This document shows, piece after piece, positions 1-55,576 of a stretch of 55,576 nucleotides of DNA (its first letter is position 1; every line of letters begins with the position of its first letter). Origin of the DNA: Acidobacteriota bacterium (GTDB taxonomy: Bacteria > Acidobacteriota > Terriglobia > Bryobacterales > Bryobacteraceae); assembly GCA_016870915.1 (NCBI GenBank), contig VFZY01000007.1, positions 1 through 55,576 of the forward strand, read 5' to 3'. Both the position numbers and the translations under genes were made by a program. The notes beneath the pieces were generated by a model. The model had not been told where the DNA came from. It saw only the letters and a program-made list of their open reading frames with translations, and searched no databases.

Positions 1-133
1 CCGGATCACCGAACAACTGCGGCGTGAGGGCTGGGTGGTGAATGCCAAGCGCGTCCACCGGCTGATGCGGGAGGACAACCTGCTGTGCGTCCGGAAGCGG
101 AAGTTCGTGGTGACCACGGACTCAAATTCGTGA
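1..133 (+). mobile_element. IS3-family transposase (OrfB) fragment, truncated at both sides
   Basis: Read in the frame starting at base 2, the first 44 codons give a peptide with the segment KRVHRLMREDNLL followed by VRKRKFVVTTDSN, which is the N-terminal HTH_21 region just ahead of the DDE catalytic core of IS3-type OrfB transposases. The frame stops with TGA at 131-133, immediately after DSNS, where intact members continue into the catalytic domain. The 5' part lies outside the window. No downstream catalytic domain is found, so this is an inactive remnant. The family call rests on recognition of the conserved motif only. Confidence 0.75.
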
Positions 134-174
134 GTTCCGTGTTCGCGCCTTGGACTGACAGGCAAAACACGCTC

Positions 175-264
175 GCCTCTGTAGAGGCATAACGACAGAC
201 TCTATAGAGGCACTCGCCTGTTGCGTCCAAGATTTCCCCTTGCGCCTTTCGCCTCTATGGAGGC
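175..264. promoter_or_regulatory. three short palindromes of the form CCTCTATAGAGG
   Basis: The stretch holds three related dyads: GCCTCTGTAGAGGC at 175-188, CTCTATAGAG at 200-209 and GCCTCTATGGAGGC at 251-264. The centres are 23 and 53 bases apart. They lie between the transposase remnant and the terminator-like hairpin before the dehydrogenase gene. No gene is evident here. They could be operator sites for a dimeric regulator or remnants of a small repeat family. The sequence alone does not decide. Confidence 0.4.
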
Positions 265-319
265 ATACCCGAAGCATGAGATTCCCGAAGACCCAAGTTA
301 TCGCCCCTCAAACTCCAGA

Positions 320-382
320 GCCGTTCCTCCCGGGAATCTGTTAGAGTACAGATTCCCGGCAGGGGAACGGCCTTTTTCTTTT
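320..382 (+). terminator. long stem-loop followed by a T-rich tract, directly before a start codon
   Basis: An 8-bp outer stem (320-327 with 364-371) and a 12-bp inner stem (330-341 with 348-359) enclose a six-base loop at 342-347, with a small internal loop between the two stems. The stem is followed by a T-rich run at 373-382, broken only by one C. This is the form of a strong intrinsic terminator in the plus direction. It ends exactly at the ATG (383) of the next gene, so it may act as an attenuator for that gene rather than simply end an upstream transcript. Confidence 0.65.
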
Positions 383-1363
383 ATGCGAACAATTCAAAGA
401 GCGTCGGTGATTGGCACTGGCATGATGGGACCCGGAATCGCGGCAACGCTCGCCTTGGGTGGCATTCGGACCACGATTCTCAGCCGGACAGTGGAATCGG
501 CGGAGCGGGGACTGGAAACTGCCGTGGCACAGGCAAAGCTGCTGGGCGAACACGGCCTGGCTCCGGCGGAACGGGCGGCGGCGGCCCCGGCATTGCTTGG
601 GTGCGGAACGGACTGGGATGCGGCGGCCGGGGACAGCGATCTGGTGGTCGAGTCGGCTCCCGAGAACATGGCTTTCAAACAGGAACTGTTCGCCCGTCTG
701 GACCGCGCGGCGCGGCCAGAGGCGATTCTGGCTTCAAACACCAGCGGACTTTCCATCACGTCCATTGCGTCCCGGTGCGCGAATCCGGAGCGAGTAGTGA
801 CCACGCACTTCTGGAATCCCCCGCACCTGATGCCGCTTGTCGAGATCGTTCGGGGGGAAAAGACGGCCGAAGATGTGGTGGCAACGCTGGGAGTGTTGCT
901 GCGGGATTGTGGCAAGGCGCCGGTGGTGGTGAAGAAGGACCGCCCCGGGCAACTGGGCAACCGGTTGCAGTTGGCGTTGATCCGTGAGGCGGTCAATATC
1001 GTGCAGGAAGGGATCGCGGACCCGGACGACGTGGATACGGCGGCGCGCGCGGGCTTTGGGCTGCGATTGCCGGTCTACGGCATCTTCGAGCATCAGGACA
1101 TGGTGGGGCTCGACATGGGGTATGCGATTGCCGACTATGTCTGCCGCGATCTGTTCAGCGAGCCGCGGGCACCGGAACTGTTTGCGGAAAAGGTAGCGGC
1201 CGGGCACCTGGGAGCCAAGGTGGGCCGGGGATTCCACGACTGGACCGTGAAAGACGCGGCGGCCGTGCGGTCCCGCCGCGACAAGTTCGTGTGCGAGTTT
1301 CTGAAGTCGGAGTTTGGCGAGGTCTACCGGACGCCGCCAAACCCTGCCCGCGACAACAGCTAG
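383..1363 (+). CDS. 3-hydroxyacyl-CoA dehydrogenase family protein
   Basis: This 326-residue protein is a cytoplasmic NAD-dependent dehydrogenase of the 3-hydroxyacyl-CoA dehydrogenase / lambda-crystallin type. The N-terminal Rossmann fold begins at once with VIGTGMMGPGIA (GxGxxG). SNTSGLSI and the catalytic-His motif HFWNPPHLMPLVEIV follow mid-protein, and a C-terminal helical domain with a GRGFHDW segment ends it. ATG at 383 was chosen because the family starts at this point. An in-frame extension to 221 runs through the hairpin and is low complexity. No good ribosome binding site is seen, since the hairpin occupies that place. The stop overlaps the stop of the convergent nuclease gene. The exact substrate, a beta-hydroxyacyl-CoA or another beta-hydroxy acid, cannot be read from the sequence. 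Confidence 0.85.
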   Translation: MRTIQRASVIGTGMMGPGIAATLALGGIRTTILSRTVESAERGLETAVAQAKLLGEHGLAPAERAAAAPALLGCGTDWDAAAGDSDLVVESAPENMAFKQELFARLDRAARPEAILASNTSGLSITSIASRCANPERVVTTHFWNPPHLMPLVEIVRGEKTAEDVVATLGVLLRDCGKAPVVVKKDRPGQLGNRLQLALIREAVNIVQEGIADPDDVDTAARAGFGLRLPVYGIFEHQDMVGLDMGYAIADYVCRDLFSEPRAPELFAEKVAAGHLGAKVGRGFHDWTVKDAAAVRSRRDKFVCEFLKSEFGEVYRTPPNPARDNS

Positions 1364-4068
1364 AAGCGGCCGTTCAGTACTCGGATGGAGTAACTGGAGA
1401 CGCCGGCGCCGTTGGTGAGCAGGCGCAAAGGGACTTGGATCATTTCCCCGGTGTCAAGGCCGCGCTGCAGAGTGATGTACGGCACACCCTCCTCCACGCC
1501 CGAACTGCCTTCCAGCGTGACGCCGCGTGGCAGGCCGCCCACCAGGATCTGCAGCGGACCGCCGATGGACCTGCCGTTATTCGTGATCTTGATGGTGGCT
1601 TCCAGCCGGCGCGTGGTCCGGTTGTAGACAAAGGCCGGCTCTTGAATGGCGAGCGAAGCGGTTGCGTCCGTGGGGGCATGGGCAAGATAGACCACCGGAT
1701 GATCGTGATCCGTCAGACGGAGCGGGGATGCGGCGTCGTTGCGCGCGATCTCCGGGAAATCAGCGTTGGACCTTCCGTAGGCCATTCGCGTCACGATGGC
1801 GGCCAATGACTGGGAGGCCAGGGCGTGATCAAGGGTCTGGGCGTTGCCGTCGAACGAGTAGGAGTAGCGTTCGCTGGCGGGAAGCAGCAGACCCAGGTTG
1901 GTGAGGTCCGGGTTGACTACATCGGGCGACGACAGCAGCACTTCGGATGGCAGGGCCGGTTTGCCCATGATGGCGCCAGTCACATCCACATACCCGTCGT
2001 TGAATTCGAAGGCATTGTAATCGCCGAGAACCAGCACACGGCCGTTGGACGCCTGAAGCTGCTGAACCAGGCCGGCCACGAAATCGGCTCCGTCCTTGCG
2101 CTTGGCGCGGCGGCGGGCACTGGTTTCGATATTGGACAGAGCCAGCAGATGGAGGTTGACAACGATGATCTTGCGGGAGGCGCCGCCGCCGGGGGGCGTA
2201 ACGGTGGCTCGCAGGACCAGCGGCGGACGGTCGAAGGTGGTCTCCAGTTGGTTGTTTTCCGGGTTCAGGAACTGCCTGGCGTCGCCTTCCTGCGTGATCT
2301 GATCCACGGTGATTCCGCGATTGCCGCGCACCAGGTATCCCACGTCGATGCCGCCGATGTCGTTGCCTTCGACCAGGAAAGACTGATACGAAAGCGAGGG
2401 ATCATCCTGGGCCAGTTTGGCGGCGATGGCCTGGAGGGCGCCGATGTGCTCGGCTTCCTGCACCGCGATGATATCCGGGGAGTTCAGGACGTTGCGGATG
2501 GAGAGCGACAGCTTGTTCAGACGGTTGATGAACGCTTGCGACGTGAGTTGGGTGTCGCCGCCGGGGTCATCCGCCGTATCGTAGAAGCGTTGCAGGTTCA
2601 TCGACGCCACGGTGAACTCGGAGTCGAGCGGCGCGGGCGCGGCGCCGGCGGAAGGCAGGGCCGGATTGCCCAGAGGCGTGGTGGGCAGCAGCGTGTGGGT
2701 GCGGAAGCCAAAGTCGAGCGGTCCGGTGGCGTTGACAAAGACCGTTCCCGCGGCGGTGTTGGCGGCGGCGACACCGGTGATGCCGTCGCTATCCACGCGC
2801 AGGCGTTCCGGGTTCGAATCGAAGCGAGGTGTTCCAACCGGGGCTCCGAGGGGCAGAGCGTCGGGAAGGATGAGACCCGGTTCCCGGAACGGACGGGCCG
2901 TGCCGGTGAGTACGGCGTAGAAAACACCGTTCGAGGTGGACGTAGCGTTGGCCTCGGAGAGGCTGCCTTGGGTGGGTGCCACGGCGGTGAGCGACACAGC
3001 GGTGACCAGCATGCCTTCGTAGCGCTCGAGGGGCTGGGTCTTTTCAAGATCGGTGCCGCCGCGGGTGAAATCGGCGGCGTTGAGGACGATGGGCGCGGGC
3101 AGAGGGTGACCGGTGGAGAGTTGGGAGACCGTGGGTCCGGTGATCTCGGTGAGGGCCATGCCGTCTGGGTCTGTCGCGGCGCCCTTGAACTCGACTACGC
3201 TCCCGGTGACTTGCACGCGATTGCCGACGGCCGCGGTGGCCGGGGGCGCTGAACTGGTGAAGACAAAGATGCCTTCCGAGGTGGCGGGATTGGCATCGTA
3301 TTCGTTTTCGGCGTTCTGCAGGAAGAAGCCGTTCGACTTGCGCGCGGTAACTATGCCTTGGGTTGTGACACTCTGGCCGGTGAGCGGCGACGAACTGCCC
3401 GCGCCCTGGATGGCGTTGATGGAGGTGAGCGTGGGGATGACCACGCCGCACAGGTTTTCGACACTGCTATTGCGGGGGTTCGGCGGGGTGGCGGAAAAGT
3501 CCGCGCTGTTGCTGTTGGTGTCGGTGCAACCCTGGTTGCCGCGCATCGCGGCGTTGGTGTTCGAGGGCGCCGGTGCGGGTCCCGTTCCTTCGAACAGATT
3601 CGCCGTGGTGCCATAGCCCACGAAATCGACGATGCGGCCGCCCGAGGTGCCCTCACCCGCGGCGAGGGCAGTTCCGCAGTTGCTGCTGAGCAGGGCGAAC
3701 TTTCCCGCAGTGGCGCCCGCGGCGGTGAGGCCGGTGGCGTCGGGCGTTGGAAGGTTCTGCGTGCCGCCCGTGCCCTGAGCCAATTGGACCAGGTAATGCC
3801 GGTGCGGCTCAATGGTGCCGGTGAGAGTAGTCGACTGGTTGTTGCCCAGCGTGAACACACCGGTCGCCGAGGCGTACTGAAGACACCAGCCACTGAGACT
3901 GACCGGATTGTCGCCCTTGTTGAGAAGCTCCACGAAATCGTACCGGTACGTGGCGCCAGAGTTGCCGCCGCCCCCGTAGAGCTGGCTGATGATGACCTGA
4001 GCTGGGAGTGTGGCGGAGGCCGCAAGCGCGGCCGACAGGAAGGCGCGGACGAATCCGGAAGTGAACAT
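1360..4068 (-). CDS. secreted lamin-tail-domain endonuclease/exonuclease/phosphatase family protein
   Basis: This 902-residue exported protein has a signal peptide (residues 1-24, ending TLPAQ). A lamin-tail domain (about 25-155; QVIISQLYGGGG, YDFVELLN) follows. Next is an OB-fold-like region of the YhcR type (about 215-330; QSVTTQGIVTA, GNRVQVTGSVVEF). An endonuclease/exonuclease/phosphatase domain (about 485-780) contains FTVASMNLQRF, DIIAVQEAE, VVNLHLLA, VLGDYNAF and LTDHDHPVVY, which supply the usual metal and catalytic residues. The tail resembles an Ig-like domain. Proteins of this build act as extracellular nucleases. ATG 4068 is preferred over an in-frame TTG at 4077 because it directly begins the signal peptide. 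A likely promoter lies so close upstream that the mRNA may be leaderless. Confidence 0.88.
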   Translation of the reverse strand: MFTSGFVRAFLSAALAASATLPAQVIISQLYGGGGNSGATYRYDFVELLNKGDNPVSLSGWCLQYASATGVFTLGNNQSTTLTGTIEPHRHYLVQLAQGTGGTQNLPTPDATGLTAAGATAGKFALLSSNCGTALAAGEGTSGGRIVDFVGYGTTANLFEGTGPAPAPSNTNAAMRGNQGCTDTNSNSADFSATPPNPRNSSVENLCGVVIPTLTSINAIQGAGSSSPLTGQSVTTQGIVTARKSNGFFLQNAENEYDANPATSEGIFVFTSSAPPATAAVGNRVQVTGSVVEFKGAATDPDGMALTEITGPTVSQLSTGHPLPAPIVLNAADFTRGGTDLEKTQPLERYEGMLVTAVSLTAVAPTQGSLSEANATSTSNGVFYAVLTGTARPFREPGLILPDALPLGAPVGTPRFDSNPERLRVDSDGITGVAAANTAAGTVFVNATGPLDFGFRTHTLLPTTPLGNPALPSAGAAPAPLDSEFTVASMNLQRFYDTADDPGGDTQLTSQAFINRLNKLSLSIRNVLNSPDIIAVQEAEHIGALQAIAAKLAQDDPSLSYQSFLVEGNDIGGIDVGYLVRGNRGITVDQITQEGDARQFLNPENNQLETTFDRPPLVLRATVTPPGGGASRKIIVVNLHLLALSNIETSARRRAKRKDGADFVAGLVQQLQASNGRVLVLGDYNAFEFNDGYVDVTGAIMGKPALPSEVLLSSPDVVNPDLTNLGLLLPASERYSYSFDGNAQTLDHALASQSLAAIVTRMAYGRSNADFPEIARNDAASPLRLTDHDHPVVYLAHAPTDATASLAIQEPAFVYNRTTRRLEATIKITNNGRSIGGPLQILVGGLPRGVTLEGSSGVEEGVPYITLQRGLDTGEMIQVPLRLLTNGAGVSSYSIRVLNGRF

Positions 4069-4075
4069 CGGGATC

Positions 4076-4103
4076 AATATAGCACGCGTGATTTACATTA
4101 CAA
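4076..4103 (-). promoter_or_regulatory. possible promoter of the secreted nuclease gene
   Basis: On the minus strand, TTGTAA (4098-4103) and TATATT (4076-4081) are separated by 16 bases and resemble sigma-70 -35 and -10 boxes. The expected transcription start falls at about 4069, next to the ATG at 4068, which would leave no 5' leader. The -35 match is partial, so this is a suggestion only. Confidence 0.35.
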
Positions 4104-4144
4104 TGAACCGAATAGCACGCGTGATTTACATTACAATGAACCGA
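4079..4144. repeat. perfect 33-bp tandem duplication, two copies
   Basis: Bases 4079-4111 and 4112-4144 are identical 33-base units beginning ATAGCACGCG. The unit is AT-rich compared with the surroundings. The copy next to the nuclease gene contains most of its proposed promoter, so the duplication repeats the -35 region and part of the -10 region. Confidence 0.9.
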
Positions 4145-4450
4145 ATCAGAGAGCCTTCCCGGAAAGGCTCCTGGGCCATACCGTGGGGACGGGTCACGCA
4201 AGAAGGCTTGCCGAATGCACGAGTTATGCATCTTGGATCGGCGCAGTTCTTGTGGGTTTGAGCAATCTGACTAATCCGGGAAGTCTGCGAGACGCCCCGT
4301 TCATGTAGCGCCTGCCACCGCAAGGCGTCAACCAGCACGGATTTCAGGAGCGTTGTCAGCATGCTCTGTTTGCCGCCATGATACGCTTGCCGGGAACCGG
4401 CGCCGGAAGTTGGGCGCGTTTGCCGCGGAGGCGGGTTCTGCGCTCTTATG
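4145..4450. other. intergenic stretch with no convincing gene
   Basis: Only a small stem-loop is seen here (GAGCCTT at 4151-4157 with AAGGCTC at 4164-4170). A 78-codon minus-strand reading frame at 4126-4362 has no recognisable features and runs across the tandem repeat, so it is not called as a gene. Confidence 0.5.
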
Positions 4451-5248
4451 TCAGGGTTTGCGCCGCAGCAGGAAGGCGCACAAGACTCCGGCGACCGCCA
4501 ACGACAGTCGCGGCTCCGGAACGACCATCGCAGTCCAGCCGCGCCCGCTTGATTGGTCCGGGATGATAGTCATCTCGATGGCCGCAGGCAGCTGGGCAAT
4601 CGAATTCATGGTCTGCATGTCAACCAGTTCGAGCAGGATCGCCACTGGAAGCGGCTGCAGGGACGTAAAGTCCAGTTTGTCCTGTGCCATCCGCATGGCC
4701 TTGAGGACCCCAATTCCCTGCGTCACCGACGGATCGAGATAAGCCAAGAGGGTGAAGCTGTGCATGAACGCGCCGCCGCCGAAGGACAGCGAAACGGGAA
4801 CGCTGCTCATCAAGCTCAAGGCTTCGATCCGGACGCTGATGGCGGCCATGTCTCCGTCGTTGTCCAGTTGAATCCCGTTCAGGCGGCGGACCTTGGTATC
4901 CGCGAATCCCACCGGTTGCGCCGTGCAATGAATGTGCGCCATCGTGTTGTTGCCGTGACATCCGGGACCAAGGAACATCAACTGGGGCGTCATCGGAGGC
5001 ATGGGGATCGCCATGCCCTTCATGGGAATCGCCGCCGGACCAGCCGGATCGTTCGGCGTACCCATGAAGGTGATCGCGCCCGCGGGAAGCATCACAGTGA
5101 ATGAGCTCGTTCCGTCATTCGGCGTGGCGAGCAGGTCGAGTCCCGGACCAAGTACGAGAGGCGCGGCGGAAGCGCCAGTGGACAGAGCGAGGCAGACGCA
5201 AGCTATGACGAGCGTGCGGATTGACGAAGGTGCGAAATGCTTCTGCAT
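4451..5248 (-). CDS. PEP-CTERM-anchored exported protein of unknown function
   Basis: This 265-residue protein has an N-terminal signal peptide (ending STGASA) and a C-terminal PEP-CTERM sorting signal: VVPEP at about 242-246, a hydrophobic helix, then RRK at the end. By analogy with the family it is exported, processed by an exosortase and placed at the cell surface or in the exopolysaccharide matrix. The middle part is rich in Pro, Met and Gly with no known domain. A strong ribosome binding site (CAGGAGG at 5254-5260) supports ATG 5248. No exosortase gene is in this window, so the processing enzyme must be elsewhere. The molecular role is unknown. Confidence 0.8.
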   Translation of the reverse strand: MQKHFAPSSIRTLVIACVCLALSTGASAAPLVLGPGLDLLATPNDGTSSFTVMLPAGAITFMGTPNDPAGPAAIPMKGMAIPMPPMTPQLMFLGPGCHGNNTMAHIHCTAQPVGFADTKVRRLNGIQLDNDGDMAAISVRIEALSLMSSVPVSLSFGGGAFMHSFTLLAYLDPSVTQGIGVLKAMRMAQDKLDFTSLQPLPVAILLELVDMQTMNSIAQLPAAIEMTIIPDQSSGRGWTAMVVPEPRLSLAVAGVLCAFLLRRKP

Positions 5249-5587
5249 GTGAGCCTCCTGTGCGTCGCGACCAGTTTACTGCATATCGACAAGCGCCGAG
5301 TGATCGCGTTCACCGCCCTCGTGGGCGGAGTCTTTGTGGATCTTTGGGGATCCTGGCCGGAAAGCATGACCAGGGGTTTCGGTCTCCGGCCGCGAGGGTC
5401 AATGGGAGACATGCACGGCGATTGCCACCGTTTGCGGAGAGAGCGCAGGGGAACCGCATGCCGGTTTGCCGCCAACCCGCAGGATTCGGTCGATACCATG
5501 GGCACGGGCGGTGAAGACCGCGGGCACGGGTCTGCGCGTGGATATCACCGGCGTGAGCGAGGATCGCAGCCACTACCGGTTAAGGGT
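5249..5587. other. intergenic stretch with no gene seen
   Basis: About 340 bases without a supported gene. Reading frames here lack ribosome binding sites and recognisable motifs. A 7-bp stem-loop (TACCGGT at 5574-5580 with ACCGGTA at 5590-5596) covers the stop codon of the next minus-strand gene. It has no T-tract on either side. Confidence 0.5.
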
Positions 5588-6604
5588 TTACCGGTAGGTA
5601 AGACGTCCCGCTCCAATGTGGCCGTGAATGCGCTCGGCGGGGTGCGCCACATCACCTCCGCCGAACCATACACGGACCTCGCCGCCGGGGGCGAGCACTA
5701 CGGACGGATCACACACAACCTTGCTGTTCCAGGATTCGGTCCCGGCGATGACCAGGGAGCTGCGCCGCCAGGCTACGCCGTCGCCGGACTCAGCGAGACC
5801 CATGCGGCGGTTTTCGAACCGGTCCCGGCCGGTGTAGAGCATCCACCAGCGGCCATGCGAGGTCCAGAGGGCGGCTTCCCCCAACCCGTTTTCATCGAAG
5901 GCGCCATCCGGGCCCAGATCCAGGACGGGGTTCGAACGGAGCTTGGTCCAGACAATGCCATCGAAGGATCGCGCGATGCCGAGACGCTGGCGGCGGGCCC
6001 GGTCCTGGCCCAGGTAGATCAGGTAGAGCGCACCGCCAGCCTCGATGACGTAGGGGTCGGCGACGCCGCGTTCATCCCAGCTTCCACGTGGTCCCCACTC
6101 AAGTACGGGCGCGGGATGCCGGGTCCAGGTACGGCCGTCGCGGCTGCGGGCCAGGCCGATGCGGGGCCGGTCCATGGCTCCGGCGTGATACCAGTAAAGC
6201 AGTTCGCCGCCGCGGGCGAGCGCTGTGCCGTTGGCGGCGATGTAACCGCCTTCCCAGGTACCTGGATCGGGCGACAGCACGCGTCCCTGGCGGCTCCATG
6301 CGATGGCGTCCGCCGAGGTGGCAAGCCCGGTGTGCCAGGTCCGGCCATCGAACCCTGAATAGAGGTTCAGCCACTGGCCACCCCAGGCGACGACGGATGG
6401 GTTCAGCGCATCCACGGCGTCCCAGGCGCCCGGATCACCTTGGCCAAGAACGGGACCCTTTTCGGCCTGCCAGGACCAGTTGCCCGCCGCAGCGCCGCCA
6501 GAGGGCGCAGGCAGTGTGAAATCCCCGTAGCCCCCGCAGCCGATGAGCGCGAGGCTAGCGGCGATACAGGTAGAGAGTGTGGCTGCGGCCTTCGCCGTCA
6601 TCAT
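5588..6604 (-). CDS. lipoprotein with GH43/GH32-like five-bladed beta-propeller
   Basis: This 338-residue protein has a lipoprotein signal with lipobox LIGC at about residue 22, so it is probably anchored to a membrane outside the cytoplasm. The rest shows repeated propeller-blade patterns typical of GH43/GH32/GH130-like glycosidases: LNPSVVAWGG, LYSGFDG, GLATSADAIAW, IGLARSRDGRTW, VADPYVIE, LGIARSFDGIVW and CDPSVVLAP. The acidic residues in DPYV and DPSV may belong to the active site. The start region overlaps the 3' end of the upstream methyltransferase gene by 50 bases, suggesting co-transcription. ATG 6604 or 6601 are both possible. Whether it hydrolyses glycosides or only binds them is not decided. 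Confidence 0.72.
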   Translation of the reverse strand: MMTAKAAATLSTCIAASLALIGCGGYGDFTLPAPSGGAAAGNWSWQAEKGPVLGQGDPGAWDAVDALNPSVVAWGGQWLNLYSGFDGRTWHTGLATSADAIAWSRQGRVLSPDPGTWEGGYIAANGTALARGGELLYWYHAGAMDRPRIGLARSRDGRTWTRHPAPVLEWGPRGSWDERGVADPYVIEAGGALYLIYLGQDRARRQRLGIARSFDGIVWTKLRSNPVLDLGPDGAFDENGLGEAALWTSHGRWWMLYTGRDRFENRRMGLAESGDGVAWRRSSLVIAGTESWNSKVVCDPSVVLAPGGEVRVWFGGGDVAHPAERIHGHIGAGRLTYR

Positions 6605-7112
6605 CAACGTGCTGGATCTTTTCCGGGTTCCAATCGGCGAAGCTGAAGTCGTGGGCGACGATGCGGGTGCCCTTCTTCAACTGGCCTTCGAGCATGGGAC
6701 GCACTTTGTCATTCGAACTGGGCAGCAGGTAAACGGTGAGCATGTCCGCCTTGGAATAGTCCTGCTTGAAGATGTCGCCATGGATGATGCGCGCGGTTTT
6801 CTGCAGACCGAGGGTGCGGATCTTCTGCATGGACTGGGTGAACAGATCGGGATCGAACTCCACGCCGGTGGCATCGGCGCCGAACTTGCGGGCGGCCATG
6901 ATCACGATGCGGCCATCGCCGGAGCCCAAGTCAAACATCTTCTCGCCGGTCTTCAGCCCGCCGAGTTTCAGCATCATCTCGACCACCGACTCCGGTGTCG
7001 GGTAATACGGCGCAAGCTTTTCGGCTTCGATCTTCTTCGGCACCGTCTCCTGCGCCATGACGGTGGTGAGCGTGGCGGCGAACGCGACGCCCGCCCATCC
7101 CAGGAACTTCAT
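6555..7112 (-). CDS. exported SAM-dependent methyltransferase-like protein
   Basis: This 185-residue protein has a class I methyltransferase core with motif I FDLGSGDGRIVIMAA at about 60-75 and an acidic residue at the end of strand 2 (GVEFDPD). HGDIF and the TVYLLPS segment follow. This resembles the small methyltransferases that act on protein lysine or other small targets. Unusually, the N-terminus has a clear signal-peptide form: K, then a hydrophobic helix FLGWAGVAFAA, then a VMAQ cleavage-like site. ATG 7112 is supported by GGGAGG at 7123-7128. Its stop lies inside the start region of the beta-propeller gene. SAM is not known to be available outside the cytoplasm, so either the helix is an anchor or the protein has another role. 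Confidence 0.75.
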   Translation of the reverse strand: MKFLGWAGVAFAATLTTVMAQETVPKKIEAEKLAPYYPTPESVVEMMLKLGGLKTGEKMFDLGSGDGRIVIMAARKFGADATGVEFDPDLFTQSMQKIRTLGLQKTARIIHGDIFKQDYSKADMLTVYLLPSSNDKVRPMLEGQLKKGTRIVAHDFSFADWNPEKIQHVDDDGEGRSHTLYLYRR

Positions 7113-7166
7113 GTGGCAACTGCCTCCCAATTCGCCCTCAAGTGTATCGCAACAGCCCGGTGCGGG

Positions 7167-7175
7167 TGCTATAGT
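7167..7175 (+). promoter_or_regulatory. extended -10 promoter element of a possible small RNA
   Basis: TGCTATAGT forms an extended -10 box (TG, one base, TATAGT) on the plus strand. The -35 region (TCGCAA at 7147-7152, 17 bases upstream) matches poorly, as is common with extended -10 promoters. Transcription would begin near 7182, opposite in direction to both flanking genes. Confidence 0.35.
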
Positions 7176-7181
7176 AAGAGA

Positions 7182-7278
7182 GCCCCGATGCGAAGGGGAC
7201 CAGGAAGTCACGGGAACAGGATCGGACACGATCGACGCGGCGAAGGGGAATCCTCACGGGTTCCCCTTCTCGCTTTTA
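7182..7278 (+). ncRNA. candidate small RNA ending in an intrinsic-terminator-like hairpin
   Basis: Between two minus-strand genes, a plus-strand segment has a promoter-like element at its left end. At its right end a 9-bp stem (7242-7250 with 7261-7269, ten-base loop) is followed by a T run at 7274-7277. Inside, GATCG-GACA-CGATC forms a small hairpin. The decamer GCGAAGGGGA occurs at 7190-7199 and again at 7240-7249. Both copies could pair with the same downstream strand (7262-7269), so two exclusive folds are possible. No known RNA family was recognised. Confidence 0.35.
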
Positions 7279-7303
7279 ACCGCGGCTGCCGCAGGCCGAT
7301 GCG

Positions 7304-7822
7304 CTACTTAAGGGCCGCTTCGATCGCGCCGGTGAGTTCCTTGGACTCGGGTTGGACGTTCGAGTCAAACTTTCGGATGACCTTGCCGTCGCGTCCGGCC
7401 AGGTACTTGGTAAAGTTCCAGCCGGGCTCGCCGGCGGCCGTGGCGAGGAACTGATACAGCGGGTCCCGTCCGCCGCCTTTCACCTGAATCTTCGCCATCA
7501 TGGGGAATGTCACTTTGTAGGTTCGAGTGCAGAACGTCTTGATTTCGTCGTTCGACCCCGGCTCCTGGCCGCCAAAGTCATTGGATGGCACGGCGACCAC
7601 CACCAATCCCTGATCCTTGTACTTCTTGTAGATGGACTCCAGACCGGAGTACTGAGGGGTGAACCCTCACTGGCTGGCGGTGTTGACGAGCAAAACAACC
7701 TTGCCCTTGTAGCCGGCGAGGGGTGTCTCGCCTCCATCGATGGAGCGAAGCTTGAAGTTGTGAATCGTTTGGGCGGAGATCATGCCGGTGAGGGCGGGAA
7801 GGAGAAGGGCGAGCCGGTTCAT
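7304..7822 (-). CDS. exported selenocysteine-containing glutathione peroxidase
   Basis: The 172-residue product is a peroxidase that reduces hydroperoxides with a thiol donor. It begins with a signal peptide (to about residue 18, ISAQ). An in-frame TGA at 7667-7669 is codon 52, inside NTASQ-U-GFTPQYSG, exactly the catalytic Cys/Sec position of the family. The rest of the catalytic tetrad is intact: Gln86 in GGQEPG, Trp135 and Asn136 in WNFTKY. The frame is open on both sides of the TGA, and the total length is normal for the family. A SECIS-like hairpin follows the TGA. Conventional gene calling would report only a truncated C-terminal fragment starting at 7606. ATG 7822 starts the signal peptide. 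The carboxypeptidase-regulatory gene diverges 57 bases away. Confidence 0.9.
7636..7669 (-). promoter_or_regulatory. bacterial SECIS-like element downstream of the Sec UGA
   Basis: Starting at the UGA (7669-7667, minus strand), 16 bases lead to a 5-bp stem ACUCC/GGAGU closing the loop GGUCU (hairpin 7636-7650). A GGUCU apical loop on a short stem about 20 bases after the UGA is the arrangement known for the SelB-binding hairpin of E. coli fdhF mRNA. A second, mutually exclusive stem (TGAGGG with CCCTCA) can form right at the UGA. Confidence 0.8.
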
Positions 7823-7879
7823 ACCTTTCAGCGTAGCGGATTTGTAACGGCGCGGCGCGAGGGAGCATCATAGGGATAG

Positions 7880-9538
7880 ATGTTATCCCTTTGCCTGGCC
7901 GCCGCGTTGCTGATGCAGGGCCCCCCTGGACGCTTCGGGGCGCCTCCGATGATCTCGCAGCCACGGCAGCCTTTGAGACCGGGGGAGGGTGGCACCATTG
8001 AGGGCCAGGTACTGGATCAGGCCACCGGGGCGCCGCTGCGCAAAGCGGCTCTGCTGTTGCGACGCATCGAGGGCCGCCCGGGCATGGGAGAGCCGCCCAA
8101 CGTGGCCACCGCCGATGAAGCGGGCCGGTTCCTCATCAAGGAAGTTCCGCCCGGGCGATATCGTTTGGTGGGAGAGCGCAACGGCTATGTACGCCAGGAC
8201 TATGGTGCCCGGTCGGCGGGGCGCCCCGGCACGGTGCTCACCGTGGAGGCCGGGCAGCGCGTGGGCCCGCTTCAGTTGAAACTGACGCCGCACTCGGTGA
8301 TCGCCGGCCGCGTGGTGGATGAAGACGGGGATCCGATTCCTGGTGCGCAAGTGCAGGCCCTGCGCTGGGCCTATGTGGATGGACGCCGCCAATTGAACCA
8401 TGTGGGCTCGGCGCAGACCAATGATCTGGGCGAGTACCGCGTGTACGGACTGAGCGCCGGCAAGTTTGTGCTCAGCACAACGATCTTCAGCATGAACGCA
8501 ATGACCGTGGTGGAGAAACCGAACCAGGGCGACCAGGCCTATACGCCGACGTTTTTCCCCGGCGTTGTGGATCCAGCCGCGGCGGCCACCTTCGAGGTGC
8601 CGGCGGGGACGCAGTTGCGAGGCATGGATTTCACACTTCGCCGTGTGCCCACCGTGCGTGTGCGCGGCCGGGTGACGGTGCAGGGCGGAGCCCTGGACCG
8701 GCCGGTGATGGTTCAGGCGTTTCCGCGCGGGCTGGCGTTCGTGGGAGGGATGCGGCGCATGGCGCGGACAGATATGAACGGGGTGTTCGAACTGAAGGGT
8801 CTGGCTCCCGGCTCCTATACCGTAACGGCTGAGGCGTTCGAAGATCGGCGCAGGAGCAGCGGCCGCGTGCAACTTGACTTGGGCGCGGGCGGAGCCGAGG
8901 GGATTCAGATCGCGCTGGGTCCAGGGCTGGAGGTGCAGGGCGAAGTGCGCGTCGAGGGGCAGGAGGCGTTGCCGGGCGGCGGCCTCTACGTGGGGCTGCG
9001 GCCGCGCAACGCGGGGGTGTTCCCCGGTGATCGCGGCGGCGCGGTGAAAGCGGATCGCACGTTCATCGTGCATGACGTGGCGCCGGAGGAGTACCGGGTG
9101 AACGTGACCGGGGTTCCGAAGAACTTCTACCTCAAGTCCGCGCTGATGGGCGACCAGGACATCCTGGCGGCAGGGATCGATCTGACGCGCTCGGCGCCCG
9201 GACGTCTTGTGGTGACGCTGGCTTCAAACGGGGCTCAGGTGGAGGGCGACACGGCTCCGGGCACAACGGTGGTGATTTGGCCGGATTCTCGCAGTCAGAC
9301 GCAGATGCATCTTTATAAGACCGCCGCGGCGGATCAGAACGGCCGGTTTATCATCACGGGGATCGCCCCCGGGGAATACCGGCTGGCGGCGTTTGAGGAC
9401 GTGGACATGGGGGCGGCGCAGGACGGCGAGTATCTCAAACAGTTCGAGCGCAGCGCGCAGACCTTGAGCGCAAAAGAGAATGGCAAGGAGACCAAGACGC
9501 TGAAGGCGATCCCCTATGAGGAGTCCGCGCGGCAATGA
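7880..9538 (+). CDS. secreted carboxypeptidase-regulatory-like (transthyretin-fold) repeat protein
   Basis: This 552-residue exported protein is built from several beta-sandwich units of the carboxypeptidase regulatory type. Each has the pattern seen in GTIEGQVLDQATGAPL...GRFLIKEVPPGRYRL (about 38-95), VIAGRVVDEDGDPIPGA (about 140-160), NDLGEYRVYGLSAGKFVL, NGVFELKGLAPGSYTVTA and NGRFIITGIAPGEYRLAA near the end. A short N-terminal hydrophobic segment acts as signal. Such proteins are abundant in Acidobacteria, and their role is probably surface adhesion or carbohydrate binding. Its stop overlaps the start of the TPR gene as ATGA, so the two are translationally coupled. Confidence 0.82.
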   Translation: MLSLCLAAALLMQGPPGRFGAPPMISQPRQPLRPGEGGTIEGQVLDQATGAPLRKAALLLRRIEGRPGMGEPPNVATADEAGRFLIKEVPPGRYRLVGERNGYVRQDYGARSAGRPGTVLTVEAGQRVGPLQLKLTPHSVIAGRVVDEDGDPIPGAQVQALRWAYVDGRRQLNHVGSAQTNDLGEYRVYGLSAGKFVLSTTIFSMNAMTVVEKPNQGDQAYTPTFFPGVVDPAAAATFEVPAGTQLRGMDFTLRRVPTVRVRGRVTVQGGALDRPVMVQAFPRGLAFVGGMRRMARTDMNGVFELKGLAPGSYTVTAEAFEDRRRSSGRVQLDLGAGGAEGIQIALGPGLEVQGEVRVEGQEALPGGGLYVGLRPRNAGVFPGDRGGAVKADRTFIVHDVAPEEYRVNVTGVPKNFYLKSALMGDQDILAAGIDLTRSAPGRLVVTLASNGAQVEGDTAPGTTVVIWPDSRSQTQMHLYKTAAADQNGRFIITGIAPGEYRLAAFEDVDMGAAQDGEYLKQFERSAQTLSAKENGKETKTLKAIPYEESARQ

Positions 9539-11010
9539 AGGGGCTGCTTCTGCTGGCGCTGGCGCAACAGCCGGATGAACTGGCGCGCCTGTCACAGCAA
9601 GGCAAGACCCTCATGATGGAGCAGCGGTTCGCCGACGCCGTGCCGGTTTATGAGCGTCTGGCGAAGGCAATGCCGGGCAATGCCGGACTGCTTTCGAACC
9701 TGGGCATGGCGCTGCACCTTTCGGGCGAGTACAAGAGATCGCTGGGGCCTTTGGAGCAGGCGTTGAAGATCGCGCCGCGAACCCCGGGGGCGTTGTTTTA
9801 TCTGGGTGCGTCGTACCTTCGGTTGGGGGAAACGGCCAAGGCGATTGTGCCGCTGGGAACGCTGGAGGCGTCGTTTCCCGGAAACCCGGCGGCGCTCGGC
9901 ATGCTGGCGGATGCGAAGTTCCTGGTGGGCCGGTTTGAGGAGTCCGCCGCGCACTTCCGGAAACTGGCGGCGGTGGATCCGGAGAACCCGAAATCGTGGC
10001 TGGGGCTGGGCCGCGCCTATGAGGCGCTGGCGGACCGGAGCGCCGGGGAACTGGCCAAGACAGGCCCTGGAGGCGGTTACTGGTTCGCACTGGTGGCGGA
10101 ATCGCGATCACGCCAAAGCCAGAGGCGAAGCGCGTTCTACTTCTATCGGAAAGCGCTGGAGTTGACACCGGGTCTTCGCGGCGCCCATGCGGCTCTCGCG
10201 GCGATCTACCGGGAGAGCGGAAAGCCCGACTGGGCGTCCGCCGAGGACGCCGCGGAAAAGGCGCTGGGCGCACCCGAATGCTCGGCGCCGACGCTCGAAT
10301 GCCATTTCCGGACGGGGCGCGATGAGACGCTCGTGCGCGCGGCGCGATTGCTGAAGACTCCGGAGTCTTTCTATTGGCGGGCGCGTGCCTATAGCCGGCT
10401 GGCAGCCGCGGCATTTGACCGCGTGGGCCGTTTGCCGGAGTCCGTGGAAAGCTGGGCACTGATGGCGGAACTCCACCAGGGACAGGGCCGGTTTGTCGAA
10501 GCGGCCAAGGCTTGGGAAGCGGCCCTGCGCCTTGAGCCCGCCGACGATGGGATCAAGCAGGATCTGGCTGCCGCGCTGCACCAGGCCAAGGATGACGAGC
10601 GGGCGCGGAAGATCACGGAGGAACTGCTGGCGAAGGCTCCCGCTTCGCCGGAGTTGAACTTCCTGATGGGCGAGATCTGTCTGGCCCAGCAGCAGCCGGA
10701 ACCCGCGATCACGCATCTGATGAAGGCCTCGCAGGCGGACCCCGGCGCTCTGCCGGTGCGCGCCGCGCTGGCCCGGGCCCTGCTGGCGGCGGGACATGCC
10801 ACCGACGCCATTCCGCATCTGGAAGCGGCGCTTTCCATGGATGAAGACGGCAGCCTGCACTTTCAGCTTGTCCGGGCGTTCCAAACCGCGGGCGATACCG
10901 CGAAGGCGAAAGCGGCGATGGCGCGGTACCAGGAGTTGCGGGGCAAACTGGCGGCGGACCGGCAGGTGCTGGAAGACGAGGTGAAAATCACCGCACCGCC
11001 CGGGCAATAG
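9535..11010 (+). CDS. TPR-repeat protein
   Basis: This 491-residue protein consists almost entirely of tetratricopeptide repeats, for example PGNAGLLSNLGMALHLSGEY, PRTPGALFYLGASYLRLGE, PENPKSWLGLGRAYEAL and PELNFLMGEICLAQQQ. It probably serves as a protein-protein interaction scaffold. A very short hydrophobic N-terminus (GLLLLALAQ) suggests export. It is coupled to the preceding carboxypeptidase-regulatory-like gene by a four-base overlap, which implies the two products are made together. No catalytic domain is seen. Confidence 0.82.
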   Translation: MKGLLLLALAQQPDELARLSQQGKTLMMEQRFADAVPVYERLAKAMPGNAGLLSNLGMALHLSGEYKRSLGPLEQALKIAPRTPGALFYLGASYLRLGETAKAIVPLGTLEASFPGNPAALGMLADAKFLVGRFEESAAHFRKLAAVDPENPKSWLGLGRAYEALADRSAGELAKTGPGGGYWFALVAESRSRQSQRRSAFYFYRKALELTPGLRGAHAALAAIYRESGKPDWASAEDAAEKALGAPECSAPTLECHFRTGRDETLVRAARLLKTPESFYWRARAYSRLAAAAFDRVGRLPESVESWALMAELHQGQGRFVEAAKAWEAALRLEPADDGIKQDLAAALHQAKDDERARKITEELLAKAPASPELNFLMGEICLAQQQPEPAITHLMKASQADPGALPVRAALARALLAAGHATDAIPHLEAALSMDEDGSLHFQLVRAFQTAGDTAKAKAAMARYQELRGKLAADRQVLEDEVKITAPPGQ

Positions 11011-11058
11011 GTCACCTGGCCGATAGAACACCGGGCCAATGGGTAACAATGAAAGGCT

Positions 11059-12453
11059 ATGCAACACCCCTCACGGCGCCAGATGATCGGACACGCCCTG
11101 GCGGCCCCCGCGGCACTTGCCCAACCGCTATTGGCGCAAGCGGCTCGGCCGAACATCATCCTGATTTATTGCGATGACCTGGGCTATGGCGACCTGGGCT
11201 GCTACGGGTCAAAGATCCGCACGCCCAACCTGGACCGGATGGCGGCGGAGGGCGTTCGATTCACCCATTTCTATTCCGCGAACCCGGTGTGTTCCCCTTC
11301 ACGCGCCGCGTTGATGACCGGACGCTATCCCACACGGGTTGGCGTTCCCCGCGTCTTCTTCCCCGGCGACAAGGAAGGCCTGGCGCGAGACGAAGTGACG
11401 ATGGCCGCCATGCTCAAGGAGCACGGCTACAAGACGATGTGCGTGGGCAAGTGGCATCTGGGCCACCTGCCGCCCTATCTGCCGGCCAGCCGGGGATTCG
11501 ACGGCTACTTCGGCATTCCGTATTCGAACGACATGAACCCTCCCGTGGTGCTGAGGCAGGCCGACGGCAAGACGGAGACGGTGGAGGAGAAGGCAACGCT
11601 TGAGACGCTGACGCCGCGATACACGGAAGAGGCGATCCGGTTCATCGAGCAGTCGAAGGGCAGCCCGTTTTTTCTGTATTTCCCGCACACCTACCCGCAT
11701 ATTCCGCTGGCGGCATCGCCGCGGTTCCGGGGCAAGTCACCCCATGGCCTGTATGGCGACGTGGTGGAGGAGATCGATTGGAGCGTGGGCGAGATCCTGG
11801 CGGCGCTCAAGAAACACGGCCTGGACAACAACACCCTGGTTGTCTTCTCGTCGGACAACGGCCCCTGGTTTCAGGGCAGCCCGGGTCGCTTGCGGGGCCG
11901 CAAGGGATCGACCTATGAGGGCGGCGTGCGGGAACCATTCATCGCGCGGATGCCGGGCAGGATCCCGAAGGGCCGCGTCGTGGACACGCCCGGGTCAACG
12001 CTGGACATGGTGCCGACAGTGGCTGCGCTCACGGGCGCCAGGCTGCCGGCAAAGCCCCTCGACGGGTTGAACATCTGGCCGCTGCTGAGCGGCAAGGGCG
12101 CGGCGCCGGAACGCGGGACTCTGCTCTATTTCGATAACGTGCACTTGCAGTGCGCACGGCTGAGGAACTGGAAGCTGCACGTGGCGCGGTACAACTCGTA
12201 CGTGTACGGTCCGATTCCGGCGGGCGGCCGGATCAATCTGCCGCTCAATCCCCCGGAGTTGTACAACCTGGTGGATGATCCGGATGAGAGCGCCGACGTG
12301 GCGGACAAGAACCCGGAGGTGGTCCGCGAGATCATGGCCCGCATGGAAGAGGCGGTGACCACGTTTCCGGCCGACATTCAGAAGGCCTGGACAGAGACGC
12401 GCGCCCGCAAAACGCGCCTCGCGGAGCCCGGGCGGCTTCCAGTGGCGTTGTAG
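11059..12453 (+). CDS. exported sulfatase (arylsulfatase family, Cys-type)
   Basis: This 464-residue enzyme is predicted to remove sulfate esters from sugars or other substrates outside the cytoplasm. It has a twin-arginine-like leader (SRRQMIG) ending near LLAQA. The sulfatase core starts with the metal-binding PNIILIYCDDLGYGDLG. The active site CSPSRAALMTGRYP places the formylglycine-forming Cys at residue 78. KWHLGHLP and FSSDNGPW, further active-site motifs, are also present. A Cys-type site needs a formylglycine-generating enzyme or an anaerobic maturase, and neither is in this window. It precedes a 3-keto-disaccharide hydrolase domain gene by 11 bases, suggesting joint use in glycan breakdown. 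The natural substrate cannot be named. Confidence 0.9.
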   Translation: MQHPSRRQMIGHALAAPAALAQPLLAQAARPNIILIYCDDLGYGDLGCYGSKIRTPNLDRMAAEGVRFTHFYSANPVCSPSRAALMTGRYPTRVGVPRVFFPGDKEGLARDEVTMAAMLKEHGYKTMCVGKWHLGHLPPYLPASRGFDGYFGIPYSNDMNPPVVLRQADGKTETVEEKATLETLTPRYTEEAIRFIEQSKGSPFFLYFPHTYPHIPLAASPRFRGKSPHGLYGDVVEEIDWSVGEILAALKKHGLDNNTLVVFSSDNGPWFQGSPGRLRGRKGSTYEGGVREPFIARMPGRIPKGRVVDTPGSTLDMVPTVAALTGARLPAKPLDGLNIWPLLSGKGAAPERGTLLYFDNVHLQCARLRNWKLHVARYNSYVYGPIPAGGRINLPLNPPELYNLVDDPDESADVADKNPEVVREIMARMEEAVTTFPADIQKAWTETRARKTRLAEPGRLPVAL

Positions 12454-12464
12454 GATTTGAGAGG

Positions 12465-13103
12465 ATGAAGATCATGTTTCGAGCTACCGTTTTCCAAGCC
12501 GTTGTCCCGGCGCTGATGATTGCGGGAGACTTCTCCCCGTTGTTCAACGGAAAGGACCTCAGCGGCTGGAAACTGATCAACGGCAAGGGCCCCGGCTACG
12601 TGGTGGAAAAGGGCATGATCGTGTGCCCGGCCGACGGCGGGGGCAATCTGTACACGGAGAAGGAATACTTCAACTTCGTCCTCCAATTCGAGTTCCGCAT
12701 GGAGCCGGGCGGAAACAACGGCATCGGCATCCGGGCGCCGCAGTCCGGCGATGCGGCCTACAGCGGGATGGAGATCCAGATTCTGGACCATCATCATGCC
12801 CGGTACGAAGGCAAACTGAAACCCACGCAGTTGCATGGTTCGGTGTACGACGTTTTCGGCGCGAAGGACGAGGGGATGAAGCCGGCCGGGCAGTGGAACA
12901 GGGAAGAAATTGTGGCCGACGGCCGTCGGATCAAGGTGACACTGAACGGCAAGGTGATCACGGACGCGAATCTTGACGACGTGAAAGACCCGGCGGTATT
13001 GAAGAAGCACCCGGGGCTGGCGCGGACCGGCGGGCACATCGGCCTGCTGGGACATGGCACGCGTGTCGAGTTCCGGAAGCTTCGGATCAAGGAACTGCCG
13101 TAG
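12465..13103 (+). CDS. 3-keto-disaccharide hydrolase (DUF1080) domain protein
   Basis: This 212-residue secreted protein consists of a signal peptide followed by one DUF1080 concanavalin-like domain. Marks of the family are FSPLFNGKDLSGWKL at the domain start, FEFRMEPGGNNGIGIRAP, the acidic/His segment MEIQILDHHHARY, and GHIGLLGHGTRVEFRKLRI at the end. Some members hydrolyse 3-keto-glycosides; others may only bind carbohydrate. It lies directly after the sulfatase gene and is probably co-transcribed. Its 3' end overlaps the convergent esterase gene by 17 bases. Confidence 0.85.
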   Translation: MKIMFRATVFQAVVPALMIAGDFSPLFNGKDLSGWKLINGKGPGYVVEKGMIVCPADGGGNLYTEKEYFNFVLQFEFRMEPGGNNGIGIRAPQSGDAAYSGMEIQILDHHHARYEGKLKPTQLHGSVYDVFGAKDEGMKPAGQWNREEIVADGRRIKVTLNGKVITDANLDDVKDPAVLKKHPGLARTGGHIGLLGHGTRVEFRKLRIKELP

Positions 13104-13782
13104 GGTCGGGAAGCGCGATGCGCCTGAGCCAGGCGTCGAGGATGGGTCCTGCCTGGGAAGGGAACCGGTGAGGGCCCGGAAGCAGATGATACTCAACGTC
13201 GGTCGCGCGGTGGCGTAGGCGGGCTGGAAACTGATTGGCGGTTTCGGCCGGGTAGAATTCGTCGGCATCGCGAGCGATGTGCAGCAGGGCCGCTTCAACG
13301 GCGCCGTAACACTCCGAAGTCTCCCAATCGCGCGGTACGCCGCCGCAGATGCCGGCCACACCCCGGAACGCGCCGGGATGCGTAGCGGCCAGGCGATAGT
13401 TGAGACCCACCGGTTGTGAGAACCCCAGCAGGATGCGCCGGTTGGGGGCTATACCGGTGGCAAGACCCGCTTCCTCGGCGACATGCAGAACCATGCGATG
13501 GTGCAGATCGACAGCCTCCCGCCAATGAGCGGCCACGCCCCAGTTGTAGGCGGGCGGCCCAGGCTCCCCCAGTTTGCGGTAGTGTTGATTCGGCCCGTTC
13601 AGAGCGGCGATGGGGTAAAGGTCCGCTGTGAGCTTGCGAACCAGATCGAGGATCTCGCCGCCACTCTGGCCATACCCGTGAAGCGCGACGATCAGCAGCC
13701 CGGAGTCCGTCTCCACATCCGGCTGAAATAGTTGATAATTATAGGAAGCTGGTACCTGGTACCGATAGGACCGTTGGGGCAT
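13087..13782 (-). CDS. phospholipase/carboxylesterase-family alpha/beta hydrolase
   Basis: This 231-residue protein without a signal peptide matches the small serine esterase family. LLIVALHGYGQSGGE supplies the oxyanion-hole HGxG region, RILLGFSQPVGLNYRLA the nucleophile elbow, DADEFYP the acid and GPHRFPSQA the catalytic His. The nucleophile elbow reads GFSQP where the family has GxSxG, so a Pro replaces the glycine after the Ser region. This may reduce or change activity. ATG 13782 was selected because homology begins near here and the upstream in-frame extension overlaps the Hpt gene on the other strand. The substrate is unknown. Confidence 0.75.
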   Translation of the reverse strand: MPQRSYRYQVPASYNYQLFQPDVETDSGLLIVALHGYGQSGGEILDLVRKLTADLYPIAALNGPNQHYRKLGEPGPPAYNWGVAAHWREAVDLHHRMVLHVAEEAGLATGIAPNRRILLGFSQPVGLNYRLAATHPGAFRGVAGICGGVPRDWETSECYGAVEAALLHIARDADEFYPAETANQFPARLRHRATDVEYHLLPGPHRFPSQAGPILDAWLRRIALPDPTAVP

Positions 13783-13866
13783 TGGATATTTGTTCGCGGC
13801 TCCCTCAATTTTGACTCCGATTCGGCCGATGCGTAAAGCAGGGAAACCAGAGAGATACAAACTTCC

Positions 13867-14229
13867 GTGAACCTGGAACAGCAATTGATCAGTTTGAACC
13901 GCGCCGTGGCACTGGAGCGCGTGGGTGGTGACGAGGAACTGTTGGCCGAAGTGGCGGAACTGTTTCTGGACGATTGCCCGAACATGATGCGTGAGATCCG
14001 CACCGCGCTGGCATCGGGCGACGCGAAAATGCTGGAACGGGCGGCCCACACGCTGAAGGGGTCCGTGGCGAACTTTGGCGCCGAACCGGTTTTCCTGGCT
14101 TCCCTTGCGCTTGAGATGAGTGGACGCCAGGGAAAGATGGATGGAACGGCGGAGCGGTTCTCGGAATTGGAAGCGCACCTCCGGGTGCTTTGCGAAGAGA
14201 TGGTTTCGCTGCGTCTGCCCGCCCGGTAG
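13867..14229 (+). CDS. histidine phosphotransfer (Hpt) domain protein
   Basis: This 120-residue single-domain protein has the Hpt signature AHTLKGSVANFGA, with the phosphorylatable His at about residue 60, within a four-helix pattern. Hpt proteins relay phosphate between a hybrid sensor kinase and a response regulator. No kinase or receiver gene is nearby, so its partners are encoded elsewhere. The start is GTG at 13867, with only a weak purine stretch upstream. A structured spacer separates it from mqnD. Confidence 0.85.
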   Translation: MNLEQQLISLNRAVALERVGGDEELLAEVAELFLDDCPNMMREIRTALASGDAKMLERAAHTLKGSVANFGAEPVFLASLALEMSGRQGKMDGTAERFSELEAHLRVLCEEMVSLRLPAR

Positions 14230-14268
14230 CTCCGTGCCCGCGTTGTAAAAACGCGGTGCAACACGGAG
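14230..14268 (+). promoter_or_regulatory. two-part stem-loop between the Hpt gene and mqnD
   Basis: CTCCGTG (14230-14236) pairs with CACGGAG (14262-14268), and inside it CCGCGTT (14238-14244) pairs with AACGCGG (14250-14256). No T-tract follows, so this is not a typical intrinsic terminator. It ends just before the ribosome binding site of a mini-ORF that overlaps the mqnD start. Confidence 0.4.
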
Positions 14269-14278
14269 GTCTGCTAAG

Positions 14279-14305
14279 ATGAGGTTCTCGCCTCATGACG
14301 TCTAA
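14279..14305 (+). CDS. possible 8-codon leader peptide overlapping the mqnD start
   Basis: ATG 14279 follows GGAGGT (14265-14270) at a good distance and opens an eight-codon frame (MRFSPHDV) ending with TAA at 14303-14305. It covers the mqnD start at 14295 in another frame. ATGAGG (14279-14284) can pair with CCTCAT (14291-14296), a hairpin that hides both the GAGG element and the mqnD start codon. Translation of the mini-ORF would open this hairpin. This is an inference from spacing and pairing only. Confidence 0.3.
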   Translation: MRFSPHDV

Positions 14306-15143
14306 TTCTCCACTTCGCGATCTCGTCTGCGCGCACAGTCCCGACTCCGATGACGCCTACATGTTTTATGCGCTGGCGACTCGCAAGGTCCGTTCCCGCA
14401 CGCTGAACTTCAAGCACGTCCTCTCCGACATCGAAACCTTGAACCGCAAGGCGCTGGAAGGCGTTTACGACCTGACAGCGATCTCCTACCACGCTTACCC
14501 CTATGTCGCCGACAAGTACCAGCTGATGGCCGCCGGATCGAGCGTGGGCGACGGTTATGGCCCGATGCTGGTGGCCACCTCGCCCCTCGACGCCAATCAG
14601 TTGAAGGGAAAACGCATCGCCATTCCGGGCACGCTGACCAGCGCCTACCTGACGCTGAAGTTGTTGGAACCGGACTTTGAGCCGGTGGTGATTCCCTTCG
14701 ACAAGATCATCGCCGCGGTGCAGGAACAGTCCGTGGACCTGGGCCTGATCATCCACGAGGGCCAGTTGACCTACGGCCGCGGCGGTCTGCACAAAGTGTT
14801 GGACCTGGGGGCCTGGTGGAAGAAGGAGTACAACCTGCCACTGCCGCTGGGCGCCAACGCGTTGTTACGGTCGCTTTCGCCGGACGACCAGACGGAGGCG
14901 TGCCGGATGATGCGTGAGAGCATTCAGCATGCGCTGGACAACACCGAACAGGCGTTGAACTACGCCATGCAGTTCGCGCGTGACATGGAAGCGGGTCTGG
15001 CCGAAAAGTTCGTCGGCATGTACGTGAACCATTTCACGGTGGACTGCGGCGAACTGGTGCCGGTGGCGGCGCAGAAGCTTCTGGACATGGGCCACGAGGC
15101 GGGCCTGATTCCTCATCGTGTGCGGTTGGACTTCGTGCGTTAG
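14295..15143 (+). CDS. mqnD: 1,4-dihydroxy-6-naphthoate synthase (futalosine menaquinone pathway)
   Basis: This 282-residue cytoplasmic enzyme belongs to the MqnA/MqnD solute-binding-protein-like family and matches MqnD. Evidence is the N-terminal AHSPDSDDAYMFYAL, DLTAISYHAYPYVADKY, GYGPMLVATSPL, DLGLIIHEGQLTYG and the DLGAWWKKEYNLPLPLGAN segment. MqnD converts cyclic dehypoxanthinylfutalosine to 1,4-dihydroxy-6-naphthoate, a step toward menaquinone. Other mqn genes are not in the window. The start ATG lies in a small hairpin that pairs with its own ribosome binding site, and a mini-ORF overlaps it, so translation may be coupled. A HEAT-repeat gene follows after one base. Confidence 0.9.
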   Translation: MTSNSPLRDLVCAHSPDSDDAYMFYALATRKVRSRTLNFKHVLSDIETLNRKALEGVYDLTAISYHAYPYVADKYQLMAAGSSVGDGYGPMLVATSPLDANQLKGKRIAIPGTLTSAYLTLKLLEPDFEPVVIPFDKIIAAVQEQSVDLGLIIHEGQLTYGRGGLHKVLDLGAWWKKEYNLPLPLGANALLRSLSPDDQTEACRMMRESIQHALDNTEQALNYAMQFARDMEAGLAEKFVGMYVNHFTVDCGELVPVAAQKLLDMGHEAGLIPHRVRLDFVR

Positions 15144-15144
15144 T

Positions 15145-17977
<2,833 letters not shown>

Positions 17978-18061
17978 GGATGGCGGGCGCCGTTACCGGC
18001 AGAGCGAGCGGTCCACGTACTTCTTACGCCCGCTGGCAGTTGACGTGTAACACCCACCGCG

Positions 18062-18344
18062 GGGACAAGGCCCAGAGAGGGCTTGGGCCAGATGAGGCCG
18101 TCCTCGGATTCGGCATAGGCGTTCCGGTAGCCATCGCGGGTGTAGTGATACTACATGCGCAGGCGGCCCTCATCGCGCAACACCGTGCCCCAGCATGGTC
18201 CTATCGAGAAGCCGCCTCCCCCGGTTGGTCCACGCCCATGAGCGGATTCTTGGGGTGCTTCTCAAGGGTGTGGAAGGTGCGTTGCACCCCCACCTGGAGC
18301 TTGATGAGCAAGACGTCCAGGAAGAGCCTGCGAAAGTCATTCAA
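18062..18344 (-). pseudogene. decayed N-terminal fragment of a glycosidase-like beta-propeller protein
   Basis: The minus strand encodes RRLFLDVLLIKLQ, VQRTFHTLEKHPKNPLMGVD, then after a frameshift near 18200 GTVLRDEGRLRM, an in-frame TAG at 18151-18153, and YHYTRDGYRNAYAESEDG to LIWPKPSLGLV. Together these match the N-terminal region of five-bladed-propeller (GH32/GH43-type) proteins common in Planctomycetes and Acidobacteria, in which the TAG position is normally Trp (RMWYH). Similarity ends near 18065 and nothing resembling the rest of the gene follows. The fragment begins directly after the stop of the PIG-L gene, so it was probably the next gene in that operon. Confidence 0.7.
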
Positions 18345-19233
18345 TCTTGCGTGCCTTCTCGCGCACATGCGCCGGAATGGCGGGGCCGGGGCCGTGGTAG
18401 TTGAACTCTTCGGCGTAACGGAAGCCGTGCCGCTTGCCGATCTCAGCGGCGAGTTCGGTGGCGAAAGCCGTGGCGAGGCCGCGCACCTGCGCTTCCCCCA
18501 GACTGGTCAGGCGTTGGTTGGGCTTTCCGGCGGCCTCCAACCGGTCCTTCACGCTGGCCGCGTAAGCATGATTGGCGGTTCGCAGCGCGAGAATGGCGGC
18601 CAGTTTGCGTTGAAACCGGGCCGTGACGTCGACCCCCCGGAACTCGGCGCCATTGTGTCCGCCTTCCCCGGGTCTGTAGGGCCGCCGGGCGGCAAAGTAG
18701 TAGGTCTCGCGGACGCCGTGCCCGGGGAAACCCATGCGACCGATTTCGGCGAGGAAATAGCTGGAAGACCCGTAGGAGGACTCCTCCGCGGCGCGGGCGG
18801 TGAAAAAGTGGTCCCAATCGGGCTCATAGTGAATGAACGGATCCGGGTGGAAGATGATGGCCGGCTTGAAGTACCTGATCAGGGCAAAGATCTGGTTGCG
18901 GATCTCGTTGCTCGACACCTGGCCGAGTTCGCCGGACTTGTGATTGAGGTTCACGATCTCTCGAATGCCCAGCATGCGGGCGGCCTGCTCCCCCTCCTCG
19001 TTGTTGCGAAGCCGTGTCTCGGCGTAGGTCAGGCCGCGGGAGTTCTTTTCATCGTTGGCAAACTGCACCACGTAAACCTGATGGCCTTCATCAATGAGTT
19101 TCGCGAGCGTGCCGCCCGCCGCCATCAGGTAGTCCCCGGAGCCGCCGGAAACCACCAGCACGGTCTTCTGGGCCCAGGCCAGACTGGCGGCGAAGCACAG
19201 GACGGCGGCGGTGATTGCGTTTCGGATACCCAC
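18337..19233 (-). CDS. exported PIG-L (LmbE-like) deacetylase family protein, altered zinc motif
   Basis: This protein of about 298 residues has a signal peptide (VLCFAASLAWAQ) and a PIG-L/LmbE fold. Family members are zinc-dependent N-acetylglucosamine-type deacetylases. The region that normally reads (A/P)HPDDE is SGGSGDYLMAAGGTLA here, so the first zinc ligands are missing. VQFANDEKNS, FHPDPFIHYEPDWDHFFTAR and other family blocks remain. It may therefore bind rather than hydrolyse, or use other ligands. The start is uncertain (GTG 19233 or GTG 19251). It diverges from a second PIG-L gene, and a third follows that one. Confidence 0.75.
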   Translation of the reverse strand: MGIRNAITAAVLCFAASLAWAQKTVLVVSGGSGDYLMAAGGTLAKLIDEGHQVYVVQFANDEKNSRGLTYAETRLRNNEEGEQAARMLGIREIVNLNHKSGELGQVSSNEIRNQIFALIRYFKPAIIFHPDPFIHYEPDWDHFFTARAAEESSYGSSSYFLAEIGRMGFPGHGVRETYYFAARRPYRPGEGGHNGAEFRGVDVTARFQRKLAAILALRTANHAYAASVKDRLEAAGKPNQRLTSLGEAQVRGLATAFATELAAEIGKRHGFRYAEEFNYHGPGPAIPAHVREKARKIE

Positions 19234-19279
19234 AGGTTTCTGGTATATCACAGGAGTGCGATACGATGATCGGCTGGCA

Positions 19280-19315
19280 ATAAGACTGGGAATGAGACTG
19301 GCGATGACACTGGCG
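19280..19315 (+). repeat. 12-bp imperfect tandem repeat at a start codon
   Basis: Three 12-base units (19280-19291, 19292-19303, 19304-19315) of the form ATGAGACTGGCG lie in frame with the following gene. They give three successive in-frame ATG codons (19292, 19304, 19316) and a repeated four-residue pattern (RLAM, TLAM) in the signal region. Confidence 0.7.
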
Positions 19316-20230
19316 ATGCGACTTCTATCAATGGCGGCCCTGGCGCTCAGTGCGCTGCCCCAGAAACTGCCGCTGGGTGAAGTGCCTCGCGGCAAGGTGG
19401 TTCTGATCCTGCAACCGCACCACGACGATCACACCACGGACTACGGCATGGGCGGGTTGATCGCGCGCATGGTGGACGAAGGCTACGAAGCCTACTACGT
19501 GCGGGCATCCAACGACGAGAAGGACGGGGCGCACGGATATGCGCGGAATGACATAGTCAACCTGCGCGAGTCGGTTGAGGGCACGCGCATTCTCGGCATC
19601 CGCAAGGTGATCAGCCTGAACTGGCGGAACGACTACATGAACCCGATTCCGCTCAATGAACTCCGCGAGCAGTTGATCGTGCTGATCCGGAAGTACAAGC
19701 CGGATGTGGTGTTGGGGCACAACCCTTGGGAGCACTATCAGAAGAATCCCGACCATCGGCAGGTGGCACGCGCGATGGCGGAGGCGTGGTGGATGGCGGG
19801 CTTCGCCAACGTGCATCCCGAACATGCGGCGCTGGGGCTTCAACCGCACTCCGCTCATTATCTGTACGGCAAGGCCAGGCTGGACTGGGGTCTGGGGCAC
19901 CGGCCCAACGTGGCCATCGAACTGAACGAAAGCCAGGTGCGGAAGAAGCAGAAGGCCTATGTGGCGCACCTCAATGTCTATGCGAATCCGGCAACGGCGC
20001 GGGCCTATCGCGTGGCGCTGGCACGGGAGAATCTGGCGGTGCCGGAGTGGGAGAGTCTCACCGATGCCGAGGCCGCCGTTCTGATGGAAGAGTGGCACAT
20101 GCAGTGGATTTCGCGCCGGCGGGGAGCGGAGGCAGGCGTCCCCTACGCGGAAGACTACTACGTGCTCGGGGAGTTCGATCACTTGCCGGGACTGAAGGAG
20201 TACCTTTCAAAGAACGTGGTGGCGCGATGA
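19292..20230 (+). CDS. exported PIG-L (LmbE-like) deacetylase
   Basis: This protein of about 312 residues begins with a signal-like hydrophobic segment (LLSMAALALSA). It retains the family zinc-binding motif as LILQPHHDDHTTDYGMGG, followed by VRASNDEKDG and the second histidine region GHNPWEHYQKNPDHRQVARA. PIG-L proteins deacetylate N-acetyl sugars, so this is the member of the local trio most likely to be active. The start is uncertain because three in-frame ATGs occur within 24 bases; ATG 19292 is the longest choice that avoids the divergent gene. Its end overlaps the next PIG-L gene as ATGA. Confidence 0.78.
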   Translation: MRLAMTLAMRLLSMAALALSALPQKLPLGEVPRGKVVLILQPHHDDHTTDYGMGGLIARMVDEGYEAYYVRASNDEKDGAHGYARNDIVNLRESVEGTRILGIRKVISLNWRNDYMNPIPLNELREQLIVLIRKYKPDVVLGHNPWEHYQKNPDHRQVARAMAEAWWMAGFANVHPEHAALGLQPHSAHYLYGKARLDWGLGHRPNVAIELNESQVRKKQKAYVAHLNVYANPATARAYRVALARENLAVPEWESLTDAEAAVLMEEWHMQWISRRRGAEAGVPYAEDYYVLGEFDHLPGLKEYLSKNVVAR

Positions 20231-21105
20231 CTGGAATGAGGTTGGCCGCGGTAGGGTTCGCCGCGTTGGGCCTGGCGGGGGCGGACCGCGTGGTGGTGGT
20301 GACGGCGGGCGGCGCGGACTACGTGCTGGCGGCGGGCGGCACACTGGCCGAGATGGCCGGGCGCGGCGCCGAGATCCATGTTCTGCGGCTCACCAACGAC
20401 GAGAAGGACTCCTGGCGGCTGACACCGGAGGAGACGGCGGCAAGGGCACGCCGGGAGGCTGAGGCCGCCGGTGCTCTGCTGGGCGTGAAGTCCGTGACGA
20501 GCCTTGGGTATCGTGCGTGGGAGTTGGGCGCGGTGTCGTTCACCGAACTCCGGGACCGTATCATGCTGTTTATCCGTCATCACAAGCCGCGTACCCTGTT
20601 CATTCCGAACCCGCACACGCACTATGACCGTGTCCTGGACCGTTACTACGCGGGCCGCGCAGCCGAGGACGCCTGGAGGTCCGCCGGCGTGGAGGGCGTG
20701 CAACCGGTGCAAGCCGAGGCGGGCCTGCAGCCCCATATCACGCACGACGTCTACTACTACGCGCCACCCGTGGACCCGGAGCGGCGGACACCCGAGGCAT
20801 CGGCAACGTTTGTTCCCCAGCCGAAGGTAGTGGAGATCGGCGCCGGGCTGGCCAAAAAGATCGCGGTGGCACAGGTCTACGTGACGGCAAACGAGAGCCT
20901 GGCACGGCGGCTCGAAGAGCGCCTGCGCACCTCGGGGCGGAGGCTGCCGGTGCTGGATGAGATCACGCCTGCGGCAATCCGCCGGTTGGTTGAAGAGAAT
21001 GTCCGGGGACTGGCGAAACTGGCCGCGGCCGGCACCGGATACGCTGCCGCGGAAGAGTTCCACTACGCGGGAATCGAGTTTCGGATTCCGGCCAGCTACC
21101 GCTGA
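20227..21105 (+). CDS. PIG-L (LmbE-like) family protein with altered zinc motif
   Basis: This 292-residue protein has a short N-terminal hydrophobic segment (LAAVGFAALGLAGA) and then VVVVTAGGADYVLAAGGTLA in place of the (A/P)HPDDE region. This is the same GGxxDY variant as in the divergent paralogue at 18337-19233. Other family blocks (LRLTNDEKDS, LFIPNPHTHYDRVLDRYYAG, AAEEFHYAGIEF) are kept. It is translationally coupled to the preceding PIG-L gene, which has the normal motif. Without the zinc ligands it may not be a deacetylase on its own. A binding or regulatory role for the active partner is conceivable but unproven. Confidence 0.75.
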   Translation: MTGMRLAAVGFAALGLAGADRVVVVTAGGADYVLAAGGTLAEMAGRGAEIHVLRLTNDEKDSWRLTPEETAARARREAEAAGALLGVKSVTSLGYRAWELGAVSFTELRDRIMLFIRHHKPRTLFIPNPHTHYDRVLDRYYAGRAAEDAWRSAGVEGVQPVQAEAGLQPHITHDVYYYAPPVDPERRTPEASATFVPQPKVVEIGAGLAKKIAVAQVYVTANESLARRLEERLRTSGRRLPVLDEITPAAIRRLVEENVRGLAKLAAAGTGYAAAEEFHYAGIEFRIPASYR

Positions 21106-21109
21106 GCTG

Positions 21110-22063
21110 TCAGTACTCGCAGGCCGTGCTATCGAGGGCGAACGTGCGCACGATCTTCTTGGGACCGGCAGGCAGGTGGCAATCCTGGCAGATGTTCTGG
21201 GTCAGCACGCGCCGGTGGCGCTCCGTTGAGCGCTTGTGGACATCGTGGCAGGAGAGGCAATTGAGGTCGGACCCGTACAGGACCGTGTCGCGGATGTTCC
21301 GGGTAATGTGGCGATCCGTGGGATTCACCCGCGGATCTTCGGCCCGCAGCCATTCGTAGGTGAAGTCCTGGAAGAGGTTGTCGCCGGCCACGAAATTGTT
21401 GGGAAAGGGCCGGTTGTTCGACCAGGACTTCCCTTCCCGGATGTGGCATGAGCCGCAGAGTGAGGCGATGGCCGCCGGGTCGCCACGGCGCTTCCTGGAC
21501 AGCAGAACCTTGGACGTATCGGTGGAATGTTCCAGGGGCACCTCGCCGTGGCAGGAAAAACAGTCCAGGCTCATGGCGCCAAAGCGGCCCGTGGTGCTGT
21601 CGAAACCGGCGGTGTGGCAGCCGGCGCATTTTCGGGCGAACTTCTCCTTGTCCCATTCGCCCTTGACCTCGTGCTTCCATTCTCCGGAACGGGGATCGAA
21701 GTGGGCCGAGTTCAGGGAGAGCTTGCCGTAACCATCGGCTTTCAGGAAACGTGCGGCATTGCGCCCGCCGATGAGAAACTCGATTTCGCGCACCCAAGGC
21801 CGCGTCTTCAGCCCGCGGGCGTCAAGCGCCTGGGCCACGGCCGGGGTGGCGGCATCGCGAGGCCGGATGGTGAGGGAGTGGCGGTCCTTGGCCCAGCCCG
21901 GGCCGATGTTCAGGCGGTGGCAGAACAGGCACTCGTCGCCGGTGACGAAAGTGGGCAGGGGCTGGCCGGCGTGGCTGCCGCCCCAGGCGGCCGGGTCCCG
22001 GGGAAGCTGCGCCCAGACACCGGCGGCCAGCAAAAACGTAGGAACGAACCTGAAGCGAATCAT
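21110..22063 (-). CDS. exported hexahaem c-type cytochrome
   Basis: This 317-residue protein has a signal peptide (VPTFLLAAGVWAQ) and six CXXCH haem-attachment motifs: CLFCH, CAGCH, CFSCH, CGSCH, CLSCH and CQDCH. The spacing and sequences such as AGCHTAGFD and NCLSCHDVHKRS are typical of multihaem cytochromes of the NapC/NrfB/cytochrome c554 type superfamilies. It should transfer electrons in the periplasm; its donor and acceptor are unknown. ATG 22063 is chosen over an upstream TTG because it directly starts the signal peptide. It lies downstream of the exported methyltransferase gene on the same strand, 36 bases away. Confidence 0.85.
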   Translation of the reverse strand: MIRFRFVPTFLLAAGVWAQLPRDPAAWGGSHAGQPLPTFVTGDECLFCHRLNIGPGWAKDRHSLTIRPRDAATPAVAQALDARGLKTRPWVREIEFLIGGRNAARFLKADGYGKLSLNSAHFDPRSGEWKHEVKGEWDKEKFARKCAGCHTAGFDSTTGRFGAMSLDCFSCHGEVPLEHSTDTSKVLLSRKRRGDPAAIASLCGSCHIREGKSWSNNRPFPNNFVAGDNLFQDFTYEWLRAEDPRVNPTDRHITRNIRDTVLYGSDLNCLSCHDVHKRSTERHRRVLTQNICQDCHLPAGPKKIVRTFALDSTACEY

Positions 22064-22099
22064 CGAACGCGCAGACAAGCGATAGGGTCTTGCACCATT

Positions 22100-22780
22100 T
22101 TACTGGCTGGTCCGTTCAAAGACGAGGATGTGCTGCCGGGGCAGGTCAGGGATGACCCGATTGAGGGCGAAGCCCTCATCCTCAAGTTCCAGTTTCACCT
22201 CCGCCACGGACATCTTATGCTCGGGACGGATGGGGACGTGGGGATCCTCCTTGCGGTACTCAAGCAGGACCAGACGGCCCGTGGGCTTGAGGGCCTCGCG
22301 CAGTTTTCGCAGCATTTTCTGGGGCTGGGCAAACTCATGGTAGACGTCGACGAGCAGGATCAGGTCAAGGGCCCCGGCGGGGAGCTTGGGGTCGGTTTCG
22401 GTGCCGAGGATGGTCTCGACGTTCTCGATCCTGCCTTTGGCCGCCCGCGCGCGGAGCAGGCTGAGCATCTCCGGCTGAATGTCCTGCGCGTAGACCTTGC
22501 CCCCGGGCGCCACGCGGCGGGCCATGCGGAGAGTGAAATAGCCTACACCCGCGCCGACATCGGCGATCGCCATGCCCGGGGTGATACCCAGCTTATCCAG
22601 GGCCGTGTCGGGCATCTCTTCCACTTCCCGTTCGGACCGCTCAAGCCACGGCGCACCGCCCATACCCATGACGCCGGCGATCTTTCGCCCGGTCTTTGGA
22701 TGCACTCCCTGGGCAACTGCCAGGGAGGCCGACAGGATCGCCAGAAGACAGAGACTGGCCGCTCGGGTTTGCTTGAACAT
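22100..22780 (-). CDS. exported SAM-dependent methyltransferase-like protein
   Basis: This 226-residue class I methyltransferase has motif I ADVGAGVGYFTLRMA (about 75-90), an acidic residue after strand 2 (YAQDIQPEML), LILLVDVYHEF as motif II and GRLVLLEYR as motif III. A signal-peptide-like N-terminus (SLCLLAILSASLAVAQG) precedes the domain, as in the other methyltransferase at 6555-7112. After it, HPKTGRKIAGVMGMGGAPWL is typical of a group often found in Acidobacteria and Planctomycetes. ATG 22780 faces the lipoprotein gene 33 bases away. Substrate and location are open questions, since SAM is thought to be cytoplasmic. Confidence 0.78.
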   Translation of the reverse strand: MFKQTRAASLCLLAILSASLAVAQGVHPKTGRKIAGVMGMGGAPWLERSEREVEEMPDTALDKLGITPGMAIADVGAGVGYFTLRMARRVAPGGKVYAQDIQPEMLSLLRARAAKGRIENVETILGTETDPKLPAGALDLILLVDVYHEFAQPQKMLRKLREALKPTGRLVLLEYRKEDPHVPIRPEHKMSVAEVKLELEDEGFALNRVIPDLPRQHILVFERTSQ

Positions 22781-22813
22781 GATTATTCCGATTAAACTGA
22801 GGTTACTGAACCG

Positions 22814-23365
22814 ATGATATCGTTTCGAGCATATATCCCGCGGGCCCGCCGAGCGCCGCTCTCCGCCTTGTGCCTGGCCGCCACCCTGTTTCTTGGCGGC
22901 TGCAAAACGAAAGAGGTGGACGATGCACGCGTCTACCGGATGGGGGAGAGAGTCCAGATTGGGCCTCTGATCTACAACGTACTGGAGGCCACCTGGAAAA
23001 CCGAACTTGGCGACGGGCCGACGGGCCGGCTTCCAAAGCAGCGGTTCCTCATGTTGCGAGTGACCATCACCAACAGCGGCGGGGACGTCCGGAACGTGCC
23101 GTTCCTGAACCTTGAGGACACCAAGGGACAGGGCACATTGGAGGAGTCCGAGGCCGCCGGCGTACCGGATTGGCTGGGCCTGATCCGCACGATGAAGCCG
23201 GCCGACACAGTGGACGGGCGCATCCTGTTTGATGTCGCGCCAGGCAGCTACAGGCTGCGCGTGACGGACGCCGGTGAAACGGGTTCCGAGAAGTCAGCGC
23301 TCATCGAGATTCCACTGGAGATGGAGAACCCGGTGGCGCCGGCGCCGCAAGCCAGCGGGCGTTAG
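22814..23365 (+). CDS. lipoprotein with DUF4352-like domain
   Basis: This 183-residue protein has a basic N-terminus (RARRAPL), a hydrophobic helix and lipobox LGGC at about residue 30, so it is probably membrane-anchored by lipid. The mature part contains YRMGERVQIGPLIYNVLEA, LPKQRFLMLRVTITNSG and PADTVDGRILFDVAPGSYRL, the pattern of the DUF4352 immunoglobulin-like fold. Its function is unknown. It is followed after three bases by another secreted protein gene and is probably co-transcribed with it. Confidence 0.75.
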   Translation: MISFRAYIPRARRAPLSALCLAATLFLGGCKTKEVDDARVYRMGERVQIGPLIYNVLEATWKTELGDGPTGRLPKQRFLMLRVTITNSGGDVRNVPFLNLEDTKGQGTLEESEAAGVPDWLGLIRTMKPADTVDGRILFDVAPGSYRLRVTDAGETGSEKSALIEIPLEMENPVAPAPQASGR

Positions 23366-23368
23366 AAC

Positions 23369-24199
23369 ATGGGCCGCGGCGTGGCGAGGGCCTTGGCCGC
23401 ACTGATTCCCGTCTTCTGCGATGCGCAGACGCTTCAGCTTGCGGGCGTCACCGTGCATCAGTACGATGGGGGGCCGCCGATGCCCTCGGCGTACGCCTTC
23501 ACCCCGCGTGACATCGCCTTCTTTTCATTTCAGGTGCGCGGCGCCAGGAAAGCGAATGACCGGCTGAAGATCACCTGCCGTATCCAGTCCTTCGACCCGG
23601 AGGGCGCGGCGCTAGCCCCCGCCGTGACGCGCAAAACCGATGCGGAGCTGGCGCAGGAGGATCGCGCCTGGGTGCCAAAGTTCAGCTACGACGTACCAAT
23701 TCCTCCCTCCGCGCTCAGCGGCGCCTATCATGTGGCCATCGAGGTGGCGGACGAGTTGGCCCAGACGTCGGTCAAGCTCCGCATCGATTTCAATGTGAAG
23801 GGCCGGGACGTGGCGCCTTCGGAGACGCTCGCCATCCGGAACCCCAGGTTCCTGCGGCGTGAGGAAGACGAGACGGCGTTGGCGGAACCGGCTTACCGGG
23901 TGAGCGATGCCGTGTGGGCGCGGTTTGAGATCACCGGGTTCCGCCGTTCGGCGAAGAATGAGATCGGCGTCGAATACGACGTCAGGCTGGAGAACCCCGA
24001 TGGCAAGGTGATCTTCGAGCAGCCAAACGCGGCGGCAGAGAAAAACTCGGCGTTCTACCCCATCCGTTGGGTGCCCGGCGTGGTGAGCCTGAATTTCAAA
24101 CCGGGGACGCGCACGGGCCGGTACACGATTGTGGTGGTGCTTCGGGACCTGGTGGGGAACCAGACCTCGGAAGCCCGGTTGCCGTTCTCACTCGAGTGA
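23369..24199 (+). CDS. secreted protein of unknown function
   Basis: This 276-residue protein has a hydrophobic N-terminal segment (ALAALIPVFCDA) compatible with a signal peptide. No known domain was recognised. The sequence suggests two beta-sandwich units: the first near FFSFQVRGARKANDRLKI to SGAYHVAIEVADEL, the second near VSDAVWARFEITGF to GRYTIVVVLRDLVGNQTSEA. It follows the DUF4352 lipoprotein gene by three bases, which suggests a shared envelope role. It ends 12 bases before the convergent DinB gene. Confidence 0.65.
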   Translation: MGRGVARALAALIPVFCDAQTLQLAGVTVHQYDGGPPMPSAYAFTPRDIAFFSFQVRGARKANDRLKITCRIQSFDPEGAALAPAVTRKTDAELAQEDRAWVPKFSYDVPIPPSALSGAYHVAIEVADELAQTSVKLRIDFNVKGRDVAPSETLAIRNPRFLRREEDETALAEPAYRVSDAVWARFEITGFRRSAKNEIGVEYDVRLENPDGKVIFEQPNAAAEKNSAFYPIRWVPGVVSLNFKPGTRTGRYTIVVVLRDLVGNQTSEARLPFSLE

Positions 24200-24211
24200 A
24201 ACTGCGCGGCT

Positions 24212-24730
24212 CTACCAGGTAAGCGGGCCGGCGGGCGGCGGCCACAGGCCCATGATCTGGCGCAGCAGCACGATCTGGCCCAAGTGGTGCGCGCTGTGGA
24301 TTGCTCCATGAAGAACCCCTGTTCCACGCGTGTCGTGATTGAGAAACGGGATTTCGAGGCCTTCGGGGAGGATTTTCTGGTCAAGACCGGGGCATTCCCG
24401 TGCGATCTGTCGGCTTTGAGAGACCACAGCCAGGAAGCGATCCCGTAAAGCGGGCCATTCCTCCGCCGCGCACGGCGGCCAGCCCTCGGCGGCGTGGGCC
24501 GGTGCGCCGGTGAAGCCTTCGAGCGCAATGCGATTGAAGAAATCCTGCCAGTAGCAGATGTGGGCGGTGATTTCGGCAATGGAGTGCGGCGCGCCGGGCG
24601 GGCGCGTGGTAGCCTGCTCCCCAGTCAGCCCTTCGAGGACGGCCGCCGGGGCGTGGAAGCCCAGGTTGACGCCGGCGATGGCATGAAGCAGTTCACGATC
24701 GTGGATTTGGTGGAGCGTGGACACAGACAC
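24212..24730 (-). CDS. DinB/YfiT-family protein
   Basis: This 172-residue four-helix-bundle protein carries the histidine pattern of the DinB superfamily: His in SIAEITAHICYWQDF and two further His in HGAIHSAHHLGQIVLLRQ. Members are metal-binding and include thiol transferases that use bacillithiol or mycothiol, but the cofactor cannot be told from the sequence. The start is probably GTG 24730, three bases after the recO stop, so it is likely translated from the recO message. No clear ribosome binding site is seen. Confidence 0.78.
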   Translation of the reverse strand: MSVSTLHQIHDRELLHAIAGVNLGFHAPAAVLEGLTGEQATTRPPGAPHSIAEITAHICYWQDFFNRIALEGFTGAPAHAAEGWPPCAAEEWPALRDRFLAVVSQSRQIARECPGLDQKILPEGLEIPFLNHDTRGTGVLHGAIHSAHHLGQIVLLRQIMGLWPPPAGPLTW

Positions 24731-24733
24731 ATT

Positions 24734-25393
24734 CTAGTTGACTGATTGGGGATCGAGGGTCTCAATGAGAGGCGCCGTCAGCAGGCGCCGCTCCACGTGG
24801 TTTTCGATGGCCAGCAGCAGCCCCCGGCGCAGCTGAGCCGCGAAGGTCCGGCTATAGGGGTGGGGCGGAAGTTGCCCGATCGGCGTGGCCAGGATCTCCC
24901 GTGCGAGAGACGCGGACTCCTCATTGAGATGCATGTCCGGGAGAAAGCCGGCCAGGCGCACCGCCCAAAGCGTGAAGTAGAAGACAACGGGCCAGGCACC
25001 CTGGCCGCGGTGCTCGCGGAGGTGCGCGAGCATGGCGAGCATCAGACGGAAGAACCGCTCATTCACTTCGTGCGGCGGCAGAAGATGGTCGGCCAGTTCG
25101 GCCATGTAGTCGAGCGCGACACCGGCTGCATAGTCCGAAGCCAGGCTGAACTGTGAGTTGAGAATTTCGCTATCGCCGATGTTGACCAGTTCCCGGGTCT
25201 CCTTTTGGAAGTAGGAGATTCTGGAGTGGGTGAGGCGTTCAAGGGAGGAACCGAAACCGGATTTGGGGCGCCGGGCACGGCGGGCAACTCCGCGGAGTTT
25301 GCCCTGGTCGCGGGTGAAGAAGTTGACGATGAGGTCGGCTTCCCGCAGCGGATAAGTGCGGAGAACGATGCTTTCGCTGGTGAGCAGTGGCAT
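24734..25393 (-). CDS. recO: DNA repair protein RecO
   Basis: This 219-residue protein matches RecO, which loads RecA on SSB-coated DNA together with RecR and anneals strands. The N-terminal OB fold is clear: ESIVLRTYPLREADLIVNFFTRDQGKLRGVARRARRPKS and so on, with the usual basic stretch. The helical C-terminal part follows. The four-Cys zinc motif present in many RecO proteins is absent. It lies four bases after the stop of the Nramp-like gene, at the end of a long same-strand run of exported-enzyme genes, which is an odd setting for a repair gene. Confidence 0.85.
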   Translation of the reverse strand: MPLLTSESIVLRTYPLREADLIVNFFTRDQGKLRGVARRARRPKSGFGSSLERLTHSRISYFQKETRELVNIGDSEILNSQFSLASDYAAGVALDYMAELADHLLPPHEVNERFFRLMLAMLAHLREHRGQGAWPVVFYFTLWAVRLAGFLPDMHLNEESASLAREILATPIGQLPPHPYSRTFAAQLRRGLLLAIENHVERRLLTAPLIETLDPQSVN

Positions 25394-25397
25394 CGGG

Positions 25398-26882
25398 CTA
25401 CAGGCCCAGCCACGCCTTCAGATTCGGCCACTGCTGCCGGAACGTGATCACTGAGATGCCCAGATAAAACGTGGCACAGCAGGCCAGGCCGCACCGCATC
25501 AGCAGACCGGGCCGTATCTCAGGAGGAAGGATGCGAGAGACCACGTAGAGCGTGTGGATCGAGGAGAAGCCGAGCGCGAAGTTCATCATGGTGCCACTGG
25601 CAATGGCCAGCACCAGGGGATTGGGCGTGAGGCGCAGCGCGACGAGGCCCCAGCAGGCATAGGCGGCAAGGATGCCGTAGTAGATGTACTTCACCTTGTT
25701 GCCATCCAGCTTATGGAGCCGCTTGACGCCGATCCAAAGCACGTCGGTCCAGCGGCGGCAAATGGCGTCGATCTGGCTCACCTGCGTGGGGGCCATGATG
25801 AGGAAACCACAGAGGAGGGTAAGGTACCAGAAGACGGGTCCGTGCTGGACGGAGATGGCCTGGGCGGTCATGGCGGCGACGGCATTGCCTTCCACCTTGA
25901 CGCCGCCCCTCAGGAACTCGTAGCTGAACATCGAAGGAAGCGCCATGCCAAGGATGCAGCCGGGAAGCCAGAGCATCAGTTGATCGCGGCGGATGTGGAC
26001 AAGCCAGCCCTTCCAGCGTTCGAGGGCGGAAGGCGAAGTGTCGAATGCGGTTCCGCTGTGGGAGAGCTTGATGGTGCGGCCGCCCACCGCGCTGGGAATG
26101 GCGCCGGCTTTTGAGCCCATGCCCCAACCCTTGTCGCGGGCGTAGTTTGAGAAGGCCGAATTGGTCATGCCGCCCGCGCCGGCAACCGCCGCGAAGGCGG
26201 CAAGCGTGGCCCAGTTGATCTCACCCTGCGGAAGCGTGCCGAACTTGAAGAACCCGGAACCGATTTCCCACCAGGTGGAGGGGCTCACCCAGACCACCAC
26301 CACGAAGCCCAGGTAGCTGAGAATGAGCGTCAGTTTGACCACCATCACGCGCTCCAGCGCGTTGTAGATCTTGCCGCCAAAGATCAGCGGAACCAGTGCC
26401 GTGAGGAAGATGCAATAGCTGAGCGTGCGCACCAGGGAGCCTTCGGCGGCGGTGGGCAGGCGTCCAAGGATAACCGAGGCCAGCGGCACGGCGGCGTTGG
26501 AAGAGAGGTACGGCCAGAGGCCGCCAAAATCGAAGATCAGATAGAAGATGGTCCAAAGCAGAGGGCCGGGCGGCGTGCGGAAGAAGCCGATGAAGATGGT
26601 TTCGCCACAGTATAGGGTGTAGCGCATCACCGACAGGTTGTAGAAGACCTGAAAGACGATCGCGAGCGTGGCCAGCCACATGACCTGCCCGCCGTACTGG
26701 GCCGTGACCAGCGGCCCGAACAACCATTCACCGCCGCCGATGTTGGCGCCCACCATCAGAAGGCCCGGGCCGATGAGCGACGTCCAACGGCGGGGCTGGA
26801 AGGGGGGCGCGGGCGCGAGTTCTCCCCGCTGCCAATCGGGGAAAGCAGTGGAGCGGGCGGCGGGGTGTCCTGGAGCGGCCAT
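25398..26882 (-). CDS. Nramp-like membrane transporter lacking the canonical metal motif
   Basis: This 494-residue integral membrane protein has about 11-12 hydrophobic helices. The first begins IGPGLLMVGANIGGGEWLFG, the arrangement of the Nramp/MntH fold. The DPGN metal-binding motif of true Nramp proteins is replaced by GANIGGGEW, and the helix-6 region reads GAGGMTNSAFSNYARDKGWG. It therefore belongs to a divergent branch of the Nramp/APC-like fold whose substrate is not known. The start ATG 26882 has no good ribosome binding site. A 15-bp tandem repeat precedes it. Confidence 0.72.
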   Translation of the reverse strand: MAAPGHPAARSTAFPDWQRGELAPAPPFQPRRWTSLIGPGLLMVGANIGGGEWLFGPLVTAQYGGQVMWLATLAIVFQVFYNLSVMRYTLYCGETIFIGFFRTPPGPLLWTIFYLIFDFGGLWPYLSSNAAVPLASVILGRLPTAAEGSLVRTLSYCIFLTALVPLIFGGKIYNALERVMVVKLTLILSYLGFVVVVWVSPSTWWEIGSGFFKFGTLPQGEINWATLAAFAAVAGAGGMTNSAFSNYARDKGWGMGSKAGAIPSAVGGRTIKLSHSGTAFDTSPSALERWKGWLVHIRRDQLMLWLPGCILGMALPSMFSYEFLRGGVKVEGNAVAAMTAQAISVQHGPVFWYLTLLCGFLIMAPTQVSQIDAICRRWTDVLWIGVKRLHKLDGNKVKYIYYGILAAYACWGLVALRLTPNPLVLAIASGTMMNFALGFSSIHTLYVVSRILPPEIRPGLLMRCGLACCATFYLGISVITFRQQWPNLKAWLGL

Positions 26883-26920
26883 GAGTTGTCATGCTAGCAC
26901 CGTGGACCGGGCCGGGGAAA

Positions 26921-26995
26921 GTTTTGCTGGGCCAGGTTTTGCTGGGTCAGGTTTTGCTGGGTCAGGTTTTGCTGGGTCAGGTTTTGCCGGGCCGG
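26921..26995. repeat. 15-bp tandem repeat, five units
   Basis: Five consecutive 15-base units of the type GTTTTGCTGGGTCAG cover 26921-26995. Units two to four are identical; the first and last have one and three changes. The array lies between the DUF1549/DUF1553 gene and the Nramp-like gene, both on the minus strand. It is too short and lacks spacers, so it is not a CRISPR. It may be a variable spacer or a protein or RNA binding array. Confidence 0.9.
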
Positions 26996-27012
26996 GCTCG
27001 CCGGGCGCCCGG

Positions 27013-29403
27013 TCAGTGGTGGAACAGGAATTCCTTCGAGTTGAACAGAGCCCACAGCAGATCTTCAAAGCCGCGCCGCCGTGTCTCCGGCGTCATGCCG
27101 GTGAGAACGGCGCGAGTCTCCTCCGGGGAAGGCTCACGGGTGAGCGCGGCCAGATAAAGTTGCTGGACGATGGCTTCGTTGGTGACACCGGCGTCAGCCA
27201 GAAGCTTGTCGAGCGTGCCGCCCGCGCCAGTGATCTGGCGCTGCAGAGTGTCGCCGCCGATGAGGTGCATCACCTGGGCCACGCTGGGCTTGGCGTCCCG
27301 CTCACAGATTACTTCACGCAGATCGCTGCGGCCGAAGGTCTTCATCATGTAGTGGGGCTTGGTGAATGGAAGCACCGGGATCTCCATGGCACGGCGCCCG
27401 GGCGGCTGGCTGGTGAACCGTTCCACGACGCCCGTCACCTGCGCCATGGTGTCGATCACCTGTTCCGCCATCAGGCGGCGGACATAGAAATGGGAGTAGT
27501 TGGTCTGGTCGGCCTGATTGGTTGGGTTGGTCTGCGAAGACAGCTGATAGACCCGCGAATTCAGGATGCGCCGTTCGAGCTTCTTGAGATCGTAGCCGGT
27601 GGCGATGAAGTCCTCGGCCAGGGCGGCCAGAAGCGGTTCATTCACGGGCGGGTTGGTGACACGGAAATCGTCGGCGGCTTCCACGATGCCCCGGCCCAGG
27701 AAGAAGCGCCAGACACGATTGACGGCGGCGCGGGCAAAGAAGGGGTTTTGGGGCGAGGTGAGCCAGACAGCCAGTTTCTCCCGGACGTCCGTGCCGGGGG
27801 CCTCGGGCTCGACGGGGCCGTCGAGGTACTTCGGTGGAACCGCCTTCTTCGTGCGCGGGTGGATCACCTCGCCCGAGTTCTTGAGGAACGTGGCGTTGTG
27901 ATTGTTGAGGTACATGTCCTTGCGTTCCACCCGGGCAAAGAAGGCGGAAAAGCCGTAGAAATCGTCCTGGGACCACCTCTCAAAAGGATGATTGTGGCAG
28001 CGCGCGCATTCGATCTGGATGCCCAGAAGAACCTGGCTGACGTTGACGGCGGACTCCTCGGGGTCGATTTCCCGGCTGACGAAGTAGAAGTTGGAGGGGC
28101 CTTCAAAGTCGTGCCGTCCCTGGCTTGCAAGCAGTTGCCGCACCATGACGTCATAGGGCGTGTTGCGGCGCACGTTGTCGCGGAACCAGCGCCCGAATGC
28201 GTTGCCGCCCTTCTGTCCGGCTTCGTTGTAGCCGGCACGGAACATGTCGGCCAATCGCATGGCCCAGATGCTGGCGCGTTCCGGGCGTTCCAGAAGTTCG
28301 TCGATCAGCCGGGCGCGATCCGGCGACTGCCGGAAGCGGCGTATCTCCCCGACGGTTGGCGTGATGCCTGTAACGTCCAGGTAGACGCGCCGGAGGAACT
28401 CATCGTCCGAGGCAAGCTGCGAGGGCACAATGTTCATTGCGCGCAGCTTGGCGAACACGTGGCGGTCAATGTCGTTGGCTTCGGGAATGGCCGGATAGCC
28501 CGTCATGGGGCGATCGCGAACCACCAGGACAGGGACGGCCGCGGCACGGCCTAGCGTGCGTACCATGATGGCGGTTTCGCCGGGCGTTTCCGCCGTGATC
28601 TCACCCGAGGCATCGACGGCGGCGATGGCGGGGACATTCGAACTGAAACGAACCCGGGGCGTGAGATCGCGGCTGGAGCCATCGGCATAGCGGCCCACGG
28701 CCACCACGCGGACCCGTGACCCGAGGCCGGTGAGCCGGAACCCCGGCGGATAGACGTCGAGAGAGGTGAGTCCGGGGGGCGGTGTCTGGTCCTTGCTGGC
28801 GCCGCGTTCCAGCCAGGCCAGCACGGTGCGATGTTCCGGCGAATTGAGGGAGAAGCGAAGTCCGCCGCCATGCGCCACCTGCATGGTGGGCTTGCGCAGC
28901 AGAAGGCTGTTCGCGGGCTGCGTACGATCGACGCGGCGGCCGCCGTTCAGTTCGGTGATGGCGCGATGGTCGAGATCCGGGTCAGAACCGAACAGCGACA
29001 GTTTGAAGCCCATCTGGCCGCGCACGGAGCCATGACAGTTGGAACTGGCGCAGTCGGCCCTGGTGAACACAGGGACCACGTCGTTGATGAAACTGGGAGC
29101 GCGCGGCGCCGAAGTGCGGACGGTAACCCTGACTGCGGCCCTGAGATCGCCGTGAGCGAACGTGACTGTGGTTTCACCAGGAACCAGACCCTGCAGCAAG
29201 CCGGGCTGGCAGGCGGCGAACCGCGGCGAGATGCAGGTGGCCTGGGCGGTGACATCAGTGGTGACACCCGCCTCATCGGTGGCAACGACGAGGATGGTCT
29301 GCGCGGCGCCGGCCTCAAGCACAATGGCTGGAGGATAAACGGCCAGTGAAGCCGCCCCGGCCCGGGCAGCCACACAGCACAGGAAGAAGAGGATGCGGTT
29401 CAT
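27013..29403 (-). CDS. secreted DUF1549/DUF1553 cytochrome-associated protein with bacterial Ig-like domains
   Basis: This 796-residue exported protein starts with a signal peptide and a BIG2-like domain (SLAVYPPAIVLEAG to VTVRTSAP). A region with ADCASSNCHGSVRGQMG, a CXXXXCH-type haem-like segment, comes next, followed by a second Ig-like domain (LTSLDVYPPGFRL). DUF1549 follows (about 325-530; IDRHVFAKLRAMNI, RRVYLDVTGITPT, and the CXXCH in IECARCHNHPFERW). DUF1553 ends it (about 565-796; FFARAAVNRVWRFFLGRGIV, YQLSSQTNPTN, EFLFHH). Such proteins are common in Planctomycetes and Acidobacteria, and their reaction is unknown. The start overlaps the upstream PPC-domain gene as ATGA. Confidence 0.85.
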   Translation of the reverse strand: MNRILFFLCCVAARAGAASLAVYPPAIVLEAGAAQTILVVATDEAGVTTDVTAQATCISPRFAACQPGLLQGLVPGETTVTFAHGDLRAAVRVTVRTSAPRAPSFINDVVPVFTRADCASSNCHGSVRGQMGFKLSLFGSDPDLDHRAITELNGGRRVDRTQPANSLLLRKPTMQVAHGGGLRFSLNSPEHRTVLAWLERGASKDQTPPPGLTSLDVYPPGFRLTGLGSRVRVVAVGRYADGSSRDLTPRVRFSSNVPAIAAVDASGEITAETPGETAIMVRTLGRAAAVPVLVVRDRPMTGYPAIPEANDIDRHVFAKLRAMNIVPSQLASDDEFLRRVYLDVTGITPTVGEIRRFRQSPDRARLIDELLERPERASIWAMRLADMFRAGYNEAGQKGGNAFGRWFRDNVRRNTPYDVMVRQLLASQGRHDFEGPSNFYFVSREIDPEESAVNVSQVLLGIQIECARCHNHPFERWSQDDFYGFSAFFARVERKDMYLNNHNATFLKNSGEVIHPRTKKAVPPKYLDGPVEPEAPGTDVREKLAVWLTSPQNPFFARAAVNRVWRFFLGRGIVEAADDFRVTNPPVNEPLLAALAEDFIATGYDLKKLERRILNSRVYQLSSQTNPTNQADQTNYSHFYVRRLMAEQVIDTMAQVTGVVERFTSQPPGRRAMEIPVLPFTKPHYMMKTFGRSDLREVICERDAKPSVAQVMHLIGGDTLQRQITGAGGTLDKLLADAGVTNEAIVQQLYLAALTREPSPEETRAVLTGMTPETRRRGFEDLLWALFNSKEFLFHH

Positions 29404-31151
29404 TTTTGCACCACGGTGATCTCGGATCGCTGCACTTCAATGGGACCGAAGAAGTAGCCGGTGGCGCCGTTCTCGTAGCGCACGATGGCATCCCGTTCGA
29501 CGGTGCGGTTGTTCATGACGCCGCGGGCGCGAAGCCGCCAGGCAAACTGGCCAGGCTGGGCGGCCGTGGCGCTGATGGGAATCCAGACCAGGGATCCGTC
29601 GATGCGGCGGTCGACACCGCAGCCATCCTTGATCACGGTGTCGATGGGGGCGACGGTCTGGGAAGCGCTTGTGACACCGGCCGGGAGATCTTCCAGCCAG
29701 ACTTCCACCGGCTGGGTCCAGCCGCGGCGGCGGACCCGGGCCTGCACCTGATGAGTCTGGTTGGCGTAGAGGGATTTGGAAGGCTCCCGCAGTTCCAGGA
29801 TGAAGCCGGGCAGGGTCTCTTCGATCGTAAGACGGTAGATGAGGCTGGCGCCACCACGGTGCATGGCATCGCGGATGGCGAGGTAGTAGTCGCCGGACTC
29901 CGCGATGTTGACGGCCAGGTCCGCGTCGATCTGATACTCATCGGAACGGTCATCCACTCCGGGGTCGTCGGCGAAGGCAATCTCGCGCCCCGCGCTGTCA
30001 TAGAGGGTGATGGCCGGGTCCAGATGGTAGTAAAGGCGCATCGATTCCGGCTTAAAGCTGTAGGTGTGACCCGCCTTGGCCGGGAAGCGGAAATAGTGAG
30101 TCTCACCCGGGGCGCCGATTCGGCCGTGGATGACGGTGGAGGGCTTGACGGCAAGCGCAGACTGGCGTGAGGCCGGCGGCGACTTCACGGTGACTTCCGG
30201 CAGATCCGAGACATGCACTTCGAGCGGCGTGGGCAGTTCGAGACCGCCGGCGGCCAGGTGCAGCCAGTAACGTCCCGGCGCGGCGCGCCCCAGGCCGTCG
30301 AACCGCACGCGGACCGAGGTTCCCGTGGCTTCAAGAACCCGGCCGGCGCCAGCCTTATCGCCCAGCCAGACACGGTCGATGCCGGCCAGGTTCACTCCTT
30401 CCACCGTGATCTCGCCGCCATGCGCCGTCGTCAGTCCGGCCGGCAGAAGCGCCGTGACCAGAGGCACGTCGCCCAAGGTGAGACGGTAGGTGGCGTTGGC
30501 GCCTCCGGCGAGCGAGCTCACCCGAATGATGTACGTGCCCGTCTTCTCCACCCGGTGACGAATCTGCGGGTCACCGAAGATGGTGGTGTCGTCATCCCAG
30601 GCAATCTCTTGGCCGGACTCATCGAGGATGGCAAGTTCGGCGTCAAAACGGGAGCCAGCCCGGGTTGCGAGACAGTCGAGGACGAGAGTCTGGCCGGCTT
30701 GAGCCCGGACGCGGAAATGGTCCCAGTCGTCACCGCCGACAACACCGTTGATCGTGACCGGGGTTTCGGCGGACGGGGCTTCGCGCCAATCGTCGTTGGG
30801 CTCGGACTCATTCGTTTCGGCCAGGGAGCCGACGGTGATGACGCCGATGGTGCTGCCATTCTTCGTCCGCAACCAGTAGTCGCGGCGGCCGGTTTCGGCG
30901 GAAGGCTCGGCGGTGATGCGGGCGCGAATCTTGGTTTTCTCCGAGCTCAGGATCACTGAATCCACACCGAGACCGGAAAACGTGAGGCCTCGCGCCTGGT
31001 CCAGGTTCTGGCCGGCAATTTCCACTTCCACCGTCGAGCCGCGTTTGAGGCCGGCCGGAAACATGCGGCGGATGACAGGGGCGGGCGATGGCAGATCGAG
31101 ATCAGCCGCGGTCAGCGGAACCACCAGAAGCACCAGGAGCGCGCGGGGCAT
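29400..31151 (-). CDS. secreted protein with IPT-like and pre-peptidase C-terminal (PPC) domains
   Basis: This 583-residue protein has a short signal peptide (ALLVLLVVPLTAA). Beta-sandwich domains follow: an IPT/TIG-like unit (PVIRRMFPAGLKRGSTVEVE), a PPC unit (ESEPNDDWREA, WDHFRVRAQAGQTLVLDCLA, GTYIIRVSSLAGG) and another IPT unit (ITVEGVNLAGIDRVWLGD). A second PPC unit (THYFRFPAKAGHTYSFK, SGDYYLAIRDAMH) comes next. It is coupled to the DUF1549/DUF1553 gene by an ATGA overlap. This pair recurs in Planctomycetes and Acidobacteria, so the product is probably its surface partner. No catalytic motif is seen. Confidence 0.82.
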   Translation of the reverse strand: MPRALLVLLVVPLTAADLDLPSPAPVIRRMFPAGLKRGSTVEVEIAGQNLDQARGLTFSGLGVDSVILSSEKTKIRARITAEPSAETGRRDYWLRTKNGSTIGVITVGSLAETNESEPNDDWREAPSAETPVTINGVVGGDDWDHFRVRAQAGQTLVLDCLATRAGSRFDAELAILDESGQEIAWDDDTTIFGDPQIRHRVEKTGTYIIRVSSLAGGANATYRLTLGDVPLVTALLPAGLTTAHGGEITVEGVNLAGIDRVWLGDKAGAGRVLEATGTSVRVRFDGLGRAAPGRYWLHLAAGGLELPTPLEVHVSDLPEVTVKSPPASRQSALAVKPSTVIHGRIGAPGETHYFRFPAKAGHTYSFKPESMRLYYHLDPAITLYDSAGREIAFADDPGVDDRSDEYQIDADLAVNIAESGDYYLAIRDAMHRGGASLIYRLTIEETLPGFILELREPSKSLYANQTHQVQARVRRRGWTQPVEVWLEDLPAGVTSASQTVAPIDTVIKDGCGVDRRIDGSLVWIPISATAAQPGQFAWRLRARGVMNNRTVERDAIVRYENGATGYFFGPIEVQRSEITVVQK

Positions 31152-31153
31152 GG

Positions 31154-31867
31154 TCAGCGGCCCTTTCTCAAGAGTGGGCGGAGGGTTTTCATGACGTGGC
31201 TGGCCACCCGGCGATTGCCCTCGGCGGTGGGGTGAATGCCATCACGCTGCATGAGAGTGGGATTGAGCGCCACGGGTTCCAGCAGAAACGGAATGCGCGG
31301 CAGTTTGTGGCTGGTCGCGATGTCCCGGAAAATGCTCTCGAACTCGCGGACGTAGTCCGGGCCATAGTTCGGCGGAAGGGTCATGCCCGCAATGACAACG
31401 CGGGCGCCGGCATCCAGGAAGGTCCGTGTCATCGATTCCATATTGGCCCGCGTGGCCGCCAGTGGAACACCGCGCAGGCCGTCGTTGCCGCCCAGTTCGA
31501 GGATGACGATTTCCGGTTTCAGTTCAATGGCTGAAGCCGTACGGCCGGCGCCGCCGGTTGTGGTGTCGCCGCTTATGCCCTGGTTGACGACGCGATAGGA
31601 GAAACCGGCCGCGTCGATCTCCTTCTGCAGGAAATCCGGATAACTGAGCCCGGCATCGACGCCATAACCTGCCGAGAGGCTGTCACCAAACGCGACGATG
31701 ACCGGGCGGGAATCGGCGGGTGTGGCAACTGGCGCCGCCGGCGCCGCCGTGACGGGCTGTGCGGGGGCAGCCGCGGGCGCTTCGGGCTGGCGGGCACATG
31801 CGCCCAGGAAAACAAGAAACGGGATGAGACGGTACACGCTTGTTCCAGGATAAACGGCGTGTGTCAC
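31154..31867 (-). CDS. SGNH-family esterase/lysophospholipase (TesA-like) lipoprotein
   Basis: This 237-residue protein has a lipobox (FLGAC) after a hydrophobic N-terminus and an Ala/Pro-rich linker. The SGNH hydrolase domain has block I IVAFGDSLSAGYGVD with the nucleophile Ser, block II NQGISGDTT, block III ELGGNDGLRG and block V RDGIHPTAEGN with Asp and His. It resembles TesA, a multifunctional thioesterase/lysophospholipase I, here predicted to be membrane-anchored outside the cytoplasm. GTG 31867 overlaps the sulfatase stop (GTGA); GTG 31837 is an alternative. It lies within a same-strand run of exported hydrolases. Confidence 0.82.
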   Translation of the reverse strand: MTHAVYPGTSVYRLIPFLVFLGACARQPEAPAAAPAQPVTAAPAAPVATPADSRPVIVAFGDSLSAGYGVDAGLSYPDFLQKEIDAAGFSYRVVNQGISGDTTTGGAGRTASAIELKPEIVILELGGNDGLRGVPLAATRANMESMTRTFLDAGARVVIAGMTLPPNYGPDYVREFESIFRDIATSHKLPRIPFLLEPVALNPTLMQRDGIHPTAEGNRRVASHVMKTLRPLLRKGR

Positions 31868-33381
31868 CGCCGGACCGGGACGCTGCGGTCCTGGGTTTTG
31901 TACTTCTCAAGCAGGGCCCGCATTTCCCGTACCCGATCCGGGTATTGGGCGTAGAGATTCTTCGTCTGTCGCAGGTCTTCCTTCAGGTGGAAGAGTTCAG
32001 CGGGCTGGCCATGAGGCTCAATGCCGTGGCGTTTGCGCCACCAGTCCGGTTCGGCCTGGCCATGCTCGCTCCTGGCGGATTCAATGTAGACCCAATCGCC
32101 TTGCCGTAGCCCGTATTCGTCGTTGATGCTGTGGTGCACGGTGGCTTCACGAATGGGGGCCGGGCGCGGGCGGCCGAAAATAGCGGCTGAGATGTCGTAG
32201 CTGTCTTCGCCCGAGTTTTCGGGCAGTTTATAGCCGACCACCGAGGCGACCGTGGCCATGATGTCGGTCAGGCAGATCACCTCATTCTCAACACGGCCGG
32301 CGGGGACGCGGCCGGGTCCCCAGGCAATGAACGGAACGCGGTGGCCACCTTCCCAGAGCATGCGCTTGGCGCCGCGCAGGGGGCCCTGGCTGGCGTGGTT
32401 GAACTGGTTGATGAGCGGGTAGGTGAGATTTTCCGGGCCGTTGTCACTGGTGAAAAGAATGATCGTGTTTTCGGCGGCGCCGGAATCGCGCACCGCTTCC
32501 AGGATCTGGCCCACGGACCAGTCGCACTGATAAACGAAGTCGCCGTAGACGCCGGCCCGGCTGCGGCCGCGGAAGGGGTCGTCCGGCGCCACCGGGGTGT
32601 GGGGGCCGGTCATCGGGAAGTAGACGAAGAACGGCTGGTTGGAGCGGCCGCGTTCGCGGATGTGGTTGGCGGCACGGCGTGTGATCTCTGGCAGCACGCC
32701 TTCCAACCGCCAGCCGGGCGCCATGGCGCCGGGCCATCCGAACATGGTGTCCGGTTTCTGTTCCGTGGGCTGCTCAAGCAGGCGGCCGTTCTCAAAGAAG
32801 GTGTAGGGCGGGAAGTTGGGCAGGTCGACACCGAAGTGATAATCGAAACCGTAGGAGGTTGGGCCCTGCCGGGCCGGCTCCGTGAAGATGATCTTGCGCG
32901 CGTGTTCATAGCGGATTTCGCGCTGCGGGTCGCCGATGCGCACACGGTCATTCACGCGGGAGCCATCGGTGGTGGTCCATTCCCAGCCGAGATGCCACTT
33001 GCCAAACGCCGCGGTGGAATACCCCACGGACTTGAGCATGCCGGGCAGAGTGAGCCGGTCCTTTTCGATGAGGGGCTTGTCCCAGGGCCAAAGCACCTGG
33101 CGTTTGAGTTCCGTACGCCAGGGGTAGCGCCCAGTGAGCAGGCCGTAACGCGTGGGTGAGCAGACACCGCACGGCGTGTGGGCATCGATGAAACGTGTTC
33201 CTTCACGAGCCAGCCGGTCCAGGTGCGGCGTCGGAATCTTCGAATCCGCGTTGTAGCAGGCCAGGTCACCGAAGCCGAGGTCGTCGGCGAGGATGACGAT
33301 GATATTGGGCCGGTTGGCGGCACGCTGCGCCAGGGCGAACGGCGCAAGGGTAAAGGCGCCGAGAAGTTCTCTCCGGGTCAT
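31864..33381 (-). CDS. exported sulfatase (Cys-type)
   Basis: This 505-residue enzyme has a twin-arginine leader (TRRELLGAFTLAPFALAQ) and a sulfatase domain. [16 protein letters not shown] binds calcium, and the active site CGVCSPTRYGLLTGRYP places the formylglycine-forming Cys at residue 74. KWHLGWEW, MTGPHTPVAP and LFTSDNGPEN follow. It is the intact third sulfatase of the window and heads the minus-strand run that continues with the SGNH lipoprotein. ATG 33381 was chosen because the twin-arginine leader begins exactly there and the in-frame extension upstream is unstructured. The substrate, probably a sulfated glycan, is not known. Confidence 0.9.
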   Translation of the reverse strand: MTRRELLGAFTLAPFALAQRAANRPNIIVILADDLGFGDLACYNADSKIPTPHLDRLAREGTRFIDAHTPCGVCSPTRYGLLTGRYPWRTELKRQVLWPWDKPLIEKDRLTLPGMLKSVGYSTAAFGKWHLGWEWTTTDGSRVNDRVRIGDPQREIRYEHARKIIFTEPARQGPTSYGFDYHFGVDLPNFPPYTFFENGRLLEQPTEQKPDTMFGWPGAMAPGWRLEGVLPEITRRAANHIRERGRSNQPFFVYFPMTGPHTPVAPDDPFRGRSRAGVYGDFVYQCDWSVGQILEAVRDSGAAENTIILFTSDNGPENLTYPLINQFNHASQGPLRGAKRMLWEGGHRVPFIAWGPGRVPAGRVENEVICLTDIMATVASVVGYKLPENSGEDSYDISAAIFGRPRPAPIREATVHHSINDEYGLRQGDWVYIESARSEHGQAEPDWWRKRHGIEPHGQPAELFHLKEDLRQTKNLYAQYPDRVREMRALLEKYKTQDRSVPVRR

Positions 33382-33790
33382 GGGTCGATCATCGCACGGC
33401 GGCGCACGCGGGCACCAGATAGCCGGCTGGAACTTCACGCGGAACATGGCGGGGTCCCAGGATTGGCCAAACAGGCCCAGAGTTGCAACGGGCCTCGCAG
33501 TTGCCCGCCCGACGCGCCGCTACCGGAGTGCGATTCTGTGAAACGCCCGAGCCGCTGCCATCCGCGCGACCGCAATCGCTTCCAACCAGCAGTTTGTTCG
33601 CGTGGCGGGCGATGTGTAGCCAACGCCCCGCGCATGAGCATGGCGGCATCGGGCGACTCAGGGTCCGCACGCACGGAACGGGCCAAGCGATCCCGGAATC
33701 CTGCATCTCGGTCTTGGCGCCGCCGCCGCACGCCTGTGCAGGAAAGTCTGCGCGTTGCATTCTGAAGGGCCGATGACCGGCGGGGCAAGG
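33382..33790. other. intergenic stretch with no gene recognised
   Basis: About 400 GC-rich bases between the sulfatase start and the xylanase stop, both on the minus strand. Several reading frames cross it, but none has a ribosome binding site, a consistent composition or a recognisable motif. The promoter of the sulfatase run presumably lies here. No strong promoter was seen. Confidence 0.45.
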
Positions 33791-35566
33791 CTACGGTTCG
33801 AGAACGAGTTCCAGGCGGTTCTCCTTGCCGGGTTCAACAGTCAAGGTCCTCTTCGTGGCGCCGGACTCGGCCTCATACTGCCCGAAGAATCCGCGGAAAC
33901 GGAGCACGCCGTCCTCACCCGTGGCCCCTTCCACGTCCGTCCACCATTCGCGGTAGATCAGATCGCGCCAGGCTTCCAGGGCCGGCGTCGGGGTCCAGTC
34001 ACGGGCAAACATCGCCGCCTCGGGACGCCAGTGGCGTCCGGCCCAGAAGCCCCAGAGCGTGAACCCGTTCATCTTGGGATGGCTGAAGGCGAGCGTGAGA
34101 AAGTCCCGGGTGTAGCGGGCGCGGACATCGGGATCGACGTTGCTGACGTCGAACTCAGTGATCTGGATGGTTTCGACATCACGGGCGAAGAGTTCAAACA
34201 GTTCCCAAACGCGCTCGAGATCGGTGGGCTGGCCGCTGAAGTGGCCCTGAAGGCCGACGCCATCCACGGGGCCGCCGTTTTCCTGAATGATCCGGAGCGC
34301 TCGGAGAGTAGCGTTCATGTGGGCCATGTTGAACCCGCCGCCTTCGACATTGCCGTAGTCGTTCAGAAAAAGACGGAACGAGGGATCAATGCGGCGGGCC
34401 CTCTTGAACCATTCCGCCATCTCGGCATCGCCCAGGGCTGCCATCAGGTCCTTGTTGTCGTAGGGCTCATTGATGACATCCCACTCCGTGACACGGCCGC
34501 TGGTAAGACGGCCGATGCGCTCGATGTGACCGTTGACCCGGAGGCGCAAGGCATCCTTGTCGACCGGATTCGCCCTCAGCATTGTCTGCACATCGGCGGG
34601 CAGGTTGCGCGCACCGGGCCAGACCATGACGTGGGCATGAACATCGTTGAAGCCGTTCTCGCGGAGCCACGTGGAGGCGGCTTCGAAGCGCCCCGCGGCC
34701 CAGGTTTCAAAGAACGGCCACTTGAGGTCATTTTCGATTGCCACCTTGTTGAAATTGCGAAGCAGCTCGTCGCGGTAACGCTGGCTGTCGGCGCCCGTCC
34801 CCAGAAGCGTGCCGCAATCGATGGCCGTGGCGAAGCCAAAAGCGTGACGCTTCATGCGCACGCGGAGATTGGCGCCGGGAACCGGTTGACCCGCGGAGTT
34901 GCGCACCGTGATTTCCACCGGCGCTTTGCGGATCTTCTCAATGCGTTCGGCGGCGGCGGCGCGCCAGGCTGCATCAGGCCCGGCGCCAGGGTAAGGATAG
35001 CCCTCCAGACCCAGCGACGCCGGGTCCACATCCGGGCCATGGTTCAGGAGTTCAAAACCACCAATCTCCAGTTCCTGCAGCTGGACGTTCACCCAGAACG
35101 AAAGGTTGTAGCTGGCGGGTCCCGACGTGGAGCCATCGTAGGTGGCATCCCACCGGAAGGGGATCTGGAACCGGCGCCACTCACGTCCGGTGGAAACGGC
35201 TGCGTTCAGCGACTTCGAATAGGGAGGCGCCCCCTGCTCAACCACGAACTGTGTGGCGGCGTTGGTGTCGCGCGTGGACCGCAGCCAGAAAGTGGCGACA
35301 CCAAGATCGCCTTGGCGCGCGGGGCGAGTGGCAAAGCAACGCAGCCTGAGATCCCAGGCATTCGGAGCTAGTTCGCGCGTGGTGAGACGCCAGGCTCGGG
35401 TAAAACCGGGACCCTCAACATCGATGGTGGCAAGGCTCACGCGCGGTGCGCCTTCCAGTCGTGTGAAACAGGAAAATGCGGGCGCGGCCAGCACATCCAC
35501 GGGCTGCGCGCGCACAACGAGCGAACTGAAGAGCAGAAGCGGGATCGTTCGCGTGGGGCGGGCCAT
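33791..35566 (-). CDS. secreted GH10 endo-1,4-beta-xylanase with N-terminal carbohydrate-binding-like domain
   Basis: This 591-residue protein has a signal peptide (LLLFSSLVVRAQ), then a CBM4/9-like beta-sandwich (about 30-180; GREWRRFQIPFRWDATY, LSFWVNVQ). A GH10 barrel follows (about 235-530). The catalytic acid/base Glu lies in WDVINEPYD and the nucleophile Glu in IQITEFDVS. The family markers HAHVMVWPG and GLQGHFS are present. It should cut xylan internally outside the cell. A small C-terminal beta domain (VEGATGEDGVLRFRGFFGQY) ends the protein. It closes the minus-strand run that starts with myo-inositol oxygenase. Confidence 0.9.
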   Translation of the reverse strand: MARPTRTIPLLLFSSLVVRAQPVDVLAAPAFSCFTRLEGAPRVSLATIDVEGPGFTRAWRLTTRELAPNAWDLRLRCFATRPARQGDLGVATFWLRSTRDTNAATQFVVEQGAPPYSKSLNAAVSTGREWRRFQIPFRWDATYDGSTSGPASYNLSFWVNVQLQELEIGGFELLNHGPDVDPASLGLEGYPYPGAGPDAAWRAAAAERIEKIRKAPVEITVRNSAGQPVPGANLRVRMKRHAFGFATAIDCGTLLGTGADSQRYRDELLRNFNKVAIENDLKWPFFETWAAGRFEAASTWLRENGFNDVHAHVMVWPGARNLPADVQTMLRANPVDKDALRLRVNGHIERIGRLTSGRVTEWDVINEPYDNKDLMAALGDAEMAEWFKRARRIDPSFRLFLNDYGNVEGGGFNMAHMNATLRALRIIQENGGPVDGVGLQGHFSGQPTDLERVWELFELFARDVETIQITEFDVSNVDPDVRARYTRDFLTLAFSHPKMNGFTLWGFWAGRHWRPEAAMFARDWTPTPALEAWRDLIYREWWTDVEGATGEDGVLRFRGFFGQYEAESGATKRTLTVEPGKENRLELVLEP

Positions 35567-35604
35567 CGGCAGACTTCAGAATCGCACAGCAGCCTTGGCC
35601 GAAA

Positions 35605-37074
35605 CTATTGCTTCGGAGCCGGCTTGGGGCTTTCGGGCGGCGTCTTCGGGCTTTCGAATGAGATCGTCGATTCCGCGGTGGGGAAGGCGATGCCGCTTTC
35701 CACGTCGAACTTGCGATAGTCGCGGAAAGCGATGGTGTTGCGGCCGCAAATGGAGGTGCCGCGCTCGCAGGTGAGGGCCACCGCTTCCACGGGCAGATGG
35801 AACGGCTTGCCTCCGATTGAGATCTGACGGAAGTCGACGGAGGTTTCCGCGACATCGGCCGGGAAACCCGGTGGAAGATTGATCGCCTTCTGTTCCAGAC
35901 GCAGGACGCGGTACGTCCGCTGGTCGATCCAGACCGAGCCCTTGTAGGCCGGATAGTAGCGCTGGCCACCGGTGTTGATCAGCCACCGTGTGCCGTCGCG
36001 GGAAATCGAAAAATCGTAGATCCAGCAGTCAATGCCATCCATTTTCTCCCGGCCCCGGCGGCGGAACTCGGTGTCGCTGCCGGGGTTGAATACGCTCTGC
36101 AGAAGCGTACCGAATTCGCCGGTGGACCATGTGCCCGTTTCGGTGGGCGACTTCTTGGTGGGCTTGCCATTGATCTTGATGTTCCGGTAGTCCTCTTTGC
36201 CGTCCGCGTAGACCAGATCAAGCGTCACGGTGTCATCCTTCTTCCAGGCGCGGCCGGAGACGCGGCTGGTATCGCGGGTAGTGACCTGGGTGACGATGTA
36301 GGCCGGCAGCGAGGTGAGGTATTCGTCCACCGCGGCGCGGGCCTTTTCGATTTCAGGGTCGATCACATCGATCTTGATGGGCTCGGAGGGGGCCTTGATG
36401 GGCTCGGAGGGAGCGAGCGAAACACCCGCCGGGAGTTCAGCCGGCGCGGAGACAAATGGCGGATCGTCCTCTCGGGCCGGGGCTACCTTCGGCACACCGC
36501 GGCGTCGCACCAGTTTCGGCCGTCCCGGGTCGCCGGCTTCGACTGGCGGTTCTTCGATCTTCATCTGCGTGGCGGGACCGGGCGTGGGCTCTGGGTCGAG
36601 TTCAGGTTTCGGGGGCTGGCGCCGGGCGGCGGGGGGCGCGCCTTCGTCCACAGGGGCGTGCTTGGGGGGCTCGCCGCTGGTGGAGGGGCCGGGCGGCGTC
36701 TGATCCGCGGGCGAACTTTCGATCACCACACGATGGGCTGTGTAGCGGCCGTCGGTTTCGCGGGCTTCGACAAGGATGTTGTCACCAATGTGGAGGGCGT
36801 CACGGCCCAGTTCCTTCCCTGCCCTGACGAACTTGGTGCGGGCATCGACACGGAACTCAACCGTACGATGATCCTTGGTCTCAAGCGTGAGCATGGGGCC
36901 CATGGCGCCGCGCAGCACACCCTGGAAAAGTTGAATGGTGCCCGCGGTGCGATCCTGCGGCACACGGCGGCGCATCACCGGGGGGCCTTGAGGAAACGGA
37001 TCGGGACCGGGGTTTCCGGCGACCTGAGCCATGGCCCCGGTAGACAGCAGCACCGCGCACACGCCAAGCCTCAT
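35605..37074 (-). CDS. secreted protein with DUF5666-like domain, Pro-rich linker and sorting-like C-domain
   Basis: This 489-residue protein has a signal peptide (GVCAVLLSTGAMAQ). An OB-like domain resembling DUF5666 (LETKDHRTVEFRVDARTKF, DALHIGDNILVEA) follows. A Pro/Glu-rich low-complexity linker (about 120-240) contains the duplicated segment SEPIKAPSEPIK. A folded C-terminal domain (IVTQVTTRDTSRVSGRAWKK to FRDYRKFDVESGIAFP) resembles the outer-membrane-lipoprotein carrier fold. No enzyme motif is seen. ATG 37074 begins the signal peptide, and an upstream in-frame TTG is less likely. Neighbours are the xylanase and a gamma-glutamylcyclotransferase-like gene. Confidence 0.65.
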   Translation of the reverse strand: MRLGVCAVLLSTGAMAQVAGNPGPDPFPQGPPVMRRRVPQDRTAGTIQLFQGVLRGAMGPMLTLETKDHRTVEFRVDARTKFVRAGKELGRDALHIGDNILVEARETDGRYTAHRVVIESSPADQTPPGPSTSGEPPKHAPVDEGAPPAARRQPPKPELDPEPTPGPATQMKIEEPPVEAGDPGRPKLVRRRGVPKVAPAREDDPPFVSAPAELPAGVSLAPSEPIKAPSEPIKIDVIDPEIEKARAAVDEYLTSLPAYIVTQVTTRDTSRVSGRAWKKDDTVTLDLVYADGKEDYRNIKINGKPTKKSPTETGTWSTGEFGTLLQSVFNPGSDTEFRRRGREKMDGIDCWIYDFSISRDGTRWLINTGGQRYYPAYKGSVWIDQRTYRVLRLEQKAINLPPGFPADVAETSVDFRQISIGGKPFHLPVEAVALTCERGTSICGRNTIAFRDYRKFDVESGIAFPTAESTISFESPKTPPESPKPAPKQ

Positions 37075-37104
37075 GCTTACAGGATGCACCAACCGGAATC
37101 CGCG

Positions 37105-37509
37105 TTACAGGCCCTGTGGCGGCGCAAGGAAGGCCAGCCAGTCGCCGGCGGGGATTTCGGCTCCCGGACCGGGAGCATGCACCGGCGCATAGGCAACGGC
37201 GTCAACCGGTTCTGGGGCAGCAGATCCCGAAGTAAGTTGCACCTGGATTGGGATGAGTTGGAATTGATCCCCTTCGTACTCGTCGAGACGGCGCCAGAGG
37301 GCGGCGTCGTCCACCGTGTAGATATCGCCTTGCACCCAACCGCGCCCGCCCGGCTCGAGCACCGGATACCGCGTGCCGGCATTGTCCACCAACAGCAGAC
37401 GCCCCGCGGCACGAGCCGCCCCCATCCAGGTTGCACCGTCGCGCAGCCAGGCGGCCGCCGGATGCGGCGAGCCTCTGCGCAGCGTGCCATAGACGAACAG
37501 CGGCGGCAA
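37105..37509 (-). CDS. gamma-glutamylcyclotransferase-like (AIG2/GGCT fold) protein
   Basis: This 134-residue cytoplasmic protein matches the GGCT/AIG2 family: PLFVYGTLRRGSPHP at the start (the YGTLRxG substrate loop) and RLDEYEGDQFQ with the likely catalytic Glu. Family members form 5-oxoproline from gamma-glutamyl amines, but bacterial ones are rarely characterised. TTG 37509 is proposed as start because homology begins there and it lies two bases after the SDR stop. A longer frame would overlap that gene by 60 bases. Translational coupling with the SDR gene is likely. Confidence 0.75.
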   Translation of the reverse strand: MPPLFVYGTLRRGSPHPAAAWLRDGATWMGAARAAGRLLLVDNAGTRYPVLEPGGRGWVQGDIYTVDDAALWRRLDEYEGDQFQLIPIQVQLTSGSAAPEPVDAVAYAPVHAPGPGAEIPAGDWLAFLAPPQGL

Positions 37510-37511
37510 AG

Positions 37512-38318
37512 CTACTGCCCCAAGCCCGCGCTCGAGAGTGTGCGCGCGCCAGTGAGGATCTGGCCGCCATCGCAAACCATCACGGCGCCGTTGACGTAGC
37601 TGGCCGCATCGGAGACCAGAAAGAGCGCCATATCCGCGATATCGTCCTTGCGGCCCATGCGGCGCAGCGGGACATTTTCGACGACGGCGCGGCGGGCTTC
37701 CGGGGTGGGCGCCAGCCGGCTCATGCCTTCCGTCTCATCAATCGGACCCGGGTTGATGAGGTTGGCGCGGATCCCCATCGGGCCCCATTCCAGGGCCAGG
37801 CACTGCGTGAGCCGCTCGACGCCGGCCTTGGCCGCGCAGACGTGCGATTGCCAGCCATAGGCTTGCGAGGCGTGATTGGCGGAGATGGCGATGATGGACG
37901 CGCCGGGTTTGCGCAGATGGTCAAACGCGGCGCGGCAGGTGTTAAAGGTGCCCAGAAGATCGATGTCGATCACGGCTTTGAAGCCGTTGGCCGACATGCC
38001 CGTGACCGGCGCGGGGAAGTTGCCGGCGGCGCCGCACACCAGGATATCGATGAGACCGAACATCTCGCAGCAGCGGACAAGGCCGGACTCGATGGCCGCA
38101 TAGTCACGCACATCGGCGGCGTGGGTGGCCACCGAACCGCCACGCCCGGCAATGATGGCCGCGGCCGTATCCAGCTTTTCCTGTTTCCGGCCATTGATCA
38201 TCACGTTGGCTCCCATGGCCGCATAGCGTTCGGCGATGCGCTGGCAGATGCCGCTGCCGCCGCCGGTGATGAAGGCGGTTTTCCCGGAAAGAAGATTGTC
38301 GCGAAATGGGCTCGACAT
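37512..38318 (-). CDS. short-chain dehydrogenase/reductase, 2,4-dienoyl-CoA reductase-like
   Basis: This 268-residue NAD(P)-dependent oxidoreductase has the cofactor motif TAFITGGGSGI (GxxxGxG) and LVCGAAGNF (the NNAG-like site). Its active-site region reads ISANHASQAYGWQSHVCAAKAGVERL. It resembles 2,4-dienoyl-CoA reductase-type SDRs, in which the usual YxxxK pair is modified, and these act in degradation of unsaturated fatty acids. Given its position after the ROK regulator and near myo-inositol oxygenase, a sugar or polyol substrate is an alternative. It is followed almost directly by the GGCT-like gene. Confidence 0.78.
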   Translation of the reverse strand: MSSPFRDNLLSGKTAFITGGGSGICQRIAERYAAMGANVMINGRKQEKLDTAAAIIAGRGGSVATHAADVRDYAAIESGLVRCCEMFGLIDILVCGAAGNFPAPVTGMSANGFKAVIDIDLLGTFNTCRAAFDHLRKPGASIIAISANHASQAYGWQSHVCAAKAGVERLTQCLALEWGPMGIRANLINPGPIDETEGMSRLAPTPEARRAVVENVPLRRMGRKDDIADMALFLVSDAASYVNGAVMVCDGGQILTGARTLSSAGLGQ

Positions 38319-38343
38319 AACTACCGCGAGGATAGCAGCCCGG

Positions 38344-39531
38344 TCAATCGCCCGTCACATGCGTGAAGTAGCGATGCAGCACCAGTGCCACGGCGCCGGC
38401 CAGTGAGGAGTGCGCGGCGTGAGCCGAAGGAAATACGTCCACGCCGGAAAGCCAATAGTCGCGCACGCGTTCGCGCAGGACGTCCCAGACGGTGGCTCTG
38501 ATCCGCGCCCAACCCGCGGCGGCGAAATCGTCCAGCACGATGGCGGACGGATTGAGACCCATGATGATGTTGACCAGGCCCAGGCCGAGGTCGCGTGCCG
38601 TTTCGTCCATCGCCTCTCCGGCGCGGCGGTCGCCGGCAGCGGCGGCACTCGCGATGTCGAGAGAGCCCAGCTTGGGGTCGCCGCCCGCATCCCGGTAGCG
38701 GCGGTAGAGTGCGCGGTCGCTGGCGTACTCCTCCCAGCAGCCCCGGTTTCCGCAGACACAGGGGCGTCCGTCTGGATAGAGCACCATATGGCCGAACTCG
38801 CCGGCGCGGTGCGTGGCGCCCTGCACCAGGCGGCCATCCACCATCACGCCCGTGCCAAGGCCGCTGCGAAGTGTGACGAAGACGAAGTTATCCAGCCGCT
38901 TCGATGCCGACAGGTCAAACCAGCGTTCGGCGAGCGCGGAAAGGTTCGAGTTGTTGTCCCAGGCGAAGCGCGTGTTCAGGCCGCCGCGCAGCACCGGAAT
39001 GGCATCCACGTTGTGCCAGTGGAGATTCGGCGCGGCCAGAACACGCCCGGTTCCCGGTTCGACAACCCCGGTGATGGAGACTCCAACACCCAGCAGCCGT
39101 TCCGCGGCGACGGTTGCCAGTTCGCGCACGCCCTCGTGCACCGCGCCCAGGAATCGCACGGGGTCCTGGGAAGCCTCGGTCACACGTTGTTCAACGATGT
39201 GCCCTTCAAGATCGGCGAGCGCGACCGTCCCTTCAAAGGGCGTGATCTCAACTCCGATGGCCAGACGCGATTCGGGCACGACGCGGAGAGCCGTTGGCCG
39301 GCGGCCCAGGCCGGAGTGGCCCTCAACCGGCTCTTCGCGCACCAGACCCTGCTTCATCAACCGTTCCACGATCATCGTGACGGCGCTGGCTGAAAGTCCG
39401 CTTTGCCGGGAGATCTGCTTACGGCCGATGCCTCTGCCACGAAGAATCATGGTGTGGACCAGCCGCTCGTTGGCTTCCCGGATGGAAGACTTGCCGAGCG
39501 CGCCCTGCGTGGTGATGGTGACGGGTCTCAT
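38344..39531 (-). CDS. ROK-family transcriptional regulator
   Basis: This 395-residue protein has an N-terminal winged helix-turn-helix (about 20-75; SIREANERLVHTMILRG, SRQSGLSASAVTMIVERL). A ROK sugar-kinase-like domain follows with GVGVSITGVVEPGTG and the zinc-site signature CVCGNRGCWEEYAS. This is the NagC/XylR/Mlc build, a repressor released by a sugar or sugar derivative. Located between the myo-inositol oxygenase gene and the SDR gene on the same strand, it probably controls this run. The ligand is not known. Confidence 0.85.
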   Translation of the reverse strand: MRPVTITTQGALGKSSIREANERLVHTMILRGRGIGRKQISRQSGLSASAVTMIVERLMKQGLVREEPVEGHSGLGRRPTALRVVPESRLAIGVEITPFEGTVALADLEGHIVEQRVTEASQDPVRFLGAVHEGVRELATVAAERLLGVGVSITGVVEPGTGRVLAAPNLHWHNVDAIPVLRGGLNTRFAWDNNSNLSALAERWFDLSASKRLDNFVFVTLRSGLGTGVMVDGRLVQGATHRAGEFGHMVLYPDGRPCVCGNRGCWEEYASDRALYRRYRDAGGDPKLGSLDIASAAAAGDRRAGEAMDETARDLGLGLVNIIMGLNPSAIVLDDFAAAGWARIRATVWDVLRERVRDYWLSGVDVFPSAHAAHSSLAGAVALVLHRYFTHVTGD

Positions 39532-39627
39532 GTCGCCGGAAGCGTGTGGGGAAAATCCAGCCTATCAATTTTCCCAAGGGCGCCCTCGCGGCCCGTTTAC
39601 GAAGCCCGGCCCGTCGAGCCTGGCGGA

Positions 39628-40485
39628 CTACCAGTTGAGCAAGGGCGGGAAATACTCAGCGATCAGTTCCTGATAATAGGGGCGGCACACGGCGAGATCC
39701 GGCTTCGAATCACTCTTCGAGTAGAGATCGTAAGGATTAAAGCGCCGCACCCAGGGAAGCATCTCATGATCCTTGGAGTCCATCAGGTGCGTGTAGGCGC
39801 CCTCGCGATGCCACGGATAGAAGGAGTGATAGCGGATCATATAGAGCGCTTCCTCCGGCAGATAGTTCTTCACCACCTGATAGAGGTACTCGTCATGGCC
39901 CCAGGAGAGCATCACGTTGCGCAGACCGCATCCAGGTTCATAGACTCCGGCCGGAGTCTGGAAGCGGGGATCGGCCGTGTCGGGATTCGCGGCGAAGAAA
40001 TCATGGTAGACGATGCTCTTGTCCCAGGCACAACCCACCGGAAACGTATCGCCCACAACGGCCCACTGCGGCTCGCCCCACAGACACAGCACTTTCCCCA
40101 GATCGTGAATGAGCGCCGTCAGTTGGAACCAGCGCGGCTGACCGTCGCGCCGCGCCGACTCCGCCGATTGCACCGCATGGTCCACCTGGGAAAGGTCGGT
40201 ATCGGGATCGCTGTCATCAACAAGCTGGTTTAGATATTCAAGCCCCTCCCAGATGCCCATGCGCCGACGGTTGAGGCCAAGGTACTCTTCGCGCTTGGCC
40301 AGTCCGAAAGCGTAGGTCTGCTGGGCGTGGTTAAGACGGTAGAACTCAACCACCGAAGGGTGGGCATCCAGAGTGAACGACCGGAACCCGTCCTTCTCAC
40401 GAGCCGGGTCGTAGCGGGCTTGCAGGAATTGTTCCCAGTGTTCTTCAGTCTGATGGGAATAGGGGGTTCCTGTTGCGGTCACCAT
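39628..40485 (-). CDS. myo-inositol oxygenase
   Basis: This 285-residue protein matches the diiron HD-domain enzyme that converts myo-inositol to D-glucuronate. Marks are SVVEFYRLNHAQQTYAF near the N-terminus, then the iron ligands in SQVDHAVQSAESAR, LTALIHDLGKVL, MLSWGHDEYLYQV and IRYHSFYPWHREGAYTHLMD, and DHEMLPWVRRFNPYDLYSKS at the C-terminus. The enzyme is well known in eukaryotes and sparse in bacteria. No other inositol or uronate gene was recognised in the window. AGGA lies five bases before ATG 40485, and a palindromic operator-like site lies 37 bases upstream. Confidence 0.88.
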   Translation of the reverse strand: MVTATGTPYSHQTEEHWEQFLQARYDPAREKDGFRSFTLDAHPSVVEFYRLNHAQQTYAFGLAKREEYLGLNRRRMGIWEGLEYLNQLVDDSDPDTDLSQVDHAVQSAESARRDGQPRWFQLTALIHDLGKVLCLWGEPQWAVVGDTFPVGCAWDKSIVYHDFFAANPDTADPRFQTPAGVYEPGCGLRNVMLSWGHDEYLYQVVKNYLPEEALYMIRYHSFYPWHREGAYTHLMDSKDHEMLPWVRRFNPYDLYSKSDSKPDLAVCRPYYQELIAEYFPPLLNW

Positions 40486-40522
40486 GTCCTGAGTTTATTC
40501 GATCACTGAAAGAAATACAATG

Positions 40523-40542
40523 GCCACTTGGTACCAAATGGC
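40523..40542. promoter_or_regulatory. palindromic operator-like site upstream of myo-inositol oxygenase
   Basis: GCCACTTGGTACCAAATGGC is a 20-base dyad with nine of ten positions paired. Its core TTGGTACCAA resembles sites bound by GntR/FadR-type regulators, including uronate regulators (TTGGT...ACCAA). It lies 38-57 bases before the start of the oxygenase, whose product is glucuronate, and about 100 bases before the divergent TPR gene. Confidence 0.5.
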
Positions 40543-40642
40543 TGCTCGGCGAATTTGGACCTCCAAGCGCCGCGGCTGCCCGGCGTGCGTTTGATCACTC
40601 TCCGCTTCCGCGCCGCTGAACGCTGATCTACACTGATGGTTG

Positions 40643-41860
40643 ATGAGGCATCTCTTCTTCCTGGCCGCGGCGGGCCTGCTGGCGCAGAGCCCGGACTACG
40701 TGGCCGGAATGAAGGCCCTGGAAGCCGCGAAGTATGAGGAGGCCGCGGGGCATTTCGCCAAGGCGGCCCAGGCTGAGCCAACCGACTACGCGGCGTACTT
40801 CCACCTTGGGCTCTCCCACAGCTTCCTGGACAAGCACGCGGAAGCGGAGGCGGCCTATCGCAAGACCCTGGAGTTGAAGCCGGGGCTCTATGAAGCCGAA
40901 TTGAATCTGGGCGTGGTGTTGCTTGCGGCGCGCAAACCGGCCGATGCCGTGCCCCTGTTGAAATCGGCGGCCGAGAAGAAGCCGCGGGAGTTCCGGCCGA
41001 ACTTCTATCTGGCGGAATCGCTGCGTGAAACCGCTCGGCCGGCGGAGGCGGAACCGGTCTACCGGGCAGCCGCCGAAATCGACCCAAAGTCGGCGCCGGT
41101 GCAGTTTGGTCTGGGCCGGACCTTTGCGGCGCTAAACAGGGTGGACGAAGCAGGCGCGGCCTACAAGCGCGCCGCCCAACTGGACCCCTCCTTCCGCGAC
41201 ACGCTGTTCGAAATGGCCGCTACGTATGAAGCGGCCAAACGCAACGCGGAAGCCATCGAACTCTACGCGCTCTTTCCCGACAACGCCACCGCCAGGGAGC
41301 GGATGGGCGCCTTGCAAATCGGCACCGGCGACAATGCCGGCGCCATCGCGAGCCTTGAGCAGGCCGTGAAACTGCAGCCCGACGCCGCGAACCGGTACGC
41401 ACTGGCCACGGCATACCTTCGGGCGAAGCAACCGGAGAAGGCCGCGATGCAGATTGAGCAGGCCCTGGCGCTTGAGCCGAAGAACCTGGACCTGCGTATG
41501 ATGTACGGCCGGCTGCTGCGCGATCAACGCAAGTTCGACCCCGCGGCCCGCCACTTTTTCGCCGTAACCCAGTTGAAGCCCGATTCCCTGGAAGCGTGGA
41601 AAGAGCTTTCGGCGATGCTGATCTCGCTTGAGAACTACCCGCAGGCTCTGGCGGCCATCGACCGGACCCTGGCGCTGGGCGAGCGGAGCGCTTCCATTCA
41701 TTTTTTCCGGGCGCTGGTGCTGGATCATATGAAGCAGTACAAGCTGGCAAAGCCCGACTACGAGAAGTTTCTGGCGATGAGCCAGAACCAGTTTCCCGAC
41801 GAGGAGTTCAAGGCGCGCCAGCGCTTGAGAGTCATCGAGAAGGAGTTAAACCGCCGATGA
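40643..41860 (+). CDS. exported TPR-repeat protein
   Basis: This 405-residue protein has a signal peptide (LFFLAAAGLLAQS) and a run of TPR units, for example AAKYEEAAGHFAKAAQAEPT, YAAYFHLGLSHSFLDKHAEA, LYEAELNLGVVLLAARKPAD and LDLRMMYGRLLRDQRKFDPA. It is probably a periplasmic scaffold. ATG 40643 is preferred to the TTG one codon earlier. It overlaps the next gene as ATGA, and that gene overlaps the third in the same way, so the three proteins are made from one message. Confidence 0.82.
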   Translation: MRHLFFLAAAGLLAQSPDYVAGMKALEAAKYEEAAGHFAKAAQAEPTDYAAYFHLGLSHSFLDKHAEAEAAYRKTLELKPGLYEAELNLGVVLLAARKPADAVPLLKSAAEKKPREFRPNFYLAESLRETARPAEAEPVYRAAAEIDPKSAPVQFGLGRTFAALNRVDEAGAAYKRAAQLDPSFRDTLFEMAATYEAAKRNAEAIELYALFPDNATARERMGALQIGTGDNAGAIASLEQAVKLQPDAANRYALATAYLRAKQPEKAAMQIEQALALEPKNLDLRMMYGRLLRDQRKFDPAARHFFAVTQLKPDSLEAWKELSAMLISLENYPQALAAIDRTLALGERSASIHFFRALVLDHMKQYKLAKPDYEKFLAMSQNQFPDEEFKARQRLRVIEKELNRR

Positions 41861-42270
41861 TTGTGCCGCTGTTGGCCGCCTTGATTGCCGGCGATCTGGC
41901 TTCCATCCGGACGGAGCCTCTGCTCGAAAAGCGCTTTGAACGGGCGCTCGATAACAGCGGCCGGTCCGTCGACGAGGCGCGGCGGGTGTACGATCAAGGC
42001 GACGACAAGGGGTTCGAAGCGGCCATTGAGGAGGTTCAGGGCTCCGTGAAGCTGGCCGTTCAAACGCTCAAGGACATGGGCAAGCATCCCAGCCGGAATG
42101 TGCGGAACTACAAACGCGCCGAACTGAAGGTGCGCGAACTTCTGCGCCGGATCGAGAGTTTCCGGCTCGACGTCAGCATCGATCACCGCGACCCCGTCGA
42201 CAAGCTGCGGGCCTCGCTCCACACCACGCACGAAGAACTTCTGGAAGCCGTGATGAGCCGCAAACCATGA
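41857..42270 (+). CDS. small secreted helical protein, TPR-linked
   Basis: This 137-residue protein begins with a hydrophobic segment (IVPLLAALIAGD) that may be a signal peptide or anchor. The rest is predicted to be all helical and charged (RFERALDNSGRSVDEARRVY, YKRAELKVRELLRRIESF, HTTHEELLEAVM), like a helical bundle. No family was recognised. It is coupled by ATGA overlaps to the TPR gene before it and the coiled-coil gene after it. Confidence 0.65.
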   Translation: MIVPLLAALIAGDLASIRTEPLLEKRFERALDNSGRSVDEARRVYDQGDDKGFEAAIEEVQGSVKLAVQTLKDMGKHPSRNVRNYKRAELKVRELLRRIESFRLDVSIDHRDPVDKLRASLHTTHEELLEAVMSRKP

Positions 42271-42893
42271 AACACGCCCTGCTATTCCTGGCCCTTCTGG
42301 CGCCGCTGGTGGCCCAGCGCGATTTTCTTTCCGCCGACGAGGAGGACCAGATCCGCGTGGCGCAGGATCCGAACCTGCGCATCCAGGCCTATCTCAAGTT
42401 CGCCCGGATGCGGGTGGACATGATCGAGCAGGCGATCGCCAAGGAGAAGGCGGGGCGCAGCGGGCTGATCCACGACACCCTGGAGGACTACACGAAGATC
42501 ATTGAGGCGATCGACATCGTGGCCGACGATGCGCTGCGCAAGAAGGCTCCAATCATCGAAGCGATGAAGTCCGTGGCCGATGTGCAGCCTAAACTCCTGG
42601 ACAAGCTGCGCAAGGTGGAAGAGTCGAAGCCGCGCGATATCGCACGTTACGACTTCGCCTTGAAGACCGCAATCGAGACCACCGAGGACAGCATCGAACT
42701 GGCCAGGGAAGATCTTCAGGAGCGTGCCGCGCAGGTGGCCGAGAAGTACCAGAAAGAGAAAAAGGAACTGGAAGCATTGATGCAGCCCAAGGACCTTGAA
42801 GAGAAGAAAGCCGAAGAGAAAAAGGAAGCCGAGGGCAAGCGTAAAGCTCCCACCCTCCGGCGCAAGGGCGAATCAACCGCGCCTAAGAAGTAA
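42267..42893 (+). CDS. secreted coiled-coil protein, TPR-linked
   Basis: This 208-residue protein has a signal peptide (LLFLALLAPLVAQ). A helical bundle region follows (AYLKFARMRVDMIEQAIAK, ARYDFALKTAIETTEDSIEL), then a charged C-terminal coiled coil rich in Lys and Glu (KEKKELEALM, EEKKAEEKKEAEGKRK) and a basic tail. It has no recognised domain. It is the last gene of the TPR unit and overlaps the convergent riboflavin synthase gene by 11 bases. Confidence 0.65.
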   Translation: MKHALLFLALLAPLVAQRDFLSADEEDQIRVAQDPNLRIQAYLKFARMRVDMIEQAIAKEKAGRSGLIHDTLEDYTKIIEAIDIVADDALRKKAPIIEAMKSVADVQPKLLDKLRKVEESKPRDIARYDFALKTAIETTEDSIELAREDLQERAAQVAEKYQKEKKELEALMQPKDLEEKKAEEKKEAEGKRKAPTLRRKGESTAPKK

Positions 42894-43473
42894 CGCGCGG
42901 CATCAGCATCTTCTCAACATACTTCGCCACCACGTCGCATTCCAGGTTCACCCGGCTGCCAGGGGCACGATCCCGCAACGCGGTGTTCTCAACCGTATGG
43001 GGAATGATGGTCACGCCCACGATACCCTGATCAATGGACGCCACCGTCAGGCTGATGCCATCGATCGCCAGGGACCCCTTGAAGACCACGTAGCGATCCA
43101 GGTCCTCGGGAATCCGGATGGAGAGCCAGTAGTTCCCCGCCCCCAAATCAACCAGGCTTTCAAGCGTACCAGTGCCATCCACGTGACCCTGAACGATGTG
43201 GCCGCTGTACCGCCCCGAAGCGGCCAACGGCCGTTCCAGATTCACCCGCGAGCCGGAGATCAGATCACCCAGGTTGGTGCGGCGCAGCGTCTCCGGAGCC
43301 AGGTCCGCTGAGAACGCTCCGCCGCTGATGTCAATCGCGGTCAGGCAGACGCCGTTCACGGCGATGCTGCAGCCCTCAAACGCGTCGCCCAGCACGGTCT
43401 TGCAGGCGATGCGCAGGCGGCCGGCCTTCAGGCTCTCAACGGCTCCCACCTCTTCCACGATGCCGGTGAACAT
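42883..43473 (-). CDS. ribE: riboflavin synthase, alpha subunit type
   Basis: This 196-residue enzyme joins two lumazine molecules to give riboflavin. It has the two similar lumazine-binding halves. The first is MFTGIVEEVGAVESL with FEGCSIAVNGVCLTAID and PETLRRTNLGDL. The second begins SGHIVQGHVDGTG and has FKGSLAIDGISLTVASI and PHTVENTALRD. ATG 43473 starts the invariant MFTGIVEE. It follows ribD by ten bases and belongs to the ftsY-ribD-ribE run. No FMN riboswitch was seen upstream. The gene symbol follows the common bacterial usage; some genomes call it ribC. Confidence 0.93.
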   Translation of the reverse strand: MFTGIVEEVGAVESLKAGRLRIACKTVLGDAFEGCSIAVNGVCLTAIDISGGAFSADLAPETLRRTNLGDLISGSRVNLERPLAASGRYSGHIVQGHVDGTGTLESLVDLGAGNYWLSIRIPEDLDRYVVFKGSLAIDGISLTVASIDQGIVGVTIIPHTVENTALRDRAPGSRVNLECDVVAKYVEKMLMPRVTS

Positions 43474-43483
43474 CCCGTTTCCT

Positions 43484-44560
43484 CTACTTTTCCACCCAGG
43501 CTTCAACCGCGAATTCGGAGGGCGTGATGCGATGAAGTTCCAGGCCCCGCAACTGGATGGCATCCACGCGGCGTCTTCGCCCGGTGCCGCCCGCCACCGG
43601 CAGCGACGTTAAGCCGCCAAGAATCTTGGGAGCGTAGTAAAAGAACACCTTGTCCACCACTCCGGATTCGAGCGCCGCCCAGTTCACCTTGCTGCCGGCC
43701 TCGATCATCAATGATTGATAACGCCGCGCGGCAAGCAGTTCCACCAGCCGGATGAGGCTGGCGCGCCCGTCGGCGCCATCCAGAATCGCCACCTCCACGC
43801 CGCGGGCTTCAAGCTGGCGGCGCCGTTCCGGAGAAGCAGCCGAAGTGGCGGCCACAAGCAAGTCCGAGGTTCCGGCCTCGATCATCTTTGAGTCAAGCGG
43901 CAGCCGGGCCTGGGAATCAAGCACGATTCGGAGCAGTGCACGGGACCGGGGAAGTTCACTGCGGTCGCTAAGACGGCAGTCATCGGCCAGCACCGTGCCG
44001 ATGCCGGTGACGATGGCATCATGCAGGTGCCGCACCTGTTGAACATGCTCGCGGGCCTGTTCGGAGGTGATCCAGCCGCGATTGTCCTCAGGCGCGGCGA
44101 TCTTGCCATCCAGGGTTAGCGCGGCTTTCAGCGTCACCTGCGGTCTTCCCGTCCGCATGAAATGCGAATAGGCTTCGTTCAAGCGGGCCGCTTCCGGCGC
44201 ATCCACCAACACCACCTCAAGCCCGGCATCGCGAAGGCGGCGGATTCCGGTGCCTCGCACGATTGGGTTCGGGTCCTCCATAGCCACCACAACGCGCGCG
44301 ATTCCGGCGGCAACCACTTCGTCCGCGCAGGGCCCGGTCCGGCCTTGATGCGAACACGGCTCAAGCGTAACGTAGAGCGTGGCCCCGCGCGCCGCGCCGC
44401 CGGCCTGCGCTAAAGCCACTGTTTCGGCGTGGCTGACGCCAGCCCAGGTGTGAAAGCCTTCCCCCACCGCGGCGTCTTCGCGCACGATCACCGCGCCCAC
44501 GGCCGGATTCGGACTGGTCTGGCCCAACCCCTCGCGCGCCAGTTCCAGCGCTCGCGCCAT
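43484..44560 (-). CDS. ribD: bifunctional pyrimidine deaminase/reductase of riboflavin synthesis
   Basis: This 358-residue enzyme catalyses the second and third steps of riboflavin synthesis. The N-terminal deaminase has the zinc motif pair HAETVALAQAGG and PCSHQGRTGPCADEV. The C-terminal NADPH-dependent reductase has TLKAALTLDGKIAAPEDNRGWI and the segment ARRYQSLMIEAGSKVNWAAL. ATG 44560 begins the family's MxxALELAREG pattern and lies eight bases after the ftsY stop. Only ribE accompanies it here; the remaining rib genes are elsewhere. Confidence 0.93.
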   Translation of the reverse strand: MARALELAREGLGQTSPNPAVGAVIVREDAAVGEGFHTWAGVSHAETVALAQAGGAARGATLYVTLEPCSHQGRTGPCADEVVAAGIARVVVAMEDPNPIVRGTGIRRLRDAGLEVVLVDAPEAARLNEAYSHFMRTGRPQVTLKAALTLDGKIAAPEDNRGWITSEQAREHVQQVRHLHDAIVTGIGTVLADDCRLSDRSELPRSRALLRIVLDSQARLPLDSKMIEAGTSDLLVAATSAASPERRRQLEARGVEVAILDGADGRASLIRLVELLAARRYQSLMIEAGSKVNWAALESGVVDKVFFYYAPKILGGLTSLPVAGGTGRRRRVDAIQLRGLELHRITPSEFAVEAWVEK

Positions 44561-44570
44561 CCAACGGGCG

Positions 44571-45485
44571 TCAGTTTTCGAATAGGGACTCAATGAACTT
44601 CTCCGGTTCAAACGGCAGCAGGTCATCAATCTGCTCACCCACGCCAATGTAACGGATGGGCAGGCCCAGTTCCCGGGTGATGGCCACCACCACACCGCCC
44701 TTGGCCGTTCCGTCAAGCTTGGTCAACACAATGCCGGTGACGCCGCTCGATTCGGTGAAACGGCGCGCCTGCTCCAGCCCGTTCTGGCCCGTGGTGGCAT
44801 CCAGCACCAGCAGGACTTCGTGGGGCGCGTCGGGCACCACGCGAGCCGCGGTACGCCGCATCTTCTCAAGTTCGGCCATCAGGTTATCCTTGGTATGCAG
44901 ACGGCCCGCGGTGTCTACAAGGACGTAGTCAGCGCGCCTCGCCCGGGCGGCCTGAAGGGAATCGAAGACCACCGCGCTCGGGTCGGCCCCCGATTTCTGG
45001 CGAATGATGTCAACCGAGTTCCGTTCCGCCCACACCTCCAGTTGCTCAATGGCCGCGGCCCGGAACGTATCGGCGGCGCAGAGCAGCACGCCATGGCCTT
45101 GATCACGCAGCCGGTAGGCAAGCTTGCCGACGGTGGTGGTCTTGCCGGCGCCGTTGACGCCCACCACCATGATCACCGTGGGGGGCTCAGCGGCCCGGCG
45201 CGGCGGCTGGTCCGAGGCCTGAAGAACATCCAGCAGGTGCTGCCGGATCAGAGCGCGGATCTCCGAAGCGTCACCCACAAGGTGCCGGTCCACGCGCTGC
45301 CGAATGCTCTCCAGGATGTCCGCCGCCGTGCGGACGCCAATATCGGCGGTGATCAGCGAGTATTCGAGTTCATCGAGCAGCTCCGCATCGATCTCCTTGC
45401 GCCCGGAAATGACGTCTTCGATGCTCGAAACCAGACCCGCGCGGGTTTTCTGTATGCCAGCCTTAAGCCGATCGAGAAGGGACAT
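44571..45485 (-). CDS. ftsY: signal recognition particle receptor FtsY
   Basis: This 304-residue GTPase binds the SRP at the membrane and directs co-translational insertion of membrane proteins. It has a short N domain ([19 protein letters not shown]). The NG-domain GTPase motifs are [15 protein letters not shown] (G1), the [11 protein letters not shown] insertion box, [14 protein letters not shown] (G3), [11 protein letters not shown] (G4) and the closing [17 protein letters not shown]. The acidic A domain of E. coli FtsY is missing, as is usual in many phyla. It heads the ftsY-ribD-ribE run. Confidence 0.94.
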
Positions 45486-45550
45486 GGGACTACGGATGAG
45501 GGAATTTCAATCTTACCGTCTCACGGGGGGCGGCCGGTACACTGGTGCTG

Positions 45551-46948
45551 ATGCCAGCCGATTCCGCCATCGCCACCTGGACTCTCCGTCAACAAGCCGC
45601 CGCGCTGCGGGAACGCCGCATTTCACCGCTCGAAGCCGTGGATTCCGCGCTTGCGAGGATCGAGCGGCTGAACCCGCGCCTCCAGGCGTTCACCGCCGTG
45701 TACGATGACCGGGCGCGTGCCCAGGCCGCGGCGGCCCAGGAATCCGGTGGCGGATTGCACGGCGTGCCGGTCACCGTGAAGGATAGCTTCGATGTGGCGG
45801 GGGAGCCCACGCTGTGCGGCAGCCGGCTCCGGCTGGGGCATCGTGCGAGTTCCGACTCCTTGGTGGTTCAACGGCTGCGCGCGGCCGGTGCGATTCTGAT
45901 CGGAAAAACGAACGTACCGGAGTTACTCGCCAACTACGAGTCCGACAACCACGTCACCGGGCGCACCAACAACCCGTGGCGATTGGACAGAACGTCCGGC
46001 GGATCCAGCGGGGGCGAGGCGGCGGCCATCGCCTCGTGCCTCTCGGCGGGAGGCGTGGGGAGCGACGGCGGAGGGTCCATCCGGCAACCAGCCCACTTCT
46101 GCGGCATTGCCGGACTGAAGCCCACGCCGGGCCGCGTGCCGGCCGTGGGACACTTCCCGAAAATCAACCACCCGGGCGGCCTGCTGGGTGTCGCGGGTCC
46201 CATGGCGCGGAACACAGGCGACCTGCGCCTGCTGTATACCGTGCTGGCCGGGCACGATCCGCGCGATCCGTTTTCGGCGCCCGTCCCGGTGGACTACGCC
46301 CCGGCTGGCGGGTCGCGCATCGCTCTGGCCCATCGTGTGAACGGTGTGCCGGTGTCCAGCGCGATTCACAGCGCCGTGACTCGTGCCGGCCAATGGCTCG
46401 AAGAAGCTGGTCACGCCGTTGAGGAACGCGAGATGCCGGGCCTGGAACGGGCGCCCAATCTCTGGTCATTCTTTTTCACCCGTTTGCCGGCGCGATTCAC
46501 GGCCCGGATGATCGCCGGCCGGGAATCGGAAATGCATCGCACCGGCACGGAGTTCCTGGAGCGCGCGTTGGAACAGCCTGAACCCGATGCCCGCGAGATC
46601 GTGGAAGCGTTGGCGGAACGGGACCGTCTTCGGGCAGCTCTGTTAGGGCAGATGGAGCTGTATCCCGTTCTGCTGTGGCCCACCATGTCCGTTTCCGCCT
46701 TCAAGCACGGGCAAAGGCGGTTTTCAACACCCGATCGGGAAATCGGTATGTTCCAGGCAAATTTTCCCCTGGTGCTCGCCAATCTGCTGGGATTGCCCGC
46801 GCTGGTGCTTCCCATGGGACTGGATGAAGATGGGCTTCCGGTCTCGGTGCAACTGATCGGGCGGCCGTGGGAAGAGTGGCGGCTGCTGGACCTTGCGGAA
46901 GAACTCGAGCGGCGGCGAGGCGCCTTCCCCGCCCCGCCCATCGAGTGA
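45551..46948 (+). CDS. amidase-signature-family amidase
   Basis: This 465-residue hydrolase belongs to the amidase signature family. It has GVPVTVKDSFDVAG with the catalytic Lys, and RTSGGSSGGEAAAIASCL plus GGSIRQPAHFCGIAGLKPT, which supply the Ser-cisSer-Lys triad. The C-terminal LGLPALVLPMGLDEDGLPVSVQ is also typical. Length is normal. Family substrates range from acyl amides to glutamine on tRNA; absence of gatB/gatC nearby makes a general amidase likelier than GatA. ATG 45551 is taken over a GTG two codons earlier. It diverges from ftsY. Confidence 0.88.
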   Translation: MPADSAIATWTLRQQAAALRERRISPLEAVDSALARIERLNPRLQAFTAVYDDRARAQAAAAQESGGGLHGVPVTVKDSFDVAGEPTLCGSRLRLGHRASSDSLVVQRLRAAGAILIGKTNVPELLANYESDNHVTGRTNNPWRLDRTSGGSSGGEAAAIASCLSAGGVGSDGGGSIRQPAHFCGIAGLKPTPGRVPAVGHFPKINHPGGLLGVAGPMARNTGDLRLLYTVLAGHDPRDPFSAPVPVDYAPAGGSRIALAHRVNGVPVSSAIHSAVTRAGQWLEEAGHAVEEREMPGLERAPNLWSFFFTRLPARFTARMIAGRESEMHRTGTEFLERALEQPEPDAREIVEALAERDRLRAALLGQMELYPVLLWPTMSVSAFKHGQRRFSTPDREIGMFQANFPLVLANLLGLPALVLPMGLDEDGLPVSVQLIGRPWEEWRLLDLAEELERRRGAFPAPPIE

Positions 46949-46971
46949 AAAATCGAGCGAAAAGAAGGAGA

Positions 46972-47017
46972 CCTCCACGCAGCGGGTTGTTGGGGAAAGG
47001 GGTTTGCCGCGTGGAGG
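46972..47017. terminator. hairpin between convergent amidase and RND genes
   Basis: CCTCCACGC (46972-46980) pairs with GCGTGGAGG (47009-47017) to form a 9-bp stem with a 28-base G-rich loop. On the minus strand a T-rich stretch follows the stem (complement of 46948-46968), fitting termination of the efflux operon. The long loop makes it less typical. Confidence 0.4.
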
Positions 47018-47029
47018 CCGTTCGCTTTG

Positions 47030-50000
47030 TTATTGAGACGGACGAAGGTCCTGGTTCGTTAGTTCCATTTTTCGCCATTTCGCCACAAAATAGTAAACCA
47101 CCGGAACCGTAACCCGGCTCAGCAGCAGCGAAGCAATCTCCCCAGCCATCAACGAGAGGGCGAGGCCCTGGAAAATCGGGTCGAAGAGGATTACCGCACT
47201 GCCCGCCACAACCGCGGCTGCGGTGAGCAACATGGGCCTGAAACGAACCGCACCGGCATCCACCACCGCGTCTGCAAGGGCCATTCCCTCCCGCAGCCGT
47301 AGTTCGACAAAATCCACCAGGATGATCGAATTGCGGACCACGATCCCCGCGCCCGCAATGAAGCCAATCATGGATGTGGCGGTAAAGAATGCATTCAGTG
47401 CGCCATGAGCGGGCAGAATGCCGGCAAGGGAAAACGGAATCGCGGCCATGATCACAAGCGGTGTCGTGAAGTTCCGGAACCATCCCGTGACCAGGACGTA
47501 GATCAGGATCATCACGGCGGAAAACGCCAGGCCAAGGTCGCGAAAAACCTCATAGGTAACGTGCCATTCGCCATCCCACTTGATGGCGTAGCGGGAACCA
47601 TCGAACGGCGGTTCGGCGACATACTGGAGAATCGGGTAGCCAAAAGGCTGATAACGCTGCAGGCGTGGGCCAAGCTTCAGCATTGCGTAGACCGGACTTT
47701 CAATCTCACCGGCCACGTCGGCGGTTACATACGTGACCGGCATCAGGTTCTTGTGGTAGATGCTGCGTTCTTCCCGGGTTTCCTCAACCGTGGTCAGTTC
47801 GGAGAGTGGCACGCCATTGACGCGCAGACTGCGCAGGCGGTCCGGGTCCGACCGGCTGGCCGGCGCCAGCCGCAGTTCCACCGGCACCGGTTCCTGTTCG
47901 CGTTCCAGGTGGAGCGTGCCCGCGGCCACACCCCCCACGGCAAGTCGCACCGTTTGCGCAATCGCGTGTTCGGATACGCCGTTCAGGGCAGCTTTCACCC
48001 TGTCTGGCCGCAGACGCAACTTCGGCTGCTCATCTTCTACGTACCAGTCGGCGTCCACCACGCCCGGCGTGCCGTCGAGAATCTTAAGAACCTCGGCCGC
48101 CACCTGTTTCTGGCCATCCTGTTCAGGCCCATACACCTCGGCGACGAGTGTCTGAAGCACGGGAGGGCCCGGCGGCACCTCCGCCACCTTGACGCGGGCT
48201 CCCAGTCGCACGGCCTCCGGCCCCAGCCTTTCACGCACCTGCTTTGCGATGTCATGGCTCTGCGCCCCCCGTTCCCCCTTGGGCAGAAGGTTGACCTGAA
48301 TGTCGGCCATGTTCGCGCCTCGCCGTAAGTAGTAATGCCGCACGAGGCCGTTGAAGTTTTAGGGAGACGCCGTTCCAGCATACGTTTGAACGTTCACCAC
48401 TTCTGGCTGCTCCAGGGTCCGCCGGGCAAGTGCCGCCGTCACACGCTGCGTCTCCTCGAGCGTTGTACCCTCCGGCAGATCAATGACCACCTGAAACTCG
48501 CTCTTGTTGTCGAAAGGCAGCATTTTCACCTTGACGAAGCCCGCATAGAACAGTGCCATGGAGCCCACCAGAAGGACGATCACGGCCAGCAGAAAGAAAA
48601 ACGCGTTGCGCCCACGGCCGATCAGGGTCCCCATGAGGCGGCGGTAGACTCGCGTCAACCAATCCTCCCGTTCAGCCTCGTGCCCGCCACCGCTCTTCAA
48701 CATGCGCACGGCGGCCCAGGGTGTCACCACAAAGGCGACAAGCAGCGAGAAGATCATGGCGGCCGTGGCCCCCCACCGGGATGGGGCGCATGTATGGCCC
48801 CATCAGTCCGCCGACGAACGCCATGGGCAGGATCGCCGCAATCACCGTCAGGGTGGCTAGAATCGTGGGGTTCCCCACCTCATCCACGGCTTCGATCGCC
48901 ACCGGCATGAGCGGCCGGCCCAAGTTGGCGGGCAGGCGCGCGTGACGCGCGATGTTCTCGACGACGACAATGGCGTCGTCCACCAGGATCCCGATCGAAA
49001 AGATGAGCGCAAAAAGTGTGATGCGGTTCAGCGTGTAGCCGTACAACCAGAACACCAGAAGCGTGAGCGCCAAAGTGACCGGAATGGCGATCAGGACAAT
49101 GCCGGCAGCACGCGCGCCCAGCGCCAGTGCAATCAGCAGGCCCACGGAAATCACGGCGATGCCCATGTGCTTCAGCAGTTCATTGCTCTTCTCTGCGGCT
49201 GTCTCACCATAGTTGCGTGTCACGGCGATGGAGACGCCTGCGGGCGCCACCGAACTCCGCATCAGTTCCACTTTGCGCAGCACGGCATCGGCCACTGAAA
49301 TCGCATTGGCGCCGCGCCGCTTGGAGATGGCCAGTGTCACTGCCGCCTCGGATCCCGACTTCTCCATGTGAAACACGTATTGGCTGGGTTCCCCGGCTCC
49401 ATCCTCCACCGCCGCGATGTCCCGCAAGTGGATGGGCCGGCCAGCGGCGGCGCCCACCACCACGGCGCCCACATCGGCGGCATCCCGCGGAAAGACCCCG
49501 CTCTCGACAACGAACTCGCGGTTGCCGCGGGGAACCCGCCCGGCATGCTGCCGCCGGTTGCCGGCCTCTAGCGCTTGGAGCACGCGCAGTGATTCAATGC
49601 CATGGCCCGCCAGCTTCATTTCGTCCAGCGTCACCAGAATCCGCCGGCTTTCCCCGCCGAGAATCGCCACGGCCGATACATCGGTCACCTGGCGGATACC
49701 ATCTTCGATCTCGGCCGCCACACGGCGGAGTTCAAACGGCGAGTGGCGGGAGCTGTGCAGTGTCAGCGCCAGCACCGGCACATCATCGATCGATCGCCGT
49801 TTCACGAGCGGCGGCGTGCCGCCCGGCGGGATCAGGTCGAAGTTACCCGCCAGTTTCTGATTGAGGCGGACAATCGCCTCATCCTCGTCGATGCCGGTGA
49901 AGAACCGGACAATGGCGAGCGATTGGCCGGGCATCGACGTCGAGTAGATGTACTCAACGCCGGGAATCTCCCAGAGCAGACGCTCCATGGGCTTGGTCAA

Positions 50001-50198
50001 CCGCTGCTCCACTTCGCGCGGCGAAGCCCCAGGCATGCCCGCGAAGACGTCGATCATCGGCACCTTGATCTGCGGCTCTTCTTCGCGAGGAAGCCGGACG
50101 ATGGCCAGCGTTCCGGCAAGCACGGCGGCGATGGCGATGAGCGGCGTGAGCTTGGAATCGATGAACACCGCCGCCAGCCTGCCCGCCGGACCGGTCAA
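47030..50198 (-). pseudogene. RND efflux pump gene with a frameshift and an in-frame stop
   Basis: Joined together, three segments give a full-length AcrB/CzcA-like inner-membrane pump of about 1055 residues. The first (50198 to about 48770, TTG start) includes the helix-1 region and [17 protein letters not shown]. It continues after a one-base shift in the C6 run at 48769-48774, where five C would keep the frame ([11 protein letters not shown] then [18 protein letters not shown]). A TAA at 48359-48361 then interrupts GTASP and [14 protein letters not shown], where relatives have an aromatic residue. The last segment runs to 47030. Two separate lesions suggest real decay, although the fusion protein, outer-membrane and regulator genes beside it are intact. 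Confidence 0.85.
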
Positions 50199-51334
50199 CG
50201 CCTCACCTCGATCCGGGCGCCATCCGTCAATTCCAGCGCGGGCGACAGCACCACTCTGTCGCCGGCCGCCAGTCCGGCCAGCACCTCCACACGGCCCCCT
50301 CGCCGCTCACCCAGTCTGATCATTCTCCTGCCGGCGGCCGCGCCCTCGGCGGCAAACACAAACTCCAATTGTCCGTGCGTCCGGACGGCTGACTCGGGAA
50401 TCGAAAGGACACGCCTCTCACCCCGGGTCCACTCCGCCTCCACGTACCGGCCGCTACGCATGAGAGGACCGTTGGGCACGTTCACGCGCACGGTCAGAGT
50501 CCGTGTCGCGGCGTTCACGGCCGGTTCAACCTCCGTCACGGCCGCGCTGACGGACGGCGCACCGTCGTTCCAGCTCAAACGCAGTGGCTTCCCCGCACGA
50601 ATACTCGCCGCCAGGGACTCCTCCACGGCGAGTTCCGCCCGGTACTCACCGGCCTTCTCCAACGTAAGCAGCCCCATGCCGGGCGCGGCCACCACCCCCG
50701 GATGGGCCACTCGCGCGGTGACCAGGCCATCGAACGGCGCAACAACCTCCATGCGTTCCGCCTGCACCCGGGCCGCGGCGTGCGCTCGCTCAGTCTGCGA
50801 AACACGGGCCTCGATCTGCCGCCGTTTGGCTTCCGCCGCGGCCAGAGCCGCCCGTGCCTGTTCCAAGCGCGCCGTGACTTCGTCCAATTCCTGCGCCGTC
50901 ACCGAGCGCTTTGCAGCCAACTCCGCGATTCGGCGATGCGACGTTTCCGCCAATGCGAATCGTGCCCTTTCGCCGGCAATCACATGGTCGAGTTCCGGAA
51001 GCATGGCCCGCGCTTCCAGACGAGCGGCGTCCGTCTGCTCGACGGCAAGGGCCAGTTCCCGTGCCGAAATCTCGACAAGCGGCTGGCCCAGCCGAACCCT
51101 TGTTCCGACATCGGCGTGCACAACCGTGACAATTCCGGGAATCCGAGCCGCCACCATCGTCACCGTCCGTGCGGCAATCCACCCTGTGGCGCGCCCCACC
51201 ACCGGCCAGTTCGCCTCACTCGCCACCTCAACCGTCACGGGCACCGCCGGCACTCCCAACTCGGGCGCCCGCCCGCTGTGCTTTCCCCCACATCCGGCAG
51301 CCACAAGCGGTGCCAACCACGCCGCCCATCTCAT
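50195..51334 (-). CDS. RND efflux membrane fusion (HlyD/AcrA-type) lipoprotein
   Basis: This 379-residue protein has a lipobox (VAAGC) in its leader. The adaptor architecture follows: a barrel-sandwich hybrid domain ([20 protein letters not shown]) split by a long coiled coil (about 90-170, rich in Ala, Arg and Glu), then [20 protein letters not shown] beta-barrel domain and a C-terminal part with [16 protein letters not shown] complete it. It bridges the inner-membrane pump and the outer-membrane channel. It overlaps the channel gene upstream (ATGA) and the pump gene downstream (TTGA), so the operon is tightly coupled. Confidence 0.9.
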
Positions 51335-52653
51335 TCCAGCACCTCCGATGCGGCCGTCAAACGGCCGGCCGCCAGTTCCACATCAATCCGCGCCACGCGT
51401 TCCGCGTGAATCGCATGCAATGCCCGAAACCTTGCCTCAACCAGAGCCGTTTCGGCCCGCAACAACTCTGCCACAGCCGCCAGGCCTGCCCCATATCGGT
51501 TCCGGGTCACGCGCAAACTCTCCTCGGCCATCGTGACAACGGGCGCCGATGCCGTCACGCGGGCCAGGGCCGATTCCAGCGCCGCCAGCGCCTGTTCCCG
51601 TTCAAGGCTGGCACGCCCCTCCCGCTCACGCAGCAGACTGGCGCCGGCGTCAGCCAGCGCACGGGCCTCGGCCACCCGCGCCCGGCCGGCCCCGCCCTCG
51701 AAAAGACTCCAGCGCAGCGATACGCTGCCCGTCCAGTTCGCCCCGGACCGGGTGACGAATGTCTGACGGTCCGCCTCAAAGGCCCCCCGCGCGGCTACCT
51801 GAGGCAGCAGGCCGGCACGGGCAGCGGCCAGACGGTTCCCCGCGGCTCTCAATTCCGCCCGCGCCGCTTCCACATCGGCCCGCTCACCTGCCATCGAAGG
51901 CGGGGCCTTCGCGCTCGCAGTCAGACGCGTCGTCAGTTCGTGCCGCGTATCCGGCTGCAGACCCATGGCTTCGTTCAACGCCGCCAGCGCCATCCGGTGC
52001 CCGGCCTGCCCCACAATCTGCTGCTCGCGCATGGCGGCCAGGTGAACTTCAACCGCCAGAACGTCGGCGTCGGTGGCCCGGCCGGCATCCCGCACAGCCT
52101 TGGCCTGTTCCAGATCCTGTTCGGCGGAACGGACCGATTGACCGGCCGCTTCCACCGACGCAGCCGCCAGTTGCGCGTCCAGATAGGCGCGTGCGGCATG
52201 CGCCACCAGGCTTTGCTCACGGGCGCGCACAGCGGCCTCTCTGGCCTGGAGCGAAGCACCCTCGGCGGCCGTTGACCGGCGCGAACGTCCGGCGTCCCAG
52301 AGCGTCTGCTCGACGGTGAGAAGAGATTGGAAGTTGTTCAAGAACCCGGGCCGGTTCAGCTTGCCGATGGCGAAATTGCCGGATCCGAACTGGCGCTGGC
52401 TCAACAGCGCGCCGAAGACATAAACCGGGTTATCCCCCCGCATCGCCGATTCGGAATACTCGAGCCGGGGCCGCGTGCCGGCACGCGCCTGATCAACGCG
52501 CGCAACGCCGGCACGTGCTTCGGCCCTGGCGGCCACGACTGCAGGATGCCCGGCGGCGGCCCGTGCGGCCGCCTCGCGAAGGGAGAGCGCCTGGCCCGCC
52601 ACAGGCCGCGCCAGGTCCATCAGGAGCACCATCATCAAGCCGGTCCGCATCAT
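51331..52653 (-). CDS. TolC-like outer-membrane efflux protein
   Basis: This 440-residue protein has a Met-rich leader (LMMVLLMDLARPVAGQA) and the two repeated outer-membrane efflux halves with long helices: SLREAAARAAAGHPAVVAAR, ANLNGLQ-type segments and ALNEAMGLQPD in the first, RAELRAAGNRLAAARAGLLP and LRVTRNRYGAGLAAVAELL in the second. It forms the outer-membrane channel for the RND system. The promoter places the transcription start at or next to ATG 52653, so translation may be leaderless. It is the first gene of the efflux operon. Confidence 0.88.
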   Translation of the reverse strand: MMRTGLMMVLLMDLARPVAGQALSLREAAARAAAGHPAVVAARAEARAGVARVDQARAGTRPRLEYSESAMRGDNPVYVFGALLSQRQFGSGNFAIGKLNRPGFLNNFQSLLTVEQTLWDAGRSRRSTAAEGASLQAREAAVRAREQSLVAHAARAYLDAQLAAASVEAAGQSVRSAEQDLEQAKAVRDAGRATDADVLAVEVHLAAMREQQIVGQAGHRMALAALNEAMGLQPDTRHELTTRLTASAKAPPSMAGERADVEAARAELRAAGNRLAAARAGLLPQVAARGAFEADRQTFVTRSGANWTGSVSLRWSLFEGGAGRARVAEARALADAGASLLREREGRASLEREQALAALESALARVTASAPVVTMAEESLRVTRNRYGAGLAAVAELLRAETALVEARFRALHAIHAERVARIDVELAAGRLTAASEVLE

Positions 52654-52658
52654 TCACT

Positions 52659-52687
52659 ATAATATGACTATATACGCATATTGTCAA
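52659..52687 (-). promoter_or_regulatory. sigma-70-type promoter of the efflux operon
   Basis: On the minus strand, a consensus -35 box TTGACA (52682-52687) and a -10 box TATTAT (52659-52664) are separated by 17 bases. The predicted start at about 52652 coincides with the first codon of the TolC-like gene (ATG 52653). This is the best promoter match in the window. Confidence 0.75.
52661..52682. promoter_or_regulatory. ArsR-type operator palindrome
   Basis: AATATG (52661-52666) and CATATT (52677-52682) form an inverted repeat with a ten-base AT-rich centre. It covers the spacer and parts of both promoter boxes of the efflux operon. Position and form fit repression by the ArsR-family protein encoded just beside it on the other strand. 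Confidence 0.65.
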
Positions 52688-52728
52688 TGAGTGTTGCATT
52701 TGAATCCGGAAACCGGCATACTGAAGAC

Positions 52729-53124
52729 ATGCCGTCTTTGGCTTCCGTCGCCCTGCCCGATGTTCTCCTGGACGACATCGCCCGCCGCTTCCGCCTCCTG
52801 GGCGACCCTTCGCGCCTGCGCGTTCTCAACCTTCTGCGCGCGGGCGAGATGTCCGTCAACGACATCACCCGGGCGCTCCAGGCGGGCCAGTCGAACATCT
52901 CCCGGCACCTGCAGGCCCTGCATGCGGCGGGTATGGTCTCGCGCCGCCGCGATGGGACCACGGTGTATTACCGGATCGCCGATCCGGTGCTATTCAAACT
53001 CTGCGACCTGGTTTGTCAAACCACCCGCGGCGTGCTGGAACGGAAACTCGCCGCGTTGCCCCAATCCGGGTACGCACGCACGGCGCCCCGCCGGGCGAAG
53101 GCTCGTGTTAGCATCGAAGTGTAG
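52729..53124 (+). CDS. ArsR-family transcriptional regulator
   Basis: This 131-residue winged helix-turn-helix protein matches the ArsR/SmtB family: RRFRLLGDPSRLRVLNLL, SVNDITRALQAGQSNISRHL (recognition helix) and GMVSRRRDGTTVYYRIAD (wing). The usual metal box in the recognition helix (ELCVCDL type) is absent. A Cys pair in KLCDLVCQ near the C-terminus could bind metal or sense thiol oxidation. It diverges from the RND efflux operon and probably represses it. ATG 52729 is chosen because homology starts there; ATG 52687 would add 14 residues. Confidence 0.85.
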   Translation: MPSLASVALPDVLLDDIARRFRLLGDPSRLRVLNLLRAGEMSVNDITRALQAGQSNISRHLQALHAAGMVSRRRDGTTVYYRIADPVLFKLCDLVCQTTRGVLERKLAALPQSGYARTAPRRAKARVSIEV

Positions 53125-53160
53125 CCGCACAGGCGGCTTGGTGACCACGCTTCTCGTTGC

Positions 53161-53648
<488 letters not shown>

Positions 53649-53855
53649 TCAGGCAGCCTTTTCGTAGCCCTCGCCAGGCACCGCGCGAACCTGTTCAATC
53701 GCTGCCTGAATCTCTCGCATCTGGATACGGGCATAGACTTCCTGACCCGCGGGCGCGGGGGATACGGCTGCACCCAGCGCCGTTTGCAACGCCAGAAGAT
53801 TCGCCTGGAAGGTCAGTTCGTCGAGAAGCTCGGGGGAGTTCTTAGGGCGGTCCAT
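53649..53855 (-). CDS. small protein resembling the tip of a chemoreceptor signalling domain
   Basis: This 68-residue frame contains ELTFQANLLALQTALGAA, which parallels the highly conserved hairpin tip of methyl-accepting chemotaxis proteins (AFQTNLLALNAAVEAA) at 10 of 15 positions. The flanks are too short to form a receptor. Codons mostly end in G or C, as in neighbouring genes. No transmembrane segment and no strong ribosome binding site is seen before ATG 53855. It could mimic or cap receptor arrays or be a remnant of a larger gene, but no further receptor sequence lies nearby. Confidence 0.5.
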   Translation of the reverse strand: MDRPKNSPELLDELTFQANLLALQTALGAAVSPAPAGQEVYARIQMREIQAAIEQVRAVPGEGYEKAA

Positions 53856-53914
53856 AAGGGGTAATATCGGCGTGCGAACCCGGTTCTTTAGGGCTTCATG
53901 CTACTTTGGACAAC

Positions 53915-55120
53915 GTGCCGGTGACCATTCTCGCCATTGCCAGCTTTGAAAAAGGCCACGAATTCCTTCGCGAATGCAAACGCCAGGGTGCGCGGACGCT
54001 GCTTCTGACCTCGGCCAGCCTGAAGGATACAGCCGAATGGCCCACGGAGGCGATCGACGAAATCTACTACATGCCCGACGTGGACAAGCGCTGGGATCGC
54101 ACGGCGACACTCCACGCCGTGGCCTATCTCGCCCGCACGGAGGCAATCGACCGCCTGGTGCCGCTGGATGACTTCGATCTGGAAATGGCTGCCTTCCTCC
54201 GCGAGCACCTGCGCATCCCGGGCATGGGCGAGACCACCACCCGCTACTTCCGCGACAAACTGGCCATGCGCATGCGGGCGCGTGAGGAGGGCCTCCGCGT
54301 GCCGGAGTTCGTCGGCTTGATCAACCACGGGCGGATCCACCAGTTCACCCGCGCCGTACCGCCGCCCTGGGTTTTGAAGCCACGCTTTCTCGCCGGGGCC
54401 ATCGGTATCCGCAAAATCCACGATCCGGATCAGTTGTGGCAGGCACTTGAGACGTTGGGCGATCAACAGTCGTATTACGTGCTTGAGGCTTATGTGCCGG
54501 GTGCGGTGGTACACGTGGATTCCATCGTTTCCGAGCGGCGTCTGGTTTTCGCGTCCGCCAGCGCGTACGGCGCCCCGCCTCTTGATGTCTCCCACGGAGG
54601 CGGCGTGTTTACGTCGAAATTGCTTCGCCGCGGGACGGAGTTCGAGGCCGCGCTGCTCGAGGAGAATCGCAAACTGATGACGGCGATGGGCCTGGTGCGC
54701 GGCGTCTCCCACAGCGAATTCATCGTCCAGGCGGAAACCGGCGACGTCCATTTTCTCGAAACTTCGGCCCGCGTGGGCGGCGCCAATATCGCCGACCTGA
54801 TTGCGGCCGGACGGGGCATCAACCTGTGGGCGGAATGGGCCCGGATCGAACTCCTGGGAAGCAAGGGCGGCTATGCCCCGCCAGCGGCCCGGGAGGAGTA
54901 CGCCGGCCTGCTGGTGGCTCTCAGCCGGCAGGAGCATCCCGATACCAGCGGATTCAATGACCCCGAAGTGGTCTGGCGCATGGCCAAGCGCCACCACATC
55001 GGTCTGATTGTCCAATCGCCGGACCCCGGCCGCGTCGAAGACCTTCTTGCCAGCTATACCCACCGCGTGGAACTTGACTTCTTGGCCACCGCCCCGCCAC
55101 GGGAAAACGCCGTCGATTAA
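53915..55120 (+). CDS. ATP-grasp domain protein
   Basis: This protein of about 401 residues has an N-terminal preATP-grasp fold (VTILAIASFEKGHEFLRECK, DRLVPLDDFDLEMAAFLREH). The ATP-grasp domain follows with WVLKPRFLAGAIGIRKI, YVLEAYVPGAVVHVDSIVS and VHFLETSARVGGANIADLI, which supply nucleotide and magnesium ligands. Such enzymes join a carboxylate to an amine or thiol using ATP. The substrates cannot be named. The start is uncertain: GTG 53915 or TTG 53906. It diverges from the small chemoreceptor-like gene. Confidence 0.82.
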   Translation: MPVTILAIASFEKGHEFLRECKRQGARTLLLTSASLKDTAEWPTEAIDEIYYMPDVDKRWDRTATLHAVAYLARTEAIDRLVPLDDFDLEMAAFLREHLRIPGMGETTTRYFRDKLAMRMRAREEGLRVPEFVGLINHGRIHQFTRAVPPPWVLKPRFLAGAIGIRKIHDPDQLWQALETLGDQQSYYVLEAYVPGAVVHVDSIVSERRLVFASASAYGAPPLDVSHGGGVFTSKLLRRGTEFEAALLEENRKLMTAMGLVRGVSHSEFIVQAETGDVHFLETSARVGGANIADLIAAGRGINLWAEWARIELLGSKGGYAPPAAREEYAGLLVALSRQEHPDTSGFNDPEVVWRMAKRHHIGLIVQSPDPGRVEDLLASYTHRVELDFLATAPPRENAVD

Positions 55121-55162
55121 GGACCCATGAGGAAACGCACGCCTGGCATGATCACACAGCCA

Positions 55163-55546
55163 CTAGTCGACGAATCCACGCCACACGTTACCGCGATCAT
55201 CGCGCAGGATCAGTCCGTTCTTTTCGCTGATACCGGTGATGGCTCGCCCCGACGAGTCGCGCAGCCGGTAACGCACCGTACCGTCGGTCTGCAACTCGCC
55301 GGACCCTCGCCACTCATTCCCGAACTCATCCCGCAAGCGGACAAACTCGCCTTCTCCAAATCCGACCATCGCCCGCCGGAACGAATCCTGCACGTGGAAG
55401 AGCCCGCCGCGCGGTCCACTTTGGCGGCGCCTCTTATCCCACATTTCCGTTTTGAGCCGCGCGTGCGAATCTCCTGGATGCTCGTCCGCATCAATATCGA
55501 TAGGGGTTTGAAGGCAGCGAAGACCCCTGCGGAGGACAGCACCCAA
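55163..55546 (-). CDS. hypothetical protein near the window edge, start unresolved
   Basis: The C-terminal part of this frame has two copies of a short motif (RDEFGNEWRG and RDDRGNVWRG) separated by about 45 residues, with RYRLRDSSGRAITGI between, suggesting a small beta-repeat protein. The N-terminal part is less convincing. An overlapping frame entering from the window edge encodes a hydrophobic stretch (LFVTHWVLSSAGVFAAF), so the gene may begin outside the window or be frameshifted. No family was recognised. Confidence 0.4.
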   Translation of the reverse strand: MGAVLRRGLRCLQTPIDIDADEHPGDSHARLKTEMWDKRRRQSGPRGGLFHVQDSFRRAMVGFGEGEFVRLRDEFGNEWRGSGELQTDGTVRYRLRDSSGRAITGISEKNGLILRDDRGNVWRGFVD

Positions 55547-55576
55547 TGGGTGACAAACAAAACCAGCCCTTTCAGC

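Follow-up and report, generated by a model that had tools for sequence, protein, structure and literature searches.

The window, a 55,576-nucleotide stretch of DNA from an Acidobacteriota bacterium, very probably carries a gene for a selenoenzyme of the monomeric glutathione peroxidase (GPx) family, in which the UGA at codon 52 is read as selenocysteine (Sec), resolution is probably of the thioredoxin type through Cys98, and the protein probably works outside the cytoplasm. The gene lies on the minus strand, with an ATG start, a single in-frame TGA and a TAG stop, and its product has 172 residues when the TGA is read through (Table 1). An earlier note on this DNA had claimed that the frame is broken only at the catalytic Cys/Sec site of the family and that standard gene calling would truncate the gene. 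Both claims hold. In a phmmer alignment, the interrupted codon lies opposite the Cys in NVASKC, the corresponding motif in yeast Hyr1 (3cmi), and the site reads UGFT, a UxxT motif. Mechanical ORF calling, in turn, yields two pieces, one of 51 amino acids (positions 7667-7822) and one of 100 amino acids (7304-7606), so that a probably working selenoenzyme gene is recorded as two fragments. Taken at face value, these two ORFs would mean that the UGA is a genuine stop and that the halves are separate short proteins. We consider this extremely improbable, since neither half spans the predicted fold, conservation continues across the UGA, and a hairpin of the bacterial SECIS type accompanies UGA and not Cys.

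Table 1. Features of the Sec-containing GPx gene, in window positions
Feature	Position	Strand	Basis
Probable Sec-containing glutathione-peroxidase-family gene	7304..7822	-	Translation; PF00255 131.4 bits (curated cut-off 27); mean pLDDT of the AlphaFold2 model 89.7
In-frame UGA, codon 52, catalytic Sec position	7667..7669	-	Alignment to the Cys of Hyr1 and to the family Cys codons
Predicted bacterial SECIS hairpin, ACUCC-GGUCU-GGAGU	7636..7650	-	7/7 family Sec genes, 0/175 Cys rows
Hydrophobic N-terminus, probable signal peptide, residues 1-19 MNRLALLLPALTGMISAQT	7766..7822	-	Read from the sequence
Codon of Cys98, putative resolving Cys (FCTRTYKVTFP)	7529..7531	-	Alignment to the FC of Hyr1 (3cmi); invariant in 24/24

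By profile and by fold, the product is a member of the GPx family. It matches PF00255 far above the curated cut-off (Table 1). With two more specific NCBIfam GPx models it stays under the cut-offs, at 178.4 (cut-off 270) and 117.1 (cut-off 207.3). The best PDB match of its AlphaFold2 model in Foldseek is poplar GPX5 (2p5q_A; TM 0.84/0.89), and the matches shown were GPx structures or designs on the GPx fold, GPx4 structures being close as well. The catalytic tetrad of GPx is defined as Sec or Cys, Gln, Trp and Asn. We aligned the window GPx with 23 Cys-type homologues and found all four positions in place. Position 52 is TGA in the window gene and Cys in the 23 others, while Gln86, Trp135 and Asn136, which the earlier note had described as intact, are invariant in 24 of 24 sequences, as is Cys98. 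The earlier note had called the enzyme periplasmic on account of a signal peptide; what the sequence shows is a hydrophobic N-terminus, which suggests export of the protein from the cytoplasm. In the model, mean pLDDT is 68 for residues 1 to 10 and 70 for residues 11 to 20.

An in-frame UGA at a redox site where homologues have Cys is the mark of a bacterial selenoprotein, and the window gene bears it. Two GPx genes from the family (L140 and L141), whose products are 66% and 65% identical to the window GPx, share its motif and differ from it in having TGC for TGA and no SECIS hairpin. With 60% and 57% identity, MAGs of Acidobacteria are the nearest named relatives, which agrees with a probably acidobacterial origin of the genome. 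Across the phylum, 149 of 396 genomes had a GPx match at E 1e-20, and among the matches listed TGA was present only in the window's own genome (G000) and in G152, which belongs to another family of the phylum. Within the window's family, 140 of 200 genomes matched at E 1e-15, and seven of them, spanning four genera, have a TGA in the GPx gene: G000, G404, G418, G481, G510 (a fragment at a contig end), G572 and G580. In the family Sec-GPx genes read, and in G152, the TGA occupies the same codon. A scan of named genomes read Cys at 80 of 80 loci; its patterns contain the motif in its Cys form, so that it leans towards Cys genes. A plasmid search gave 184 records, all below 60% identity.

For comparison of the two forms, we used a set of 182 rows made up of 175 Cys rows (173 distinct proteins) and seven TGA rows, including the G152 gene (L172) and leaving out L145, L152 and L165, which are shorter copies of L173 to L175. 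The G510 fragment (L171) was counted among the seven family Sec genes for the hairpin and stood outside the trees. Every fetched GPx locus read has Cys or TGA at codon 52. A different stop or a frameshift in relatives, which the earlier note had named as evidence against Sec, did not appear; the matches listed have no stop or one TGA. The TGA might instead mark a pseudogene or a sequencing error, in which a Cys codon (TGC or TGT) recently turned into TGA. Most relatives read do have Cys here, and TGC is a single base away from TGA. We rejected this reading as very improbable, because the TGA recurs with an invariant downstream hairpin in seven family genomes of four genera, nothing else in the frame is damaged, the catalytic residues are preserved, and the genome contains Sec machinery. 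The UGA almost certainly inserts selenocysteine at the active site.

Reading UGA as Sec had led to the prediction of selA, selB, selC and selD in the same genome, and all four were found in G000, an assembly of 6.6 Mb in 367 contigs that is 96.9% complete. The tRNA-Sec gene is located at C119:11195-11285 (70.7 bits; called SeC(tca) by ARAGORN). The protein genes score over their curated cut-offs: selA on contig C111 at 477.6 bits against 267.9, selB on C27 at 378.5 against 242.25, and selD on C318 at 361.9 against 125. In the window itself, a tRNA-Ser (gct) at 53159-53253 also scores with the tRNA-Sec model, at 44.2 bits, which is below the cut-off. The family presents a contrast: selB is widespread, with 166 of 200 genomes scoring over its cut-off, six of the seven Sec-GPx genomes among them, whereas Sec-GPx is rare (7 of 200, or 7 of 237 by the exact SECIS pattern). 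One Sec-GPx genome, G572 (79% complete), was absent from the selB matches at E 1e-50 and has tRNA-Sec. Of 15 genomes tested for tRNA-Sec, 14 have it, among them each of the seven Sec-GPx genomes in the set (six from the family plus G152); the one without it is G571, a Cys-GPx genome. Since selB is also present in most Cys-GPx genomes, the Sec trait by itself is no predictor of Sec-GPx.

The earlier note had also pointed to a hairpin with a GGUCU loop at SECIS distance from the UGA. Indeed, the loop (7645-7641) is enclosed by stem halves at 7650-7646 and 7640-7636, with 21 nt between UGA and loop, and the exact motif separates the family's Sec genes from the Cys rows completely (Table 1). A 20-nt block, CAGTACTCCGGTCTGGAGTC, is invariant across all seven family Sec genes, and the flanking codons mostly vary. 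Between two groups of Sec genes (four rows against two), nucleotide identity is 0.98 in the SECIS block and 0.61-0.82 in 11 other stretches. A search of 237 family genomes for the pattern TGAGGNNTNACNNNNCAGTACTCCGGTCTGGAGTC found it in seven, precisely those with Sec-GPx; the backward control of the pattern gave zero in the rows listed. Among the 175 Cys rows, the GGTCT loop occurs in 15, the full 5-bp stem in one and both together in none. The row with the stem, L198 from G529, is a Cys-type GPx with a GGCCT loop at the SECIS place; no selB match was found in the G529 genome (84% complete) at E 1e-50. This stem is possibly a fossil SECIS, or else chance, at one in 175 rows. The Sec-GPx gene of G152 has one additional codon ahead of its hairpin, which is shifted to 24 nt from the UGA and reads ACTCC-AGTTT-GGAGT.

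A model of the bacterial SECIS, as set out in PMC13188914 (Fig. 2), has a loop of 3-9 nt, a stem of 4-16 bp, a G in the first two loop positions, a distance of 16-37 nt from the UGA and an MFE of at most -7.5 kcal/mol. The window hairpin agrees in size, loop and spacing (a 5-nt GGUCU loop, 5 bp and 21 nt). Its energy, -5.3 alone and -6.1 as a 25-nt fold, is short of the -7.5 kcal/mol limit; the 25-nt folds of L174 and L175 are at -7.7. Over 54 nt from the UGA, the window sequence has an MFE fold of -15.5 that is a different one, without the SECIS hairpin. When six family Sec genes were folded from the UGA, the MFE fold held the hairpin in four (L173, L174, L175 and L170) and was without it in the window gene (L030) and L169. 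Of 5000 synonymous shuffles of the window gene, made with codon weights that were assumed rather than measured, 296 gave a SECIS-like hairpin of equal or greater stability. As a single sequence, the window hairpin is only mildly unusual. Comparison, in turn, lifts the SECIS far above chance, since all seven family Sec genes have the exact motif and none of the 175 Cys rows does. The case for the SECIS lies in this comparison, the single-sequence signal being weak.

To place the Sec and Cys forms relative to each other, we used GPx trees of 83 and 40 rows; in the larger, the columns of the Sec codon and of the hairpin were masked. In the 83-row tree, a supported group of 11 rows unites the window GPx, L173, L174 and L175 with seven Cys rows. 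A second place, beside the Cys row L164, is taken by L169 and L170, and L172 sits apart from both on a long branch. This tree requires four changes between Sec and Cys, at least three of them forced by starred branches; with few columns and a bootstrap that is not settled, it leaves the number of switches uncertain. A single clade of the six family Sec rows was rejected (AU p 0.0188; six Sec rows against 34, in a set of 40 rows picked after the first tree). A single clade of the four Sec rows of the window clade was not rejected (p 0.201). That GPx switched between Cys and Sec several times within one bacterial family, with seven genes sharing a 20-nt SECIS block, is a reading for which we find the balance even. 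The shared SECIS may have arisen in one of three ways: the same SECIS evolved repeatedly under a joint protein and RNA constraint, or lineages exchanged a segment with Sec and SECIS, or an ancestral Sec disappeared on many occasions (compare the L198 stem with its changed loop). One SECIS common to Sec genes outside a single clade is an oddity worth following, and the close Sec/Cys pairs of the family are material for asking when a peroxidase acquires or gives up selenium at its active site.

The residues of the product also bear on its reductant. In the phmmer alignment, Cys98 is opposite the FC of Hyr1, where Cys82 is located, which we take to be the resolving Cys of Hyr1. The window GPx therefore has a Cys at the FC resolving position, as in the thioredoxin-type (Hyr1-like) enzymes, and Cys98 is the putative resolving residue. 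No match to gshB was found in G000, which for a 97% complete assembly is not proof that glutathione is absent. The single GCS2-family gene of the genome is over the cut-offs for carboxylate-amine ligase models (NF010039, 446.2 against 371; TIGR02050, 308.8 against 176.4); with every glutamate-cysteine ligase model listed, it falls short of the cut-off. Because Cys98 is at the Hyr1 resolving position, gshB has no match and the GCS2 gene scores in this way, a thioredoxin-like reductant appears likelier than glutathione for this enzyme. The designation "glutathione peroxidase" in the earlier note is thus right for the family (PF00255), and glutathione as the reductant is less likely, in view of Cys98 and of a genome in which gshB found no match. 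It could still be that UGA is Sec and the protein is a true glutathione-dependent peroxidase in which Cys98 is unused for resolution. The family name of PF00255 and the close matches to GPx4 structures speak for this; we regard it as unlikely, since Cys98 is invariant in all 24 aligned sequences and lies at the FC of Hyr1, gshB is unmatched in G000, and the best structural match is poplar GPX5, which has Cys at the peroxidatic position and depends on thioredoxin.

We propose the following mechanism for this probable selenoenzyme. SelB bound to the GGUCU-loop hairpin just past the UGA would deliver Sec-tRNA(Sec), as the sel genes and the hairpin indicate, and UGA 52 would be decoded as selenocysteine. 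By analogy with the family, this Sec, activated by Gln86, Trp135 and Asn136, would reduce H2O2 or lipid hydroperoxides. With Cys98, the resulting selenenic acid probably forms a selenenylsulfide that is then reduced by a thioredoxin-fold protein rather than by two glutathiones. Judging from the hydrophobic N-terminus, the enzyme would act outside the cytoplasm.

Among known enzymes, yeast Hyr1/Gpx3 (3cmi) and poplar GPX5 (2p5q) have the same GPx fold as the window protein. Hyr1 is also alike in its catalytic residues and in the Cys opposite Cys98, but it has Cys at the peroxidatic position where the window GPx is predicted to have Sec. Mammalian GPx4 differs from the window GPx in that its SECIS is outside the coding sequence and its reduction is by glutathione. 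It is alike in fold (TMq about 0.80-0.84) and in having Sec at the active site, as the title of 6elw states.

Sec-GPx is already known as an enzyme type. A bacterial form (GPX-like protein, PF00255, UxxT) was tabulated in 2006 with one sequence (PMC1794560, Table 1), and Table 3 of the same paper names Gpx for Treponema denticola. Bacterial Sec-GPx is also tabulated in PMC9312934 and, under "predicted with high confidence," in a 2026 table (PMC13188914). As far as these tables go, the published proteins are like the window GPx in family and in the Sec at the catalytic position of a UxxT motif, a likeness drawn from the tables; the window gene differs in coming from an acidobacterial genome. 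For the acidobacterium Occallatibacter riparius, one table gives three selenoproteins (PMC12013277). We found no acidobacterial Sec-GPx in the literature searched, which is no proof of its being unpublished. We regard the window gene as a well-supported new example of a known enzyme type.

The earlier note expected other selenoproteins in the same genome, and we regard six genes, selD and five of the AhpC-TSA family, as candidates. In selD (L176; G000:C318, match 938-1861, minus strand), an in-frame TGA lies in AAGUASK, and after it the MFE fold has a stem, GCCCAAC/GUUGGGC, whose loop is GGU; SelD is therefore probably a selenoprotein itself. Among 20 AhpC-TSA-family matches in G000, five have one in-frame TGA, in the contexts FTGGUT (L239), TPGUT (L240 and L241), DWUPYC (L245) and TUPPF (L256), sites which we take to be the catalytic positions of their families. 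A simple hairpin scan (stem of at least 5 bp, 16-37 nt) found a SECIS-like stem in three of the five, L239, L241 and L245, whereas L240 and L256 gave none. L256 (G000:C64:20313-20507, minus strand) is a deiodinase homologue: its score with T4_deiodinase (PF00837) is 103.5 bits, for a cut-off of 27, and with NF038285 it stays under the cut-off of 250 at 198.8 bits (165 residues given). With GPx and SelD, the families searched give seven selenoprotein candidates, and the genome looks rich in selenoproteins. The peroxiredoxin-like gene L239 (G000:C318:2102-2479, plus strand) is about 240 bases from the selD match, in divergent orientation.
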